Source: Desulfobacterales bacterium (lineage in GTDB: Bacteria > Desulfobacterota > Desulfobulbia > Desulfobulbales > BM004). From it: 64,000 nt of DNA. The DNA is taken from the NCBI GenBank assembly GCA_021647905.1, contig JAKITW010000001.1, positions 1 to 64,000 of the forward strand. The letters are read 5' to 3'. How positions within the stretch are numbered: position 1 is the stretch's first letter; every line of letters starts with the position of its first letter. The notes below the pieces were generated by a model. That model saw nothing but the letters and a program-made list of their open reading frames with translations, ran no database searches and was not told where the DNA came from. The position numbers and the translations under genes are program-made. Below are positions 1 to 64,000 of the stretch, piece after piece.

Positions 1-126
1 GCCGAAGTTGTTTCAAATTCCGCTTTTGCCGTCACGGCTGCGGCTCAGGGTCCGCTACACCGTTCGCTATAAGAAAACCCCTTTCCCGGTCCAACCTCAA
101 ACGTACGGGGTTTACCGAAACCTTAC
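1..126 (+). repeat. Dispersed repeat family 3, copy 1 (cut by window edge)
   Basis: This stretch is almost identical to 52652-52775 and, in reverse, to 62475-62599. It ends 10 bases from the stop codon of the minus-strand kamA-like gene. Read on the minus strand, its right part forms an AAACCCC / GGGGTTT stem followed by a T-rich stretch, so it could end kamA transcription. The left end is lost at the window edge; the other two copies extend about 22 bases further. Confidence 0.85.
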
Positions 127-136
127 GGGAAGGGGG

Positions 137-1930
137 TTAGTAATAGTACCAGATAGTCTTGTAATCCCTGGGGTTTTCGCCGATGGCATGCAGCCGTTTC
201 AGGTAGTCGAGAATGGGCACGTCCTCGCTGGTGTGGGTTGAGGTTATCTTGGAGATGTTTTTCTCCCAGGGATGGAATTCGTAGAGCCGGGCGCCGTCCG
301 GCAGGATCGAGATCAGGTCGCGGTGCTGGCTGGCGCGGAGATAACTCTTGCCCAGTCCGGGCACGTTGTAGACCGCCTCATCGGTGCGGGCCATGCCGGG
401 CAGGAGCCGGGCCTCTTCCTTTTGTTCCTGGAGCAGCCTGGCAATGGGCACCCGGTATTCAACGGTCTCCTCCTTGCCCTTGGTGTTGAATGTATAATAG
501 GGCTCGACCCCGATCAAGGCCAGCTTCCGGCGCAGGAAGGCCGCCTCGAACCGGCGGGAGACAAAAAAGGTGTAGACCAGCTGGTTGTAGACCGAGATGC
601 CCCGGCGCTTGAGCCGCTGTACCGCGGTCACGGTATCCGGAGTGATCTCGTAGGGATGTTGGATGTGGGTGACAACCGCCACCTGTCTTTTGCCCGGGAC
701 CAGATAAGCGGCAAGCAGGTCGGCCAGGGAGTCGGTGATCCGCATCGGCATGGTGACCAGGGTGCGGGAGCCGATCCGGATCCGTTCCACCGACGGAATC
801 GCGGCAAGCCCGTCCATGATCCGTCTGATATCCTTATCGGGCATGGCCAGGGGGTCGCCGCCGGTAAGGAGCACCTCGTGGATGGCCGGATGTTTTTTAA
901 TCCAGCGCAGGGCTTTTTTGATGGCCTCGTCCGAGGCCATGGCCCCGGGCTCCATGGCGTCGTTGATCTCCCAGTTACGCTGGCAGTAGACGCAGATCTG
1001 GGGACAGGTATTGAATGGCTTGAAGATACAGATGGCCGGGTAGCGGCGGGTGATGAGATCAGCGGGCGAGGTGTCGGCCTCACGCATGAAATCCAGACAT
1101 TTGCCCTTGCGGCCCGGAAGCCCCATCTGCTCCACATAACTGGGCGGCGGAATCACCTGGGCCCGGATGGCCCGGTCCCGTCCGGCCTTAAGGGCGTCGT
1201 CCATCAGCGACAGGTAATGCGGGGTAATCCCGAACGGCAGCTTTTGCGCCCGGGCAGACTCGATCGCCTGTCGTTCGGAATCGGACAGCTTGAGCAGTTG
1301 GTTGATCAACTCCGGGTCGCGGAGCACGTTGTCGGCCTGCCACTGCCAGTTGTGCCAGTCTGTTTTGTCGGCCTTGAGCGTTTTCAGGATCCGGGCTCGC
1401 CGTTTTTCACGGCGCAGGACAGCCTTGTCCGCCAGGCCCGACTGAAATCTGGCCTTCTGCGCCTCGACCTCGATCGAGAGTTCGTCCAACTGGCGCGACC
1501 GTTCAATGGCCGCCTTTCTGCCCTTGAGCCGGGTCGGCACCAGGTGGAGATCCACCAGTTTGCGGCCCGGACCTCTGCCTTGGAGGCCCAGAAAGAGGTA
1601 GAGCAGTTCGGCATAGAATGCCGGGGTAAGATCCGGGCGCGGTTTGTCCCGGGCAATGTCGCGGATCGCCTCGGCCACCGAGAATCCGGCCCGGTCTTCC
1701 GAACGGCGGGCCAGGATCCGGTTCAGCACGTCGGCGCAGTCCCGCACCCGGATAATGGAGCCCTCGGAAAATGAGTCGTAGTCGTTAAAGGTAGCAAAGG
1801 CGACCCGGTGGGCATGCCGGGAAAGGGCCTGGCGGAGATCGTCGACATTTTCCGAGTTGCGGGCCAGGGCGAAAATTTCCCGGGCCTTTGATATAAGGTG
1901 TTCAGGAGTGTACATTGCCGGATTAAGCAT
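137..1930 (-). CDS. KamA family radical SAM protein (lysine 2,3-aminomutase-like)
   Basis: About 597 residues. The radical SAM cluster motif CPQICVYC (CxxxCxxC) lies near residue 308, and a VPGLGKS segment near residue 525 sits where lysine 2,3-aminomutases hold the PLP-binding lysine (PGGGGK). Family members shift an amino group using SAM, a 4Fe-4S cluster and PLP; the substrate here is unknown. The protein is much longer than EpmB, with a roughly 200-residue N-terminal extension typical of the long KamA-like group. I chose the ATG at 1930 because AGAAGG lies 8 bases upstream. The open frame runs on to 2203, but that part reads like non-coding sequence. No partner gene is adjacent. Confidence 0.85.
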   Translation of the reverse strand: MLNPAMYTPEHLISKAREIFALARNSENVDDLRQALSRHAHRVAFATFNDYDSFSEGSIIRVRDCADVLNRILARRSEDRAGFSVAEAIRDIARDKPRPDLTPAFYAELLYLFLGLQGRGPGRKLVDLHLVPTRLKGRKAAIERSRQLDELSIEVEAQKARFQSGLADKAVLRREKRRARILKTLKADKTDWHNWQWQADNVLRDPELINQLLKLSDSERQAIESARAQKLPFGITPHYLSLMDDALKAGRDRAIRAQVIPPPSYVEQMGLPGRKGKCLDFMREADTSPADLITRRYPAICIFKPFNTCPQICVYCQRNWEINDAMEPGAMASDEAIKKALRWIKKHPAIHEVLLTGGDPLAMPDKDIRRIMDGLAAIPSVERIRIGSRTLVTMPMRITDSLADLLAAYLVPGKRQVAVVTHIQHPYEITPDTVTAVQRLKRRGISVYNQLVYTFFVSRRFEAAFLRRKLALIGVEPYYTFNTKGKEETVEYRVPIARLLQEQKEEARLLPGMARTDEAVYNVPGLGKSYLRASQHRDLISILPDGARLYEFHPWEKNISKITSTHTSEDVPILDYLKRLHAIGENPRDYKTIWYYY

Positions 1931-2452
1931 ACGTATAACCTTCTGTTGCACATGCCTGGGTAGGGGCGCCGCTGAGGACGGCAACCAAGCCCAGCCGCTG
2001 ATTATAAACGACAGCGGTCGTAATTGATCGTTCAGGACCGTTGGTCCGGGAGGTTTGGGAAGGTTTTTCCCAAAAAAAACGCTTTTTTGGTCTGCAACAA
2101 AAAAATATACCGTATTTTGATGCAACTGACAACCCGGGTTGGATTGAGGCTGAGATCCAAAGGGGACTCCGGCGGCTCGGTTGCTTGCCGGTTGCTCCTT
2201 CAACGCGCCAGGGCATGACGTTTTTGTAAAGGGTTGCCTTGAATCGAGGAGAGCGGAAACAGCGGGTTGGGCCGCATCTCATTGGCGTGGATTTTACGAG
2301 TACCAGGCGGTCTCAAAACGGATCTCTTCTGGTAAGGCTTTGACATTCCTTTTGGGATGGATACAATGGCGATCAAGCCGGTGCGGGGGTTACTGGTCTT
2401 GACGATCATCATTCATGCCCCGTGATCAGTTACCAATGAAGAGGGGAGGGAT
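1931..2452. other. Intergenic region between kamA-like gene and DUF502 gene
   Basis: Divergent gap of about 520 bases. It probably carries the kamA promoter: ATTATA at 2001-2006 is a consensus TATAAT on the minus strand, though I see no good -35 box. A TTTGGGAA/TTCCCAAA hairpin lies at about 2054-2076, without a T-tail on either strand. The right end holds a short inverted repeat (2388-2434) that recurs at 31436-31479. I see no convincing gene here. Confidence 0.5.
2388..2434 (+). repeat. Short inverted repeat, copy 1 (GGTTACTGGTC ... GATCAGTTACC)
   Basis: Arms of 11 bases match at 9 positions around a roughly 25-base loop containing GACGATCATCATTCATGCCC. A close relative, with arm changes, lies at 31436-31479. 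Both copies are preceded by TGCGGGG and stand upstream of plus-strand genes. Function unknown. Confidence 0.5.
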
Positions 2453-3046
2453 ATGAAAAGGCTGAGTCGGTATTTTCTGGAAGGGTTATTGGTGCTCGTG
2501 CCCCTGGTGGTTACCATCTATGTAATCACCGTGATTTTTCTGAAAATCGATCATCTGTTTAATTTTACCACCCCGGGACTGGGGGTGGCGGCCACCCTGC
2601 TGCTCATCACCCTGGTGGGTTTCGTGGCCTCCAATTTTCTGACCCGCAAGCTGGTGCGGTTGATTGAAACTCTCTTTACCCGGCTGCCCCTGATCAAGAT
2701 GATCTATTCCTCGATCAAGGATCTGGTCAACGCCTTTGTCGGTGATAAAAAAAGCTTCAACCGGCCGGTCCTGGTTTCTCTCTCCGCGGACAATGGAATT
2801 CAGGCCGTCGGCTTCATCACCCGGGATAATCTGGAGCATATCGGCATCAGCGGCAGGATGGCGGTCTATTTCCCCCAGTCCTACAATTTTGCCGGCAACC
2901 TGGTGGTGGTTCCCAACGAACGGGTCTTTCCCCTGGACGCCGACCCGGGTGATGTGATGTCGTTCGTGGTCTCCGGCGGCATTTCAGAAGCCGGAAATAA
3001 GAGGACGATAAAAACAGTGGACAGTGGGAGAAAAAAACAGTGCTGA
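2453..3046 (+). CDS. DUF502 family membrane protein
   Basis: 197 residues. The start follows GGGAGGG at a normal distance. Two hydrophobic segments (about residues 8-30 and 42-62) are followed by a soluble domain with the family's pattern (TRKLVRLIETLFTRLPLIK, then YFPQSYNFAGNLVVVP). The family is widespread in bacteria and has no established role. The last 15 or so residues are encoded by a heptamer-like repeat tract (GAGGAC... ACAGTGGACAGTGGG) and may be an accidental extension. A bidirectional terminator follows. Confidence 0.85.
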   Translation: MKRLSRYFLEGLLVLVPLVVTIYVITVIFLKIDHLFNFTTPGLGVAATLLLITLVGFVASNFLTRKLVRLIETLFTRLPLIKMIYSSIKDLVNAFVGDKKSFNRPVLVSLSADNGIQAVGFITRDNLEHIGISGRMAVYFPQSYNFAGNLVVVPNERVFPLDADPGDVMSFVVSGGISEAGNKRTIKTVDSGRKKQC

Positions 3047-3104
3047 GTGCCGGACAATGGTAACCACTCACAGGATTACCGGGTTTGCCCGGCAACCGGC
3101 AAAC

Positions 3105-3141
3105 AAAAAAAGGAGTCAGCCCGGATGAGTTGACTCCTTTT
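3105..3141 (-). terminator. Bidirectional intrinsic terminator
   Basis: The stem AAAAGGAGTCA / TGACTCCTTTT surrounds a 12-base loop. On the minus strand it ends in seven T residues and directly follows the tRNA. On the plus strand it ends in TTTT and follows the DUF502 gene, so it can serve both. Confidence 0.8.
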
Positions 3142-3149
3142 GTCGTTTC

Positions 3150-3225
3150 TGGTGACCCCTACGGGACTCGAACCCGTGCTACCGGCGTGAGAGGCCGGCG
3201 TCCTAGACCGCTAGACGAAGGGGCC
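3150..3225 (-). tRNA. tRNA-Glu (anticodon CTC)
   Basis: A 76-base cloverleaf on the minus strand starting GGCCCCTTCGTCTAG. The acceptor stem GGCCCCT pairs with AGGGGTC (one G-T pair), the anticodon loop CTCTCAC gives CTC between CCGGC/GCCGG stems, and the T arm carries GGTTCGAGTCC. The CCA end is encoded. It resembles bacterial tRNA-Glu and reads GAG codons. A terminator follows within 10 bases. Confidence 0.95.
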
Positions 3226-3282
3226 GTAATGAAGGAACACTTTATATATGATGCGCTGTTTTTTGTCAAACTTAAAAAAGGC

Positions 3283-3876
3283 TTATGCCACGTGCACGTT
3301 CTGCCTGCGGATAAAGTTCCGGCCCGCCTCTTCGGCCGCGGCCAGAAACCGCCCCGCCTTTTTGGCCTCCCCGCGCCGGTCAAGGCCCCGGACCAGCAGT
3401 TGGTTGTCATAGCGCATGTCCATGGCGTCAAAGGCGTATTTCATGCACCGCACCGCGCCTTCGAAGACCCGCTCCCCCCTGGTGGCGGCAACCGAGAGAA
3501 AAAAACCCCGCCGTTCCGGGTCCTGCCGCCACGCCCCTTTTTCCTTGGCCAGCCGTTTCCGGTTCCACAGGGCCTGGGTCCGGTCGACAAAGGCCTTGGC
3601 CTGGGCGGTGATTCCGTAGAAGAAGATGGGCGAGGCCAGGATAATCAGCCGGGTGTTGATTATTTTTTTATAGAGCGGGGTCATGTCGTCCTTGATCACG
3701 CATTCGCCGGTCTTGTCGCAGTCGCCGCAACTGGTGCAGGCTGAGATGTCAAGATCGCAGAGCCGGATGATCTCCGGCCGGCCGCCGGCCGCTTCCACGC
3801 CCTTGAGCATCGCCTTGAGCAGAACTTCCGAGTTGCCGCCCTTCCGGGGACTGCCGAGAAATGCGAGCACATCCAT
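3283..3876 (-). CDS. NAD(P)H-dependent flavodoxin-fold oxidoreductase (iron-sulfur flavoprotein-like)
   Basis: 197 residues. GSPRKGGNSE at residues 8-17 is the FMN phosphate-binding loop of the NADPH-dependent FMN reductase family. Four cysteines in CTSCGDCDKTGEC (47, 50, 53, 59) recall the compact cluster motif of iron-sulfur flavoproteins, although many family members keep the cysteines without proven cluster binding. AAGGAG sits upstream of the start. It follows malQ by 11 bases on the same strand, so the two are probably co-transcribed, but no functional link is obvious. Its electron partners cannot be told from sequence. Confidence 0.8.
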   Translation of the reverse strand: MDVLAFLGSPRKGGNSEVLLKAMLKGVEAAGGRPEIIRLCDLDISACTSCGDCDKTGECVIKDDMTPLYKKIINTRLIILASPIFFYGITAQAKAFVDRTQALWNRKRLAKEKGAWRQDPERRGFFLSVAATRGERVFEGAVRCMKYAFDAMDMRYDNQLLVRGLDRRGEAKKAGRFLAAAEEAGRNFIRRQNVHVA

Positions 3877-3887
3877 AAGGTGTCTCC

Positions 3888-5441
3888 TTACCAGGGCTCC
3901 TGGTCGGGTGTGTTGGAACCGGTTGGCTGGTCGGTGTTACCTGTCTTATCCGGCAACCGGTTGTAGAACCCGGTATCGTCCTGCAGGCGCGCGGAGAGTT
4001 GGTTGTTCAAGAAGCGGGGAGCACAGCGCCAGCGCCAGTTGTTCTTCATGGTGCTCGGGGTGTTCATCCGGCAGTCGCTGCCGAATCCGAGCAGGTCCTG
4101 GAGCGGGATGATCGCCAGGTCGGCCACCGAGGCCAGGGCGATGCGGACCATGTCCCGGGCAATGTCATTGCCGTTGCTGTTGGCGTAGCGCCTGAGCGCG
4201 GCCCCGGCCCTGGCCGAGCATTTATCGCCCAGATACCAGCCCAGCGAGGTGTCGTTGTCATGGGTGCCGGTATAGACCACGCAGTTACCGGTCTTATAGT
4301 TATGGGGCAGATAGGGATTGCTCATGTCCGAGTCAAAGGCGAACTGGAGGATTTTCATCCCAGGCAGGCCGAGTGCGTCGCGCAGTTCTTCCACCTCCGG
4401 GGTGATGACCCCCAGGTCCTCGGCAATGATCGACATTTTTTTTAAATCCAGGGCCTCAAAAAAAGCAAGTCCCGGGCCTGGCACCCAGCGTCCCTTGATC
4501 GCGGTCTTTTCAGCGGCCGGGATCTCCCAATAGGACTCAAGGCCCCGGAAATGGTCGATCCGGACCATATCCATCCCGGAGAAGATATGGTTGAACCGTT
4601 CCTGCCACCAGTTGACCAGTGCATGGTTGATCCGGCCCTGGTCGTCATGCCAGCAGTAGACCGGGTTGCCCCAGCGCTGGCCGGTGGAGCTGAAATAATC
4701 GGGCGGCACCCCGGCAACGTGGGTGGGGGTCAGGGTCTGGCGGTCAAGTTTATAGAACTCCTGGTGGGTCCAGACGTCAACGCTGTCCAGGGCCGTGTAG
4801 ATGGGAATATCGCCGATCAGGGTTATTTTTTTCTCCTGGGCCGCCCGGCGCAGCGACTGCCACTGGCGGTTAAAAACAAATTGTTCGAATTGATAGTAGA
4901 GGATCCGCTCGGCCAGCCGGTCCCGGGCCCGGTCAAGGGCCTCCGGTCTCCGGCGGGCCTCCGGCCCGGGCCACCGGTACCAGGGGGCGAAGTTGTTTTC
5001 TTCCCGCAGGCTCATGAACAGGGCATAATCGGCCAGCCAGGTCCGGGATTGGCGGAAGTCAACAAAGGCCGGGTCCGGATCAATGCGGAAGGCGGCAAAG
5101 GCCCGGCCAAGGAGTTTGGTCTTAAGGGCGATCACCCTGGGAAAATCCACCAGGTATTCGGAAAACTCCGGGACGGCGAGGTCGGTCTTGTCGAGCAGAC
5201 CGGAGACAACGAGCCCCTGCGGGTCGATCAGCAGCGGGTTGCCGGCAAAGGCCGACAGGCTCATGTAGGGCGAGTTGTCGAATATCGGACTGGTGGGGGT
5301 GATGGGCAGAAACTGCCAGTATTGCTGACCGCCCGCCTGGAGGAAATCCAGGAACCAATGGGCCTGTTTCCCCAAAGAGCCGATGCCGTAGGGATCGGGC
5401 AGGGAGGTGAAATGGAAAAGGATGCCGCTGCCGCGTTGCAT
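3888..5441 (-). CDS. malQ: 4-alpha-glucanotransferase (amylomaltase, GH77)
   Basis: 517 residues, a full-length GH77 enzyme that moves alpha-1,4-glucan segments between chains in glycogen and maltodextrin use. The signature regions are present: VRIDHFRG near residue 295 (nucleophile Asp), IAEDLG near 340 (acid/base Glu) and THDNDTS near 394. The N-terminus MQRGSGILFHFTSLPDPYGIGSLG is typical of the family. The C-terminal tail after about residue 490 is polar and probably disordered. The promoter must lie in the 5442-5899 gap. A stand-alone CBM48 gene at 44830 is the only other glycogen-related gene in the window. Confidence 0.93.
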   Translation of the reverse strand: MQRGSGILFHFTSLPDPYGIGSLGKQAHWFLDFLQAGGQQYWQFLPITPTSPIFDNSPYMSLSAFAGNPLLIDPQGLVVSGLLDKTDLAVPEFSEYLVDFPRVIALKTKLLGRAFAAFRIDPDPAFVDFRQSRTWLADYALFMSLREENNFAPWYRWPGPEARRRPEALDRARDRLAERILYYQFEQFVFNRQWQSLRRAAQEKKITLIGDIPIYTALDSVDVWTHQEFYKLDRQTLTPTHVAGVPPDYFSSTGQRWGNPVYCWHDDQGRINHALVNWWQERFNHIFSGMDMVRIDHFRGLESYWEIPAAEKTAIKGRWVPGPGLAFFEALDLKKMSIIAEDLGVITPEVEELRDALGLPGMKILQFAFDSDMSNPYLPHNYKTGNCVVYTGTHDNDTSLGWYLGDKCSARAGAALRRYANSNGNDIARDMVRIALASVADLAIIPLQDLLGFGSDCRMNTPSTMKNNWRWRCAPRFLNNQLSARLQDDTGFYNRLPDKTGNTDQPTGSNTPDQEPW

Positions 5442-5899
5442 ATTTCAGGGATCAGAAGTCAGAGGTCAGAGGTCAGAGGTCAGATACTACACCAGTATAA
5501 CTTGCGTGCCGTCCCCTGTCACCTGTCTTCCGCTTGCCGGCCCGGGTCCGGCCGGGCTGGTTGCTAACGGCAATTTTTTGTTTGTTTTTCTGCCGGGATT
5601 GGATATAATCAAACATTTTACGTCTGCCGCTGTTGTTGCGGACCGGGCAGGGCTTACCCTTCCTGCCGCCAGTTGCGCACAATCTTTTTTTTCGGGTAAT
5701 CTCCTGGGCGCCTATAAAGCGGAAATGCGAGCCAGATTCGCCATAGATATTCAAACCCTCCATACGCGCCTGAACACCAGGCCCTCAATTTCCATGGTCT
5801 TATTCTCTGCCAATGGTTCTTCGGCAGGCAACGCCTTGGACTCCACTGGGCCGGTCCGGACCACTGCCGCCCGCAATATGATTAAAGGAGCGACCTTTC
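5442..5899. other. Divergent intergenic region between malQ and the sigma factor gene
   Basis: 458 bases. It holds a heptamer tract AGAGGTC repeated about four times (5451-5486), a GC-rich inverted repeat TTGCCG...CGGCAATTTTTT at about 5534-5579, a plus-strand promoter at 5582-5609, and a long leader of about 290 bases before the sigma factor start. A GGCAGG/CCTGCC hairpin lies around 5647-5669. I see no open frame with a convincing ribosome binding site. Confidence 0.5.
5582..5609 (+). promoter_or_regulatory. Probable sigma-70 promoter of the sigma factor gene
   Basis: TATAAT at 5604-5609 is a perfect -10 box, and TTGTTT at 5582-5587 is a fair -35 box with a 16-base spacer. It points towards the sigma factor gene and would give a 5' leader of about 285 bases. 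Confidence 0.5.
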
Positions 5900-7243
5900 G
5901 TGCTAGCTAATATTAAGGCGAAATTATTAGATGCTGGAAAGGATGAGGGATGTATTTCCTTTGCCCTGCTCAATGAACTGCTGCCCGACGACATTAAGGC
6001 ACCCAACGCCATTGAGGAGATCTTTGATTTTCTTGGCAAGAACAATATCGAGATCGTTTGCGAGGAAAAATCCGGCCAGCGGCGAACCCTGAGCGGCGAG
6101 AAATGGGAGGATTTTCAGCGGCATGCGGCCGAGGACCTGGCCGCGGGCAAGGATTCCGCCGCTGGGATCGTTTCCATGGCCGCTGGCGAGGAACACGAGC
6201 AGGAAGAGACCACCACCACCTATCTCCGGGAGATGGGGCGGTTCGATCTGCTGACCCCGGAGGAGGAGGCCAAGTACAGCCGCACCATCCGTGAGGGGTT
6301 TGATGCGATCATCGCGGCGATCCAGGAAGACAAAACCGGGGTCCCTGAGATGGAGGCGCTCAAGGAACGGATCGAACTCTGGAAGAAACGGGATCCCTCG
6401 TTAAAGCCCAAGAAGCAGCAGCTCAACTACATGAAAGGGCATGTGGCCAAGGCGGTGCAGGCCCACCCCGGGATCGGCCTCCTGGAGATTCAGGCCCGGG
6501 TCGAGGCCTATGTCCGCTCCATCGAGGCGGCCAAGGACGAGATGATCCGGGCCAACCTGCGGCTGGTGGTCAGTATTGCCAAGCGGTACATGCACCAGGG
6601 GCTGACCCTGGCCGACCTGATCCAGGAAGGCAACCTGGGCCTGATGCGGGCCGTGTTCCGTTTCGACTACACCAAGGGCAACAAGTTTTCCACCTATGCC
6701 AGCTGGTGGATCCGCCAGGCGATCACCCGGGCGATCCTGGACAAGACCAGGACCATCCGGCTGCCGGTCCATTTTCTCGAACTGCGCAGCCAGTTCTTCA
6801 AGGCCTTTTATTCCCTGCTCAAGGAACTGGGCCGGGAGCCCACCCCGGTGGAGATCTCCAAAAACACCGATCTGCCGATGAGCAAGATCCTGGCGATCCT
6901 CGAGGCATCCCGGGAGCCGATTTCCCTGGAGACCCCGATTGGCGACGACGACAGCACCCTGGGTGATTTTCTCGAGAACCAGGAGTCGATATCACCCTAC
7001 GACGCGGTGCAGAACCGGGAGCTTTCCGGCCGGGTCAAGAACATCCTGCACACCCTGAGCAAGCGGGAGGAGAAGATCATCCGTCTCCGTTTCGGGATCG
7101 GCGAAAAGGCCGAGTATACCCTGGAGGAGATCGGCAAGCGGTTCAACGTCTCCAGGGAGCGGATCCGCCAGATCGAGAAAAAGGCGCTCAACCGGCTCCG
7201 GCACTCCAGCCGGCGGGATAAGTTGAAGCATTTCCTGGACTGA
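5900..7243 (+). CDS. rpoD: RNA polymerase sigma factor, RpoD/SigA type (short form)
   Basis: 447 residues. Sigma 1.1 (about residues 5-50), region 1.2 with [20 protein letters not shown], region 2 with [17 protein letters not shown], region 3, and region 4 ending [18 protein letters not shown] and KLKHFLD are all present, which points to the primary sigma factor group. It is shorter than most delta-proteobacterial RpoD proteins because the non-conserved insert between 1.2 and 2 is small. The start is GTG with AAAGGAG 9 bases upstream. No dnaG is adjacent, so it could be a second RpoD-like factor. It is the only sigma factor in the window. Confidence 0.8.
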
Positions 7244-7413
7244 CCGGCAGGGCCGGCCGCACAGGAACAACGAAACAGGTCACTCCGGCATGGCAAGGAC
7301 AGCACGTTCGCGGCGACCGCCATATCCATAATAAAAAACCCTGTCCGAATAATAATGAACTCGCCGCGCGGCCTGCCGCGGGACATGTTTATCCAACCCG
7401 GGAAAGAAAAAAA

Positions 7414-8508
<1,095 letters not shown>

Positions 8509-8707
8509 GTCAGGGGACAGATGACAGAGGACAGAGGACAGAGGACAGTGAAAAAAACAGTGCTGAGTAACGAGCAATGAGTTGGAGCCAGATAACAGAT
8601 GATGGTGGAAAAAGTTGATAGTTATTTGTTAATGGTAACAACATGTTATAATCTTTCTCAGCACTCAGCACTCAGCACTCAGCACTCAGCACTCAGCACT
8701 CAGCACC
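8509..8707 (+). repeat. Heptamer-repeat hairpin locus between mqnE and mqnC
   Basis: It starts with GGACAGA-type heptamers (about 8515-8550), then AGTGCTGAGTAACGAG, then a core of about 65 bases, then seven units of CAGCACT (about 8658-8707). The AGTGCTGAG part is the reverse complement of the final heptamers, so the transcript could fold back. From about 8594 on, it is nearly identical (about two mismatches in the core) to 17571-17688 upstream of purC. Confidence 0.85.
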
Positions 8708-8751
8708 CCTTTATTTTATGAATAGTGTCCGGATGTTGGATATAGGCTGGA

Positions 8752-9819
8752 ATGGATTCAATGGAAACGATTCGGGAAAAAGTATTACAGGGTGAGCGGA
8801 TCTCCCCGCAAGAGGCCCTGGTCCTGGCGGACAAGGGCGATCTTTATGATCTCGGCTTTCTGGCCGATGCGGTCCGTAAGCGGCTCCACCCCGAGCCGAT
8901 GGTCACCTATGTAATTGACCGCAACATCAATTACACTGATATCTGCATTTCAGCCTGTAAGTTCTGCGCCTTTTACAAGGCCCCGGAGGATGGGACCGGC
9001 ACGGTTCTTTCCTTTGCCGAACTGGGCGAGAAGATCAAGGAGACCAGGGAGCTGGGCGGCACCCAGATCCTGCTCCAGGGCGGGCTCCACCCGGACAAGC
9101 CCCTGGAGTTCTACGAGGAGATGCTTCGCCATATCAAGGGTGAGCACCGGATCCACATACACGGCTTTTCGCCGCCGGAGATCTGTCATTTCGCCAACCT
9201 GTCCGGGCTTTCGGTCGGCGAGGTGCTGGTGCGGCTGCAGGCCGCCGGGCTCGATTCCATGCCCGGCGGCGGCGCCGAGATCCTTTCCGACCGGGTGCGC
9301 AGCGCGGCAGCGCCCCGCAAGTGCACTGCCGATCAGTGGATCGGGGTGATGGAGGAGGCGCACCTGCTGGGGATGCGGACCACGGCCACCATGATGTTCG
9401 GCCATATCGAGACCATTGAGGAACGGCTGGAGCACCTGGTCCGGCTGCGCGACCTGCAGGACCGGACCAACGGCTTTACCGCCTTTATCCCCTGGCCGTT
9501 CCAGCCCGACAATACCGCCTATGCCGATATTGACAAGGCCACTGCCTTCAGTTACCTGCGGACCCTGGCCTGGTCGCGGATCTTTCTTGACAACTTTCCC
9601 AATATCCAGGCCTCCTGGGTAACCCAGGGACCGAAGATCGCCCAGCTCTCTCTTTTTTTCGGGGCCAATGATTTCGGCAGCACCATGATTGAGGAGAACG
9701 TGGTGGCCGCGGCCGGGGTCAGCTTCCGTTTGTCCGAGGCCGAGATCCGGGACCTGGTCAAAGAGGCGGGATTCGAGCCCAGACAGCGGACCATGGATTA
9801 TACCCTGGTGGAACACTGA
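8752..9819 (+). CDS. mqnC: Cyclic dehypoxanthinyl futalosine synthase (radical SAM)
   Basis: 355 residues. It cyclises dehypoxanthine futalosine, the step after hypoxanthine removal in the futalosine menaquinone pathway. The cluster motif CISACKFC gives C65, C69 and C72. Family-typical segments follow: QILLQGGLHPD, HGFSPPEI, SMPGGGAEIL, and IPWPFQPDNT. It is a paralogue of the MqnE encoded just upstream, and both share GHIETIEERLEHL. The next gene starts 23 bases downstream. Confidence 0.93.
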   Translation: MDSMETIREKVLQGERISPQEALVLADKGDLYDLGFLADAVRKRLHPEPMVTYVIDRNINYTDICISACKFCAFYKAPEDGTGTVLSFAELGEKIKETRELGGTQILLQGGLHPDKPLEFYEEMLRHIKGEHRIHIHGFSPPEICHFANLSGLSVGEVLVRLQAAGLDSMPGGGAEILSDRVRSAAAPRKCTADQWIGVMEEAHLLGMRTTATMMFGHIETIEERLEHLVRLRDLQDRTNGFTAFIPWPFQPDNTAYADIDKATAFSYLRTLAWSRIFLDNFPNIQASWVTQGPKIAQLSLFFGANDFGSTMIEENVVAAAGVSFRLSEAEIRDLVKEAGFEPRQRTMDYTLVEH

Positions 9820-9842
9820 AGGGCCTGCCCCATGAGTTATCG

Positions 9843-11159
9843 ATGATCTCCCCCGGCCATGATTTTTCGAGTTCCGTTACGACCCGTCTTCATCGGGCCC
9901 CGTGGCTGGTCACCGCCTTGGCGGAGAGCAGTGAGCCGGCGGTGGTCAATGACGGCGCGGTCCTGGTCGCGGGCCGGATTATCAGGGGGGTGGGCCGGTT
10001 TGCCGACCTGGCCAGGGAGTATCCCTTAACTGTAGTGGTCGACCATGAACAGGCCATCCTGGTCCCGGCCCTGATCAACTGTCATGCCCATCTTGAGCTA
10101 TCCTGTCTCGCCGGCCTGGGCCGTTGGCCGGTGCAACCGGGGAGCAGCTTTCCCGACTGGATCCGTGAACTGATCGATCTGCGCCGGCAGACGGCGGCGC
10201 GGTTGGGCGACTCCCTGGCCGCCACCGTTGCCGCTGCCGCCACCCGGGCGCTTGCCGGATTGCGGAAGAGCGGGGTCGGGCTGGTGGTCGATATCGGCAA
10301 CATGCAGGCTGGCAATGAACCAGGGCAGGGCCTGCCGGTGGAGGTCATGTTTCTGCTCGAATTGCTGGGGATCAGCCGGGAAGGGGAACAGGCGGCCCTG
10401 CAACGATTGGCCGGCCGGGATGCCCGGCCGGCCACCGGTGTGCCGGACGCACTGGGACCTGATCTGGCGGTCACCGGACATTCCCCCTATGCAACCGGGC
10501 CGAAGCTGCTTCAAGAGCTTAAGGCCCGGGCCGCGGTCCGGAACGGGCTTTTTTCCCTGCATGTGGCTGAATCCATTGCTGAGGAGGAATTTCTGCGTTC
10601 CGGCACCGGTCCGATGCATGATTTTCTCATTGAGCGGTCCGGCGGGTATGGCTCATTCACCGTACCCGGGGTCGGCGCGGTGGCCTACCTGGATCGACTG
10701 GGGCTCCTGGACCGGGATACCCTCTGCGTACATGCGGTACAGGTAAGCGATGCGGATATCGACATCCTGGCGGCCCGGGGGGCCGGGGTCTGCCTCTGTC
10801 CGGGGAGCAACCGGCAGTTGGCAGTGGGCAAGGCCCCGGTGCCGGCCCTGCTTGACGCCGGGATCCGGCCGGTCCTGGGCACGGACAGCCTGGCCAGCAA
10901 TCCGCGGCTGAACCTCTGGCAGGAAATGCGCCTGCTCCGGCAGGACCATCCCGGGGTGGAGCCGGCGGCAATATTTGCCATGGCCACCAATAACGGGGCC
11001 GCGGCCCTGGGTCTGGCCGGCCAATGGGGTAGATTGGCCCCGGGGCGCACGGCCCGGTTTCTTGCCGTGGCCAATGACCGGGTGACCGCCGTTGATCAGG
11101 TCTGTGATTATCTGACCGCAACCGGGGCGTCGCTTCAATGCACATGGATCGAGGAATAG
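9843..11159 (+). CDS. Amidohydrolase, probable aminodeoxyfutalosine deaminase
   Basis: 438 residues of the metal-dependent amidohydrolase superfamily. CHAHLELS (His 81, 83), HVAES (about 240), CVHAVQ (about 297) and LGTDSLASN (Asp about 347) supply the usual metal and catalytic ligands of the cytosine/adenosine deaminase branch. Several bacteria use an amidohydrolase (MqnX type) to deaminate aminodeoxyfutalosine to futalosine. The location between mqnC and mqnA makes that role likely, but the assignment rests on context. The next gene starts 8 bases after the stop, so translation is probably coupled. Confidence 0.78.
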   Translation: MISPGHDFSSSVTTRLHRAPWLVTALAESSEPAVVNDGAVLVAGRIIRGVGRFADLAREYPLTVVVDHEQAILVPALINCHAHLELSCLAGLGRWPVQPGSSFPDWIRELIDLRRQTAARLGDSLAATVAAAATRALAGLRKSGVGLVVDIGNMQAGNEPGQGLPVEVMFLLELLGISREGEQAALQRLAGRDARPATGVPDALGPDLAVTGHSPYATGPKLLQELKARAAVRNGLFSLHVAESIAEEEFLRSGTGPMHDFLIERSGGYGSFTVPGVGAVAYLDRLGLLDRDTLCVHAVQVSDADIDILAARGAGVCLCPGSNRQLAVGKAPVPALLDAGIRPVLGTDSLASNPRLNLWQEMRLLRQDHPGVEPAAIFAMATNNGAAALGLAGQWGRLAPGRTARFLAVANDRVTAVDQVCDYLTATGASLQCTWIEE

Positions 11160-11167
11160 CAGGAAAT

Positions 11168-12007
11168 ATGGAGCAACAAACCCGGGCCCGGATCGGGATG
11201 GTCAACTTTATCAATACCGCGCCCTTGTACGAGGTGTGGCAGCGGACGGTCCGGCAGCCGGCCTGGCGGGTGATCGAGGCCCCGCCCAGTGTCCTGTGCC
11301 GGATGCTGTATGACAACGAACTTGATATCGGCCTGGTCTCTTCCCATGAATATGGAATCCATGCCGCCCGCTACCGGGTGCTGGCCGATCTCTCAATCAG
11401 TTCCTCGGGCCGGGTGGGCAGTGTTTTTTTGTTTGCCGAGTGCGAGCCGGCCGAGTTGGACGGCCGGTTGGTCCTGTTGAGCAGCCAGTCCCAGACCTCG
11501 GCCAGCCTGGTCAAGATCGTGCTGGAGGAGTTTTACCGGGTGACACCGGTCTATGATACCGGCGACGTGGTGGCCCGTTCCTCCGGCCCAACGATCCCGG
11601 CCGCGGTGCTGGCCATTGGCGACGATGCCCTGCTGTTACGCGATTCAGGCCGGTATCCGGTCCAGCTCGACCTGGGCGAGGTGTGGCGGCAACAGACCGG
11701 GCTGCCATTTGTCTTTGCCCTCTGGGTGGTGCGGGAGGATTTCTGTGACCGCTATCCGGACGAGGTACGCGCGATCCATGGGGAACTGCGCCGCTGTGTG
11801 GCCCAGGGCCGGGAACAACTGGCCGAGATCAGCCGTTTGGTGGCGCCGCGGATTCCCATGGATCCGGAGGATTGCCACAACTACCTGAAAGGGATTGAAT
11901 ACGATCTGGGTCTGCGCAAGCAGGAGGCGCTCAGCCATTATTTCGGGTATCTTATCAAGCGCAACGAGGCTGGCCCCGGGGCATTACCACTGAAGATTTT
12001 TGGCTGA
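11168..12007 (+). CDS. mqnA: Chorismate dehydratase
   Basis: 279 residues from the chosen start. It converts chorismate to 3-(1-carboxyvinyloxy)benzoate, the first committed step of the futalosine pathway. The N-terminus RIGMVNFINTAPLY and the LDIGLVSSHEY and SQSQTSASLVK segments are typical of the MqnA/MqnD periplasmic-binding-protein fold, and MqnA fits better than MqnD. The start at 11168 has AGGA close upstream; a frame-compatible ATG at 11138 lies inside the previous gene and is less likely. Confidence 0.88.
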   Translation: MEQQTRARIGMVNFINTAPLYEVWQRTVRQPAWRVIEAPPSVLCRMLYDNELDIGLVSSHEYGIHAARYRVLADLSISSSGRVGSVFLFAECEPAELDGRLVLLSSQSQTSASLVKIVLEEFYRVTPVYDTGDVVARSSGPTIPAAVLAIGDDALLLRDSGRYPVQLDLGEVWRQQTGLPFVFALWVVREDFCDRYPDEVRAIHGELRRCVAQGREQLAEISRLVAPRIPMDPEDCHNYLKGIEYDLGLRKQEALSHYFGYLIKRNEAGPGALPLKIFG

Positions 12008-12114
12008 GGCAAGGGTTTTTTCATTTGAGAACCCATGACCCGGAACCATGGTTATGAAAGCCGTCCCGCCTGTGCATGAGGTTTAAGGCGGGCAAGTGGA
12101 AAAATATAAAAAAT

Positions 12115-12837
12115 ATGCAGACAGCGGAACAAGCCAAGAAAAAATTCGTGAAACAGAAATTTGCCGCGATCAGCCCGAAGTATGATCTGCTTAATTCGGT
12201 TCTGAGCATGCAGATCGATCGCTACTGGCGCTGGCTGACCACCCGGCAGCTCAAGGAGTTTCCTCACGGGGCGGTACTCGACCTCTGCGCCGGCACCCTG
12301 CCGCTTTCCCTGGAACTCACCCGGCAGGCGCCCGGTCGCCGGGTGCTGGCGGTTGATTTCTGCGAGGAGATGCTGCGGAGCGGCATTAACAGCATGCCCG
12401 CGGCCGCCAGGCGGGACGGCCGGGAACAACGGATCATGCCGGTCTGCGGCGACGGCGAGGAGATCCCCGTTGCCGGCGAAAGCGTCTGGGGAGTGACCGT
12501 GGCCTTTGGCGTTCGCAACCTGGCCCGGGTCCCCCAGGGGCTCAAGGAGATGTGGCGGGTGCTGCGGCCGGGCGGCAAGCTGTTGATTCTCGAATTCTCC
12601 CGGCCCCGCAATCCAGTGGTCAAGCCGGTCTATAACTTTTATCTGAACAATATCCTGCCCCGGGTGGCCGGGCTGGTATCCGGCGACAAGGAGGCCTATG
12701 AGTACCTGGCCAGTTCCATTGCCGAGTTCTACGAGCCCGAGGAATTGCTGGCCATGATGGACCGGGCCGGGTTTAGCGTCACCTATTGCCGGCCCCTGAC
12801 CATGGGGATCGTCACTCTCTACGTGGGGGTCAAATGA
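12115..12837 (+). CDS. menG: Demethylmenaquinone methyltransferase (UbiE/MenG family)
   Basis: About 240 residues. It is a class I SAM methyltransferase that adds the C-2 methyl group in the final step of menaquinone synthesis. Family marks are FAAISPKYDLLNSVLS, the glycine-poor motif I VLDLCAGTLPL, FGVRNL, and EFSRPRNPVVKPVYNFY. The start is uncertain: ATG 12115 (MQTAEQ) gives a normal N-terminus, ATG 12076 would add 13 basic residues, and neither has a strong ribosome binding site. It overlaps ubiX by four bases (ATGA). Confidence 0.85.
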   Translation: MQTAEQAKKKFVKQKFAAISPKYDLLNSVLSMQIDRYWRWLTTRQLKEFPHGAVLDLCAGTLPLSLELTRQAPGRRVLAVDFCEEMLRSGINSMPAAARRDGREQRIMPVCGDGEEIPVAGESVWGVTVAFGVRNLARVPQGLKEMWRVLRPGGKLLILEFSRPRNPVVKPVYNFYLNNILPRVAGLVSGDKEAYEYLASSIAEFYEPEELLAMMDRAGFSVTYCRPLTMGIVTLYVGVK

Positions 12838-13409
12838 GCGGGTTGGAAAAAAAAATAATCCTGGCCATAACCGGTGCCAGCGGCTCCCTGTATGCGCGGG
12901 AGTTTGCCCGGCTGATGCAGGAGGGGCTCGGGGTGGAGGTGCACGGGATCGTCTCCGATGCCGGCCGCAAGGTAATGGACCTGGAGCTTGGCTGCTCCCC
13001 CGAGGATCTGGGCGATGCGGTCACGGCCTGGTATCCGGTTGATAATTTTGCCGCGGCCATGGCCAGCGGCTCCAGCCGGTTCGACGCCATGGTGGTGCTG
13101 CCCTGTTCCATGGGCACCCTGGCGGCCATTGCCAGCGGCATCTCCGCCAATCTGATCCACCGGGCCGCGGACGTGATGCTCAAGGAGCGGCGGCCCCTGC
13201 TGCTGGCGGTTCGGGAGACCCCGTTCAACCGTACCCATATCAGGAACATGCTGGCAGCCCACGAGGCCGGCGCTGTGATCTGCCCGCCCATGCCCGCCTT
13301 TTACCATCACCCGCGGGACCTGACCGAGATGGCCCGTTTCTTTGCCGGCCGGCTCGGGGACCTCCTCGGTCTGGAGGTCCCGCTCAATAACCGCTGGAAA
13401 GGGGCATGA
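12834..13409 (+). CDS. ubiX: UbiX-like flavin prenyltransferase
   Basis: 191 residues from the ATG in the ATGA overlap with menG. UbiX enzymes make prenylated FMN, the cofactor of UbiD-type decarboxylases. The family pattern is visible: AITGASGSLYAREF at the N-terminus, PCSMGTLAAIASG, and RPLLLAVRETPFNRTHIRNM. In futalosine organisms a UbiD-like enzyme (MqnL) decarboxylates dihydroxynaphthoate and needs this cofactor; no ubiD-like gene is in the window. It is followed by a heptamer-repeat tract before the prenyltransferase gene. Confidence 0.9.
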   Translation: MSGLEKKIILAITGASGSLYAREFARLMQEGLGVEVHGIVSDAGRKVMDLELGCSPEDLGDAVTAWYPVDNFAAAMASGSSRFDAMVVLPCSMGTLAAIASGISANLIHRAADVMLKERRPLLLAVRETPFNRTHIRNMLAAHEAGAVICPPMPAFYHHPRDLTEMARFFAGRLGDLLGLEVPLNNRWKGA

Positions 13410-13475
13410 CAGAAGACAGAGGACAGAGGACGGAAGACAGAAGACGGAAGACAGAGGGCAGAGGACAAAAGAATG
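13409..13475 (+). repeat. Heptamer-repeat tract (GACAGAG/GAAGACA type)
   Basis: About nine degenerate seven-base units of the pattern RGAAGAC/AGAGGAC follow the ubiX stop codon directly. They belong to the same family as the tracts at 8515, 15370 and 51542. Only one arm is present here; I see no complementary arm nearby. Confidence 0.75.
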
Positions 13476-13521
13476 AGTGCTGAATTCAAAAAATATCCCT
13501 TTCACCGGAACCCGGTTACCG

Positions 13522-14373
13522 ATGTTGCGTAAGATTGCCATCCTGTTGGAAATGATCAAGTTCGAACACACGGTGTTCGCCATGCCCTTTGCCCTGATGG
13601 GCGCCTTTCTCGCGGCCGGCGGGGTGCCCTCTGGTGCGGTCTTCGGCTGGGTGGTGCTGGCAATGATCGGGGCCCGGACCGCGGCCATGGGCTTCAACCG
13701 GATCGTTGACCGGGACATCGATAAAAAGAATCCCCGCACCGCGGACCGGGCCCTGCCCGCGGCAACGGTCTCGCCAGGGGAATCCTGGGCCATGGTCATC
13801 CTGGCCGGGGCCTTGTTTTTCCTTGCCTGTTACAACCTCAACCGGCTGACCCTGATCATCGCGCCCTTTGCCCTGGGGCTGACCTTTTTCTATTCCCTGA
13901 CCAAGCGGTTTACCTGGCTCTGTCATCTGGTCCTGGGCCTGGCCCTGGCCTTTGCCCCCCTGGGCGGCTGGGTGGCGGTCAAGGGCAGCCTGGTTGGTTA
14001 TCCCTTTGTGCTTTCAGCCGGGGTGGTCTTCTGGGTTGCCGGGTTTGACGCGGTCTATGCCTGTCTTGACGCTGACTTCGACCGGACCGCCGGGCTTTTT
14101 TCACTACCGGCCCGTTTCGGGCGCCGGGCCGCCTTTCGGCTGGCGGTGCTGGCCCATGTCCTGGCCTTTGCCCTGTTCATTGCCACCGGGGTCCTGACCG
14201 GCCTGAATTTTTACTACTACATCGGTATTCTCTTTACCGGCACGGCGCTTTTCTACCAGCATATGGTGGTCAACCCCAGGGACCTGTCCCGGATCCAACT
14301 CTCCTTTTTCACCTTGAACGGACTGATCAGCCTTACCCTGTTCGTGGCCACCTGGCTGGCCCTGGTCATCTGA
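13522..14373 (+). CDS. mqnP: UbiA-family prenyltransferase, probable menaquinone enzyme MqnP
   Basis: 283 residues from ATG 13522. This integral membrane enzyme attaches a polyprenyl chain to the naphthoate or hydroxybenzoate-like ring. The two aspartate-rich motifs of the family are present: NRIVDRDID (about residues 55-63) and DAVYACLDADFD. About eight hydrophobic helices follow. The pathway context favours MqnP over UbiA of ubiquinone synthesis. An upstream in-frame GTG at 13477 would add 15 residues encoded partly by the repeat tract, so I prefer 13522, although it lacks a clear ribosome binding site. Confidence 0.82.
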   Translation: MLRKIAILLEMIKFEHTVFAMPFALMGAFLAAGGVPSGAVFGWVVLAMIGARTAAMGFNRIVDRDIDKKNPRTADRALPAATVSPGESWAMVILAGALFFLACYNLNRLTLIIAPFALGLTFFYSLTKRFTWLCHLVLGLALAFAPLGGWVAVKGSLVGYPFVLSAGVVFWVAGFDAVYACLDADFDRTAGLFSLPARFGRRAAFRLAVLAHVLAFALFIATGVLTGLNFYYYIGILFTGTALFYQHMVVNPRDLSRIQLSFFTLNGLISLTLFVATWLALVI

Positions 14374-14387
14374 GTTCCGCCGGTATT

Positions 14388-15431
14388 ATGACCATGGACC
14401 TGAACCAGGAGAAAGTCGGCAAAAAGAAAAAGAACTGGTTGCCCCAGGTGCTGCGCTTTGTGGTCAGCTTCGGCGCCATCGGCCTGGTTTTTTATCTGTT
14501 CCGGGCACAGCTGCCGGCAGTGTTCAACCATCTCGCTACCGTGGAGCCGCGGTTTTTCTGCATGGCCGTGGCGACCTATCTGGGCGGCCTTGTCTCCACC
14601 GCGTTTCGCCTCCAACTGGTGTTCAAGGCCCAGGACACCCGGATATCCCTGGGCAATGCCTATTATGTGAACATCATTGCCCTGTTTTTCAATAATGTGC
14701 TTCCCTCCTCCCTGGGCGGCGAGATGGTCAAGGCCTATTATCTCTATCGCAACACCAATCGCAGCCTGGTCGCCTTCAGCGCGGTCCTGGTCGACCGGCT
14801 GTTCGGCCTGGCCACCCTGGCGTTGATCGGCGCGGCCGCGGTGCTGTTCTTTGACAGAAGCCTGGTGCCGCCCCGGATTCTGGGCAGCCTGGGGGTGATC
14901 ATCGTTGTTACCTGTGTGGCCGCGTTCATCCTTTTCAACCAGCGGATGGCCCGGGTGTTAAGCACTGCCCGGGTCCCCCTGGTCCCGCTCTTTATCCTGG
15001 AGAAACTTCGCCAGATCTATCTGGCCATGCACCATTACCGGGGCCGACGGGAGATCGTGGCCAGCTGTTTCCTGCTTACCATCATCGGCCAGGTCTCATA
15101 CGTGGCGACAACCTATCTCCTGGCCCGTGGCCTGGGACTTGACATTCCGTTTTCCTTGTTTTTTTTCCTGGTCCCCATTCTCCTGATGATCACCGTGGCC
15201 CCGTCGGTGAACGGGATCGGGGTCCGGGAGGCGACCTTTCTCTTTCTGCTTGCCAACTATACCACCCCGGACAAGGCCCTGGCCCTGTCGCTGCTCACCA
15301 CCTTTTTTCTGATCTTTGTCGGCCTGGGCGGCGGGGTGGTATATGCCTTTAAGGGCGGGCTGAGGGGGACGGATGACAGAAGACGGATGACAGAGGACAG
15401 GGGACAGAGGACAGAGGACGGTGGGCGGTGA
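14388..15431 (+). CDS. Flippase-like integral membrane protein (UPF0104 / LPG synthase TM domain family)
   Basis: 347 residues with about eight hydrophobic segments. NNVLPSSLGGEMVKAYYLYR and the APSVNGIGVREATF region near residue 280 match the lysylphosphatidylglycerol synthase TM region / AglD-like family. Members include lipid flippase-like proteins of unknown substrate. It may be the last gene of the menaquinone cluster, 14 bases behind mqnP, though no link to quinones is known. An alternative start is ATG 14394. The last 20 or so residues (from GTDDRR) are encoded by a heptamer-repeat tract and are probably a recent, functionless tail. Confidence 0.8.
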   Translation: MTMDLNQEKVGKKKKNWLPQVLRFVVSFGAIGLVFYLFRAQLPAVFNHLATVEPRFFCMAVATYLGGLVSTAFRLQLVFKAQDTRISLGNAYYVNIIALFFNNVLPSSLGGEMVKAYYLYRNTNRSLVAFSAVLVDRLFGLATLALIGAAAVLFFDRSLVPPRILGSLGVIIVVTCVAAFILFNQRMARVLSTARVPLVPLFILEKLRQIYLAMHHYRGRREIVASCFLLTIIGQVSYVATTYLLARGLGLDIPFSLFFFLVPILLMITVAPSVNGIGVREATFLFLLANYTTPDKALALSLLTTFFLIFVGLGGGVVYAFKGGLRGTDDRRRMTEDRGQRTEDGGR

Positions 15432-15522
15432 AAAAAGTTAATAGTTATCAGTTAAATGGTAACGGCGTGTTAAAATCTCTCACCAATAACCATTAACCAT
15501 TAACCAATAACTATTAACTATT
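15370..15522 (+). repeat. Heptamer-repeat hairpin locus overlapping a gene end
   Basis: GACAGAG-type heptamers (about 15370-15422) lie inside the 3' end of the flippase-like gene. Beyond them GTTAATAGTTATCAGTTAAATGG (15437 on) pairs with a run of ACCATTA/ACCAATA/ACTATTA heptamers at 15482-15518, forming a long imperfect hairpin. The core GTTAATAGTTAT...GGTAAC recurs at 8616 and 17594. Confidence 0.8.
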
Positions 15523-15526
15523 CCCC

Positions 15527-15928
15527 TCACCCTGTCTTTACCTTGATCTTGCGCGGTTGGGCCGGTTCCACCTTGGGCAGGGTGATGAACAGGATGCCGT
15601 CAACAATGGTTGCCTCGACCTTTTCCTGGTCAATGGACTCGGAAAGGGTGAACCGGCGGATGTACCGGCCGAAGTCGAACTCGTTCAACAGCACCGTCTC
15701 CCGGCTGGTGTCCGGTTTCAAGGCCGTGCCGCTGATCGCCAGTACCCCGTCTTCCAGGTGGATCTCCAGGCCTTCCTTGTCCACTCCGGGCATTTCCGCC
15801 ACCACGGTGACCGCGCGGCTGTCCTCGTAGATATCCACCGGCGGGATGAATTGTTTTGCCGGCTTGGTCGGCTCGCTGTTCCGCTGCAGTTCCTGTTTGG
15901 GCTGTCCCTTGATATCCTTGGTTTTCAT
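15527..15928 (-). CDS. Hsp20 / alpha-crystallin small heat-shock protein (downstream copy)
   Basis: 133 residues. A disordered N-terminal arm (about 1-30) is followed by an alpha-crystallin domain with VAEMPGVDKEGLEIHLEDGVLAI and the conserved C-terminal segment GILFITLPK. Such proteins are ATP-independent holdases that bind unfolding proteins. AGGAGGCGGAGAG precedes the ATG. It lies 35 bases downstream of a second hsp20 on the same strand and is probably co-transcribed with it; the two proteins differ widely, so they are not a recent duplication. Confidence 0.92.
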   Translation of the reverse strand: MKTKDIKGQPKQELQRNSEPTKPAKQFIPPVDIYEDSRAVTVVAEMPGVDKEGLEIHLEDGVLAISGTALKPDTSRETVLLNEFDFGRYIRRFTLSESIDQEKVEATIVDGILFITLPKVEPAQPRKIKVKTG

Positions 15929-15963
15929 CTCTCCGCCTCCTGAAGGGGATCATTGGAAATCGA

Positions 15964-16416
15964 TCAACTGCTCGTTACCGCGATCCGGCGCGGCATGGCC
16001 TCCACGGCCTTGGGCAGGGTAATGGTCAGGATGCCGTTCCGGGCGGCGGCAGTCACCTTTTCGGCATTGATCCGGGTCGGCAGGGTCACTGCCCGGTTGA
16101 ACCGGCCGTAGCCGATTTCCTGCCGATGATAGGAGATAGTCTCCGGGGTGACCGGCTCGTTACGTTCACCGGTGATGGTCAGGGTGTCGCCCTCCACAAA
16201 GATCGATATTGCCTCGGCCGGGGTGCCGGGGATCTCGGCCCGAACGTAGATGGTGGTCGGGTCCTCGGAGATGTTCAGGGCCGGATATACCGAGGCGCCC
16301 GTTGTGGTGTCGCCGAAAAAGCGGGGCCAGATCATTTCCATTTCCCGGCGCATTTTCTCCATCTCCGCCCATGGATTCCGCGGTGCCTGCCGCTCGTTGA
16401 ATCTGATCAGGGTCAT
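15964..16416 (-). CDS. Hsp20 / alpha-crystallin small heat-shock protein (upstream copy)
   Basis: 150 residues. The alpha-crystallin domain spans about residues 45-148, with VRAEIPGTPAEAISIFVEGDTLTI and GILTITLPKA near the C-terminus. The N-terminal arm MTLIRFNERQAPRNPWAEME is typical of proteobacterial HspA/IbpA relatives. GGGAGGCGACACC precedes the start. It is the first gene of the two-gene heat-shock operon. I see no CIRCE element upstream; a TTGACT with a TATTTT 16 bases on may be the promoter. Confidence 0.92.
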   Translation of the reverse strand: MTLIRFNERQAPRNPWAEMEKMRREMEMIWPRFFGDTTTGASVYPALNISEDPTTIYVRAEIPGTPAEAISIFVEGDTLTITGERNEPVTPETISYHRQEIGYGRFNRAVTLPTRINAEKVTAAARNGILTITLPKAVEAMPRRIAVTSS

Positions 16417-16568
16417 GGTGTCGCCTCCCTTGATACTAATGATAATTATTTGATTTCACATTCTAAATGGGTGTTTAATAAAAAATAAGGATAATTTTTT
16501 TGAAGTCAAGAAGGGGTTGAAAAATGGCGGTCATTTTTTTCTTTTGGGCTATCATCCCGGGACGAAAT

Positions 16569-16643
16569 TGTCGGTCTCGAAAAACGTTCGACGGACGTGT
16601 ATCACGTTGTAACATATTGATTTCACACAATGGCATTTGAAAC
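16569..16643 (+). repeat. Dispersed repeat family 1, copy a (truncated)
   Basis: It matches the left two thirds of the family: TGTCGGTCTCG, then GACGGACGTGT, CACGTTGTAA, and TGGCATTTGAA. The right end found in other copies (CGGGTTGTTACGGGTTCATC) is missing. The left-arm CAACAACCCG has decayed to AAAAACGTTCG, so this copy no longer forms the hairpin. Confidence 0.75.
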
Positions 16644-16708
16644 AGTAGAACTTTTTACAAGTCCATTAAAATTGTGTATATTGCCGGCCCAGGAAACAAC
16701 GTATTTTT

Positions 16709-16786
16709 GTAACCGTTCAGCAGCACCGCACAGAGTTTGCGCTTACGTCCCGCTTACACAAATCCACGGTACTGCTGAACGGTTAC
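16709..16786 (-). repeat. Dispersed repeat family 2, copy A (short form, reverse orientation)
   Basis: The ends are a near-perfect 20-base inverted repeat (GTAACCGTTCAGCAGCACCG against CGGTACTGCTGAACGGTTAC, 19 of 20). Read on the minus strand, the inside (TGTAAGC, GTAAGCGCAAACTC, GGTGCTGCTGAA) lines up with parts of copy C at 51637. It lacks the central GTGAGCCGGCC block. It ends 17 bases before the putative adk -10 region. Confidence 0.85.
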
Positions 16787-16832
16787 GTGTCTTTTTATAC
16801 CCTATAAAATATGTATCCACAGGAGGTTAATG

Positions 16833-17480
16833 ATGAAGTTGATACTTTTGGGCGCCCCGGGCGCCGGCAAGGGAACCGTGGCCAAGCTGCTTACCGCCAT
16901 TGACGGTTCGGTGCAGATTTCCACCGGCGATATTCTCCGCTCCGCGGTCCAGGCCGGCTCCGAACTGGGCAGGGAGGCCGAGGGCTATATGAAACGCGGT
17001 GATCTGGTGCCGGATTCGTTGATCATGGGAATCATGGAGAAACGGCTGCAGGAGCCGGACTGCGCCAGCGGCTTTCTGCTGGACGGATTCCCCCGTACCG
17101 TGCCCCAGGCCGAGGCCCTGCGGGAACTGCTTGCCAAACTCGACATCAGCTTGGACATGGTTGTGAATATCGACGTGCCCCGGGAGGTGATCCTTGATCG
17201 GCTCTGTACCCGGCGGACCTGCGCCAACTCCGACTGCCAGGCGATCTACAACATCAAGAGCAACCCGCCGCAACAGGAGGGGATCTGTGACAAATGCTCC
17301 AGCCCGGTGATTCAGCGTGACGACGAGACCGAGGAGGCGATCAGCCACCGGCTTGAGACCTATAATGAAAAGACCGCCCCGCTGGTCGGTTTTTACGAGA
17401 AGGAGGGGCTGCTCAAGAGCGTGATCGGCTCTTCCAGCGACGTGGTGGTCAGCGAGATCAAGGGCCAGCTCGGATTGTAG
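16833..17480 (+). CDS. adk: Adenylate kinase (zinc-lid type)
   Basis: 215 residues. It interconverts ATP, ADP and AMP in the cytoplasm. The Walker A loop GAPGAGKGT lies at residues 7-15, STGDILR follows, and LLDGFPRT is the AMP-site signature. The LID carries cysteines (CTRRTCANSDC and CDKC), as in zinc-binding or cysteine-containing lids. Two ATGs are adjacent; AGGAGG at 16821-16826 is 6 bases from the second (16833), so I choose that one over 16830. The gene stands alone, flanked by repeats on both sides. Confidence 0.95.
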   Translation: MKLILLGAPGAGKGTVAKLLTAIDGSVQISTGDILRSAVQAGSELGREAEGYMKRGDLVPDSLIMGIMEKRLQEPDCASGFLLDGFPRTVPQAEALRELLAKLDISLDMVVNIDVPREVILDRLCTRRTCANSDCQAIYNIKSNPPQQEGICDKCSSPVIQRDDETEEAISHRLETYNEKTAPLVGFYEKEGLLKSVIGSSSDVVVSEIKGQLGL

Positions 17481-17489
17481 CCTCTCAGG

Positions 17490-17688
17490 AGACAGGGAAC
17501 GGAAGACCCGCCTTCGCCATCCTCCTTCGCCTGAAGGCTGCGGCGGACAAGAGGCTACGGCGTGGCAAGCAGATGACAGATGATGGTGGAAAAAGTTAAT
17601 AGTTATTTGTTAATGGTAACAACATGTTATAATCTTTCTCAGCACTCAGCACTCAGCACTCAGCATTCAGCACTCAGCATTCAGCACC
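17490..17688 (+). repeat. Heptamer-repeat hairpin locus between adk and purC
   Basis: The right part (17570-17688) nearly repeats 8594-8707: AGATGATGGTGGAAAAAGTT, GTTATTTGTTAATGGTAAC, ACATGTTATAATC, then seven CAGCACT-type units, two of them changed to CAGCATT. The left part (about 17502-17565) is a mixed palindrome of CCTTCGCC / GGCTGCGGCGG units, related to the one at 51571-51602. Confidence 0.8.
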
Positions 17689-17728
17689 CTGTATGCACCA
17701 TGACAACTCAGTAAAAAAGGAATAAACA

Positions 17729-18613
17729 ATGAGCGCAGCACCGTTACTGACCACCGATTTCAAGGAGTTGACCCTTATCCATCGCGGCAAGGTCCGGGAT
17801 CTCTATGAGGTGGAAGGGCAGTTGTTGATGGTTGCCACCGACCGGATATCCGCCTTTGACGTGGTGATGGCGGACCCGATCCCCAACAAGGGCGAGGTAT
17901 TGACCAAACTGTCCCTTTTCTGGTTTGATTTTCTGCGGGACATCATGGCCAACCACCTGATCACCGCGGACGTGGATGACTATCCGGCAATCTGCCGGCC
18001 ATATGTTGACGAGCTGCGGGGCCGCAGCATGCTGGTGAAAAAGGCCAGGCCGTTGCCAGTGGAGTGCATTGTCCGCGGTTATCTCTCCGGTTCCTTCTGG
18101 AAGGATTATCAGAAGAGCAACGTGGTCTGCGGCTTTGAGCTGCCCCTGGGCCTGCAGGAGTCGGCCAAGTTGCCGGAGCCGTTATTTACCCCTTCCACCA
18201 AGGCCGAGCAGGGGCTCCATGACGAGAATATCTCCATGGCGGCCATGGAGAAACTGCTGGGCAAGGAGCAGACCGGCAAGATTGCCGATCTCTGCCTCCG
18301 GCTCTACCGGAAGGCGGCTGACTATGCCCTGGGAAAGGGGATCATCATTGCCGATACCAAGTTTGAACTGGGCTGGTACGATGGTGAACTGATCCTGATC
18401 GACGAGGTGCTGACCCCGGATTCCTCCCGGTTCTGGCCCCTTGACCAGTACCGGGTCAACAGTGGTCAGCCCAGCTTTGACAAGCAGTTCCTGAGGGATT
18501 ATCTCCTGACCCTTGACTGGCCCAAACAGCCGCCACCGCCGCCGCTGCCAGCCGAGATCCTTGAAAAAACCGAGGCCCGCTATGCCGAGGCCGTGACCCG
18601 GCTCACCACCTAA
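17729..18613 (+). CDS. purC: Phosphoribosylaminoimidazole-succinocarboxamide synthase
   Basis: 294 residues, full length for the longer bacterial form. It joins aspartate to CAIR with ATP in purine synthesis. Signatures are [40 protein letters not shown] and [15 protein letters not shown]. The C-terminus has a short proline stretch (QPPPPPLP) and a family-typical [10 protein letters not shown] helix. A heptamer-repeat region lies in front and another short tract (about 18645-18677) lies between it and the convergent recC. Confidence 0.95.
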
Positions 18614-18644
18614 ACGTCCGGCAGCGCCTCTAACCGGGTATGGA

Positions 18645-18677
18645 ATATACTTGTCCTCCGTCTTCTGCCCTCTGTCC
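18645..18677 (+). repeat. Heptamer-repeat tract between convergent purC and recC
   Basis: TGTCCTCCGTCTTCTGCCCTCTGTCCTC is a run of four degenerate seven-base units. It is the reverse complement of the GACAGAG/GAAGACA units found after other genes, and it ends at the recC stop codon. Confidence 0.7.
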
Positions 18678-21600
18678 TCACGAAATCTTCTCCCGGTGCT
18701 CCAGCAGCGGTTGGAAAAAGTCCTGGGCCGTGTCCATGAACTCATCGTCCAGGGGATCGCGGCCTTGAAAGCAGAGCCGGAAGTAGGGCGATTCGCTTTC
18801 ACCGGCCTGGTACTCGTTGCCAAGCCAGGTCCGCCGGGCCCGGGCCAGGGCCAGAGCCCGGGTTTTGCCCCGGAAGAGTTCAACGGCAAAGGCGAGGGAG
18901 GACTCGGCGAACAGAGGCAGGGGCCTAGCCATTCCCTGCCAGTAGAGATCCAGAAGCCGGCCCAGTTCGGCCTCCGGGTTGTCCACCGGGCCCAGGCGGA
19001 ACAGACCGTCCGTGCCGAGCAGCAGGGTATTGCCGGGTTCCTCCCCGGACCGGGCCTGGAGAACTCCATGGACCAGGTGGTCCAGCCAGGCCCTGATCTG
19101 GTCCTTGGCCTTGATCCTGGCGCACCGCAGCCGGACAAGGGTATTGACCTGGAGCCCTTGCAGAACGCCGTGCAGGGTAAAGCCGCTGACTGCAAGGTCA
19201 ACCTCTTGGGCCGGCCGGGCCGGACCCGGCCGGAGGTCTTTCAGCCGTTGCCCGAGGGTTTCCACCTTGATGCGGATTTCCTCGAACAGCGATTCCCCGA
19301 TCCTGCCCACCGGGAGCTGGCCGGCGGCCTTTTTGATTTGAAATATATCAGCTAACTCCCGGCCGGCCAGCAGATCTTGCAGCAGGTCGGTTTCCAGCTG
19401 ATAGCGCTCCAGGCCGGTGATTGTAAAGGGTTCCAGGTCGGCCAGGGTCTCCGGACCCGGGTCCAGGCGGATCAGCAGCCGTTCTTCGAGCAGCGCCCGG
19501 ACCGGATGCAGGAAAAAGCGGCAGAGCGATTCCAGGGCCACCCGGCGCCAGGACTCCGGGGGAGGGGAGAGGGGAGTGCTGAACAGGGGGCCGGGTTCTG
19601 ATTTTTCCGAGATCAGGGCCTGGGCCGCGGCCTGGTTTTCCCGGGAAAAACTGGTCCGGAGCCGTCCCGGCCGGGCCTGGAAATAGTCGGGATGAAAGGG
19701 CTGGAGATGCTGTTTTGTCACCAGCCGGGTGATGATGTCAATGTTGGAATCACCGGCCGGCCGGAAACCCTGGCGGACAACGTCCAGCAACTCGCTGACC
19801 AGCACCGAAGGAGGCAGGCAGCGATCGTCAAGCGGGGACTGTCCCACATAGCTGATGTAGAGCTGTTCCCGGGCCGCGAGCAGGGTCTGGAGAAACAGGT
19901 CCCGGTCGTCCAGGCGGCGGGAGCGGTCGCCGGGCCGGGGCTGGCCGGCCATGAGGTCAAAGCTTATCGTCTGCCGGGGCCGGGGAAACACCGTGTCGTT
20001 CATGCCCAGGATACAGATGACCCTAAAGGGAACGGCGCGCAGGGCCGTCATCCCGCCGCAGGTCACGCCACCGCTGATCAGCCCCCGTATTCCCAACCGT
20101 TCCGGGGTCAGGGCCTGTTGCAGCTGGATGCGGAGCGTGTCCAGCTCAATGGCCTCGTCGTAGTCGGCCAGGCGGGTGAAGTCTCGCAATTCCCGCAGAA
20201 CATTGCGAATAAGCTGGAGTTCCTCCTCTGCCTCTCCTTTAACCGCAAAACAATCATCCAGCAGGGCGAGGAGGAGAACGGACCATTCGGCCGCCTGCCG
20301 CGGTTGGCGCATGGCCCTGATAAAGCGGAACAGGGTGGCGGTGCAATCAAGGAAACGGCCCAGTATCTCCGCCTCCTCGCCGTTGATCTCGTCTTCAGGA
20401 AGAATGCCGCTGAACATGGTCTGGCTGTCGTTGGCCATGGCATATCCGAGCAGGAGACGGTCAAGGCCCGCCTGCCAGCTGTTCTCGCTGAAAGGCGGCA
20501 GTCCGTGGAGTTGCCGGTCCTTCCGGTCCATGCCCCAGCGGATTCCGCTGCTTTTGATCCAGCGGCGGATGGTTGTCAGGTCTTGCGCGGAGATGTCGAA
20601 GCGGCGCTGGACCGGGGGACTTTCCACGATCTCCAGCACTTCGGTGGCTGTAACCCGGGAGTCGGTCAGTTCCAGAATAGCGAGAAAGGTTTCAACCAGC
20701 CGGTTCTCGGTGAACAGGCCATGCGGGGCGATGTTAAAGGGAATCCTGGTTTCAGGTGCATCAGGGGCGGCAAAGACCGCCCGGATAAGCGGTCCGTAGG
20801 TCGCAAGTTCCGGGCAGATCACCAGGATATTGTCGGGGTTCAGTTCCGGGTTGTCGGCAAGCAGGCGCAGGAGGTGATCATGGAGCAGTTCAACCTCCCG
20901 GAGCGGGCTGTGGCAGGAATGGATCTGGAGCGAGTTGTCGTTGGCCCCGATCTCCAGGATGGCGTCATCGGGATCTGATCCTCCACCCCGGTCCCGGAGC
21001 TGGAGGATGTCCTGCTGGATGGTTGCCAGCAGGGTCCGGCCCTCCGGAACAACAAACAACTCCTGTTCCTCGGGATCATGGTTGCGGCACATGGTCAGAA
21101 AATCCCGGTTGAGCCGGCCCAGGGAGGCGAGCAGGGGGTTGCCCCGCTCCAGATAGAGGGGCGCGCCATGGGCGGCCCGGCAACGGAGCCGGTCGCTGTC
21201 ACGGTCCGAGAGAATGTCCTCCCAGTACTCTTGGCAGGGGTTGAGCAGATAAAGCGACACCGGCAGATGACGGGCCAGGGCCGCCAGGAGATGGAAATGG
21301 GCGGGCGGCATGGAGGAGATCCCGAACAGGGCCAACCGGGGCGGAAGCTTCCTGACCGGGAAATTGTTGTTTTCAAGTTGTTCCACTGCCGTCCGGAGCA
21401 GATCGGAGTGATGGGGATCAGGTCTATCGGAAGAGCTGTTGATCCGGCGGACCAGCCGTTGCCAGAGTTGGCGCTGCCAGGGTTCGCTGGGATCGTTGCC
21501 AATGGAGTTGCCCCGCTCCCAGGCGTTGATCATTTCGGGACGGAATATCATGTATTGATCAAAGAGATCGACGATCCGGCCGGCCAACCGTAAGCGCCGG

Positions 21601-21965
21601 GATTGATCGCCGGTAGCGAGATAGGAGCGCAGTGGCCCTCCCTGCGGGTGTCCGGCCAGGTCCGGCAGCAGGGCCATGAGATGCCAGAGCATGATCTCCC
21701 GGCGATAGGATGATGTTGCCGGCAGTCCGGGGACGATCCGGCCGATGATCTCCCGGATGAAGATATTGGGCAGGGGAAAATAATAGTTGGCGCAGATACC
21801 TTGCCGTTCGGCCAGCTTCATGGTCAGCCAGCGGGCGATGCCCGGGTTCTGGACCACCACGGTTTCCGTAACCAGGGGGGGCAGGGCAGGGCTGCCGGTG
21901 CTGGTTGCCAGAAGTTCCGCCAGCAATTCCAGGCGGTTTCCCGAGAAGAGAGTGATACCGGTCAT
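18678..21965 (-). CDS. recC: Exodeoxyribonuclease V gamma subunit (RecC)
   Basis: 1095 residues, close to the family length. RecC is the Chi-recognising, inactive-helicase subunit of the RecBCD double-strand-break repair enzyme. Typical regions are FSGNRLELLAELLA at the start, VVQNPGIARWLTMKLAE, LPNIFIREII, the FGISSMPP segment, and GMNDTVFPRPRQTISFDLM in the middle. The C-terminal part has the inactivated nuclease-like fold. recB and recD are not next to it, which is unusual; the gene upstream is the wspR-like cyclase 61 bases away on the same strand. It may be transcribed from the end of the Wsp operon. Confidence 0.92.
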   Translation of the reverse strand: MTGITLFSGNRLELLAELLATSTGSPALPPLVTETVVVQNPGIARWLTMKLAERQGICANYYFPLPNIFIREIIGRIVPGLPATSSYRREIMLWHLMALLPDLAGHPQGGPLRSYLATGDQSRRLRLAGRIVDLFDQYMIFRPEMINAWERGNSIGNDPSEPWQRQLWQRLVRRINSSSDRPDPHHSDLLRTAVEQLENNNFPVRKLPPRLALFGISSMPPAHFHLLAALARHLPVSLYLLNPCQEYWEDILSDRDSDRLRCRAAHGAPLYLERGNPLLASLGRLNRDFLTMCRNHDPEEQELFVVPEGRTLLATIQQDILQLRDRGGGSDPDDAILEIGANDNSLQIHSCHSPLREVELLHDHLLRLLADNPELNPDNILVICPELATYGPLIRAVFAAPDAPETRIPFNIAPHGLFTENRLVETFLAILELTDSRVTATEVLEIVESPPVQRRFDISAQDLTTIRRWIKSSGIRWGMDRKDRQLHGLPPFSENSWQAGLDRLLLGYAMANDSQTMFSGILPEDEINGEEAEILGRFLDCTATLFRFIRAMRQPRQAAEWSVLLLALLDDCFAVKGEAEEELQLIRNVLRELRDFTRLADYDEAIELDTLRIQLQQALTPERLGIRGLISGGVTCGGMTALRAVPFRVICILGMNDTVFPRPRQTISFDLMAGQPRPGDRSRRLDDRDLFLQTLLAAREQLYISYVGQSPLDDRCLPPSVLVSELLDVVRQGFRPAGDSNIDIITRLVTKQHLQPFHPDYFQARPGRLRTSFSRENQAAAQALISEKSEPGPLFSTPLSPPPESWRRVALESLCRFFLHPVRALLEERLLIRLDPGPETLADLEPFTITGLERYQLETDLLQDLLAGRELADIFQIKKAAGQLPVGRIGESLFEEIRIKVETLGQRLKDLRPGPARPAQEVDLAVSGFTLHGVLQGLQVNTLVRLRCARIKAKDQIRAWLDHLVHGVLQARSGEEPGNTLLLGTDGLFRLGPVDNPEAELGRLLDLYWQGMARPLPLFAESSLAFAVELFRGKTRALALARARRTWLGNEYQAGESESPYFRLCFQGRDPLDDEFMDTAQDFFQPLLEHREKIS

Positions 21966-22026
21966 GGGTGTCGGCCGTGCCGGGAACTTGTCGTTGCCCG
22001 GGATGTTTTGAAAAGGCCGGGCCAGG

Positions 22027-23061
22027 TCAAGGCGAAGACTTGGTCATCACCCGGTTACGCCCGTTTTCCTTGGCCAGATACAGGGCCTGATCAGCCAGGG
22101 CGATCAGGCTGTCCGGGGCGGCGTCCCGGTCAGGGACGCAGGTCGCAACCCCGACACTGATGCTGACGTAGTCGCTGACCGTTGACTTGGCATGGGGAAT
22201 CTGTTGGGCCTGGACCGCGGCCCGCATTATTTCAGCGATCTTCATCGCGCCCTCATGGTTGGTTTCCGGAAGAATGGCGGAAAACTCCTCGCCGCCGTAG
22301 CGGGCCAGAAGATCGGTCTCCCGGTGCAACGATTTTTCCAGGGCGCTGGCCACTGTTTTCAGGCAGTCGTCACCTCCCTGGTGTCCGTAATGGTCGTTGT
22401 AGAGCTTGAAGAAATCAATGTCAAGCATGATCAGCGACAGGGGCGTGGCCTGGCGCATGGCCCGCTGCCATTCCTTGGTGAGCATCTCGTCAAAGCTGCG
22501 GCGGTTGGCGATTCCGGTCAGGCCGTCCAGGGCGGATAGTTTCTGCAGGGTCCGGTTGGCCTCGGCCAGTTTCCGCTGACTCTCCTGCAGGGCCCGGAAG
22601 GCCTCGTCCCGCTCCTGGAGGTTGATGTAGGACCGGGAATGATAGCGGATCCGGGCGATGAGTTCCACCTTGTCGGGCAGTTTGACCAGGTAGTCATTGG
22701 CCCCCAGGGAAAAGGCCTCACTCTTGATCTCCGGCTCCTCCTTGGTGGACAGGACGATGATCGGGACCTGGGCTGTTTCCGGTTTGACCCGGAAGAAGCG
22801 AACCATCATCAGCCCATCGATTTCAGGCATGACCAGGTCCTGCAGGATAACCGTGGGTTTGATCTCGGCCGCCATGTTCATCGCCTTGGTCGGATTCTGG
22901 CAGTAATGGAAATCGATATCCTTTTCTCCACTCAAGGCCCGGCGGACCGCTTCGGCCACCATCCGCTGGTCATCGATGAGCAGTACTGTGATCCGGTATT
23001 CATGCATGGAGGTCATGACCCCGTTCCGGCCCGGGCCGGGAGTGATTGTCCGGTTATCCAT
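22027..23061 (-). CDS. wspR: Response regulator with GGDEF domain, WspR-type diguanylate cyclase
   Basis: 344 residues, nearly the length of Pseudomonas WspR. The receiver domain (about 20-140) has the phospho-acceptor Asp in VILQDLVMP. A coiled linker (about 145-175) leads to a GGDEF domain with the active-site GGEEF and an RETD inhibitory site five residues before it. Active enzyme makes c-di-GMP from two GTP, probably upon phosphorylation by the CheA-like kinase encoded upstream. The start at 23061 has AAAGGA 7 bases before it and overlaps the cheB/wspF end by 8 bases. It is the last gene of the wsp order. Confidence 0.92.
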   Translation of the reverse strand: MDNRTITPGPGRNGVMTSMHEYRITVLLIDDQRMVAEAVRRALSGEKDIDFHYCQNPTKAMNMAAEIKPTVILQDLVMPEIDGLMMVRFFRVKPETAQVPIIVLSTKEEPEIKSEAFSLGANDYLVKLPDKVELIARIRYHSRSYINLQERDEAFRALQESQRKLAEANRTLQKLSALDGLTGIANRRSFDEMLTKEWQRAMRQATPLSLIMLDIDFFKLYNDHYGHQGGDDCLKTVASALEKSLHRETDLLARYGGEEFSAILPETNHEGAMKIAEIMRAAVQAQQIPHAKSTVSDYVSISVGVATCVPDRDAAPDSLIALADQALYLAKENGRNRVMTKSSP

Positions 23062-24094
23062 GGCGGCGTCCTTTTTCCGGCGGTAGAAGGCTGGCAAGGG
23101 CGGGACCGATTTTTCCGGCCGGCAGGACCTGTCCGGCCGCCCCGAGTTCAACGGCCGCCTTGGGCATCCCGTAGACAACGGATGAGTTCCGGTCCTGGAC
23201 AATGGTGTGCCACCCCTGGTTGTACAGGTTCAGCAGTCCCTTGGCTCCGTCCCGGCCCATGCCGGTCAGCAGGACGCCGATGATATTTCCCGGCCAGTGC
23301 TGGGCAATGCTGTTGAAAAAGACATCGACCGAGGGATGATAGAAGTTTTTCACTGGTTCACGCGTATATCTGAAGGTGTTGGCCGGGGTGAGTACCAGGT
23401 GGTTGTCGGTGCAGGCGAAGTGGATCATCCCCTGTTGGGGGGAACTCCCGTGGAAGGCGGTTCGGACCGGCATCGGGGTCTGGCGGTCCAGCCACTCGAT
23501 CAGGCCGGGGGTAAATTTTTCATCCATGTGCTGGATGACCACCACCGCGGCCGGGAAGTTTTCGGGCAGGACCGAAAGGATCTGCACCAGGATCTTTGGT
23601 CCGCCGGTGGAACAGCCGATGGCCACCAGCCATTCATCTTTTCGCGCCCTCCTGGTTCTGATCGTGCCCTCGGTCATCTGCTCCGGCCCGGACCAGGCCG
23701 TGCCGATCAGTTTGCTGATCCGTCTTATCTTGGCGAGCAGGTCCCTGGCGCCCCGCTCACCGCCGCTCCTGTCGTCAACCGGGGTGGCCACCACGTCAAG
23801 GGCGCCGGCGCCCATGGCCTCGAACACCTTGGCCGAATGACCGGTCACCGTGGAGGTAACCACCAGAATGGCGCAGGGCGAGGACTTCATGATCAGCCGG
23901 GTGGCCTCCACCCCGTCCATTATCGGCATGATCAGGTCCATCAGGACCAGATCCGGGGTGTCCTTTTTACAAAGATCCACGGCCTGGACCCCGTTTCCGG
24001 CAATCCAGGCAATCTGGTAATCAGGTACCTGGCGCAGGGCCTGTTTAAGGACCCGCACCGCGAGATCCAGATCATTGACTATTCCAATACGCAC
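23054..24094 (-). CDS. wspF: CheB-type methylesterase with receiver domain, WspF-like
   Basis: 346 residues. An N-terminal receiver (Asp in LVLMDLIMP, about residue 54) is joined to a CheB methylesterase domain with the catalytic Ser in AIGCSTGGPK (about 170), His in VVIQHMDEKF, and Asp in LLTGMGRDGAKG. In Wsp systems WspF removes methyl groups from the receptor WspA and its loss locks the pathway on. It begins 12 bases after the kinase gene and overlaps wspR, so the three are surely co-transcribed. Confidence 0.93.
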   Translation of the reverse strand: MRIGIVNDLDLAVRVLKQALRQVPDYQIAWIAGNGVQAVDLCKKDTPDLVLMDLIMPIMDGVEATRLIMKSSPCAILVVTSTVTGHSAKVFEAMGAGALDVVATPVDDRSGGERGARDLLAKIRRISKLIGTAWSGPEQMTEGTIRTRRARKDEWLVAIGCSTGGPKILVQILSVLPENFPAAVVVIQHMDEKFTPGLIEWLDRQTPMPVRTAFHGSSPQQGMIHFACTDNHLVLTPANTFRYTREPVKNFYHPSVDVFFNSIAQHWPGNIIGVLLTGMGRDGAKGLLNLYNQGWHTIVQDRNSSVVYGMPKAAVELGAAGQVLPAGKIGPALASLLPPEKGRRHG

Positions 24095-24106
24095 CGGATA
24101 TTCCCT

Positions 24107-26473
24107 CTAAATAACAGTTGAATTGGTCGGCGTTGGCGGACCGATGAGGTCTTCGACCGCCCGGATCAGGGTCTGGTCATGGAAACTTCCCTTGGTCAGG
24201 TAGTAGTCGGCCCCTGCCTCCAGGCCCCGGTTGCGGTCCTCCTCCCGGTCCTTGTAGGAAATGATGATCACCGGAGTGGAACAGAAATGGGGATCTTCCT
24301 TGATCATGGTCACCAGCTTGATTCCGTCCATCCGGGGCATGTCCACGTCGGTTACCACCAGGTCGTACTTTCCGTTGCGCAAGGTGTTCCAGGCGTCCAT
24401 CCCGTCAATGGCCACATCCACCTCGTAGCCCTTGGCCAGGAGCACCTTTCGTTCCACCTCCCGTACGGTGATGGAGTCGTCGGCAACCAGGATTCGTTTG
24501 TTTATATTTTCTTCCGGTGAGGCACCGCTGGTCTCGTCACTGGATATCTGGCGGAGCCGGTTGCCGGAGATAAGCAGATCCATGGAGCGGACCATATCCT
24601 CCACATCCATGATTAATACCGGGGTACCGTCTTCCAGGATCGCCGCGGCGCTGATGTCCTTGATTTTGCCCAGCCGGGGATTCAAGGGCTGGACCACCAG
24701 GTCGCGCACCCCCAGGAAGCGGTCCATGATCAGGCCGTACTGGTGCGGCCGGCCGTTGAATATCGCCACCCGGAAGTCCTTGTCGTCCGGGGGCCGGATG
24801 TTCGGTTTGTTGAGCAGCTGCTGCGCCGATACCAGGCCTACCCGTTTGTCGTTAAAGGTAAAGTATTGCCGTCCCTCCACGGTCTTGATCATATTTTTGG
24901 GCAGCCTGAGGACATAGTCGATGGACACCAGGGGCAGGGCGTAGGGCTCGTCGTTGATCTCGGTGAGCAGGGCCCGCATCACCGACAGGGTGAGCGGCAG
25001 CTGCAGCTCGAAACGTGAGCCCCGGTGCAGCCTGGATGTGCCCCGCACCACGCCGCGTACCTCGTTCACCACGCTGTGGACCACATCAAGACCCACTCCC
25101 CGGCCGGAGATATTGCTGACTTTTTTTCTGGTGCTGAAGTTGGGCAGAAAGAGAAACTCCATCAACTCGGACTCGGAGAGATCGGCGGCCATTGCCCTGG
25201 ACACCAGGTTGCGCTTCACCACGGTCCGGCGCAATTTTTCCATATCAATGCCGCGGCCGTCATCAGCCACGACGATGTTGAGCATTCCGGCCCGGTGCCG
25301 GGCCTCAAGACGGAGCGTGCCCTCGCGCGGCTTACCGGCCCGTTCCCGTTCCTCCGGGCACTCGATGCCGTGGTCAATGGCGTTGCGGAGCAGATGGTTG
25401 AGCGGGGCCTCGATTTTTTCGAGGATATCACGGTCCACCGGGGTGTCTTCACCGACCAGTTGGAACTTGACCTCCTTGCCCAGTTCACGGGAAATGTCCC
25501 GGATCATTCGCGCAAAGCCCTTGGTGCCCTCGGAAAAGGGCTGCATCCGGCTGGCGATCAGTTCGTGATAGAGCCGGTGCGAGATCTCGCCGGCGTGGCG
25601 GGCATGGTCTTCGATGATCGTCAGGTTATCGGCCAGCATGCTTCGGCAGGCGTTGATCTTCCGGTGAAGCTCGGTGATATAGGTGGAGGCGAGCTTGCCG
25701 GAGTCGGTGGTTGAGCCGTCGGCGAGTATCCGGTCGGTCAGCCGAAGCAGTTCGTCCTGTTTCTGCTTGAGCCGGAGCAGCTCCGAGGTAAAGGAGGGCA
25801 GCCAGCGCGATTCGATCAGGACCTCGCCGGCCAGGCCCATGAGCCGGTTCATGTTCTCCGCTGAAATCCGTACGGCCCGGGTGGTGGCCTCGGCCGCTGT
25901 TTTTTTGGCGGGTCTGGCCGAGCCCACCTCCGGTTTGTCCGGTTTTGGCGCGGTCTCCTCTGGTTTGTCCGGCGCTGGCGCGGCCTTGGCCTTTTTCTCT
26001 GGTTCCTTTTTTTTTAGGGCCTGTTTCAGCGGTTTATCCGGGGCAGGCTGCATCTCGCCCTTGGCCAGGGCAATGAATGAGGCGGCCAGGGCGTCTATCT
26101 CCCCGGCATGGGCGCTGAACCAGGCGGCCGCCTCCTGATCGGAGAGTTTGGCAATGTCGGACAGGATGTCCACCCCCTTGAGGAGCAGATCGATCCCGGC
26201 GCGGTCCAGGGTGATCTCGTCGGTCTGGGCAGCGACAAAGACATCTTCCATGGTGTGGGCGACCTTGACCGCCTGGTCCAGCCCCACGATCCGGGCCGCG
26301 CCCTTGAGGGAGTGGGCGGCCCGCATCAGGGACTCCAGCCGCATTGCGGAGCCGGGCTGCTGTTCCAGGGCCACCAGGTCGTTGTTCAAGGCGTTACACT
26401 GGGTCTCCGCCTCCATCCGGAACAGGTCCAGCATTGACATTTCGCTGAGATCGGTGTCGTTGCCGCTGCTCAT
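24107..26473 (-). CDS. wspE: Hybrid CheA-type histidine kinase with C-terminal receiver, WspE-like
   Basis: 788 residues. Domain order: Hpt with the phospho-His in AAHSLKGAARIVG (about residue 52), a long Ala/Pro/Lys linker (about 140-200), dimerisation, HATPase (HLLRNAIDHGIE and DDGRGID), a CheW-like domain, and a receiver domain ending the protein with the Asp in VVTDVDMPRMDG (about 716). This layout is that of WspE and differs from classical CheA, which lacks the receiver. It should phosphorylate WspR and WspF. Its start overlaps the stop of the wspD-like gene by four bases. Confidence 0.94.
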   Translation of the reverse strand: MSSGNDTDLSEMSMLDLFRMEAETQCNALNNDLVALEQQPGSAMRLESLMRAAHSLKGAARIVGLDQAVKVAHTMEDVFVAAQTDEITLDRAGIDLLLKGVDILSDIAKLSDQEAAAWFSAHAGEIDALAASFIALAKGEMQPAPDKPLKQALKKKEPEKKAKAAPAPDKPEETAPKPDKPEVGSARPAKKTAAEATTRAVRISAENMNRLMGLAGEVLIESRWLPSFTSELLRLKQKQDELLRLTDRILADGSTTDSGKLASTYITELHRKINACRSMLADNLTIIEDHARHAGEISHRLYHELIASRMQPFSEGTKGFARMIRDISRELGKEVKFQLVGEDTPVDRDILEKIEAPLNHLLRNAIDHGIECPEERERAGKPREGTLRLEARHRAGMLNIVVADDGRGIDMEKLRRTVVKRNLVSRAMAADLSESELMEFLFLPNFSTRKKVSNISGRGVGLDVVHSVVNEVRGVVRGTSRLHRGSRFELQLPLTLSVMRALLTEINDEPYALPLVSIDYVLRLPKNMIKTVEGRQYFTFNDKRVGLVSAQQLLNKPNIRPPDDKDFRVAIFNGRPHQYGLIMDRFLGVRDLVVQPLNPRLGKIKDISAAAILEDGTPVLIMDVEDMVRSMDLLISGNRLRQISSDETSGASPEENINKRILVADDSITVREVERKVLLAKGYEVDVAIDGMDAWNTLRNGKYDLVVTDVDMPRMDGIKLVTMIKEDPHFCSTPVIIISYKDREEDRNRGLEAGADYYLTKGSFHDQTLIRAVEDLIGPPTPTNSTVI

Positions 26474-27165
26474 TTCAGGTCCTTGGTAAGCATTTTAAAG
26501 AGAGGTTCGTCCTTGAGAAAACCGACATCCTTGTCCGGCAGACAGAGAATCTTCCTGGTATAGACCGCCTTGGAACCGGACACGGTAATCGGCAGGTCCC
26601 GCAGCATCTCCGGCCGGTAACGGACATTGCCCATCACCTCGCTCACCGGAAAGGAGATGATATGGTCATTATGCCTGGCAACCACCAGCCGTTCCGGGGC
26701 CACATAGCTGGAGGGCCGTTTTTCCCTTTCCAGCCGTTCGATTCCGAGCACGCCGCCGATGGAGACGCAGATTTCAAGTTTGCCGCGGATGTTGACGATG
26801 CCGCGCAGGGTACTGGTGCTCACATGGGGCAGGGTGTGGATGATCCCCATGTCCACCACCTCCTGGATGAGGGGCGCGGAGAGGGCCAGCCACTCGTCCC
26901 CGGCCCGGAAGACAAAGGCGGTTTTGATGTCTTTACGTTCCTGTTCCTTGGTATCGGCCAGCCTGATGGTCCACTCCTCCTGGTAGCCGGGGGGCTGTGG
27001 GCGCTCGAGAAACCGGCGGCCGGCCGCCGCATAGGTAGGGCAGTTCCGGCAGTGGACAAACTGCTCCAGCAACGGACACCGTTCCGGGGTCTGTCCCCAG
27101 ACGCCGATCTTCTTCCAGCAGCCGTCAATAGCCGGTTGTTGGGGCGCGCTGTTTTTAGAGACCAT
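26470..27165 (-). CDS. wspD: CheW-like adaptor with cysteine-rich N-terminus, WspD-like
   Basis: 231 residues. A CheW domain (about 85-225) is preceded by CWKKIGVWG, CPLLEQ and HCRNCPTY, a four-cysteine pattern I associate with WspD-type CheW proteins. It would link the receptor array to the WspE kinase. The stop codon overlaps the wspE start (ATGA). A gap of 203 bases separates it from the CheR gene upstream, which holds an ACGCAAAG/CTTTGCGT inverted repeat instead of the tight spacing seen elsewhere in the operon. Confidence 0.9.
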   Translation of the reverse strand: MVSKNSAPQQPAIDGCWKKIGVWGQTPERCPLLEQFVHCRNCPTYAAAGRRFLERPQPPGYQEEWTIRLADTKEQERKDIKTAFVFRAGDEWLALSAPLIQEVVDMGIIHTLPHVSTSTLRGIVNIRGKLEICVSIGGVLGIERLEREKRPSSYVAPERLVVARHNDHIISFPVSEVMGNVRYRPEMLRDLPITVSGSKAVYTRKILCLPDKDVGFLKDEPLFKMLTKDLK

Positions 27166-27254
27166 CCTTTAACCTCTAACCCTTGATAAACTCGTAAAAA
27201 TAATTTTGCCCGTCCGGGCAAGCGAACCAACGGGACTCCGGAAAGTCGTCAGGT

Positions 27255-27310
27255 ACGCAAAGTTTTTTCTTCAACAACAGGTGGTCCTTTTTTTGCACTC
27301 TTTGCGTCTT
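27255..27310 (-). repeat. Inverted heptamer-type repeat inside the wsp operon
   Basis: ACGCAAAG (27255-27262) pairs with CTTTGCGT (27300-27307) around a loop of about 37 bases with T-rich stretches. It lies in the wspC-wspD gap. On the minus strand the loop has a run of A, so it does not look like an intrinsic terminator. Confidence 0.45.
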
Positions 27311-27368
27311 GGCGTGACATTTTGACTTGTTTCGAACTCCGTGTACATCCTTGTAATTTTTTTCTGTT

Positions 27369-28670
27369 TTATGACCCGGCGATAAAGGTTTCGGAACCAG
27401 GGGACTCTTTTTCAAGCCGTTCGATCCGTCTCCGAAAGGCCTTGGCATCGGCAAGATTGCCGGATCGTTCCGCCTGCAGGGCAAGGAGGACCAAGGCGTC
27501 CAGATGGCCGGGCTCAAGATACAATACCTTGCGGAGCATTTTGGCTGCTGCCTGATATTCACCGGCCGCGTTATGGATGACCCCCAGGAGAAAGAACGCC
27601 CGGGACGACGGCCCCCTGGTCTTGAGAAACGCCTCACAGATCATCCGCGCCTCCTTGAGATGGCCCTGGTCCGCGTGTCTGCGGGCGGCATCAAGGTCCG
27701 GAACCGCGGTTTTTGAGACACCACCAGCAGCGGCTTTTTTCGGGGGTGGCGGCGCTGCTTTTTTCGGGGGTGGCGGCCGTTGCGGCGCCGCCCTCTTCCG
27801 CCTGGGCGACTGGCCGCCGTACTCGGGCAGGGTCGCGGCGACCGGCTGTCTCGGCTGTACGGGTGCGGGTTGCGGTCCGGCCGTTGGTTTCCGAAAGGCA
27901 AATGCGTGGGCATGGGACAGGGGGATGAATCCGCTGTCTTTCAAAATGGTTGTTTCCGCATGGCCGACAAAGATAAGACCGTCGAAGACCAGCAGGTCAG
28001 CCAGGGTTTTCAAGGCCGTTTTCCGGGCCTGATTGTCAAGATAGATCAGGACGTTTTTGCAGAAGATGACGTCGAACAGGCCGAGGCTGGCCATAAAGGC
28101 GTGATTGAGCAGGTTGCCCTGGAGAAACTGGACCTTGCTCCGGGCCTCTTTTTTGAGGATGTACTTGTTGCCGACCTGTTCAAAATAGCAGTCCCGGAAG
28201 GCGAGGTTGTCGCCGCGGAAAGAGTTTCTCGTGTACTCGGCCTGCTGGGCCCGGGTCAGGGAGCGGGCGCTGATGTCCAGGGCCATGACCTGGAACTTAT
28301 TGACCGGCCAGCCTGCATCGAGCAGGGCGATGACCAGTGAGAAGGGCTCCTCGCCCGAGGAACAGGGCGCGCTCAACAGCCGTAAAAAAAGTTTTTCCTT
28401 TGATCTTTTCCATGTTTTTATCTGGCGGTCCAGCAGATCAAAGGGCCGGCGGTCCCGGAAAAACCAGGTTTCCGGGATGATGACTTCCTCGATGAGTTCG
28501 TTTAATTCCAGGGCCGACGACTTGAGATGGACGAGATAGGCGGTTTCATCGGCCAGGGCCAGGGCATTGATCCGGCGCTCGATAGCCCTGTCCAGTGTCG
28601 CCTTGCCGATGGTGCTGACCTTTAACCCCATTGTTTTCTGGAGAATGGCCTCTATTTCCGGATCAGCCAT
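27369..28670 (-). CDS. wspC: CheR-type methyltransferase with TPR tail, WspC-like
   Basis: 433 residues. A CheR methyltransferase domain (about 1-260) has PETWFFRDRRPF and CSSGEEPFSL (SAM site), CKNVLIYLD and FVGHAE. A Pro/Lys/Ala-rich linker (about 270-325, including PPPPKKAAPPPPKKAA) leads to TPR-like repeats (about 330-425). The CheR-TPR fusion is characteristic of WspC, which methylates the WspA receptor. A family 1 repeat occupies most of the 146-base gap to the wspB-like gene upstream. Confidence 0.93.
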   Translation of the reverse strand: MADPEIEAILQKTMGLKVSTIGKATLDRAIERRINALALADETAYLVHLKSSALELNELIEEVIIPETWFFRDRRPFDLLDRQIKTWKRSKEKLFLRLLSAPCSSGEEPFSLVIALLDAGWPVNKFQVMALDISARSLTRAQQAEYTRNSFRGDNLAFRDCYFEQVGNKYILKKEARSKVQFLQGNLLNHAFMASLGLFDVIFCKNVLIYLDNQARKTALKTLADLLVFDGLIFVGHAETTILKDSGFIPLSHAHAFAFRKPTAGPQPAPVQPRQPVAATLPEYGGQSPRRKRAAPQRPPPPKKAAPPPPKKAAAGGVSKTAVPDLDAARRHADQGHLKEARMICEAFLKTRGPSSRAFFLLGVIHNAAGEYQAAAKMLRKVLYLEPGHLDALVLLALQAERSGNLADAKAFRRRIERLEKESPGSETFIAGS

Positions 28671-28713
28671 GGCTGGATCGCTCTTCTTGTCCTGCTTTTA
28701 CGGTGGCTATTAT

Positions 28714-28817
28714 TGTCGGTCTCGCAACAACCCGCTCGACGGACGTGATTCGTCTTGTAACTTGTTGATTTTATTGGGTGGCATTTGAAGCCTTTCGGGT
28801 TGTTACGAGTTCATCAT
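28714..28817 (+). repeat. Dispersed repeat family 1, copy b (short form, inside wsp operon)
   Basis: About 104 bases from TGTCGGTCTCG to GAGTTCATCAT, with the AACAACCCG / CGGGTTGTT arms intact. Its right end touches the stop codon of the wspB-like gene at 28817, so it fills the space between wspB and wspC. Confidence 0.85.
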
Positions 28818-29266
28818 TATTGAAAAAGCTTGCAGATTTCCTGGCCCGGGAGCATTTTTTTCAAGTCGAACCACTGAACCATCTTGTCCCTGGCCGACTC
28901 GGTCCCGTGGTGTTGATACAGGGCCTCGTCCATCAACACCCCTGACGGGGGTATCTCGGCCCGGTCGCTTTTCACCGCTTCCGTTACCTGGCCGGCGATC
29001 AGCCCCAGGGTGCTGGTCCTGCTGCCGGTGGTCGGGTAATGGACCAGGATGATCCGGCTGCTCAACATGATCTCGCAAGGTTTTTTTATCAGTAACCGGC
29101 AGAGATCGATCACCGGGACCGGTCTGCCGTGGTAGTCCATCAGGCCGGCGACGTAGTCCGGGGCCAGCGGGATCTCCTTGACCTTGACCAGGGGGACGAC
29201 CTCCACTATCTGTTCAGCGGTCAAGGCATAGCGGCCGTCGCCGATGTTAAACAGGAGGAGCAGCAT
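28817..29266 (-). CDS. wspB: CheW-like adaptor, WspB-like
   Basis: 149 residues forming a single CheW domain: [18 protein letters not shown] at the start, [21 protein letters not shown] in the middle, and [12 protein letters not shown]. It should bridge the WspA receptor and the WspE kinase. It overlaps the 3' end of the receptor gene by 20 bases, with GAGGACGAGG as a probable ribosome binding site. The stop codon lies at the edge of a family 1 repeat, so the C-terminal residues (GQEICKLFQ) are just outside the repeat. Confidence 0.88.
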
Positions 29267-30920
29267 CCTCGTCCTCCGGCCTAACCTTGAAACGGGCCGC
29301 TGCCTCCTGGAGCCCCATGGCGGCCTGGTGGAGTTGCGAGATGGAGAAACTGGTCTGGGTCAGCGACTCGGCGGTCTGCTGGGCCGCCTCGTTGAGTTGG
29401 TTGACCGCCTCGCTGATCTGTTTCGCGCCCAGGCTCTGGGCCTCGATTCCATCGGTCAGGGTTGCGACCTGGGGGGTCAGAACCTCGACCTGTTCGATCA
29501 CGCCCCGCAGTTGTTCGCCGATTTCGCGGACCTCGTCAACGTTCCGGTGGGCGTCATCAGCGAATTTATCAATGCCCATTACCGCGGCGGAGATAGCGGA
29601 TTGCACCTCCCGGACCATCTGCTCAATGTCAAAGGTCGCCACTGCGGTCTGGTCGGCCAGCCGGCGGATTTCAGTGGCAACCACTGCAAAGCCGGCCCCG
29701 TACTCGCCGGCCTTTTCCGCCTCGATGGCCGCATTCAGGGAGAGCAGGTTGGTCTGGTCGGCGATCTTGTTGATGGTCTGGATGACCCCGGCGATGTTGC
29801 CGGCCTTTTCTCCCAGGATCTGCAGCTTGTTGACGATCAGGCCGGTGGCATCTTCCATCTTGACCATGGCCTGGTCGATGTTCTCCAGGCCGGAATGGCC
29901 CTCCTTGGCGGCAAAGGCGGCGTTTCTGGTCAGGCTGTTCACCCGTTTCATGGTAAGGAGCAGGCTGTCGCCGGTGGAGGCGATTTCCGTGGTCGAGGCG
30001 GCGATCTCGCTGGCCGTTGCCGCATGTTCGTTGGCCGTGACCTCCTGCTGCTTGTTGGTGGCGGCAAGCTCGGTGATCGAACTGGTGACCTGGATCCCGG
30101 AGCGCTGGATCTGGGCAACCAGTTCGGCAAGGTAATCGGACATCTGGTTGAAGCCCTTGATCAGCAGGCCGAATTCGTCGTGCCGGGCATGGGACAGGCG
30201 CTGGGTCAGGTCGCCCTGCATGACGTTGCGCATGGCCCCGGTAATCCTGCTCAACGGGGTATCTATCCCCTTGATCAGAAGCAGGCTGGCCAGCAGTGAA
30301 ACAGCAATGGCCATGATCATGATAACGATGAAGATTGTTTTGAAGGTGCTGTAGCGCTGCTGGGATTCCTCATACTGCTGTTTGACCGCGGAGAGCCGGT
30401 TTTTGATCAGGGCGCCGATGACCTGGTCGTAGGTGTCGGCCAGTGGATAAAGCTTTTCATCGGTATAGGCGTCCAGGCGGTTGACGTCCTGGTTCTTGAT
30501 CAGGGCAAGAACGCGGGTGGTTACCTCCTCGGTTGCCGGAATCAGCGGCATGGCCGGGCTCAGCCACTCGATGTCGGCGGCGACTTCTCCCTGGGAGGGC
30601 GTTTCCATGAGCTTGGTCCATTTATGTTCCAGCCGGGCCTTGCTTTGTTCGATGATTTTCCGGCCCTCCTCCCAGGTGATCTGTTCGAACAGGATCTTGT
30701 CCACGGTGCTGGCAAACGAGTTCTGGAAAATATAGTCTATTTCCCGCAGTTCCTTGAGCGGCAGGACTTCATTGAGGTAGACGGCCGATAGTGAGTTGTT
30801 GGCATTTTTCATCCCGTTCAGCCCGCCGATTCCGGCACTGATCATCAGCAGTAATAGAAAGCTGACAAAGCCCACAAGACGCCACTTAACATCCAGATTC
30901 CTAGCGATTGTTGTCATCAT
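29247..30920 (-). CDS. wspA: Methyl-accepting chemotaxis protein, WspA-like
   Basis: 557 residues. A first membrane helix (about 12-35), a periplasmic four-helix-bundle sensor (about 36-185), a second helix (about 190-215), HAMP (about 215-270) and a signalling domain with the hairpin-tip sequence [23 protein letters not shown]. It has no C-terminal CheR/CheB-binding pentapeptide (it ends EDEDAAPPV). In the Wsp system the receptor responds to surface or envelope stress. It is the first gene of the operon, and two family 1 repeats stand in tandem upstream. Confidence 0.92.
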
Positions 30921-30999
30921 AACCCCTTAAGCATGCCTTTTTCGTTCAACACGAATGTTTTCCGGTGGCCGGCCGGTTTTTTTGTTGACCTGCCACGGT

Positions 31000-31139
31000 T
31001 GTCGGTCTCGCGGCAACCGCGTGTCTGTCTGCCCATCGTCTGACGTTTTGTTGAAGGACAATGGGCGGCTGTCACATTGTAGGTTGTTGATTTCGTTCAG
31101 TGGCATTTGAAGCATTTCGGGTTGTTACGGGTTCATCAT
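31000..31139 (+). repeat. Dispersed repeat family 1, copy c (long form)
   Basis: About 140 bases from TGTCGGTCTCG to GGGTTCATCAT. It carries an extra segment of about 31 bases (CATCGTCTGACGTTTTGTTG and on) that only copy e shares; this segment forms a GCCCAT/ATGGGC hairpin. It lies 80 bases upstream of wspA. Confidence 0.85.
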
Positions 31140-31142
31140 ATT

Positions 31143-31246
31143 TGTCGGTCTCGCAACAACCCGCGAGACGGACGTGTGTCACGTTGTAAGTTGTTGGTTT
31201 CACTGGGTGGCATTTGAAGCATTTCGGGTTGTTACGGGTTCATCAT
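31143..31246 (+). repeat. Dispersed repeat family 1, copy d (short form)
   Basis: About 104 bases in direct tandem with copy c, separated by three bases. It has intact AACAACCCG / CGGGTTGTT arms, and CGGGTTGTTACGGGTTCATC is identical to the end of copy c. Confidence 0.87.
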
Positions 31247-31435
31247 ATTTGACGGGGCAGCCCTTGTGAATAAGCGGAACAAGGATAGCCCGGACAGGGG
31301 AAGGGTGGAGTTCCCGCCCTGGATCGGCGCGCGGCCACCACTGGTCCGCCACGTAACTCTTTCAAGCCATAACATAACCATGAAATATACTACATGCCGA
31401 AGCGAAGTCAATTGATTTGTGTGGTACTTTTGCGG

Positions 31436-31479
31436 GGTTACCGGTCCCGACGATCGTTCATGCCCGCTGCTCGGTTACC
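31436..31479 (+). repeat. Short inverted repeat, copy 2
   Basis: GGTTACCGGTC pairs imperfectly (9 of 11) with GCTCGGTTACC around a loop containing GACGATCGTTCATGCCC. It is related to 2388-2434 along its whole length, with arm changes and a three-base shorter loop. Confidence 0.5.
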
Positions 31480-31544
31480 GCCGGCAGGCAGTGGATCGGT
31501 GGTGCCGTTTTTCTTGGCTTTTCCCCGGGGGGCATGGTAAAAGT

Positions 31545-31698
31545 GTAACCGTTCACCAGGGGTTACAGATTTACGGAAACCACCGGCCGGTAAGCGTTTA
31601 CCAGTGCCACGGATTCGTGCAAGCAGGCTGGCGAATCCATAGTATGCCTATGTGAGCCGGCCTGATCGTGCGAAGATGGGGTGCTGGTGAACGCTGAC
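31545..31698 (+). repeat. Dispersed repeat family 2, copy B (154-base form)
   Basis: It runs from GTAACCGTTCACCAG to CTGGTGAACGCTGAC and differs from copy D (52326-52479) at only about seven positions. The inner block GTGAGCCGGCCTGATCG (31652-31668) is identical in copies C and D. It ends 88 bases before the DsbA-like gene. Confidence 0.9.
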
Positions 31699-31786
31699 GT
31701 AAAAGTATGCCGTTTCAAGGTGGGGTCCCGGTCCTGAATTTTCTTGCGGTGCATTTTTCTTTTGTTTCATAATGGAGGGTTGGCTG

Positions 31787-32644
31787 ATGCTGTTTCGGAT
31801 TGTTCGTTTGTTGTGCATTATCTTTGTGTTTGCGGCGGCCGGGCCTGGCCTGGTCAAGGCCGGCTTCAGGGTCGAGCATCTCCAGACCCTGGCCACCGGG
31901 ACGGTGCCGCTTGATATCGTCATCCCGGCCAATGGCAAATACATCTTTGTTCTTGCCAAGGGCGGCCGGGTGGATGTTCTAGGTCCCGACGGCCGGCTGC
32001 TGGGGAAGATCACCGTGGCGGCCGGTGTGGATGGAATCGAGGCCTCGCCGGACGGCACTATCCTGTTCCTGCGGGATCGCCGGGCAAAGAATATCCAGGT
32101 GATGGCGGTGGGCTATGTGGCTGAGATCGATACTGCCAACGCCCCTTTTCTCGGTAGGCCCGGAGCCCCGGTGACGGTGACGGTTTTCAGCGATTTTCAA
32201 TGTCCTTTCTGTGCCCGGCTGGCGCCGATCCTCAAGCAGGTGCAGGAACGTTATCCCGACCAGGTGAAGGTGGTGTTCAAGAATTTCCCCCTGACAAAGC
32301 ACGAGTACGCTTTCAGTGCCGCGGCGTCGGCCATGGCGGCCCATAATCAGGGCAGGTTCTGGGAATTTCATGACGCCCTTTTTATTGAACCGGATGGCCT
32401 GGATGCTGAGAAGATCCTGGCCATTGCCCGGGATCTTCATCTGGACATGGACCGGTTCCTCCGGGACCGGGCGAGTGATTCCATCCGCCGGCAGGTTCAA
32501 CAGGACAAGGAAGAGGGTGAAAGGGACGGAGTGGGCGCCACTCCCAGCGTGTTCGTCAACGGTCAGCGGGTCCGGAGACTTACGCTCAAGGGGCTGGAAC
32601 AGGCGGTTTCCCGGGAACTCGCGCGAATCGATAAGCAGGACTAG
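31787..32644 (+). CDS. Secreted DsbA-family thioredoxin-fold protein
   Basis: 285 residues. A signal peptide (about 1-25, hydrophobic [18 protein letters not shown]) is followed by about 85 residues that look like two or three beta-propeller blades ([24 protein letters not shown]), then a DsbA-like domain with the active site CPFC (about 136-139) and the cis-Pro loop ATPSVFVNG. It is probably a periplasmic thiol oxidase or isomerase. The start at 31787 has GGAGGG 7 bases upstream; ATG 31772 overlaps that site and is unlikely. Confidence 0.83.
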
Positions 32645-32691
32645 CTGTTGCCGAACCTCGGCTCCGGATTTTATTGCAGGAGATAATACTG

Positions 32692-33108
32692 ATGAAGAGT
32701 TATCGCAGGGAGTTGTGGTTTGAGGTGCCCTTGAGGCGGGCCTTTATCAATATCACCGCCGAGGTCGAGGAGTGTCTGCGGCAGTCCGGGATACGGGAGG
32801 GACTGGTCCTGGTCAATGCCATGCATATCACCGCCTCGGTGTTCATCAATGACGACGAGTCCGGCCTGCACCATGACTACGAGGTCTGGCTGGAGAAGCT
32901 CGCCCCCCATGAGCCGGTGTCCCAATACCGGCATAACAGCTATGAAGATAATGCCGACGCCCACCTGAAGAGACAGGTCATGGGACGGGAGGTGGTGGTG
33001 GCGGTTACCGATGGCCGGCTCGATTTCGGTACCTGGGAGCGGATCTTCTACGGTGAGTTCGACGGTCGGAGAAGGAAGAGGGTGCTGGTAAAGATCATCG
33101 GCGAATAG
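32692..33108 (+). CDS. yjbQ: YjbQ family protein (secondary thiamine-phosphate synthase, UPF0047)
   Basis: 138 residues. The family signature is seen in [16 protein letters not shown] and the His/Asp-bearing [14 protein letters not shown], followed by [21 protein letters not shown]. coli YjbQ has weak thiamine phosphate synthase activity, but its true role is uncertain. The ATG at 32692 follows AGGAG at 9 bases. It lies 47 bases behind the DsbA-like gene and may be co-transcribed with it. A heptamer hairpin follows directly. Confidence 0.9.
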
Positions 33109-33113
33109 AGAGA

Positions 33114-33250
33114 GGTTCCAGGTTCACCAGCCAGGTTCCAGGTTCACGGTTCAAGGGTTCAACGGTTTTGATTACTACCAAGTGCATGAAAAGGGTTTTA
33201 CATTTGTTTCTTTTAACCTTGAACCTCTGAACCGTGAACCTGGAACCCCT
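33114..33250 (+). repeat. Heptamer-repeat hairpin locus (GGTTCAC/GGTTCCA type)
   Basis: The left arm is a run of GGTTCCA/GGTTCAC/GGTTCAA heptamers (33114-33166). The right arm is TTGAACC/TCTGAACC/GTGAACC/TGGAACC (33216-33248). The arms are complementary, so this could fold into a hairpin of about 45 base pairs around a loop of about 50 bases. It lies between the convergent yjbQ and parB-like genes. Confidence 0.82.
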
Positions 33251-33277
33251 GGCCCCCGTTAGTGGGCCAAGAGTCCT

Positions 33278-34228
33278 TTATTCCGGCAGCGCGTTGCGCA
33301 CCCCGGGCCAGTATTTCAAAAAATCATCCTGGTTTTTGAAAGTCACCGTCAGGGTCAGGGTATCCTTTTCAAAATAGGGGCTGTGGCCCAGGGCCGTTCC
33401 CCTGGGCAGGCCGAGGCTGCCGACCAGCCGGCGGAATTCTTTTTCCGCCTCGCTGTAGCGGGGCAGCCGTTGAGCCTGCAGCCAGGCCATCAGATTGCCC
33501 CCTTTCTGGGGGGCGTTGGCCCCGGGGTGTTCGAGGATCTGCTTCGGCCCCGGGCCGGTCAGGATCTCGGCAATTGTTGTCCGTAGACGGCCGGCCAGTT
33601 CCCGGCAGGAGGCCACCAGTTTTCGCTGGTTGCCCGTGCTCAGTTTGAGATCCCTGATGATCTCGAACAGAACCATCCGGTCGCGAAAGGAAAGTTCGAG
33701 CAGGTCCCGGGCCGCGGCCTCGTCAAGCAGTCCCCGGTCCAGGCTTGAAAGGAGCGGCTCTTCCAGGTCGAGCAGGGCGAGAAGTCGATGGATGCGGAAT
33801 GGTTGCCGGGCAAGACCGAGCAACGGCAGAAAGATCCGGACGATATCGGCCTCGGCAAATACGGTTCCGGCCTTGGCCAGGAAGACTGCCTGCTCTACCG
33901 GGGAAAGGTCTCTGAAGGTGGTTGCATCTTCAAGCCGGATGGTGAACAGTTCCTCCGCCGGAAGGTCTCCGGGCAAAATCAGGCAGTTGCAGGCCTGGAG
34001 TTTTAATATCTCGCGGGCCGCCAGAAGCCGTTTACGGCCTGATACGATCTGGATTGCTGCTGCTTTTTTCCGGACAATGGGCGGATGCAGGATTCTCCCT
34101 ACCCGGCTTATGGCGGCGGCCAGGGGCTCGGGAACTAATTCATCCTCAACCGGAGAAAGGCTGAACGTGGTGTCTTGCCAGTCGATCCGGCTGAAGGGGA
34201 TGCGCTCAACAGCAAAGTGTTCGTGCAT
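33278..34228 (-). CDS. Orphan ParB-like (ParB/Srx domain) protein
   Basis: 316 residues. Residues about 8-100 match the ParB N-terminal domain: IPFSRIDWQD, the segment LAAAISRVGRILHPPIV, and the box SGRKRLLAAREIL in place of GERRWRAA. DLSPVEQAVFLAKA marks the start of the helical DNA-binding part. No parA or origin lies nearby, so a role in chromosome partition is not supported; such orphan proteins are common in Desulfobacterota and of unknown role. It stands downstream of the IHF gene, beyond a terminator. Confidence 0.72.
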   Translation of the reverse strand: MHEHFAVERIPFSRIDWQDTTFSLSPVEDELVPEPLAAAISRVGRILHPPIVRKKAAAIQIVSGRKRLLAAREILKLQACNCLILPGDLPAEELFTIRLEDATTFRDLSPVEQAVFLAKAGTVFAEADIVRIFLPLLGLARQPFRIHRLLALLDLEEPLLSSLDRGLLDEAAARDLLELSFRDRMVLFEIIRDLKLSTGNQRKLVASCRELAGRLRTTIAEILTGPGPKQILEHPGANAPQKGGNLMAWLQAQRLPRYSEAEKEFRRLVGSLGLPRGTALGHSPYFEKDTLTLTVTFKNQDDFLKYWPGVRNALPE

Positions 34229-34260
34229 GGGCTTGCCTGGCGTAACCCGGTGGCTGCAAA

Positions 34261-34302
34261 AGAAAAGAGGGAGATACCCCGGGCACGGGTCTTCTCCCTC
34301 TT
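34261..34302 (-). terminator. Intrinsic terminator after the IHF-like gene
   Basis: On the minus strand AAGAGGGAGA pairs with TCTCCCTCTT around an 18-base loop, followed by TTCTTTT. It lies 34 bases after the stop codon of the gene at 34336 and before the start of the ParB-like gene. Confidence 0.8.
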
Positions 34303-34335
34303 GACAGCGGTTGTGTTGTTTTTAAAAATGGTTGG

Positions 34336-34623
34336 TTACTGCTTGTTGATCAATGACCGCAGGATTCCCGAAGGCTTGAAGGTGACCACTCTTCTCGGCG
34401 GCAGAATCAACTCCTCCCCGGTCTGGGGGTTCCTGCCCCGGCGCGCCTTTTTGTCCTTGACGTTGAATTTACCGAAGCCGCTGATCAGCAGATCATTGTC
34501 ATGGGCCAGGCAGTCCTTCATGATTCGCAGGAGGGCCTCGACAGCTTCCGTGGCTTGCGCCTTGGTCATATTATCGTGGGTCTTGTAAATCTGCTGGACC
34601 AGATCCGCCTTTGTCAGTGTCAT
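34336..34623 (-). CDS. Integration host factor subunit (IHF/HU family, alpha-like)
   Basis: 95 residues. MTLTKADLVQQIY at the start, LLISGFGKFNVKDKKARRGRNPQTGEEL in the middle and RRVVTFKPSGILRSLIN at the end match the HU/IHF DNA-bending proteins, with the alpha subunit closest. The beta-arm motif GRNPQTGE is complete. GGAGGAG precedes the ATG. A terminator follows. It would bend DNA for transcription, replication or recombination. Confidence 0.88.
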   Translation of the reverse strand: MTLTKADLVQQIYKTHDNMTKAQATEAVEALLRIMKDCLAHDNDLLISGFGKFNVKDKKARRGRNPQTGEELILPPRRVVTFKPSGILRSLINKQ

Positions 34624-34679
34624 CGCCTCGCTCCTCCATTATCAAGAAACAAAAAATCAGTTTTTGACAGCTAAAGTCC

Positions 34680-34708
34680 AACTAATCAGGATTATTACTT
34701 TTTGTCAA
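34680..34708 (-). promoter_or_regulatory. Possible promoter of the IHF-like gene
   Basis: On the minus strand a perfect TTGACA (34703-34708) is followed after 17 bases by TTAGTT (34680-34685), a weak -10 box. It lies about 60 bases upstream of the IHF start and just behind the enolase stop codon. Confidence 0.35.
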
Positions 34709-34717
34709 GATACTTCC

Positions 34718-36010
34718 TCAGGAAAGAAATTTGAAGGCGTTTTTCCCGGCATAGCGGGCCGCAGCGCCCAGTTCTTCTTCAATGCGCAGGAGCTGGTTGT
34801 ATTTGGCCACCCGGTCGGTCCGGGACGGAGCCCCGGTTTTGATCTGGCCGGTGTTCAGGGCCACGGCCAGGTCGGCGATGGTGGTGTCCTCGGTCTCGCC
34901 GGAGCGGTGGGAAATAATCGCGCTGTAACCGGCCCGCTGGGCCATCTCCACCGCATCGATGGTCTCGCTGACCGAGCCGATCTGATTGAGCTTGATCAGG
35001 ATCGAGTTGGCCACCCTGGTGGCGATTCCCTTGGCCAGGATGGCGGTATTGGTGACAAAGATGTCATCGCCGACCAACTGGATTTTGTCGCCCAGCCGCT
35101 GGGTCAGTTCTTGCCAGCCGGCCCAGTCGCTCTCGTCCAGCCCGTCTTCAATGGATATCAACGGATACTTATCCACCCATTCCTGGTAAAAGGCGATCAA
35201 CTCAGCTGTTTCTTTCTTTGGTTTTTTCTCCGCCGCGAGCAGGTAACATTTTCCCTTGGGGTCGTATAGTTCGTTGGCCGCGACGTCCACTGCGATAAAT
35301 ATATCCCGGCCAGGTTTGTATCCGGCCCGGACAATGCCCTCCAGCAGGAACTCCATGGCCTCTTCGTTGGAACGGAGATTGGGGGCAAAGCCCCCTTCGT
35401 CGCCCACTGCGGTCTGATGACCTGCTTTTTTCAGCACCCCCTTGAGAGCGTGGAAGGTCTCCACCCCCATCCGCAGGGCCGTGGCAAAGCTGTCGGCGCC
35501 AACGGGCACGATCATGAACTCCTGGATATCGACGTTGTTGTCCGCATGGGCGCCGCCGTTCAGGACGTTCAGCATCGGTACTGGCAAGACCTTGGCGTTG
35601 ACCCCGCCCAGATAGGAAAAAAGCGGCAGATCGAGTTCCATGGCCGATGCCTTGGCCACGGCCATGGACACCCCGAGGATGGCGTTGGCGCCCAGTTTTT
35701 TTTTATTGGCCGTATTGTCCATCCTGAGCATGGCCTGGTCGATCAGGACCTGCCGGGTGGACTCCAGGCCGATGATGTTCGGGCCGATGATCTCATTGAC
35801 ATTGGCGACCGCCTTGAGGACCCCCTTGCCGCCAAACCGTTTTCCGGCCTTGTCCCGCAGTTCCAGGGCCTCCAGTTTGCCGGTGGAGGCGCCGGAGGGA
35901 ACCAGGGCCCGGCCGGTGGCCCCGGACTCCAGGTGCACGTCCACCTCCACGGTGGGGTTGCCGCGCGAGTCGATAACTTCTCTGCCGATAACACCTGTTA
36001 TTTCACCCAT
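34718..36010 (-). CDS. eno: Enolase
   Basis: 430 residues, full length. It interconverts 2-phosphoglycerate and phosphoenolpyruvate. [17 protein letters not shown] and SGASTG at the N-terminus, [10 protein letters not shown], the magnesium ligands in [14 protein letters not shown] and VGDDIFVTN, and the catalytic Lys in [10 protein letters not shown] followed by SHRSGETED are all present. It stands between a pilC gene upstream and the IHF gene, all on the minus strand but with gaps of 62 and 94 bases. Confidence 0.97.
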
Positions 36011-36072
36011 TATTTTTTTTGCGCTCCTTGACCTTGAACAAAAAAATTATTTCTGAATAGACAGACAGTTTA

Positions 36073-37278
36073 CTATACGGCCTCGCCCATTTTGAAGATG
36101 GGCAGATACATGGCCACGACCATGCCGCCGATCATGCCGCCGAGAAAGACCATCATGAACGGTTCGATCATCGCGGTCAGGTTTTCAACGGCCTGGTCCA
36201 CTTCCTCATCATAAAACGCGGCGATTTTTTCCAACATCGTATCCAGGGCGCCCACTGCCTCGCCCACGTTGATCATCTGGACGACCATGCCCGGGAAAAT
36301 CCCGGTTTCTTCAAGGGGCTCGGCAATCGGCCGCCCTTCGCTGATCGCATCGGCCACCCGGAACACAGCGGTTTCAATGACCCGGTTGCCCGCGGTTTTG
36401 GCCACCACGTTCAGCCCCTCGAGGATCGGCACCCCGCTCTGCAGCATGGTGCTCAGGGTCCGGGTGAACTTGGCCACCGCCACCTTCATCAGCAACTCGC
36501 CGAAAACCGGCAGTTTGAGCATCAGGGCGTCGATCTGCCGTTCGCCTTTATCGGTCTTATAATATTTTTTAAAGGCAAATACGATTACCACCACCCCGGC
36601 GAGCATGATGAGAAAATTGCTGGTCACGAAATTGCTTATATTGACCACCACCTGGGTGGGGCCGGGCAGGGCCGAGCCAAAGTCCTTGAACATTTTCTCG
36701 AATACCGGCACCACAAAGATCAGGATGACACCGAGGATTACGACCGAGATGCAGAGACAGATTAGCGGATAGGTCAGGGCGCCCTTGACCTTTTTTTTCA
36801 GGATCATGCTTTTTTCCATGAACATTGCCAGGCGGGAGAGGATGGTGTCGAGGATTCCGCCGATCTCGCCCGCATCCACCATGTTGCAGTAGAGATTGTC
36901 AAACACATCCTGGTGTTTTTTCAGGGAGTCGGCAAAGGTGGTGCCGCTTTCCACGTCCGCCCTGACCTGGCGGAGGATATTTTTGAAGGTCGGATTATCC
37001 TGCTGGTCGCCGAGTATTTCCAGGGACTGGACCAGGGGCAGGCCGGCGTCGATCATGGTGGACAACTGCCGGGTGAAGATCACCACGTCCTTGCCGGTGA
37101 CCTTGGGCTGGAATATGGCAATGCCTTCCAACAGGTCCTTGGGCTTCTGCTTTATCGAACTGGGCGTAATGCGGATTTTTTTCAGGTAGGAGCGGACCGC
37201 GGCCTCGCTGGTCGCCTCGCGGGTGCCTTTTCGTTTCTCGCCGTAGGAATTCACTCCCTTCCAGATATAGACAGGCAT
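36073..37278 (-). CDS. pilC: Type IV pilus inner-membrane platform protein (GspF family)
   Basis: 401 residues with two GspF domains. MPVYIWKGVNSYGEKRKGTREA is the PilC-type N-terminus; three membrane segments lie near 170-195, 220-240 and 375-395. FTRQLSTMIDAGLPLVQSLEIL and FTRTLSTMLQSGVPILEGLNVV are the repeated family signatures. It would anchor the PilB/PilT motors of a type IVa pilus. No other genes of that machine are nearby; the window also encodes a separate GspF protein (MshG) for the MSHA-type pilus. AAGGGAG precedes the start. Confidence 0.92.
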   Translation of the reverse strand: MPVYIWKGVNSYGEKRKGTREATSEAAVRSYLKKIRITPSSIKQKPKDLLEGIAIFQPKVTGKDVVIFTRQLSTMIDAGLPLVQSLEILGDQQDNPTFKNILRQVRADVESGTTFADSLKKHQDVFDNLYCNMVDAGEIGGILDTILSRLAMFMEKSMILKKKVKGALTYPLICLCISVVILGVILIFVVPVFEKMFKDFGSALPGPTQVVVNISNFVTSNFLIMLAGVVVIVFAFKKYYKTDKGERQIDALMLKLPVFGELLMKVAVAKFTRTLSTMLQSGVPILEGLNVVAKTAGNRVIETAVFRVADAISEGRPIAEPLEETGIFPGMVVQMINVGEAVGALDTMLEKIAAFYDEEVDQAVENLTAMIEPFMMVFLGGMIGGMVVAMYLPIFKMGEAV

Positions 37279-37587
37279 AGATAATACTCCCTTGTTGCTT
37301 GAGTGTAGGAATCCGCCTTGGTAATGGTAAAAAAATCTGTGTTATTCTATAGTAAGATGGTTGATAAAACAAGAGTGCTGTTACCCGGGGCCGGATTATT
37401 TTCTGGTTTGTTTCATTGACATCTTGCTTTTTTTCCTTTAGTATCGTCGCTCTTTTGAAGTAAACGATCCGGAGGAGCCGGATCACGGTCCGTATCAAGA
37501 TATTCCGCAACCCCTGTTCTTAAGATGTGGTCCGGGTCTGCGGAGCATGAATATAGAAAGAATTGTCCAGCCAAGGAGGTTGTTGTC

Positions 37588-37854
37588 ATGGCAAAACAGT
37601 CTGCAGCCCAGTCGGTCAGCACCGATCAGTTTGCAAGCGGTATGTTCCAGCCCGTTGTCGAGAAATGCGAGGGGTGTGAAAGGGTGGTCGAGGTCGATGC
37701 GGTCAAGTACTGCCGCACCTATGTCAGCCCCACGTCAAAATGGCGTTTGGGTATCTGTAACTTTGCCACCCATGAGAAGCCGGAGATCGTCACCGCCAAG
37801 ATCCGGGTCAACCCGTTGAAGGCGGCAAAGCGGGCCTCCAAGAAAATGAGTTGA
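37588..37854 (+). CDS. PxxKW family cysteine-rich protein
   Basis: 88 residues from the ATG that follows AAGGAGG. Four or more cysteines (CEGCERVV, KYCRTY, GICNFATH) and the name-giving PTSKW segment place it in this small family, which I know from sulfate- and metal-reducing delta-proteobacteria. The cysteine spacing suggests metal or iron-sulfur binding, but the role is unknown. A strong terminator follows at 37881. Confidence 0.85.
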   Translation: MAKQSAAQSVSTDQFASGMFQPVVEKCEGCERVVEVDAVKYCRTYVSPTSKWRLGICNFATHEKPEIVTAKIRVNPLKAAKRASKKMS

Positions 37855-37880
37855 TCCATATAACGATTTTGTTGTTGGCA

Positions 37881-37915
37881 AGACCCCCGGTGACCTGTCC
37901 GGGGGTCTTTTTTTT
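37881..37915 (+). terminator. Intrinsic terminator after the PxxKW gene
   Basis: AGACCCCCGG pairs with CCGGGGGTCT around an 8-base loop and is followed by a run of T (37907-37915). Confidence 0.93.
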
Positions 37916-37971
37916 GGGGCTGTTTCCCGGGCAGACCTGAGCGGTCACGGGTGGTGCGGATTTGCCTGCAG

Positions 37972-38682
37972 TCAGGCAAGGCGCCGGGGGCCGAAGATGG
38001 CGGTGCCGATCCGGACAAGGGTTGCCCCCTCTTCGATCGCCACCTCGAAATCATTGGACATGCCCATGGATAACTGCACCGGCCCGGCCCGGCCCAGCAG
38101 CCCCTCTTGCCGCAGCGCCTCGGCCAATTGCCGGAGTTGCCGGAAATAAGGCCTGCTGGTTTCCGGGTCGTCGGCATGGGGCGGAATGGCCATCAGACCG
38201 GTGACAATAAGGTTGCGGGCCCGGGATATCTCGCGGAGCAGGGCGCCGCACCCCTCCGGCAAGACCCCTGATTTCCGGGATTCCCGGCCGATATTCACCT
38301 GGACCAGGACCCGGAGCTTCCGGTTGCGGGTCTGGAGTCGCTGGTCCAGGGCCCGGACCAGCTTGATCCGGTCCACGGTTTCGATTACCTGGAAGTGCTC
38401 TGCCGCGATACCGGCCTTGTTGCTCTGCAGGTGGCCGATGAAATGCCAGTTGACCTTACGGCGGAGCGCTTCCGGCAGTCGGGTAATCTTGTCCCGGGCC
38501 TCCTGGGGGTAATTTTCGCCAAAAAGAAATTGCCCGCAGCACACCGCCTCCTGGATTCGTTCCAGCGGTACCCGTTTTGACACTGCCACCAGGCCGATCC
38601 CGTCCGGGTGGCGGCCCACCCGGACGGCTGCCGCCGCCACCCGTTTTCGGATCGATTCGAGATTTTTTCCTATGTCAACCAT
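37972..38682 (-). CDS. yggS: Pyridoxal phosphate homeostasis protein (YggS/PLPBP family)
   Basis: 236 residues with the alanine-racemase-like barrel fold. LVAVSKRVPLERI holds the PLP lysine (about residue 36), followed by FGENYPQEARDKI, WHFIGHLQSNKA and the C-terminal LSMGMSNDFEVAIEEGATLVRIGTAIFG. It buffers cellular PLP and is not a true enzyme. It is a single gene, separated from tatD by a heptamer-like hairpin. Confidence 0.94.
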   Translation of the reverse strand: MVDIGKNLESIRKRVAAAAVRVGRHPDGIGLVAVSKRVPLERIQEAVCCGQFLFGENYPQEARDKITRLPEALRRKVNWHFIGHLQSNKAGIAAEHFQVIETVDRIKLVRALDQRLQTRNRKLRVLVQVNIGRESRKSGVLPEGCGALLREISRARNLIVTGLMAIPPHADDPETSRPYFRQLRQLAEALRQEGLLGRAGPVQLSMGMSNDFEVAIEEGATLVRIGTAIFGPRRLA

Positions 38683-38708
38683 GATGCATTCGCAACAACG
38701 AAAAAGTT

Positions 38709-38790
38709 AACCGCAGAGGATGCGGAGCACGCAAGAAAGTGATATTATTTTAAATAATTACCTCTGTGCCCTCTGCGCCCTCTGCGGTAA
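38709..38790 (+). repeat. Heptamer-repeat hairpin locus (CTCTGCG type)
   Basis: ACCGCAGAGGATGCGGAG (from 38709) is complementary to CTCTGTGCCCTCTGCGCC and CTCTGCGGT (38762-38788), itself built of seven-base CTCTGCG/CCCTCTG units. The loop is AT-rich. It lies upstream of yggS and downstream of tatD. Confidence 0.75.
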
Positions 38791-38816
38791 AACCGGACTA
38801 TTTGCGATTCCGGCAA

Positions 38817-39647
38817 TCATCGGGGCGTCCGGGCTGGCAACCGGAAGAGCTTTTCCGCGTTTTCCGTGGTCTGCCGGGCCACCTCCTCCAGTGAGAGGTT
38901 GCGAAGACGGGCGATCTTGTCCGCGGTATAGAGAATGTAGGCCGGCATATTCCTTTTGCCGCGCCACGGTTCCGGGGCGAGAAATGGGCCGTCCGTTTCC
39001 AGCAGTAATGTTGATAGAGGAACCCGGGCGGCCACCTCGTGGAGTTCTTCGGCCTTGTTAAAGGTCACCACCCCGGGGATGGAGATATGGAAGCCTAACT
39101 CCATGACCTGTTCGGCCAGATGGATGTTGCCGGAGAAACAGTGCATCACTCCGCCGGCTGGAAACGGAGCCGCGGCCGTCAACGCGGCCATGGTTTCATC
39201 GTGGGCCCCCCGATCGTGGATGATCAGCGGCAGGTTCAGTTCCCTGCCCAGTTCGATCTGGCGCTGGAAATGTTCCCGCTGCTGTTCCTTGGGGGCATAG
39301 CACTTGACATAGTCGAGGCCGATTTCGCCGTAGGCCACCACCTTGGGATAGGCGGCCAGGGAACGAAGGCTTTCATAGTCCGCGCCGGAGATATCGGCCA
39401 CGTTGTGGGGATGCACCCCCACCGTGGCAAAGACGTCACCATGCCGGTCGGCCAGCTCAAGGGCCTGACGGGATGTTTCCAGGTCAATGCCGATGGTGAT
39501 CACCCGGGTGACCCCGGCCTTGGCTGACGCCTGGAGTACTTCCTCCCGGTCCGGCTGATAGGCGGCCATCTCCAGGTGGCAGTGGGTGTCCACCACCGTG
39601 ACCCCGGCGGGAAGCAGGGGGAGGGGAGAACGTTTTTTCTTCTTCAT
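38817..39647 (-). CDS. TatD family metal-dependent deoxyribonuclease
   Basis: 276 residues. The barrel hydrolase carries the metal ligands DTHCHLE (about residues 20-26), GEIGLDY (Glu about 107), LIIHDRGAHDET (His), MHCFSGN (His) and ETDGPFLAPEP (Asp). Relatives are 3'-5' DNA exonucleases or D-aminoacyl-tRNA deacylases. The N-terminus has KKKK followed by a short proline stretch. A GTGAACC-type heptamer tract lies immediately upstream (39657-39680). Confidence 0.92.
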   Translation of the reverse strand: MKKKKRSPLPLLPAGVTVVDTHCHLEMAAYQPDREEVLQASAKAGVTRVITIGIDLETSRQALELADRHGDVFATVGVHPHNVADISGADYESLRSLAAYPKVVAYGEIGLDYVKCYAPKEQQREHFQRQIELGRELNLPLIIHDRGAHDETMAALTAAAPFPAGGVMHCFSGNIHLAEQVMELGFHISIPGVVTFNKAEELHEVAARVPLSTLLLETDGPFLAPEPWRGKRNMPAYILYTADKIARLRNLSLEEVARQTTENAEKLFRLPARTPR

Positions 39648-39656
39648 TTGTTTCTT

Positions 39657-39680
39657 TTAACCGTGAACCGTGAACCTCTC
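39657..39680 (+). repeat. Short heptamer tract (CCGTGAA type)
   Basis: TTAACCGTGAACCGTGAACC is three seven-base units in front of tatD. Together with the preceding TTTGTTTCTT it recalls 33203-33240, another heptamer locus. Confidence 0.6.
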
Positions 39681-39770
39681 TTGTGTCGGACAGGGTAAAT
39701 TGTTTGACAAGTTCTCAGCGGACCGACTATTCTTACCATCATTTCTGAAAAGGTAAAGAGGGCTTATGTG

Positions 39771-40277
39771 ATGTCACCGGTCTTGGAGGCCATATACGGG
39801 CGTCGGAGTATCCGTGAGTTCAGCGGGCAGCAGGTGGACCGGGAACAGCTTCTGGAGGTCATCCGGGCCGGATCCTGGGCCCCGTCCGGATTGAACAACC
39901 AGCCCTGGCGTTTTGTCCTGGTCCGCGATGACAGGATCCGTGAACAGCTGGCGGAACAGACCCGTTACGGTCATATCGTCCGGGCCGCCCGCGCCTTGAT
40001 CGTCGTCTATCTGGATGAGAACATGATGTATGACCCGGTCAAGGACCACCAGGCCGCCGGGGCCTGTATCGAGAATATGCTGCTTGCCGTTGAGGCATTG
40101 GGTCTGGGCGCGGTCTGGCTGGGCCAGATTCTGAAAAACAAGCAGCAGGTCAACCGGATTCTGGACCTGGGTCCCGAGTATGATCTGATGGCGGTCCTGG
40201 CCATTGGTCATCCCCTGCACCGGAATCAGAGTTCCAAACGTAAGCCGGTGAGTGAACTGGTACTCAAGGAGTATTGA
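39771..40277 (+). CDS. Nitroreductase family protein
   Basis: 168 residues, an FMN-dependent nitroreductase-fold enzyme. RRSIREFSGQQV and the APSGLNNQPWRFVLV segment bind FMN, and the LGLGAVWLGQI region and VLAIGHP are typical. It uses NAD(P)H to reduce nitro or quinone compounds; the substrate is unknown. AGAGGG lies 8 bases before the ATG at 39771. The stop codon touches a family 1 repeat. Confidence 0.88.
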   Translation: MSPVLEAIYGRRSIREFSGQQVDREQLLEVIRAGSWAPSGLNNQPWRFVLVRDDRIREQLAEQTRYGHIVRAARALIVVYLDENMMYDPVKDHQAAGACIENMLLAVEALGLGAVWLGQILKNKQQVNRILDLGPEYDLMAVLAIGHPLHRNQSSKRKPVSELVLKEY

Positions 40278-40406
40278 CGGGTTCGTAACAATCCCAAACG
40301 CTTCAAATGACACCCAACTAAGCCAACAACTTACAAGGTGACACACGTCCGTTGTCTTCTAACAATACATCAGACGATTGACACGCGGGTTGTTGCGAGA
40401 CCGACA
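40278..40406 (-). repeat. Dispersed repeat family 1, copy e (long form, reverse orientation)
   Basis: It begins at the base after the nitroreductase stop codon and runs to TGTCGG (complement) at 40406. On the minus strand it reads TGTCGGTCTCG, CAACAACCCG, then the extra segment AATCGTCTGATGTATTG also seen in copy c, then TTGTAAGTTGTTGG, CATTTGAAGCG, and GATTGTTACG. Confidence 0.85.
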
Positions 40407-40453
40407 ATATTGACGGGCCCGTTGGTTTCAACTGTGAGAAGAGGAGAGCAATA

Positions 40454-40963
40454 ATGAGAGTATTACCGAAAAGCGGAAAGACCGGCGGCCGGATCTGGTT
40501 GTTGATTCTCGGCATGGCCCTGTTTCTGGCCGGTTGTGCCGAAATGAACTTCAGCGGCCAGGGTGACGAGACCCTTGCCCCGCCGGCCCCGGCGCCGGCC
40601 CCCTATGCGGCTGTTGATTTCCAGGATATCCAGGTGCCTGCCGAACTGACCTGGGACCGGGAAAACAGCATGTCGATCAAGACCGAATCCTTTGCCGGCG
40701 GCACCTTGAAATTCGACGGCCGGGTGGAGGTCAACTCGCTGGTCGACTTCTTTGTCAACTCCATGGCCAATAACCAGTGGAAACTGGTGGGTTCGGTGAA
40801 GTACGAAAATATCCTGCTGGCCTTTACCAAGCCGTACAAGACCTGTACCATCAGTATTTTTGAAAACAAGTACAGCGGTAAGACCAGTGTCTACATCTAT
40901 GTTACCGATGATATTGCCGCCCGGACCGGGATGAACCCGGGTGGTGGCAGCACCTTCCGTTAA
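40454..40963 (+). CDS. Lipoprotein of unknown function
   Basis: 169 residues. A signal peptide with the lipobox LAGC (Cys at about 28) predicts a lipid-anchored envelope protein. A proline/alanine spacer (APPAPAPAP, about 42-52) leads to a small domain with two probable alpha/beta repeats (FDGRVEVNSLVDFFVNSM, ISIFENKYSGKTSVYIYVTD). I cannot name the domain family with confidence. It precedes coaBC by 14 bases and may share its transcript. AGAGGAGAG is a good ribosome binding site. Confidence 0.75.
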   Translation: MRVLPKSGKTGGRIWLLILGMALFLAGCAEMNFSGQGDETLAPPAPAPAPYAAVDFQDIQVPAELTWDRENSMSIKTESFAGGTLKFDGRVEVNSLVDFFVNSMANNQWKLVGSVKYENILLAFTKPYKTCTISIFENKYSGKTSVYIYVTDDIAARTGMNPGGGSTFR

Positions 40964-40977
40964 CCAGCAGGTCCGTT

Positions 40978-42186
40978 GTGACTGATATCCTTTCCGGAAA
41001 ACGTATCCTGCTGGGTGTCACCGGCAGCATTGCCGCATACAAGACCGTGGACTGGCTCCGCGAACTGCGCCGGGCCGGGGCCGAGGTGACGGTGGTGATG
41101 ACCGGGTCCGCTACCCGGTTCGTGGCCCCGCTCACCTTTGCCGCCCTGTCCGGGAATCCGGTCCATACCGATATGTTTGCCCGCCGGGCCGCGGAGACGA
41201 TTCCCCATATTTCCCTGGCCCGGGACCATGACCTGATTCTGATCGCCCCGGCCACGGCCCGGACCGTGGCCCGGCTGGCCCACGGCCTGGCCGAAGATCT
41301 GCTTGCCACCGTGGCCCTGGCGGCCCGGGTACCGCTCCTGGTCTGTCCGGCCATGAACTGCCGGATGTATACCCACCCGGCCACCCAGGCCAACCTGGAG
41401 CGACTGCGGGGATACGGTTACACGGTGCTCGATCCTGGTGCCGGTGCCATGGCCTGCGGCGACGAGGGGCCCGGCCGGCTGCCGGAGTGGGATCTTGTGC
41501 AGGAGGCGATCCGGGCCGCTTTTTCTCCCCAGGATCTGGCCGGGCATACCGTCCTGGTCACTGCCGGCCCGACCCGGGAACACCTTGATCCGGTCCGTTT
41601 CCTCTCCAACCGTTCCACCGGCAAGATGGGATATGCCCTGGCCCGGACCGCCCGTTACCGCGGCGCCGGGGTCATCCTGGTCAGCGGGCCCACCGGATTG
41701 CCCCCTCCTCCGGGGATAGAGATGATCCGGGTGGATACCGCGCTGGAGATGCGGGATGCGGTGCTGGCCGCTGTTGACCGGGCCGCGGTGGTGGTGAAGA
41801 GCGCCGCGGTTTCGGATTTCCGGCCCGCGCACATGGCTGCGCATAAGATTAAAAAAGATGACGCCGGCAACACCCTGGAACTGGTGCGGAACCCTGATAT
41901 CCTGGCGGAACTGGGGGAGAGGCGCGGGGATAAAAAAATGCCGCTGCTGGTGGGGTTTGCCGCTGAGAGCCGTGATCTGCTCGCTGAGGGGCGCCGTAAA
42001 CTCAAGGCCAAGAAGCTCGATCTGATTGTTGTGAACGACATCACCGACCCTGACGCCGGGTTCGGCACTGAGACCAACCGGGTGCTGCTCATCGACCGGA
42101 CCGGGGGAGAAGAAGAGTCGCCGCTGCTTTCCAAGGGAGAGATCGCCTCCCGGATCTGGGACCGGGTTGTCGATCTCCTCTCCTGA
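40978..42186 (+). CDS. coaBC: Bifunctional phosphopantothenoylcysteine decarboxylase / phosphopantothenate-cysteine ligase
   Basis: 402 residues. The N-terminal CoaC flavoprotein half begins GVTGSIAAYK and has APATARTVARLAHGLAEDLL and CPAMNCRMY. The CoaB half has TAGPTREHLDPVRFLSNRSTGKMG, the VKSAAVSDFRP loop, and LVGFAAES. Together they make 4'-phosphopantetheine from phosphopantothenate and cysteine, on the way to coenzyme A. The start is GTG. Confidence 0.95.
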   Translation: MTDILSGKRILLGVTGSIAAYKTVDWLRELRRAGAEVTVVMTGSATRFVAPLTFAALSGNPVHTDMFARRAAETIPHISLARDHDLILIAPATARTVARLAHGLAEDLLATVALAARVPLLVCPAMNCRMYTHPATQANLERLRGYGYTVLDPGAGAMACGDEGPGRLPEWDLVQEAIRAAFSPQDLAGHTVLVTAGPTREHLDPVRFLSNRSTGKMGYALARTARYRGAGVILVSGPTGLPPPPGIEMIRVDTALEMRDAVLAAVDRAAVVVKSAAVSDFRPAHMAAHKIKKDDAGNTLELVRNPDILAELGERRGDKKMPLLVGFAAESRDLLAEGRRKLKAKKLDLIVVNDITDPDAGFGTETNRVLLIDRTGGEEESPLLSKGEIASRIWDRVVDLLS

Positions 42187-42285
42187 ATTTCAACCAAGAC
42201 AAGACTCCAGGGAAGGTGGAAAGCTACCTGTTAATGGTAACGGCGGATCGGGGTTTTTCAGCAGTAACCAGTCAGGCCGGTCTCT

Positions 42286-43461
42286 TTATTCTGAAAACCC
42301 CTGGAAAGCGGCCTCGTAGACGGCAATCACCTCCGCCAGGGTGGGCTTGCGCGGGTTGTTCTGCACCGGCCGGGTCACGGTGAGGGCGATTTCAGCCATC
42401 TCCGGGATTTTTTCCCTCGGGATGTTAAGCCCTGCCAGGGTCTCGGGAATATTTACATCTCCGTTCAACCGGATTATCGCCTCAACGGCCAGTTCGCCGG
42501 CCTCCCGCTCGCTCAACCCCTCGGTGTCATAGCCCATTATCTCGGCCGCCACCGCATACTTTTCCGGGCAGCCGATGATATTGTAGGCCACCACATAGGG
42601 GAGGAGTACGGCATTGGCCAGGCCGTGGGGAATGTTGAACATCCCGCCCAGGGGATAGGCCATGGCATGCACCAGCCCGACCCCGGCGGTGGCCAGGGCC
42701 TTGCCGCCCAGCAGACTGCCCATCAGCATGGCTGAACGGGCCTCGATGTTATCGCCGTTGGCATAGGCGATGGGCAGGTTCCGGCTGATCAACTCCATGG
42801 CCTCCAGGGAGTACATCTCCGAGATCCGATGGGCCTGGGTGGAGGTGTAGGCCTCCAGGGCATGGACAAAGGCGTCAATGCCGGTGGTCGCGGTTACGGC
42901 CGGCGGCAGGCTTCTGGTCAGTTCCGGGTCGAGCAGGGCCGCCTCGGGATAGAGGGGGTCACCGTTCATCCCGCCCTTGGAGCGGGTTTTTTCATTGATA
43001 AATACCGCGGTAAAGGTGACCTCGGCGCCGGTGCCGGCCGTGGTGGGGACCATGATCTTGGCAACCCCGGGTTTTTTGATCTTGCCCAGCCCCAGGTAGT
43101 CTTCGGCCTTGCCGTGGTTGGTGAGCAGAATGCTGATTGCCTTGGCAATATCCAGGGCCGAGCCGCCGCCAACCCCGACCACGCAATCGGCCCCGGCCTT
43201 TTTTGCCAGATCCGTGCCAGCATCGGCCAGCCTGAGTCCGGGTTCCGGCTCCACCTGGTCGAAGATGGTAACCGGTACTCCGGCCCTGGTCAGGGGTGCG
43301 GTGACCCGGTCAAGCAGGCCGGCGGCCTTGAGCCCGGGGTCAATAACCAGAAAAACCTTGCTGCCGCCGGTCTCAGCCACCAGGTCGGCAAGATCGTTGA
43401 TCACGCCGGCGCCGAAACGGATGCGGGTGGGTTGGGTGATGGTGAATGATTGGGTGTGCAT
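42286..43461 (-). CDS. Iron-containing alcohol dehydrogenase
   Basis: 391 residues of the group III Fe-ADH family. The nucleotide site GGGSALDIAKAISILL lies near residue 96. TTAGTGAEVTFTAVF precedes the metal ligands, which are expected around TGIDAFVHALEAYTS, HAMAYPLGGMFNIPHG (both His near 265-280). It probably interconverts an alcohol and an aldehyde with NAD(P)H; ethanol or butanol use fits a fermenting or syntrophic anaerobe. It stands alone on the minus strand, with a gap of over 300 bases upstream. Confidence 0.92.
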   Translation of the reverse strand: MHTQSFTITQPTRIRFGAGVINDLADLVAETGGSKVFLVIDPGLKAAGLLDRVTAPLTRAGVPVTIFDQVEPEPGLRLADAGTDLAKKAGADCVVGVGGGSALDIAKAISILLTNHGKAEDYLGLGKIKKPGVAKIMVPTTAGTGAEVTFTAVFINEKTRSKGGMNGDPLYPEAALLDPELTRSLPPAVTATTGIDAFVHALEAYTSTQAHRISEMYSLEAMELISRNLPIAYANGDNIEARSAMLMGSLLGGKALATAGVGLVHAMAYPLGGMFNIPHGLANAVLLPYVVAYNIIGCPEKYAVAAEIMGYDTEGLSEREAGELAVEAIIRLNGDVNIPETLAGLNIPREKIPEMAEIALTVTRPVQNNPRKPTLAEVIAVYEAAFQGFSE

Positions 43462-43785
43462 GGCAGATCCTTCGCCGTGTGATCAAGTCACACCGCTGTA
43501 TTTTTTAGCTGATGCGTGCTAAGTTGATTGGCCATCCGGAATGTGTGGATTCCCGGGTGGGGCGCATGGCGCGGGAAGCAATCCATAATACATCCCTTGA
43601 GCTTTGGACCGGTCGTCCGGTTTATGATTCCAGACGACACAGTCTAACCCCTATTCGGGGATAAGTGCCTTCACAAAATTATTTTCTTGCGAAAAAAACA
43701 AGAAAATAATTTCCAAGGCACTAATGCCGGGCCTGGATAAAAGACATTGAAAAACACCCCGAACGACAGGCGAAGAGGCCTGGGA
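43462..43785. other. Divergent intergenic region between Fe-ADH and darP
   Basis: 324 bases. The outstanding item is a large perfect-armed hairpin at 43664-43722. Just before it, CCCCTATTCGGGG (about 43648-43660) forms a smaller hairpin. I see no clear promoter boxes and no coding frame, and this gap contains none of the dispersed repeat families. Confidence 0.5.
43664..43722. repeat. Large palindrome / hairpin upstream of darP
   Basis: AGTGCCTT pairs with AAGGCACT and, inside, AAATTATTTTCTTG pairs with CAAGAAAATAATTT, giving 22 base pairs with a small 4/2 internal loop and a loop of CGAAAAAAA. There is no T-tail on either strand after the stem, so it is not a standard terminator. Confidence 0.85.
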
Positions 43786-44349
43786 ATGATCATGGAACAG
43801 CGGCCCAGTAAATCCGAAATCAAGCGGCAGTACAAACAGATCGAACAGTTGGCCCAGGAACTGGCCGCCTTGTCCGGCAAGAATATCAGGGCATTACCTT
43901 GCGATGACGAACTGCGGGATGAGATTCTCCGGACGCACCCTTTGAAAGGGGGAGCCCGAAAGCGGCAGATAAAGTATCTTGCCAGGTTCCTCCGCCAGCA
44001 AGGACCGGTGCTGGAACTGCTCGGTTTTTTGAAGCAGCGCAAGGGCTCCCATCTGCAGGAAACAAGGGAATTTCATGAGCTGGAGCGGTTCCGGGATGCG
44101 ATTCTTTCCGCTGCCATTATCGAGGCCGGGGAGGCTGAGGAGCAGGGCGGGCCGGTTCCTGAAAAAAGGCAGGCCGAGTGGGATGCCCTGGCCACGGCGG
44201 TGCGCGGTTTTCCGGAACTTGATGTCCAGGCGGTAACCGGATCGGCCCGGGATTTTGCCCGGACCCGGAATCCCCGATACCGGCGCGAGGTCTTCCGTCA
44301 GCTCAAGGCGGCCATGGAACGGCAAAAATTTGCCGGGAAAAGGGAATAA
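43786..44349 (+). CDS. darP: DarP/YjgA family ribosome-associated protein (DUF615)
   Basis: 187 residues from ATG 43786; ATG 43792 is equally possible. The family pattern is seen in PSKSEIKRQYKQIEQLAQELAAL, RDEILRTHPLKGGARKRQIKYL and the C-terminal NPRYRREVFRQLKA. E. coli DarP (YjgA) helps 50S ribosomal subunit maturation. The protein is highly charged and mostly helical. Only three bases separate it from the next gene, so the three genes to 45141 are probably one transcript. Confidence 0.87.
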   Translation: MIMEQRPSKSEIKRQYKQIEQLAQELAALSGKNIRALPCDDELRDEILRTHPLKGGARKRQIKYLARFLRQQGPVLELLGFLKQRKGSHLQETREFHELERFRDAILSAAIIEAGEAEEQGGPVPEKRQAEWDALATAVRGFPELDVQAVTGSARDFARTRNPRYRREVFRQLKAAMERQKFAGKRE

Positions 44350-44352
44350 TTC

Positions 44353-44790
44353 ATGGAATACAGAAGCGGAAGTATCGGCCGGGTTTTTACGGTCCGGTTT
44401 GATGATGGCGACGATTTCCTGGGCGGGCTGCGGGAGCTGGCCCGCAAGGAGGAGATCAAGTGCGGCTGGTTTCAGGTGCTGGGCGGCCTGCGGCAGGCAG
44501 GGGTGGTGGTCGGGCCAAAGGAGCCGGTGATGCCGCCGGAGCCGATCTGGCGGGATATTGACACCGCCCGGGAGGTACTCGGCTTTGGCACCATCTTCTG
44601 GGATGACGAGGGGCCCAGAATCCATCTTCACGCGGCCCTGGGCGAGCAGGGCGAGGGGCTCATCGCCTGTGTCCGGAAAAAGACCAGGGTATATCTCATC
44701 CTTGAGGTCTTTATCGTCGAGGTGCAGGGAGTTGAGGCGGGCCGGCCCTGGTTCGAGGCCGGCGGATTCAACCGGCTGGCCTTTTATTGA
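44353..44790 (+). CDS. PPC-domain (DUF296) protein
   Basis: 145 residues forming one PPC/PCC domain: FTVRFDDGDDFLGGLRELARKEEIKCGWFQVLGGLRQA at the start, and GPRIHLHAALG followed by LEVFIVEV. In plants this domain accompanies AT-hooks; bacterial single-domain versions are trimeric and of unknown function, sometimes said to bind DNA. The two histidines in RIHLHAA are a conserved possible metal site. It lies between darP and the CBM48 gene. Confidence 0.85.
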   Translation: MEYRSGSIGRVFTVRFDDGDDFLGGLRELARKEEIKCGWFQVLGGLRQAGVVVGPKEPVMPPEPIWRDIDTAREVLGFGTIFWDDEGPRIHLHAALGEQGEGLIACVRKKTRVYLILEVFIVEVQGVEAGRPWFEAGGFNRLAFY

Positions 44791-44829
44791 TACCTGGGTC
44801 CGGGGCGGGTGGAGAGGGAGGATTGATTG

Positions 44830-45141
44830 ATGGCGGCAGACAGAACAGACAGGGCCGGGAGCAGGTTGCGCCAGGGCGCCTCTGTTGTCCTGTTTCAGCT
44901 CCATGCCCCGGGAGCTGCTGCGGTTTTTCTGGCCGGTGATTTCAATGGCTGGGAACCTGACGCGGTCAGGTTCCGGCTGCGGAGGTACCGGGGTGATATC
45001 TGGAAGAAAAAGGTGGCCCTGGAGCCCGGTCGCCACCAGTACCGCTTTGTGGTGGACGGCTGCTGGTGGACCGATCCTGCCAATCCCCAACGGATTGTCA
45101 ACCCCTACGGCACCGAGAACTCGCTGATCACGGTATTGTAA
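44830..45141 (+). CDS. Stand-alone CBM48 / glycogen-binding domain protein
   Basis: 103 residues. After a short basic N-terminus, VVLFQLHAPGAAAVFLAGDFNGWEPDAV and KKVALEPGRHQYRFVVDGCWWTDPANP are the signature strands of the CBM48 (isoamylase N-terminal / AMPK beta) fold, with the carbohydrate-stacking tryptophans W42 and W81 or W82. No catalytic domain is attached. Such proteins may tether partners to glycogen. The start ATG follows GGGAGG; a TTG at 44827 is an alternative. Confidence 0.88.
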   Translation: MAADRTDRAGSRLRQGASVVLFQLHAPGAAAVFLAGDFNGWEPDAVRFRLRRYRGDIWKKKVALEPGRHQYRFVVDGCWWTDPANPQRIVNPYGTENSLITVL

Positions 45142-45172
45142 CAAAGGCCGTTTCCAGCGGGATTGCCGGGTT

Positions 45173-47086
45173 CTATTCCTCGTCGGCAACTATTTTTATC
45201 AGCTTGTCGCCGGGCTGAACCGCGTCGCCCAGCTTGGCAAAGATCTCCATCACCGTGCCTTCGACAGTGCTGGTGATCGGGGTCTGCATCTTCATTGCTT
45301 CCAGGACCAGCAGCCGGTCGCCCACGGCCACCACCTGGTCTTCCTTGACCTGGATCTCGCACACATTGGCCCCGAACGGGGCGCGGATATCGCCGGACCT
45401 GGCCAGCTTTTCGATTTCTGCCTTGTTCAGCGCCGGTTCAGCGGCGGCAGCGCCCTCCCGGGCCTCTTCCTGGAAGACAAAGGAGCGCTGGTGGTGGTCC
45501 AGGTTGAGATAGATGTTGGACTCGGTGCCGTCCTCGCTCTTCTGCTTGGGTCCGATCTCAATGATATGCTCCTTGCCGTAATGGTCGGTGAACTTCAGGG
45601 TCTCGCCCAGCTTGAAGCCGCCCCGGCGCAGGAAGATGCTCGGCGGCAGCACGTAACTGCGGCCGAACTTCTCCTCGAACTTGAAGAAGTTCACTGCATC
45701 GTTGGGATGCTGGAGATAGGTGACCAACTGCTGGTCAGTGGGCGCGCGGCCCAGCCTGACGGCAAGGTTCTCCCTTTCTTTTTCAATATCAATATCCTCG
45801 ATATCGGCAACATTGTCTTGCTCGTCAAGGAGCTTGCGCCAGTCAGAGCCGAACACCTTTTCATAGATCCAGTCCGCCGGTTGATAGAAGGGAAAGGGGC
45901 CGTACTTGCCCAGCAGCAGGTTCTTCAGGTCGCCGGACGGGTTGCCGTAGCGTTCCCCGCCCAGCACGTTGCTCACCGCAGTGGTCCAGAGGATCTGCGA
46001 ACCCGGGGTCACGCTCCACCAGTTGCCCAGCTCGATCTGCACCCTGGGCAGTTCCTTGTGGAGGATCTCCGGCATCTTGTCCAGGAACTTGCCCTTGACC
46101 GCCTGCTCGAAACTGGAGCCCATGGCGCCGCCCGGCAGCTTGTGAATCTGCACGGTGGGTGAAAAGCCCTTGAACTGGGACTCAAAGTACTCGTAATGCT
46201 CCCGTTCGTTGCGCAGCACCTCCGAGGTTTCGATCACCGCCTTTTCGTCCAGACCTATTGCGGTCTTGCCATGGTCTTTCAGGGTATGGACCACTGACAG
46301 GATCGGCGGCGGACCGTAGTAACCGGTAAAGGCATGGTCGGTGGCATCGACAATGGTGGCGCCGTTCAGGACCGCGGCGGTGATCCGGCCGATGTCGTTG
46401 CCGTCGGTGTTGTGGCCGTGGTAGTGGACAACCAGGTCCGGGTATTTCTGCTTGATCGCCGCGACCAGGTCGCCGATCCGTTTCGGGGTGCCCAGGCCGC
46501 CGTGGTTCTTGATACAGAGCAGGATCTCGTTGCCGGTGACCTCAAGGATCTCGCCCACCTTGCCGACATAATAGGCATCGGTGTGTTCCGGGCCGGTGGA
46601 GAAGCAGATCGAGGGCTCCAGGATCTTGCCTGCCTTCTGCACCTCCTCGAATACCGCCTGCATGTTGGGGACGTGGTTCATGAAGTCAAAGACCCGCCAC
46701 ACATCCACGTACTTGGCAAACTCCCTGACCACCAGCCGGATAACGTTCTGGGGATAGGGACGGTAGCCGAACAGGTTCACCCCCCGGCACAGGGTCTGGA
46801 ACATGGTGTCAGGCATCTTTTCCCGCAGCAGTTCCAGCTTGAGGAAGGGGTCGACCTGCTTGCGGAGGATGTCCACGTGGATGGAGGCCCCGCCGCTGAT
46901 CTCCAGGGAAAAATATCTGGAACGTTCCCGGGCCGGGGCGGCCAGCAGGTCGGTATGCAGCAGGATCCGGTTCTTGAAATCGGACTGGGACATGTCACGG
47001 GTGGTATTGGTGACATAATATCCGTCGGCCCGGCGGAATATATCCAGGACCTCGGTAATACTCATGCCTTGAACTATCTGTTCCAT
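45173..47086 (-). CDS. Biotin-dependent carboxyltransferase subunit with biotin carrier domain (PycB/OadA-like, divergent)
   Basis: 637 residues: a carboxyltransferase barrel (about 15-300), a conserved tail domain, and a C-terminal biotinyl domain with the biotin site EAMKM (about 597-601). It resembles pyruvate carboxylase subunit B and oxaloacetate decarboxylase alpha in RRADGYYVTNTTRDMSQSD and VFDFMN. However, the metal and carbamate regions differ from the usual forms: IKNHGGLGTP where those enzymes have KDMAGL, and HYHGHNTDGN in place of HTHDTSG. The carboxyl acceptor is therefore uncertain. It pairs with the biotin carboxylase 135 bases upstream. Confidence 0.8.
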   Translation of the reverse strand: MEQIVQGMSITEVLDIFRRADGYYVTNTTRDMSQSDFKNRILLHTDLLAAPARERSRYFSLEISGGASIHVDILRKQVDPFLKLELLREKMPDTMFQTLCRGVNLFGYRPYPQNVIRLVVREFAKYVDVWRVFDFMNHVPNMQAVFEEVQKAGKILEPSICFSTGPEHTDAYYVGKVGEILEVTGNEILLCIKNHGGLGTPKRIGDLVAAIKQKYPDLVVHYHGHNTDGNDIGRITAAVLNGATIVDATDHAFTGYYGPPPILSVVHTLKDHGKTAIGLDEKAVIETSEVLRNEREHYEYFESQFKGFSPTVQIHKLPGGAMGSSFEQAVKGKFLDKMPEILHKELPRVQIELGNWWSVTPGSQILWTTAVSNVLGGERYGNPSGDLKNLLLGKYGPFPFYQPADWIYEKVFGSDWRKLLDEQDNVADIEDIDIEKERENLAVRLGRAPTDQQLVTYLQHPNDAVNFFKFEEKFGRSYVLPPSIFLRRGGFKLGETLKFTDHYGKEHIIEIGPKQKSEDGTESNIYLNLDHHQRSFVFQEEAREGAAAAEPALNKAEIEKLARSGDIRAPFGANVCEIQVKEDQVVAVGDRLLVLEAMKMQTPITSTVEGTVMEIFAKLGDAVQPGDKLIKIVADEE

Positions 47087-47221
47087 GTTGATTCCTTCCT
47101 TCTATAGTTATCTGCAAGTCGCCACAAAGTGCCGGACTCGTCATGCCGGAGTGACGCCTTTCATTATTTCGTTGTGCCCGGCCGGTACGGTCCCGCCCTG
47201 CCGGTTATATTTCCCGTGCCC

Positions 47222-48664
47222 TTAGATGGCATAGGGGTTTTCCTGCTTAAAATGGATCTCCGCGATCAGCCGGGCCAGTTTGTTGGCCTCGTTGTCATCG
47301 TCCTGATAGTTGACCAGGTCCGGATGGGTGTCGATAAAGGAGGTGTCAAAGTCCCCTTTTCTGAAATCCGGGTCGTCGATCAGATTCAGGTAGTAGGGGA
47401 TGGTGGTCTTGGGCCCGGCGACAACGTAGTTGCGCAGGCAGCGGCGCAGCCGGTCCACGGTCTCGTTCCAGCTGAAGCCGTGTACCGTCAGTTTGACCAG
47501 CAGGGAGTCGTAAACCTCGGGGATGGTAAAACCCTGGTAGACGAAGCCGTCCAGCCGGACGCCGTAGCCGCCCGGCGAGCGGTAGACGGTCACCGTCTTG
47601 CCGCCTTCGGGCATGAAGTTGTTCTGGGGGTCCTCGGCATTGATCCGCATCTCAATGGCAAAGCCGCGGATCTGGACATCGTCCTGGGAAAAGGCCAGTT
47701 TTTTGCCCAGGGCCAGTTTGATCTGGGTGCGGACGATATCAATGCCAGTGACCATCTCGGTGACCGTATGTTCCACCTGAACCCGGGTGTTGATCTCCAT
47801 GAAGTAGAAGTTCATCTCCCGGTCCACCAGGAATTCCACGGTGCCGGCATTGGTGTAGTTGGCGGCCCGGGCCGCCTTGACCGCGGTTTCGCAGATCCGG
47901 TTAATGAGTTCCTGGTCCTGGATCAGCGATGGGGCGATTTCCACCAGCTTCTGGTTGCGACGCTGGATCGAACAGTCGCGGGTGCCGAGGTGGACCGTGG
48001 TGCCGTAGTTATCGGCAATGATCTGCACCTCCACATGCTTGGGATTAAGCACTACCTTTTCAAGGAAAAGGGCGTCATTGTTAAAGGCGGCCCTGGCCTC
48101 GGCCCGGGCCATGGGTATTTCCTCGATCAGCTGCTTTTCGTCATCCACCCGGCGGATGCCGCGGCCGCCGCCGCCGGCCTTGGCCTTGAGCATCACCGGG
48201 TAGCCGTGCGTATCGGCAAAGGCCTTGGCCTCGGCAACGCCCTGGTCGCCACCGGCCAGTTCCCGGGTACCGGGCACCATCGGGATATCGGCTTCGGCCA
48301 TGATCCGCCGGGCCATGACCTTGTCGCCCAGGCTGCTGATTACCTCGGGGCTGGGGCCGATAAAGGTGATGCCGTTCTCCTCGCAGGCCCTGGCAAAGTC
48401 CGGGTTTTCGGCCAGAAAACCGTAGCCGGGATGGATGGCGTCGGCCCCGGCTTTCTTGGCCGCCTTGATTACCTTGTCAATGTTCAGGTAGTCGCTGCGG
48501 GGGCCGTCGCCCAGCCAGATCGCCTCGTCAGCCACCCGGATATGCAGGGCCTCGCTGTCCGGTGTTTCATAGATTGCTACGGCGTTATAACCAAGCTCCT
48601 GGATGGCCCTGATGATCCGCAGGGCGATCTCGCCTCGATTGGCAACCAAAATTTTTTTCTTCAA
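47222..48664 (-). CDS. Biotin carboxylase subunit (PycA/AccC type)
   Basis: 480 residues. It carboxylates biotin with ATP and bicarbonate. ILVANRGEIALRIIRA at the N-terminus, KAKAGGGGRGIRRV (glycine-rich ATP loop), and FMEINTRVQVEHTVTEMVTG (catalytic region) are all present. It is slightly longer than AccC, as in stand-alone pyruvate carboxylase A subunits. The start codon is TTG with GAGGGA upstream; no in-frame ATG fits. It should work with the carboxyltransferase encoded downstream, since no other acyltransferase subunit is near. Confidence 0.9.
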   Translation of the reverse strand: MKKKILVANRGEIALRIIRAIQELGYNAVAIYETPDSEALHIRVADEAIWLGDGPRSDYLNIDKVIKAAKKAGADAIHPGYGFLAENPDFARACEENGITFIGPSPEVISSLGDKVMARRIMAEADIPMVPGTRELAGGDQGVAEAKAFADTHGYPVMLKAKAGGGGRGIRRVDDEKQLIEEIPMARAEARAAFNNDALFLEKVVLNPKHVEVQIIADNYGTTVHLGTRDCSIQRRNQKLVEIAPSLIQDQELINRICETAVKAARAANYTNAGTVEFLVDREMNFYFMEINTRVQVEHTVTEMVTGIDIVRTQIKLALGKKLAFSQDDVQIRGFAIEMRINAEDPQNNFMPEGGKTVTVYRSPGGYGVRLDGFVYQGFTIPEVYDSLLVKLTVHGFSWNETVDRLRRCLRNYVVAGPKTTIPYYLNLIDDPDFRKGDFDTSFIDTHPDLVNYQDDDNEANKLARLIAEIHFKQENPYAI

Positions 48665-49104
48665 AACAATCCCTCAAGCCATGGATATTGATATTGCAGA
48701 GTTGCGGTTTCTTTTTGATTGTTACAGTTGTGCCTTGACGTTCGAGATGGTGTGGAAAGGATATCGCCACCACCCGAGCGCCTGGATAAACCCCTTTTAA
48801 AAACGATCCGTGGAACTGCGGAATCTAAAAGAAGGAGACACGGGATATGCTCATGGAGTCGCCCTGTATGACGGTATTCATGTCGGGACAACTCTTTAAC
48901 TCTAGCATAGAGTCGGCCGCCGGGCAAGAAAAAGGTGGCAGCGATTCGTTTGAAGCGGTTATCGTTGATAATATTAATGCAAAAAAAAACTGTACAGCCC
49001 TGGAAAGTATGGTAAGAAAGACACACTAGTTTTCACCTTAAGACCGATCTTAATGTAGCCATATCAGGAAACTATCCTAAAAAAAGAAGCAGTGGAGGCG
49101 CAAA
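48665..49104. other. Divergent intergenic region between biotin carboxylase and pilin genes
   Basis: 440 bases. It has a small open frame with a good ribosome binding site (48847-49029) and probable promoters for both flanking genes, which I could not pin down. I looked for a sigma-54 promoter (TGGC-N8-TTGC) and a GEMM-type c-di-GMP riboswitch in front of the pilin and saw neither. Confidence 0.45.
48847..49029 (+). CDS. Possible small protein of unknown function upstream of the pilin
   Basis: 60 residues with no recognisable domain or membrane segment. The case for it is AAGGAG placed 9 bases before the ATG and a frame that stays open through an AT-rich stretch. The case against is the lack of any known relative and a residue mix (Met, Ser, Ala-rich) with no clear fold. 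It ends 75 bases before the pilin gene. Confidence 0.3.
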   Translation: MLMESPCMTVFMSGQLFNSSIESAAGQEKGGSDSFEAVIVDNINAKKNCTALESMVRKTH

Positions 49105-49500
49105 ATGGTCAAGAACGCGAGAGGTTTTACCCTGATTGAGCTGATCATGGTTATTGTAATCCTGGGTCTTCTGGCCGTGGTGGCCATCCCCAAGTATCAG
49201 AACCTGCGCACCGAAGCAGCCCGGGCCTCGGCCGACGGGGTCTATGGCGCGGCCCAGGCCGCGGCGGCGATCAACTTCGCCACCCGGCTGGTGAGCGCCA
49301 GCCAGGCCACTGCGATCACCAATGCCACCACCCTGTTTTCCGCCATGGATGGGACCCCGGAAGGATGGACCTACGGCTCCAGCACCCGGATCACCGCCAG
49401 CCTGGCCGGCACCACCTATACCATCAATATTGCCACCACCGAGGATCCCGGCGGCAGCACCCCACCGACCCGCAAGGCGGTTCTTCACAAGGACTGGTAA
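49105..49500 (+). CDS. mshA: MSHA-type type IV pilin
   Basis: 131 residues. A seven-residue leader (MVKNARG) is followed by the prepilin peptidase and methylation site FTLIELIMVIVILGLLAVVA, with the conserved Glu at mature position 5. The rest is small, rich in Thr, Ala and Ser, with no cysteine pair, so it lacks the disulfide loop of classical type IVa pilins. It should be the main subunit of the pilus built by the msh operon downstream. It lies on the opposite strand to that operon, and no minor pilin genes are next to it. GTGGAGG lies in front of the start. Confidence 0.88.
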   Translation: MVKNARGFTLIELIMVIVILGLLAVVAIPKYQNLRTEAARASADGVYGAAQAAAAINFATRLVSASQATAITNATTLFSAMDGTPEGWTYGSSTRITASLAGTTYTINIATTEDPGGSTPPTRKAVLHKDW

Positions 49501-49529
49501 CCGCCAGCTGATTTTTTTATTCTTGCCGG

Positions 49530-51521
49530 CTAGTTGGCCGGGATCAAGGAAGACAGGGGAGACGGCTCTTGCCTGAGCCGGACTCCCCTTTGTTTCAGGA
49601 ATCTCCGGATGGCCTCGGCCCCTTCATTGTCACCGCCCGCTTTCAGCATCCGCTGGAGCTGGGTCCAGGCAAAGTAGTTCTGCGGAAACAGCCTGGTGAT
49701 CTCCAGGTAGGTCTGGTAGGCCTGTTCGATTTCATTGGCCAGGATAAATACCCGGGCCAGTTCCAGCCGCAGTTTCAACTGCCGGTCGAGCAGTCCGGCC
49801 GACTCTTGTTGGATTGCCTCCTGCAATACAGCCGCCGCCTCGGGGAATTTTTTTTCAACGGTCAGGATATCGGCCTCCAGGATCTCCGCCTCAAAGGCGT
49901 GTCCGTCCAGGGTCTTGAGCTGGTTGATCAGGTCGCGCAGTTCTTCTTCCCGCCCCTGGCGCAACAGAATCTGGCCGATGAAGAGATAGCTGTGGCGGAA
50001 GGCGCCATGGTCGGCGAGCAATTTCCTGAACACGTCCAGCGCCTCATTGAACCGCTTTTCCAGAAACAGGGCCGTGCCCAGGTTGTAGAGTACGATTTTC
50101 CGGTCCGTATCCGTTTCAGCCGCAACAAGGGCCTGGTTGAATATCTCGATTGCCGCGGCCGGGTCACCGCCGTCGGTGAGCGCGGCGCCCTTGTTGTTCA
50201 AGGCCCGGGCCGGCGCGGCGCCGCGTTCCAGGTCAACGGCCCAGAACTGTTCCGCCCGGTTCCATTCGTCATTCCTGGTAATGGTCCAGAATGACCAGAG
50301 CGCCAGGAGGAGCAGGAGCGCCACCCCTGACCTGCGCAGGGATCTGGGGGAGACCATTGAGAGCCCGGCCGGGACCAGGAAGGCGGAGGGCAGGTAGAGC
50401 CGGTGGATAAAGGCCAGTTCCAGGTTGGCAAAGGTCGATTCCACGGCCAGGGCAAGAAAGAAGAAGAGGATTCCAAATCCCGGGAGCGGCCGGCAAAGGC
50501 GAACACGCCAGGCCAGGCCACAGGCCCCGAGCATGGCAAGCAGTCCGGGCAGGGTGGTCCAGGGGCTGAACAGGCTGCGGGAGACCAGCGGATCATAGGC
50601 AAGGTGCAGCCGGGAGGGCAGCGGCAGAAGATAGAGGCCCAGGTAATGCCAGACGATTCGCCACTGGGTCATGACCCGCTCCCAGGGGCTGAAGTTCCGG
50701 CCGGGATAGGTGGCGAACCAGTCCGGCAGCCTTTCCAGGAAGATGAGTCCCGGGATCAGTGCGGCCAGCAGTCCGATGATTACGATAAACCGATATTGTT
50801 TGGCCCTGGGAGACGGCCCGATGATCGCATCGAGCAGGAGCAGGGCCAGGGGCAGGGTGAGCACGATCTCCTTGCTGGCCAGGCCGAGCAGGAAACAGGC
50901 CCCGATCAGGAACCAGGCAGTGACCAGGGACAATGATTTCCGGCGCCAGCAGAGAAAGATCAGGATAGCCGCCAGGTAGAACAGGGTGGCCAGGCCGGTC
51001 ATCCGCTGGACAATATAGGTCACGGCCTGGGTCTGCACCGGGTTCAGGGCCCAGAGCGCCGCTGACCAGAAAGCAAGGGCGGAGCGGAAGGCGTGGTCAA
51101 TGGTTTTGTCTGACAACGGCGAGGTGGTTGCCAGGGGAAAGATCAGGATAATCCGGTAGAGGAGCAGGCAGTTGATCAGGTGCAGGCCGATATTGAACAG
51201 GTGATAGCCAAGCACGTTGAGGCCGTCCAGCCAGTAGTTGACCGCAAAGGAGAGCATGGCCACCACCCGGCTCGACGAGACCGGCGAGTGCAGGGCCTTG
51301 ATGATCTCGGTGAAGTTCTGCGGATGGACCGCCTGGTTTTCAATGATATTGGGGAAATCGTCAAAAACAAAGGGCGCCCCCAGGGAGGGATAGTAGGCCA
51401 GGCAGATAAAGGCGGCCAGAACCAGGCCATGGAGGATCTCAACCCGGCCCGGGGTTGCCGGGAACAGAGGCGCCCTGGCAAGGGCGGGCATGCTGGCGGC
51501 ATTTTTTTCGGAGTGAGTCAT
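49530..51521 (-). CDS. Polytopic membrane protein with TPR tail (GT-C / TMTC-like)
   Basis: About 663 residues. An N-terminal membrane part with about 10-11 hydrophobic segments starts LVLAAFICLAYYPSLGAPFVFDDF; the FVFDDFPNI motif and the LNPVQTQAVTYIVQRM loop are typical of the TMTC / O-mannosyltransferase-like TPR proteins. The C-terminal 230 residues are TPR repeats (NKGAALTDGGDPAAAIEIFNQAL and later units). Family members use lipid-linked sugars to glycosylate proteins. The convergent position next to the pilin suggests that the pilin or a pilus part could be the target (inference). The 36 codons further upstream are heptamer-repeat sequence; I start at 51521. Confidence 0.78.
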   Translation of the reverse strand: MTHSEKNAASMPALARAPLFPATPGRVEILHGLVLAAFICLAYYPSLGAPFVFDDFPNIIENQAVHPQNFTEIIKALHSPVSSSRVVAMLSFAVNYWLDGLNVLGYHLFNIGLHLINCLLLYRIILIFPLATTSPLSDKTIDHAFRSALAFWSAALWALNPVQTQAVTYIVQRMTGLATLFYLAAILIFLCWRRKSLSLVTAWFLIGACFLLGLASKEIVLTLPLALLLLDAIIGPSPRAKQYRFIVIIGLLAALIPGLIFLERLPDWFATYPGRNFSPWERVMTQWRIVWHYLGLYLLPLPSRLHLAYDPLVSRSLFSPWTTLPGLLAMLGACGLAWRVRLCRPLPGFGILFFFLALAVESTFANLELAFIHRLYLPSAFLVPAGLSMVSPRSLRRSGVALLLLLALWSFWTITRNDEWNRAEQFWAVDLERGAAPARALNNKGAALTDGGDPAAAIEIFNQALVAAETDTDRKIVLYNLGTALFLEKRFNEALDVFRKLLADHGAFRHSYLFIGQILLRQGREEELRDLINQLKTLDGHAFEAEILEADILTVEKKFPEAAAVLQEAIQQESAGLLDRQLKLRLELARVFILANEIEQAYQTYLEITRLFPQNYFAWTQLQRMLKAGGDNEGAEAIRRFLKQRGVRLRQEPSPLSSLIPAN

Positions 51522-51541
51522 AGGTTCAGAAATCAGAAGCC

Positions 51542-51610
51542 GGAATACAGAGGATGGAGGACAGAGGACCTGCCTTCGCATAAAGCTTCGGTGGGCAGGC
51601 AGAGGACGGA
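51542..51610 (+). repeat. Heptamer-repeat tract with CTTCG palindrome
   Basis: Two tracts of ACAGAGG/AGGACAG units flank CCTGCCTTCGC and GCTTCGGTGGGCAGG, which form a palindrome (about 51570-51598). The same combination of heptamers and CTTCG palindrome is found at 17490-17570. It lies directly upstream of the GT-C-like gene. Confidence 0.72.
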
Positions 51611-51636
51611 AAGTCTCTATTCGTATCATCTATACT

Positions 51637-51760
51637 GTAACTATTCAGCAGTGCCTCAGATGTGCGCAAGCAGGGTGGAGAACTATAGTTTGCTATGTGA
51701 GCCGGCCTGATCGCGCGCAGGTAAGCGTAGACTCCGGGTGGGGTGCTGCTGAATAGTTAC
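51637..51760 (+). repeat. Dispersed repeat family 2, copy C (124-base form)
   Basis: Perfect 15-base ends GTAACTATTCAGCAG / CTGCTGAATAGTTAC. Compared with copy A, both arms changed together (CCGTT to CTATT and AACGG to AATAG), keeping the pairing. The central GTGAGCCGGCCTGATCG lies at 51697-51713. The right end lies two bases before the stop codon of the unknown gene at 51763. Confidence 0.92.
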
Positions 51761-51762
51761 GT

Positions 51763-52233
51763 TTAATATATCTGGTCGCTGGACAGGCCGAGCACGGCCT
51801 TGTCCAGCTTTTTCCGGCTGATGATCCCGTAGCCGCGCACAATCCGCATCTCAAAGCTGTTGCTGGCCTTCAACTCCTCGCGGACATGGGAGGAGAGCAC
51901 CTTTTTCATCATCGCGGTCTCGTGATCGAGCACATACCGGTTCATGGCCAGGGAAAACCCGTTGATATCGTCATACACGGTTATCACGATCCGGTTAAGC
52001 CTGGTCACCTTGCCGTAATGGGCCATCAGTTCACGGCGGGAGTCGAACTCCTCCTCGTTCATCCACAGGCCCAGGTAGGTCTCCGTGATCTTGAAACCGT
52101 GTTTGTGGGTGATCATATAAGACCAGAGCTTGTAGTTCTCCAGCTCAATGAAGCGGATGGAGGTCCGGTTGTCCCTGGTCTGCAGCAGACATTTCACCAG
52201 CTTCTGGGACTTGATATGGCTTGGGTCAATCAT
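51763..52233 (-). CDS. Protein of unknown function between the pilin and msh operon
   Basis: 156 residues, with no signal peptide or membrane segment and no domain I recognise. It is fairly rich in charged residues and seems to hold a mixed alpha/beta fold (IRFIELENYKLWSYMITHKHGFKITETYLGLWMN, then RNRIVITVYDD-like strands). A start with weak context at 52233 encodes MIDPSHIKSQKLVKCLL. Both neighbours are repeat elements (family 2 copies on both sides). Its place suggests a regulatory or accessory role for the pilus, but this is a guess. Confidence 0.65.
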   Translation of the reverse strand: MIDPSHIKSQKLVKCLLQTRDNRTSIRFIELENYKLWSYMITHKHGFKITETYLGLWMNEEEFDSRRELMAHYGKVTRLNRIVITVYDDINGFSLAMNRYVLDHETAMMKKVLSSHVREELKASNSFEMRIVRGYGIISRKKLDKAVLGLSSDQIY

Positions 52234-52325
52234 GACAACCTCTAAAACTAAATTTTTTACCGCGGTGAATCCAGGCTTTTCGGAGTCTCATTTAATTCGC
52301 TTACCTGCGAGTTTATCTTTCTCTT

Positions 52326-52479
52326 GTAACCGTTCACCAGGGGTTACAAATTTACGGAAACCACCGGCCTGTAAGCGTTTACCAGGGCCACGGATTCGTG
52401 CAAGCAGGCCGGCGAATCTATAGTATGCCTATGTGAGCCGGCCTGATCGTGCGAAGATGGGGTGCTGGTGAACGCTTAC
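52326..52479 (+). repeat. Dispersed repeat family 2, copy D (154-base form)
   Basis: Nearly identical to copy B (31545-31698), with about seven differences. The terminal arms GTAACCGTTCACCAG / CTGGTGAACGCTTAC pair with one mismatch. The central GTGAGCCGGCCTGATCG lies at 52433-52449. It lies 92 bases upstream of the unknown 156-residue gene's start codon. Confidence 0.92.
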
Positions 52480-52509
52480 TTTCTCTTTATATCCGTCATT
52501 CGTAAACAT

Positions 52510-52776
52510 TCAGTAAACCCCTCCTATCGGGAAAGGGGTCTTCTTCTACCGACGGCCGCTCCATTGAGAAGGGCTGACCTGTTCATAAACAGGCTATCAA
52601 GCAGGAACTCGCTTCGCCGCGGCGGCGATTCGGAAGCCATAAGCATATCCTGCCGAAGTTGTTTCAATTTCCGCTTTTGCCGTCACGGCCGCGGCTCAGG
52701 GTCCGCTACACCGTTCGGTATAAGAAAACCCCTTTCCCGGTCCAACCTCAAACGTACGGGGTTTATCGAAACCTTA
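52510..52776 (+). repeat. Dispersed repeat family 3, copy 2, with inverted partial left end
   Basis: The core (52630-52776) matches copies 1 and 3. At 52512-52553 a shortened inverted copy of the right end occurs (GTAAACCCC...GGGAAAGGGGTCTTCTT, then CTACCGACGG). The whole is therefore a roughly 265-base element with inverted ends of about 43-56 bases. It ends 14 bases before the mshG stop codon. Between the ends lie a CCTGTT/AACAGG hairpin and CGCCGCGGCGGCG. Confidence 0.85.
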
Positions 52777-52790
52777 GCGTCATTCGGTCT

Positions 52791-54035
52791 TCAGCCCCGC
52801 ATCACGTTCATCATGTCCCACATCGGCATGAAGATGGCCAGGGCAATCAGCCCGACCACACAGCCCATGACCAGCAGCAGGAGCGGCTCGATCAGGGTAG
52901 CCAGGTTCTTGATGGTGTAGTTGGTCTCGGTATCGTAATAATCAGCCACCTTGTCGAGCAGTGCATCCAGTTCCCCTGTTTCCTCGCCCACCGCCACCAT
53001 CTGCACCACCATGGCCGGGAAATGGGGATGCTTGGCCATGGCGATGTTAAGCGGCACCCCATCTTCAACGTCGTCCAGCATCCGGCCGGCCATGCGGAAA
53101 AGAAGCAGGTTGTCCAGGGCGCTGGCAGCCAGCCGGAGTCCGTTGACGATATCAATGCCGCTTTTTCCCAGTACCGCCAGGACCCGGCAGAAGCGGGAGA
53201 GGTAGATCTTTTTCGAGAGTTCGCCGATGATCGGCAGCCGCAGGAGTAACCGGTCGCGGGCCAGGACAACGGTTTCGTACTGCAGGGCATAATGCCAGGC
53301 CATTGCCGCCAGGGCCGCGGCCACGCAGATCCCCAGGAAGTTATGGGACATGAAGTTGCTGGCTGCGATCATGACCTGGGTGGGCAGGGGCAGCGCGGTC
53401 CTGGAGCTGGCAAAGAGGGTGACGAATTTCGGCACCACAAAGGTCATCAGAAAGGCCACCGCGCCGACAATGGCCATCACCACCAGCTTGGGATAGCGGG
53501 TCGCGGTCCTGATCCGCTCGCGGATGTCTTTTTCGTTTTCATAGAGATCAGCCAGGTACTCGAAGGAGTTGTTCAGGTTGCCGGTCTCTTCGCCGATCCG
53601 GACAATATTGATGAACAGCCGGTTAAAGGTCCGGGGAAAGAGGCTGAAGGCCTCACTCATGCTGGAGCCGGCTTCCAGTTCCGCGCCAATGGTTGTCAGC
53701 AGCTTGCCCAGTTTGGGGTTGAGGGTCTGCCTGGTCATGATCTCCAGGGCCTGCAGGACCGCAACCCCGGCCGAGAGCATGGTGCCGAGCTGGCGGCAGA
53801 AGAGGATCAGGTCATCGATGGTCACCCCGCCGAACCGGTCGGCAAGGGAGAGTTTGAGTCTGGTGAAAATGTCTGCATCGCCGCCAGCCTCCTGTTCCGC
53901 GACAATGTCGATCCGGATCGGGGTCATGTTGTTTTCAACCAGCCAGGTCTCCACCTGATGGACGATTTCAGCGGACCGTTTTCCGCTGATCTGTTTTCCC
54001 GAGGCGTTGATCGCCTGGTAACGGAAAGTCGGCAT
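52791..54035 (-). CDS. mshG: MSHA pilus inner-membrane platform protein (GspF family)
   Basis: 414 residues with two GspF domains. MPTFRYQAINASGKQISGKRSAEI is the N-terminus; LILFCRQLGTMLSAGVAVLQALEIM is the first GspF signature, and FCRVLAVLGKSGIDIVNGLRL the second. Three membrane segments lie near 175-195, 230-250 and 385-408. It would anchor the MshE motor. It follows mshE by three bases. It is not closely similar to the PilC encoded at 36073, so the two serve different pili. The family 3 repeat behind it may end transcription. Confidence 0.92.
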   Translation of the reverse strand: MPTFRYQAINASGKQISGKRSAEIVHQVETWLVENNMTPIRIDIVAEQEAGGDADIFTRLKLSLADRFGGVTIDDLILFCRQLGTMLSAGVAVLQALEIMTRQTLNPKLGKLLTTIGAELEAGSSMSEAFSLFPRTFNRLFINIVRIGEETGNLNNSFEYLADLYENEKDIRERIRTATRYPKLVVMAIVGAVAFLMTFVVPKFVTLFASSRTALPLPTQVMIAASNFMSHNFLGICVAAALAAMAWHYALQYETVVLARDRLLLRLPIIGELSKKIYLSRFCRVLAVLGKSGIDIVNGLRLAASALDNLLLFRMAGRMLDDVEDGVPLNIAMAKHPHFPAMVVQMVAVGEETGELDALLDKVADYYDTETNYTIKNLATLIEPLLLLVMGCVVGLIALAIFMPMWDMMNVMRG

Positions 54036-54038
54036 GAC

Positions 54039-55697
54039 CTACTCCTGGGCCTCAAGGGTGACCCGGAGTACCTCGTCCAAAGAGGTGAGTCCGGCAAAAA
54101 CCTTCTTGAGTCCGGCCCGGCGGAGGGGAACAACGCCCTCGGCCGCGGCCATCATGGCGATCTCGTGGCTGGCCGATTTGGTCACGATCAGATCCTTGAT
54201 GGCGTTGCCGATCGGCATGATCTCGTAGATAGCCATCCGGCCGCGGTAGCCGGACTCGTCACACTCCTTGCAGCTGCCGGGCTGGTAGAAAACCCGATCC
54301 TCCTGGACCGGGATGTTCAGTTCCTCCTGCAGGGCGGCAGGGGGGCTGAAGGAGTGCCTGCAGAGCGGGCAGAGGAGCCGTACCAGCCGTTGGGCCACCA
54401 CCAGGCCCAGGGAGGAGGAGATGAGAAAGGGCGGGATCTCCATGTCGATGAGCCGGGCCACGGCGCCAACCGCGTCGTTGGTATGCAGGGTAGACAGGAC
54501 CAGGTGACCGGTGAGGGCCGCCTGGATGGCGATCTCCGCTGTTTCCAGGTCGCGGACCTCGCCGATCATGATCACGTCGGGGTCCTGGCGCAGGATGGAC
54601 CGCAGGGCCGAGGCAAAGGTGAGGTCGGCCTTGGGATTGACCTGGATCTGGTTGATGCCCGGCAGCTCGTATTCCAGGGGGTCCTCAACAGTGACGATAT
54701 TCTTCTCCGGCGAGTTGATGTAGTTCAGGGCCCCGTAGAGGGTGGTGGTCTTGCCGCTGCCGGTGGGGCCGGTTACCAGGAGTATCTCGTGGGGATGGAG
54801 CAGATGTTTTTCAAAAATATCCTGCTGCTCCGGCTCAAAGCCGAGATCCTGGAGGCTGATCCTGACCTTGGCCTTGTCCAGCAACCGCATGACCACCTTT
54901 TCCCCGGCCTGCAGGGGCAGGGTCGAGACCCGGATGTCAAAGGAGCGGCCGGAGACCGGGATCTCGAAACGGCCGTCCAGGGGTTTCCGTTTTTCACCGA
55001 TATCCATCCGGGCGAGGATCTTGATCCGGGAGACAATGCTGGGGTGGGACTCCAGCGGGAAACTCAACGATTCCCGCAGAATGCCGTCCACCCGGATCCG
55101 GGTCCGCACCTTTTTGGGGGTGGGCTCGATATGGATGTCGCTGGCCCGGCTGCGCACCGCCTGGAGGATGATCCGGTCCACTGCCTGGACCGCGTCGAAC
55201 TCCTTGGCCGCGGCCCGGGTTGCCTTGCTCGCCTGGGGGGGCATGGGCTGGGCCGTGTTTCCGTGGTAGCGGTCAATGGCGGCGATTATTTTTGATTCTT
55301 CGGCAACACAGGTGACGATGTGGTCCTTGATGTAGCGGGAAGCATCGTCCAGGGCAAAGATATTCAGCGGGTCGGCAAAGGCCACCAGGGTCTCCCCGGG
55401 CCGTTTGCCCACGGCGAGCATTTTATGCTTCCGGGCGATCATCTCCGGCACGAGCCTGATCACCTCGGGGTCAAGGATGATCCGGTTGAAATCGATGAAA
55501 GGGATGTGGAGCTGTTTGGCCACGGTTTTGGCCACGGTCTCTTCAGTGGCAAAGCCCAGTTCCCGCAGCGCCTCACCCAGCTTGATCTGCCGTTCCCTGC
55601 CAAAGGCCAGGGCCTGCTGGAGCTGATCAACGGTGATCAGCCCGCCTTCCACCAGGATGTCGCCAAAACGTTTTTTTTTGGCTGGTTGTATTTGCAT
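54039..55697 (-). CDS. mshE: MSHA pilus extension ATPase (GspE/PilB family) with MshEN domain
   Basis: 552 residues. The N-terminal MshEN domain (about 8-150) has RFGDILVEGGLITVDQLQQAL and KLGEALRELGFATEETVAKTVAKQ, close to the c-di-GMP-binding consensus RLGxxL...GL...LxxxLxxQ of Vibrio MshE, with two substitutions (Leu to Phe in one copy, Arg to Lys in the other). The ATPase domain has Walker A TGPTGSGKTTTLYGALN (about residue 313), Asp box and GEVRDLETAEIAIQAALTGH, and the four-cysteine zinc site CPLCRHS and CKECDESG. It powers pilus extension. Confidence 0.93.
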   Translation of the reverse strand: MQIQPAKKKRFGDILVEGGLITVDQLQQALAFGRERQIKLGEALRELGFATEETVAKTVAKQLHIPFIDFNRIILDPEVIRLVPEMIARKHKMLAVGKRPGETLVAFADPLNIFALDDASRYIKDHIVTCVAEESKIIAAIDRYHGNTAQPMPPQASKATRAAAKEFDAVQAVDRIILQAVRSRASDIHIEPTPKKVRTRIRVDGILRESLSFPLESHPSIVSRIKILARMDIGEKRKPLDGRFEIPVSGRSFDIRVSTLPLQAGEKVVMRLLDKAKVRISLQDLGFEPEQQDIFEKHLLHPHEILLVTGPTGSGKTTTLYGALNYINSPEKNIVTVEDPLEYELPGINQIQVNPKADLTFASALRSILRQDPDVIMIGEVRDLETAEIAIQAALTGHLVLSTLHTNDAVGAVARLIDMEIPPFLISSSLGLVVAQRLVRLLCPLCRHSFSPPAALQEELNIPVQEDRVFYQPGSCKECDESGYRGRMAIYEIMPIGNAIKDLIVTKSASHEIAMMAAAEGVVPLRRAGLKKVFAGLTSLDEVLRVTLEAQE

Positions 55698-55857
55698 GAC
55701 CGGTTTGCCCTGGGGATCCGCTTGAGTATTGTTCGTAATTCGATATGGTCGGTCAATACCGTGACCCGACGATTCATTTCATGGGGACAGAAAACATTAT
55801 ATTCCTGGCCGCGATCATTGCTCCATGTTTTTTCACCCCTGGCCCACTGTCATCCGT

Positions 55858-56904
55858 CTAAGGCCGGATGGCAACCAGGTTGGCCAGATCCCGGATGACA
55901 CGTTCGGCAAAGTCGGGTCGCAGGGACAGGATGCATGCTATCAGCGCCAGCGAAACGGCCCCGGCCAGGAGCAGGCCCCGCCGGGACCGGTTGAACCGGG
56001 GAGTACCTTTTTGATCCAGGGCCAGGGATGCGTCCGCCTGGCTGAAGATGGAGGCGGTCAGACGCGGAGAATGCCTGGAAAAGGCCACCAGCAGAGCCCG
56101 GGCCGCCAAGCGGTTGATCCGGCGCGGCACCCCGTTGGTCAGTCGCCAGAGGCGCTGCCGGGCTCGCCGGCCCATGACCAGGTTGTCCCGCCCGGCCCGG
56201 GCCAGCCGGAAGTTCACATAGGATACCGTCTCCTCGGGGGTGAGCGCTGGCAGGGTCTCGATGATCGTTATCCGCTGGAGGAGCTGGCGCAGGTTCGGTT
56301 GCCGCAGTTTGTGGCGCAACTCCGGCTGGCCGACCAGGATGATCTGCAGCCACTTCTGCCGGTCTGATTCAAAGTTGGAGAGCAGCCGCAGCTGTTCGAT
56401 GGTTTCATCGGGGAGATTCTGGGCCTCGTCGATGATCACAGCCAGCCGCCGGTTGTCACTGGCCAGGGCAAAGAGATAACCGTTCAATTCCCGGAGCAGG
56501 GATTCCATGTTGTCGGAGGCGGCCGCGGTTTCCCGGCCCACGTCCACCAGGATGGCCTGGAGCAGTTCGGCCGGGGAAAGCAGGGGCGAGAGGATGAGCG
56601 CGGTTTCATACTCATCCTTGAATTCGGCCCGGAATTCGGCGAGCAGCATTCGCAGGAGCAGGGTCTTGCCGGTTCCCACCTCACCGGTGATGATGATAAA
56701 CCCCTCGCCCTGGCGGATTCCGTAACGGACCACCCGCAGGATCGCGTTGTGGCCGGCGGACCGAAAAAAGAAACGGCGGTTGGGGGTGAGCAGGAACGGC
56801 TCCTCGCTGAGACCGAAAAAGGCCAGGTGGGGCGCGTGGTTCCAGGGGGGCTGATCCGCCCGGGAAGGGGATGGCGAGATTGCTGTTGTCAGGTCTGTTT
56901 TCAT
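55858..56904 (-). CDS. mshM: MSHA biogenesis AAA ATPase (ExeA/MshM-like)
   Basis: 348 residues. An AAA ATPase domain has LFFGLSEEPF-like start (FFGLSEEPFLLTPNRRFFF), Walker A GEVGTGKTLLLRML (about 72-85), Walker B LAVIIDEAQNL and VGQPEL. A hydrophobic helix (about 318-338) follows near the C-terminus. ExeA/MshM relatives aid assembly of the secretin across the cell wall. It lies six bases behind mshL. A gap of 160 bases follows before mshE, so mshE-mshG may have a promoter of their own. Confidence 0.88.
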   Translation of the reverse strand: MKTDLTTAISPSPSRADQPPWNHAPHLAFFGLSEEPFLLTPNRRFFFRSAGHNAILRVVRYGIRQGEGFIIITGEVGTGKTLLLRMLLAEFRAEFKDEYETALILSPLLSPAELLQAILVDVGRETAAASDNMESLLRELNGYLFALASDNRRLAVIIDEAQNLPDETIEQLRLLSNFESDRQKWLQIILVGQPELRHKLRQPNLRQLLQRITIIETLPALTPEETVSYVNFRLARAGRDNLVMGRRARQRLWRLTNGVPRRINRLAARALLVAFSRHSPRLTASIFSQADASLALDQKGTPRFNRSRRGLLLAGAVSLALIACILSLRPDFAERVIRDLANLVAIRP

Positions 56905-56910
56905 GTCCGG

Positions 56911-58647
56911 TTATCTGTTTACCGGCAGTACCACGGCGGCCCGGCTCTGGGGGCCGTTGAATTCCCCGGCATGTTTGACCGCCAGGCTCCAGCCCTGGTA
57001 ATCGCCCAACCGGACCGCGTACCAGATCTGTCCGTTTCCAGAGGTGAGTTCGGCAAGATAGGGGGTATATCCCTTGTCCCGGATCCTGTTCAGCATCTTT
57101 TCGGCATTGGCCTTTTTCCGGAAGGAGCCGACCTGCACGGTGTACAGGGGAGGTCCTTCCGGATCAGATGATACCATTTCCACCTGGTCCGGAAGGGCGC
57201 TGTCAGCCGCTGGTCGAGGAGCGGCAAGATTGTCGGCCCCGGCCTCGGCCGCGCCGGGCGGCCCGGCGGTGGAAACGGGTTCCCGGGCGGATGCCTCCGG
57301 CCCGGTCGTGATCGCGGTCCCGGCTTTTGGGGTCACGGCCGGTTTTTTCAACTGCCGGGCGTCCGGTGGGGCACTGGCCGGCGATCCGGCCGGATCCGGG
57401 CGGTTGCCGTCTTCCATGGAGAGAATGGTCGGAGTGATGAACACCTGGAGTTCGTAGCGTTTTTTGCTGTCATCCTTGCTTTTGAAGAGATTACCCAGTA
57501 TCGGGATGGTGCCCAGCAGCGGGACCCGTTGTTTGATATTGTCTTTGTTTTCCAGGAGGATCCCGCCGATGACCACGGTCTGGTTGTTTTCCAGAAAGAG
57601 GGTGGAGGAGATCTCCTGGGTGTCGATGGTGGGTTGTCCCCCGGAGGAGGCGGTGGAGACACTGTCGTTGGTCACTGAGACATCAAGGACGATGTAGTGG
57701 TTCTTCAAGATGCGCGGCGTTACCTTGAGACTCAGGCTGGCCTCGCGGAACGAGGTGTTGATCGAGCTGTCGGTCTGGGTCACATAGGCCACTTCCTTGC
57801 CCTGCTTGATCTCGGCCTCCTTGCCGTCCAGGACCAGGATGCGCGGCGAGGAGAGAACCCGGGCCAGATTGTCTTGTTCCAATGCCTGCAGTTCCAGGTT
57901 CAGGTTCAGATTGTTGCGCAGATAGCCCACCATCAGGTCGGCGGTGTGGCTTACCTGCTGGTCCACCGCACCGGTTACCGACAGGTCGCCGTACCGGTCG
58001 CTGAATCCCCATTTGATGCCCAGCCGCCGCTTGGCCTCGTCGCTGATGATCACGATCCTGGCCTCGATATATACCTGGGGGATGGGGCGGTCCAGTTCGG
58101 TGAACATGGCCGATACCTTATCCAGCTGTTCCCGGAGGTCAACGATCAGGAGGCAGTTGCCGCGTTCGGTGGGGGTGATGGTGCCGGATTTGCTCAAAAG
58201 TTTGCCCAGTTGTTCCAGATAATCCTCGGCCCGGCCGTACTGGGAACAGATCCGCCTGGTGGCCAGGTTGACCGGGGCGGACTGAAAATCCTCTTCTTTC
58301 TGGATAAAGAGAACCCCTTCCTTTTCGTAATAGCGCAGATGTTTGGCAGTCACCACCAGGTTGAAGATGTCGTACAGGGTACGGCTTTCCATCTCAATGG
58401 TGATCGTGTCATCGATATTATCGGCAACATAGACGGTAATCCCCGCCTGCCGGGCAATGGCCCGGAAGAGAAGCGGCACCTTAAGATTATCGCCCCGGAT
58501 TGAAGCGGGATGATCCTTCAGCGCATCGATCAATGTCCCGGCCCGTACTCCCGGCGTCATTAACAACAGGCCGGCAAGGACAAGGTGGATGAGGAGTATG
58601 ATCCTGACTTTTGGCGACAGAACCTTAATTTTCAATTGGTTACCCAT
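56911..58647 (-). CDS. mshL: MSHA pilus secretin with C-terminal SPOR domain
   Basis: 578 residues. A signal sequence (about 12-36) is followed by an STN domain (about 45-115), an N0/N1-like region, and the secretin domain (about 180-400) with VYIEARIVIISDEAKRRLGIKWG and NNQTVVIGGILLENKDN. After a proline/alanine linker (about 405-495) comes a SPOR-type domain (about 500-578) starting PPLYTVQVGSFRKKANAEKML. SPOR domains bind denuded peptidoglycan strands at septa. A SPOR fusion on a secretin is not usual for MshL and may help anchor or position the pore. Confidence 0.9.
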   Translation of the reverse strand: MGNQLKIKVLSPKVRIILLIHLVLAGLLLMTPGVRAGTLIDALKDHPASIRGDNLKVPLLFRAIARQAGITVYVADNIDDTITIEMESRTLYDIFNLVVTAKHLRYYEKEGVLFIQKEEDFQSAPVNLATRRICSQYGRAEDYLEQLGKLLSKSGTITPTERGNCLLIVDLREQLDKVSAMFTELDRPIPQVYIEARIVIISDEAKRRLGIKWGFSDRYGDLSVTGAVDQQVSHTADLMVGYLRNNLNLNLELQALEQDNLARVLSSPRILVLDGKEAEIKQGKEVAYVTQTDSSINTSFREASLSLKVTPRILKNHYIVLDVSVTNDSVSTASSGGQPTIDTQEISSTLFLENNQTVVIGGILLENKDNIKQRVPLLGTIPILGNLFKSKDDSKKRYELQVFITPTILSMEDGNRPDPAGSPASAPPDARQLKKPAVTPKAGTAITTGPEASAREPVSTAGPPGAAEAGADNLAAPRPAADSALPDQVEMVSSDPEGPPLYTVQVGSFRKKANAEKMLNRIRDKGYTPYLAELTSGNGQIWYAVRLGDYQGWSLAVKHAGEFNGPQSRAAVVLPVNR

Positions 58648-58710
58648 GCAGATCCTTTTGCCCCTGGAAGAGGCTGCTCAGGATAGAGTGTTTCCGGTTC
58701 TTCGGCCGGG

Positions 58711-59160
58711 TTACGGCTCACTACCGGTCCCCAGGTTGATCTCCGTGGTTTCGAATCCGATCACATGGCGGGTCGGCCCTTTTGCCAGGGTAATGGAATC
58801 CCGGTGGATAGCCAGCACCCGTATCCCTGAAAATTCATCGCCAACCCCGATCAGCCTGCCGTTGATGATCGCCAGGGGTTTGCTCCGGTTCCAGAGAATG
58901 GCCTCTGCCCGCAGCTTCTTCATCGCCGCCAATGCTGATTCGTCGGCCTGGCGTTGCCGGGAGTCGGCTGGCATGGATTTTTCCGCTGGCCAGGCAAAGA
59001 TATTCCTGCTGGGAACCGGCGCCCGGGTGGACCGTTCGGTCCTGTCCAGCAGTTCCGGTCGAACGACCAGGGTCAGCATCTCCTCGGATTGAACCGGTCC
59101 GGCGGTCGCCGCGACCGTGCAAAATGCCAACAGAGCAATGATCAGTATATTTTTCGCCAT
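58711..59160 (-). CDS. mshK: MshK-like pilus assembly protein (secreted, small)
   Basis: 149 residues from the signal-peptide start at 59160 (MAKNILIIALLAFCTVAATAG). A PSRNIF motif and the segment AEAILWNRSKPLAIINGRLIGVGDEFSGIRVLAIHRDSITLA have the shape of the PilP/MshK homology region, in which a small beta domain contacts the secretin. Similarity is low, so the name rests on position between the mshJ and mshL genes. The open frame extends 27 codons upstream to 59241, without a ribosome binding site. Confidence 0.7.
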   Translation of the reverse strand: MAKNILIIALLAFCTVAATAGPVQSEEMLTLVVRPELLDRTERSTRAPVPSRNIFAWPAEKSMPADSRQRQADESALAAMKKLRAEAILWNRSKPLAIINGRLIGVGDEFSGIRVLAIHRDSITLAKGPTRHVIGFETTEINLGTGSEP

Positions 59161-59247
59161 GTTTTCATATTTCAGCGGATTAACAACCATGAATAACACT
59201 GTAAACATCGTAGTTCTAACAAGGTCACCATACAAGCTCAAACATTT

Positions 59248-59913
59248 TCATCCGGCCGGGCCGGTTTTCAGGCCGATTCTGCCCACCTTGAGAATGAAGT
59301 GGAGCGGCCGGTCCCCCTTGTCCTTGCCGGCTGTCCTGTTCTCTATGACAAGGTCGTCGATCATGCTCACCGGCGGACTCTCTTCCAGGTGGAGCAGGTA
59401 GTTGTACAGGGTTGTAAAGTCGGTGTTCCCTTCAATGCGGACCGGGTAGATGGTAAAGGCGTCCCTGGTTTCCGGTTCAAGGTGGCGGACCTTTTGCAGG
59501 TTATCGTTGATCTTCACCGGCGTTGAGGGCTGAAGGGTGAAAACCGAGTTGTTGAACTCCTGCTCATCGCCCAATATCCGCCACTGGCGGGTGAGGATTC
59601 GTTCCTTTAACAGGTTGACGGCGAGCCCATCCTTTAAGGAGCGGATCTGTTCTTCCATGGTGTGGATGCCCGTGGTCATGATCCGCCCGGCCCGGCCCGG
59701 ACTGGACTGGAGCAGTTGATTCTTGAGCGCGGTTTCCTGCTTTATTTTTTTTTGCTTTGGTTCAAGGATAAAGGCGTGGCCGACATAGTAGGCGCACAGG
59801 CAGAGGGCCAGGGCCAGGACCAGGGTTCGCAACACCGGAATCCCCTCGGGGTCGTTGCGCAGGGCAAGAAGCTTTCCCTGGCTGATGTGGATTATTTCCT
59901 GGACGCGCAGCAT
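59248..59913 (-). CDS. mshJ: MshJ-like (PilO family) pilus assembly protein
   Basis: 221 residues. One membrane helix (about 28-50, LRTLVLALALCLCAYYVGHAF) is followed by a coiled coil (about 55-125) and a ferredoxin-like domain (about 140-215) with IYPVRIEGNTDFTTLYNYLLHLEESPPVSMID, the usual PilO-type signature. It should pair with the MshI2/PilN-like protein in the inner-membrane alignment complex. It starts 17 bases behind the mshI2-like gene. Confidence 0.82.
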   Translation of the reverse strand: MLRVQEIIHISQGKLLALRNDPEGIPVLRTLVLALALCLCAYYVGHAFILEPKQKKIKQETALKNQLLQSSPGRAGRIMTTGIHTMEEQIRSLKDGLAVNLLKERILTRQWRILGDEQEFNNSVFTLQPSTPVKINDNLQKVRHLEPETRDAFTIYPVRIEGNTDFTTLYNYLLHLEESPPVSMIDDLVIENRTAGKDKGDRPLHFILKVGRIGLKTGPAG

Positions 59914-59930
59914 GTTAACCGGTCCCGTGT

Positions 59931-60509
59931 TTATTCGTCGGCATTGTTGAGCCTGCCGGAGATATTGAATTCAAAGAGCATTTCGTTGTCCTGGTTTTTC
60001 CGGTTGATGGCCTTGAGGGTGATCTCTCCGAATTTGCCGGAGTTCCTTAATCTTTCCACAAGGCCGGGCAGGTCCTCGTAACCACGCGCCTCGCCCGAGA
60101 GTTCCCCGTTATTGCCGTTGAACCTGATGGAACGGAAGACGATCGAGGGAGGGGTTGCCGCGGCGATCACGGCAAGCAGCTCGGAGAAGATCTTTTTTTG
60201 ATGCCGGAGCCCGGTCAGCCGGCGGACCCGGGCCGCAACCAGGGAGTTCTGTTGGTTCAGCCGGGCCAGTTCGGCCTTTTTGGCCTGGAACCGGTTGAGG
60301 GACCGGGAGTAATTATCAGTGGACTGCTGGAGGAGGGCTCGGTCTTTTCCCGCCTGATTGATCCTGTTGGTAAGGGAGCGGTCCTGGACATAGAGGTTGA
60401 GGGCGATAATAGCCAGCACAAGAACCAGGACCGGTGGTATCTTGTCCTTGATCTTGCTGGAAAGCGGTTTTTTGGGGACGAGATTTATGCGGTCAATCAT
60501 CGGGCTCAC
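59931..60509 (-). CDS. PilN-like inner-membrane protein of the MSHA pilus
   Basis: 192 residues. A short cytoplasmic start (MSPMIDRINLVPKKPLSSK, with the PilM-binding INLVP motif) leads to a membrane helix (about 27-45), a coiled coil, and a PilN-type domain with IVFRSIRFNGNNGELSGEARGYEDLPGLVERLRNSGKF. In Vibrio this part is covered by MshI-region proteins, sometimes called MshI2. It overlaps the PilM-like gene by four bases (ATGA). Confidence 0.83.
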   Translation of the reverse strand: MSPMIDRINLVPKKPLSSKIKDKIPPVLVLVLAIIALNLYVQDRSLTNRINQAGKDRALLQQSTDNYSRSLNRFQAKKAELARLNQQNSLVAARVRRLTGLRHQKKIFSELLAVIAAATPPSIVFRSIRFNGNNGELSGEARGYEDLPGLVERLRNSGKFGEITLKAINRKNQDNEMLFEFNISGRLNNADE

Positions 60510-61636
60510 CAGCGGGCTCCGGTGCCGATGCAGATGGCGCCGTAGGACGGCGGGCAGCCGGCCGGCAGTTGTTCCTCCCCGAGCAGGGGCTCGACTGCCA
60601 GGTCCATGGATGTCCGGACGATATCCTGCAACTCCTTGAAAAAGTCATCGGCCCCGCCGGCAAAGAGCTGACTGACCGGGCTTCCCTTTACCACTGATCC
60701 GTAGTAGTCGCGGGTGCGGATCAGCTCCAGGCTGATCTGTTGCAGATAGTCATACCAGGTTCCCTTGGCAACCGGATCGGATGTTGCCGTGCCGGGACCG
60801 TTATCTCCGGGAGCAGCACCTGCCTTTTTGTCTGCCGGTGCCGGGTCGGTTGAACCATGTTTCAAGATATCGAAATTGAGCAGGATGGCGTCCATGGCGC
60901 TGTCATCGATGAATTCCTTGCCCGGTGCGGGCAAGGGCGGGGGCGTTATCGTCTGTGCTGGTCCGGCCGTTGCCGATTGCCGGACCGCGGCCGCGGAATA
61001 GGGAGTCGCCGGCCGGGCCAGGGGCACGGATCGGACAACGGTGAGGACATTTTTTTCATGGATTGCGATGGAGATACTCCGGTTCCAGATCAGGAGGCAG
61101 AGGCTCGACTTCCCGGTCCGGAGGCGACCCTGGCGGTCAAGGAGCCCGAAGGCGGCAAAGACGTCGCTTTCAAAAAAGGTGAGTTCCAGCTTTTTTTCGC
61201 CCAGTTCCCGGCGGAACATCTCAAAGGACTTGCGTTGGAAAAGATAAACAGTGACCACCAGCTGGCCCTTCAATCGCTGGCTGATCTGCCAGTCATAAAG
61301 CAGGTCCTTGAGCGGTTGATCAACGACCTTGGCCAGGTGGTAGGGCAGGGCCTGGTTAATCGCCTCCCTGGGCATTGCCGGCAGGGTAATGTTCTTGGTG
61401 GTGAAAAAACTCAATGGCAGGGCCATTGACAGCTCGCCCTGGGAGGTCTCCGGCACCCGGGAAAGGAGCCGGTGCATACTGGTCTTGTTGGTCACGGCCA
61501 CCCCGTTGGTGTTGCCCAGCATCGTCAGGATCGGTTCCTTTTGCGCGGACCTGGTGATTTCCGCGAGTATGGCGCCGCCGGTGTCGCCGGCCAGGGCGAA
61601 CATTTTTTTATTCTTCAGAAAGCGGTGGATCATCAA
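60506..61636 (-). CDS. mshI: MshI-like (PilM family) actin-like pilus protein
   Basis: 376 residues. The weakly conserved actin-like fold has LFFTTKNITLPAMPREAINQALPYHLAK-like PilM segments (MALPLSFFTTKNITLP, YHLAKVVD) and FELTFFESDVFAAFGLL-type strands. A long Pro/Ala/Asp-rich insert (about 230-290) interrupts the fold before the final SMDLAVEPLLGEEQ region. It would sit on the cytoplasmic side and recruit the PilN-like protein. It overlaps the TPR gene upstream by four bases. Confidence 0.78.
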   Translation of the reverse strand: MMIHRFLKNKKMFALAGDTGGAILAEITRSAQKEPILTMLGNTNGVAVTNKTSMHRLLSRVPETSQGELSMALPLSFFTTKNITLPAMPREAINQALPYHLAKVVDQPLKDLLYDWQISQRLKGQLVVTVYLFQRKSFEMFRRELGEKKLELTFFESDVFAAFGLLDRQGRLRTGKSSLCLLIWNRSISIAIHEKNVLTVVRSVPLARPATPYSAAAVRQSATAGPAQTITPPPLPAPGKEFIDDSAMDAILLNFDILKHGSTDPAPADKKAGAAPGDNGPGTATSDPVAKGTWYDYLQQISLELIRTRDYYGSVVKGSPVSQLFAGGADDFFKELQDIVRTSMDLAVEPLLGEEQLPAGCPPSYGAICIGTGARW

Positions 61637-62454
61637 TACGCCCCGGGTTGAGATTTGCCTGAAGCACCACTGTTTTTCTGTCCGTACAGGGAGAGCAGCC
61701 TGGTTCCCATGATTTTGTTTCTGGCGAGCAAGGCGATGTTCTTGACCAGCATCGGCTGGTCCGGGTTAATCCGGCCGGCCCTTTCAAAATAATCGATCGC
61801 CACCCCGTAAAGGCCGAGTTCAGTGAGGGCCACGCCGTAATTGATCAACGGTTCCGCTGCACCCGGGGCAAGGCGGATGGCCTGTTCGAGGTAGGACAAC
61901 CCCTGCCAGTATTGCCGGTCCAGAATATAATAGGCCGCGATATTGTTGAGCAGGGTTGCCCGCTGTTCAGGGGTGAGATCGCTGTCCGCCAGTTTGTCCC
62001 GCCACTGGTCGCGTGTTTCCCGGGTCACTGGATTGACGGCCCTGGTTGTCCCGGATTGCCCGGTCGCGACCTGCCGCGGACCGGCCGGGGCGGCGGCGGG
62101 TTCCACCGGCGCGGCCGGAGTCGGATGTCTGCCCGGTTTCAGCAGTGAGGAAAAATCAGTGATCAAGACGAACAGAACCAGGCCGGCAACAGCGCTGCAA
62201 AGGATGGCCCACAGAACCAGCCGCCGCCGGCCCGGGCCTCTCCGGCCGGGGGCCGGCGCGGCCGGCTCTCGATGCTGCGACTCTTCATTTTCCCGGATTC
62301 GCTCCAGCGTGTCAAACAGTTTGCTCAAATTAATTTCCGTTGTTGGAAGGTTAGCGGCTCGCGAGGCCGAACTCTGCTGGATGCTGTCCGCACCCATTTG
62401 AAAAAGTGTGCCGCCAAAAAAACTTTTTTCAAGGGGATCAGGGAGTTGAAACAA
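61633..62454 (-). CDS. TPR membrane protein at the head of the msh operon (MshN-like)
   Basis: 273 residues as drawn; the start is uncertain. The frame opens with TTG at 62454, ATG 62397 gives 254 residues, and neither has a clear ribosome binding site. A single membrane helix (about 85-105, LVLWAILCSAVAGLVLFVLI) is followed by a Pro/Ala linker and two or three TPR units (NNIAAYYILDRQYWQGLSYLEQAI, LINYGVALTELGLYGVAIDYFERA). Vibrio MshN is also a TPR membrane protein, but sits between mshM and mshE; here the gene leads the operon. Confidence 0.7.
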   Translation of the reverse strand: MFQLPDPLEKSFFGGTLFQMGADSIQQSSASRAANLPTTEINLSKLFDTLERIRENEESQHREPAAPAPGRRGPGRRRLVLWAILCSAVAGLVLFVLITDFSSLLKPGRHPTPAAPVEPAAAPAGPRQVATGQSGTTRAVNPVTRETRDQWRDKLADSDLTPEQRATLLNNIAAYYILDRQYWQGLSYLEQAIRLAPGAAEPLINYGVALTELGLYGVAIDYFERAGRINPDQPMLVKNIALLARNKIMGTRLLSLYGQKNSGASGKSQPGAY

Positions 62455-62474
62455 TAACCGTCATGCCAATAAAG

Positions 62475-62621
62475 TAAGATTTCGGTAAACCCCGTACGTT
62501 TGAGGTTGGACCGGGAAAGGGGTTTTCTTATAGCGAACGGTGTAGCGGACCCTGAGCCGCAGCCGTGACGGCAAAAGCGGAATTTGAAACAACTTCGGCA
62601 TGATATGCTTATGGATTCCGA
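62475..62621 (-). repeat. Dispersed repeat family 3, copy 3 (reverse orientation)
   Basis: Full 147-base copy. On the minus strand it begins TCGGAATCCATAAGC three bases after the stop codon of the histidine kinase gene and ends TCGGTAAAC (complement) near 62475. The sequence is almost the same as copies 1 and 2. In this copy the kinase gene enters the repeat from its left end, while kamA and mshG enter copies 1 and 2 from the right. Confidence 0.9.
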
Positions 62622-62624
62622 CCC

Positions 62625-64000
62625 TTATTTATTTTTCTTAAGGATCTGGGCGATCTTGCCGGACAGGTCCCGCAGGTTGAACGGTTTCTGGATATGCCCG
62701 TCCGCGCCCTGGTCCAGTATTTCCCTGACCGTGTTGTTGATTGCATCGTATCCCGATGCAATAAGGACCAGGAGGTCGGGCTTGATCTCCTTTAATCTGG
62801 AATAGGTCTCTTTTCCGTCCATCACCGGCATGTTGAGATCAAGGATCACCAGATCAACGCTGTCACGGTTTTCAGACAGTATCTGCACGGCCTCCTCGCC
62901 GTTTGTCGCAATCAGCGTGGTGCAGCCGAGAAACTGGAGATGCTCCGACAGCATGGTGGTGATAAAGGGTTCGTCATCCACTATCATGATCGTGGCTTTT
63001 CCGGCAAAGCGCTCCGGCGCCGGCCGGCCGTCTTCTCCCGAAATAACCTTGGAAACCGGCAGAAATACGCTGAAACGGGTCCCCTTGCCGGGCGTACTGT
63101 CAACAAGGCAGAACCCCTTGTGGCTTTTGACAACCCCGTAGACCATGGCCAGTCCCAGGCCGGTGCCCTTGCCGACCTCCTTGGTGGTAAAGAAGGGCTC
63201 GAAAATTCTTGGCAGCACATCTTCCGCGATTCCCGTGCCTTGATCCATCACCGTAAGCTTGACATAATCGCCGGGTTTTGCCTCGGTGTGTGTCTTGCAG
63301 AAGGCCGCGTCCAGGACCACTTTTTCGGTTTTTATGGCGAGTTCGCCGCCCTCGGGCATGGCATCCCTGGCGTTCATGCAGAGGTTCATCACGACCTGTT
63401 CCAACTGGGCCGGGTCGCTCAGAACAGGGGGAAGTGATTTGCTGAGATCGAGTTTGATGGTGATCCGTTTGTTGATGGTGTTTTTGAGCAGTACGACAAC
63501 ATTGTTCACGTTGTCGTTTATATTAACCGGCCGGTGCGCCAATATTTCCCGGCGGGCAAAGGCCAGCAGTTGCTTGGTCAGGTCGGCGGCCCGGAAGCCG
63601 GCCTTTTCAATGGTTTCAAAGGTCTTGTATTCCTTGTCTTCCGGGTTGCGTTTTCTTTTGAGCAGGGCGATGTGGCCGAGGATGCCGCAGAGGATGTTGT
63701 TGAAGTCATGGGCGATACCCCCGGCCAGGGTGCCCAGGGCGGTGAGTTTTTCCGCCTCAAAGAGCTGGCGCTGGGTCTTTTCCATCTCCTCTATCTGGAG
63801 CTGGATCATCTTTTCCTTCCTGGCCAGCGAGAGACTCATATCATTGAAGGTCTGGATCAGCTTGCCGAATTCCGCCGGGGCGTGATACCGGGCCTGGTAG
63901 CCAAGCTCTCCCCGGGCGATCTTGTTGGTTGCGGTCAGGAGTTCCTGGATCGGTTTGGTGATGTGCCCGGTCAGGTAGATGGCAATGGCAAAGGCGACCA
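62625..64000 (-). CDS. Hybrid histidine kinase with HAMP and receiver domains (5' end beyond window)
   Basis: At least 457 residues; the frame is still open at the window edge, so the sensor part is missing. In order: end of a membrane helix and HAMP ([29 protein letters not shown]), a coiled-coil, HisKA with the phospho-His in [11 protein letters not shown], HATPase with [37 protein letters not shown] and [11 protein letters not shown], and a receiver with the Asp in [15 protein letters not shown]. The conserved [14 protein letters not shown] glycine box suggests an active kinase. Its target is unknown; it lies upstream of the msh operon on the same strand. Confidence 0.9.

What the first reader, a model, noticed from the sequence alone, without database searches (positions are those of the whole stretch)
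52510..52776. Family 3: 147-base repeat that can grow into a 265-base MITE-like element
Copies at 1-126, 52630-52776 and 62475-62621 are almost identical, pointing to recent spread or gene conversion. At 52512-52553 a shortened inverted copy of the right end appears, so copy 2 is flanked by inverted ends of about 43-56 bases, the structure of a miniature inverted-repeat element. All three copies stand directly behind minus-strand genes, within about 15 bases of the stop codon, and read through one side they offer an AAACCCC/GGGGTTT hairpin with a T-rich tail. They might be portable terminators.
Basis: seen in the sequence. Interest (0 to 1): 0.62.

Follow-up and report, generated by a model that had tools for sequence, protein, structure and literature searches.

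The report
Transcription-oriented IS66-type MITE, ~110 copies

Summary
The repeats are real, but the unit was mis-bounded. The element is 276 bp (window 52502-52777), starts GTAA, ends TTAC (TTAG in this copy), has imperfect inverted ends and a perfect 8-bp target duplication, CGTCATTC. "147-base" copy 3 is a truncated copy in the opposite orientation; copy 1 is cut by the contig end. The genome holds about 110 copies. Of 42 full copies with both flanks, 24 have an exact 8-bp duplication (0.02 expected). The ends score as IS66 ends, and the target duplications match IS66. No IS66 transposase is in the assembly, and the element was found in no other genome searched. It is therefore a species-private, non-autonomous IS66-type MITE.

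Three unexpected properties emerged. (1) Among interior copies between genes of one direction, 26 of 31 put the right end towards the upstream gene's stop; the bias follows transcription, not replication. (2) Thirteen common variant sites are in near linkage equilibrium down to 6 bp: 43 haplotypes in 44 full copies. (3) Target sites have a weak symmetric preference (A at +27 on both sides).

"Portable terminator" remains unproven: terminator-like scores are best in the favoured direction but well below the two known terminators run as controls, and copy 3 contradicts it.

The parts
52502..52777 (+). Full-length IS66-type MITE, copy 2 (276 bp)
   Evidence: Ends GTAA...TTAG (consensus GTAA...TTAC); 44 full-length interior relatives in the genome; exact 8-bp target duplication
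52494..52501 (.). 8-bp target-site duplication CGTCATTC, left
   Evidence: identical to 52778-52785
52778..52785 (.). 8-bp target-site duplication CGTCATTC, right
   Evidence: identical to 52494-52501
52502..52521 (+). Left terminal inverted repeat GTAAACATTCAGTAAACCCC
   Evidence: 16 of 20 bases equal an IS66 right end of a relative (G036, L110); scores 18.1 bits on an IS66-end matrix, exceeded among 2,907 GTAA sites only by two variants of the element itself
52758..52777 (-). Right terminal inverted repeat GTAAGGTTTCGGTAAACCCC in the consensus (this copy CTAAGGTTTCGATAAACCCC)
   Evidence: inverted counterpart of the left end; 13.2 bits on the same matrix, 10 of 2,907 sites as high or higher, most of them variants of this end
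52528..52550 (+). Left subterminal arm CGGGAAAGGGGTCTTCTTCTACC
   Evidence: inverted counterpart of 52716-52739; the whole element folds back on itself (z -4.8 and -6.5)
52716..52739 (-).
1..126 (+). Copy 1: element positions 151-276, cut by the start of contig C1
   Evidence: right end 10 bp from the stop of the radical-SAM (kamA-like) gene 137-2203(-)
62474..62621 (-). Copy 3: truncated element (positions 129-276), opposite orientation, left part and left target duplication lost
51763..52790 (-). Host locus: T2SS-F/mshG-like gene (stop at 52791) and the next gene 51763-52233(-), separated by 557 bp that hold two MITEs
   Evidence: In a relative (L299, RIFOXYD12_FULL_57_12) the end of the same gene and the ortholog of the next (57% identical) are about 83 bp apart with no element

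Best explanation
The repeat is a non-autonomous miniature transposon of IS66 type: a 276-bp foldback element with GTAA...TTAC ends, moved in trans by an IS66-family transposase that cuts with an 8-bp stagger. SHOWN: ends, target duplications, about 110 copies, restriction to this genome among those searched, absence from an orthologous gap in a relative, no copy inside a predicted gene. SHOWN: copies between genes of one direction mostly point their right end at the upstream stop codon and their left end at the next start, a bias tied to transcription and not to replication. INFERRED: IS66 transposase as the mobiliser (from ends and stagger; no transposase found here). INFERRED: the bias is a survival filter. 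In the favoured direction the transcript runs into the better terminator-like hairpins and the more stable foldback RNA (-121 against -103 kcal/mol), so such copies insulate or end the upstream transcript and are tolerated or useful, while the reverse orientation or insertion into promoters and genes is removed. INFERRED: frequent ectopic recombination between copies keeps shuffling their shared variants.
For: 8-bp target duplications exact in 24 of 42 full copies (expected 0.02). IS66-like ends and 8-bp duplications in IS66 elements of relatives; published IS66 hallmarks are inverted repeats starting GTAAGCG and 8-bp duplications (PMC11946415, PMC3281130). Copy number. Private to this genome: 0 of 57 relatives for the element; core pattern absent from 257 others of the order except one hit with 2 mismatches; no match in plasmids, viral contigs or genome contigs. 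Orthologous gap without the element. Orientation: tandem gaps 26:5 (p = 2e-4); right end within 100 bp of a stop 40 v left end 12; left end within 100 bp of a start 28 v right end 4; contig-end copies, a separate set, left 39:18 (p = 0.008), right 36:26 (p = 0.25). Against the GC-skew leading strand 30:25; bias 12:4 for leading and 14:1 for lagging genes. Variant shuffling.
Against: No IS66 transposase in the assembly, though collapsed short contigs may be missing. The functional step is weak: isolated end hairpins are not stronger than shuffles, best terminator score -16.6, and copy 3 is reversed. No expression data. The gene caller is my own script. The right-end half of the replication set is not significant.
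Confidence: 0.85

Rival explanations
1. Portable terminator in the strict sense: the right-end AAACCCC/GGGGTTT hairpin with its T-rich tail is an intrinsic terminator that the element carries to gene ends.
For: Right end faces upstream stops, median 65 bp, often 0-40 bp; best terminator-like scores lie in the favoured direction, -16.6 and -26.0 against -34.4 in the other, where 60 shuffles reach at most -21.2.
Against: Known terminators scored +29 and +36 with the same code; entry hairpin z = +0.6; copy 3 is reversed; no transcript data.
Confidence: 0.3
2. Purely selfish MITE with no host role. The orientation bias only reflects removal of harmful insertions, such as a hairpin placed in front of a start codon.
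For: No copy inside a predicted gene; right ends are rare within 100 bp of starts (4 against 28 left ends); few insertions in divergent gaps (7 of 42) although these make up about 40% of intergenic bases in the window.
Against: Does not by itself explain why the right end crowds stop codons.
Confidence: 0.4
3. Insertion bias: the transposition complex senses transcription (supercoiling, RNA polymerase or native 3'-end structure) and inserts in one orientation.
For: The bias follows transcription whichever way replication runs; target choice is not random (symmetric A at +27).
Against: The detected target preference is symmetric and cannot orient an insertion; none of 21 reconstructed pre-insertion sites holds a strong native terminator.
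Confidence: 0.25
4. The variant shuffling is an assembly artefact of collapsed repeats.
For: 103 catalogued pieces end at contig ends and contigs typically overlap the element by 124-127 bp, suggesting a k=127 short-read assembly.
Against: Linkage equilibrium holds between sites 6-30 bp apart and among sites that one 127-base word joins to the unique flank (right half mean r2 0.008, permutation 0.010; left half 0.021, slightly above permutation 0.010; no-recombination coalescent 0.43, minimum 0.11).
Confidence: 0.12

Closest known systems
IS66-family insertion sequences
   Same: Ends starting GTAA with an AACCCC-like tail and 8-bp target duplications; relatives of this genome carry such elements with exact 8-bp duplications
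   Different: No tnpA/tnpB/tnpC; 276 bp instead of about 2.5 kb; no interior similarity to relatives' IS66 elements; fifth to seventh bases differ from GTAAGCG
MITEAba12 (Acinetobacter; PMC6382973)
   Same: Short non-autonomous IS-derived element, many copies, target duplications in about 40%
   Different: 9-bp duplications (ISAba12); its authors found no orientation preference and no predicted terminator, whereas this family is strongly oriented to transcription
MITECca01 (Cardinium; PMC9769881)
   Same: Lineage-specific burst (169 copies there), mostly intergenic
   Different: IS982-derived with intact parental copies in the same genome; no parental transposase was found here

Membership tests
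MITE (non-autonomous miniature inverted-repeat element) | Short element with terminal inverted repeats and no transposase gene | tested here: met
   276 bp, inverted ends, whole-element foldback z -4.8/-6.5, too short for a transposase
MITE (non-autonomous miniature inverted-repeat element) | Target-site duplication of constant length | tested here: met
   8 bp exact in 24 of 42 full copies, 3 more with one mismatch; 0.02 expected
MITE (non-autonomous miniature inverted-repeat element) | Dispersed multi-copy and absent from an orthologous gap of a relative | tested here: met
   about 110 copies; relative's 83-bp gap without it
IS66-derived | Ends begin GTAA (usually GTAAGCG) | tested here: met
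   GTAA at both ends; matrix from 13 IS66 ends of relatives: left end exceeded only by its own variants among 2,907 GTAA sites. The strict GTAAGCG heptamer is not present in the consensus; hallmark from PMC11946415
IS66-derived | 8-bp target duplication | tested here: met
   PMC11946415 and PMC3281130 give 8 bp for IS66
IS66-derived | Mobilising IS66 transposase (PF03050) in the same genome | tested here: not met
   No match in the assembly; 24 of 58 genomes in the relatives search have it. Short collapsed contigs could have been dropped, so absence is not proof; a MITE can outlive its partner, so this is not a defining feature of the MITE itself
IS66-derived | Transposition by IS66 TnpABC | not testable with these tools
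   needs a transposition assay
Rho-independent terminator | Stable GC-rich hairpin followed by a U-tract with a score in the range of known terminators | tested here: not met
   best -16.6 against +29 (rrnB T1) and +36 (trp attenuator); entry hairpin z +0.6
Rho-independent terminator | Transcripts end at the element | not testable with these tools
   no RNA data
Structured RNA family (Rfam) | Match to a known family at the gathering score | tested here: not met
   only one tRNA in the whole window

The most novel reading that the evidence does not exclude
A MITE family that has become a genome-wide set of directional transcription insulators at gene ends, whose roughly 110 copies behave as one freely recombining sequence population (linkage equilibrium within tens of bases), so that a selected terminator or RNA-processing module is shared and shuffled across the chromosome.
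Probability: 0.2. Interest if true: 0.75.

Novelty: new member of a known kind. Interest (0 to 1): 0.45.

Why it matters
The element is an ordinary kind of parasite, but its genome-wide statistics are not ordinary. A clear orientation bias with respect to transcription, independent of replication, turns 'do bacterial MITEs serve as portable 3'-end signals?' into a question that one RNA-end-mapping experiment could answer. The near absence of linkage between variants a few bases apart implies that ectopic recombination between short dispersed repeats far outruns mutation in this bacterium, which bears on how repeat families stay uniform. The element also explains a large share of the breaks in the assembly.

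Tried and rejected
Replication-strand origin of the bias: rejected (30:25). Outward promoter at the left end: no sigma-70-like site and no -10-like enrichment at a fixed distance outside the left end that is not matched on the right; the only recurrent signal, A at +27, is symmetric on both sides. Insertion into strong native terminators: none in 21 reconstructed sites, but only 15 of 178 control gene ends have one, so the test has little power. Internal homology to IS66 elements of relatives: none. Known RNA family: none. Plasmid, viral or other genome carriers: none. Orientation bias in the neighbouring GTAAGCG-type MITE family as a control: 9:4, too few to judge. Age difference between orientation classes: none evident (mean identity to consensus 97.7 against 97.8). 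Literature searches did not turn up a described bacterial MITE with this orientation bias, but most subscription papers are not in the library.

Full report
Observation. Reading beyond them shows that the unit is larger: copy 2 begins at 52502 with GTAAACATTCAG and ends at 52777, and the bases just outside, CGTCATTC at 52494-52501 and 52778-52785, are the same. Copy 1 is cut by the start of contig C1. Copy 3 (62474-62621, minus orientation) lacks the left 128 bases. So the 147-base form is a fragment, not a core that grows.

Genome-wide copies. The window's genome (2.73 Mb, 118 contigs) gives 124 matches to the left end with up to 3 mismatches, and 233 to the shared subterminal arm, which occurs at both ends. 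From the stretches fetched I catalogued 164 pieces: 61 interior, 44 of them full length, and 103 at contig ends; 101 left and 106 right termini. That implies about 110 elements, over 1% of the genome, and explains many of the assembly breaks. Full copies are 96-99% identical to the consensus (median 97.5%).

Transposon hallmarks. Of 42 full copies with both flanks, 24 have an exact 8-bp duplication and 3 more have one mismatch, against 0.02 exact expected; other lengths give at most 2. Some copies without one have exchanged partners: the left flank of the C8 copy matches the right flank of the C4 copy, and the C86 left flank matches the C8 right flank, as expected from recombination between copies or from misassembly. 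In a relative (L299) the end of the same mshG-like gene and the ortholog of the next gene (57% identity) are about 83 bp apart; here the gap is 557 bp and holds this element and a second one.

Which transposase. GTAA ends with 8-bp duplications are hallmarks of IS66 (PMC11946415; PMC3281130). IS66 elements of relatives have ends such as GTAAGCGCTCAGCAAACCCC, 16 of 20 bases equal to this left end, and three of them carry exact 8-bp duplications. On a matrix built from 13 such ends, the left end is exceeded among 2,907 GTAA sites only by two variants of itself. The transposase family PF03050 is absent from the assembly, so the mobiliser is lost or unassembled; IS66 mobilisation is strongly indicated, not demonstrated. 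Element or core was not found in 57 relatives, in 257 other genomes of the order except one 2-mismatch core hit, in plasmids or viral contigs, or in genome contigs. The host is an unnamed Desulfobacterota lineage, judged from its nearest protein relatives.

Orientation. In tandem gaps 26 copies point the right end to the upstream stop and the left end to the next start, 5 the other way (p = 2e-4). The contig-end copies are a separate set: left ends face starts 39:18 (p = 0.008); right ends face stops 36:26 (not significant alone). Within 100 bp, stops are faced by 40 right and 12 left ends, starts by 28 left and 4 right ends. GC skew, informative here, shows no bias to replication (30:25), and the transcription bias holds for both leading and lagging genes (12:4 and 14:1). 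The bias was noticed after the fact in the first 42 copies; the contig-end set is the only semi-independent check.

Terminator question. A terminator score gives -16.6 and -26.0 in the favoured direction, -34.4 in the other, at most -21.2 in 60 shuffles, and +29 and +36 for two known terminators. The whole element as RNA folds strongly, more so in the favoured direction (-121.5, z -6.5; -102.8, z -4.8). A weak or structure-dependent effect on transcript ends is therefore possible, but the strict terminator claim is not supported, and copy 3 is reversed.

Shuffled variants. Thirteen sites carry two common alleles. Apart from the adjacent pair 120/121 (always AA or GG) and a moderate link between 26 and 245, they are close to unlinked: mean r2 0.017 without the adjacent pair, against 0.0145 expected from sample size, with all four combinations at sites 6 bp apart (167/173); 43 haplotypes occur in 44 full copies, and the other variants are mostly singletons. 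In the right half r2 equals permutation (0.008 v 0.010); in the left half it is slightly higher (0.021 v 0.010, reached by 2% of permutations). A coalescent without recombination gives 0.43 (minimum 0.11). The likeliest cause is frequent ectopic recombination or gene conversion, before or after insertion. Site-specific recurrent mutation is less likely, because the alleles are specific and include a linked dinucleotide.

Structural variants and targets. 65-68 bp derivatives made of little more than the two ends lie at C34 (exact 8-bp duplication) and C60 (7 of 8), and a similar one at C86. The C67 copy has its interior inverted between the arms. The C22 copy is interrupted by a 175-bp GTAA...TTAC element with its own duplication CTCAATGG. 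Unique flanks show A at position 27 outside the element in 53% (left) and 49% (right), against about a quarter elsewhere: a weak symmetric target preference about 46 bp apart.

Verdict. A new, species-private IS66-type MITE family: ordinary in kind, unusual in its orientation to transcription and its near-free recombination. The mechanism of the orientation bias is open: selection (with or without a useful end-of-transcript effect) is favoured over insertion bias, but not proven.

Noticed in passing
window 52326-52479 (TSD AAGAGAAA at 52480-52487 and 52318-52325); related 31545-31698; C22:5930-6104 and about 25 other places: A second GTAA...TTAC MITE family (ends GTAACCGTTCACC / GTAAGCGTTCACCAGC, about 150-175 bp) with 8-bp target duplications in nearly all full copies, also IS66-like, directly beside copy 2 and sometimes nested in the first family.
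   Followed up: partly
C22:5714-6172 and C39:25667-25820: Two loci carry the first MITE interrupted by the second at the same inner site (CTCAATGG), so a composite of two MITEs may have moved or been converted as one unit.
   Followed up: no
C4:5256, C8:46392, C86:1-127: Exchanged 8-bp target duplications among three copies, suggesting MITE-mediated rearrangement or misassembly.
   Followed up: partly
flanks of all copies in the genome: Symmetric preference for A 27 bases outside both ends of the element (about 46 bp apart in the empty target).
   Followed up: partly
window 28713-28823, 31035-31252, 40284-40422: Another dispersed repeat family (GTCGGTCTCGCAACAACCCGCGAGACGGACGTG...), near which several copies of this MITE have inserted elsewhere in the genome.
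   Followed up: no
window 5446-5491, 8497-8570, 13396-13483, 15363-15436, 51527-51572: Short tandem runs of a 7-base unit (CAGAGGA-like) between or at the ends of genes.
   Followed up: no
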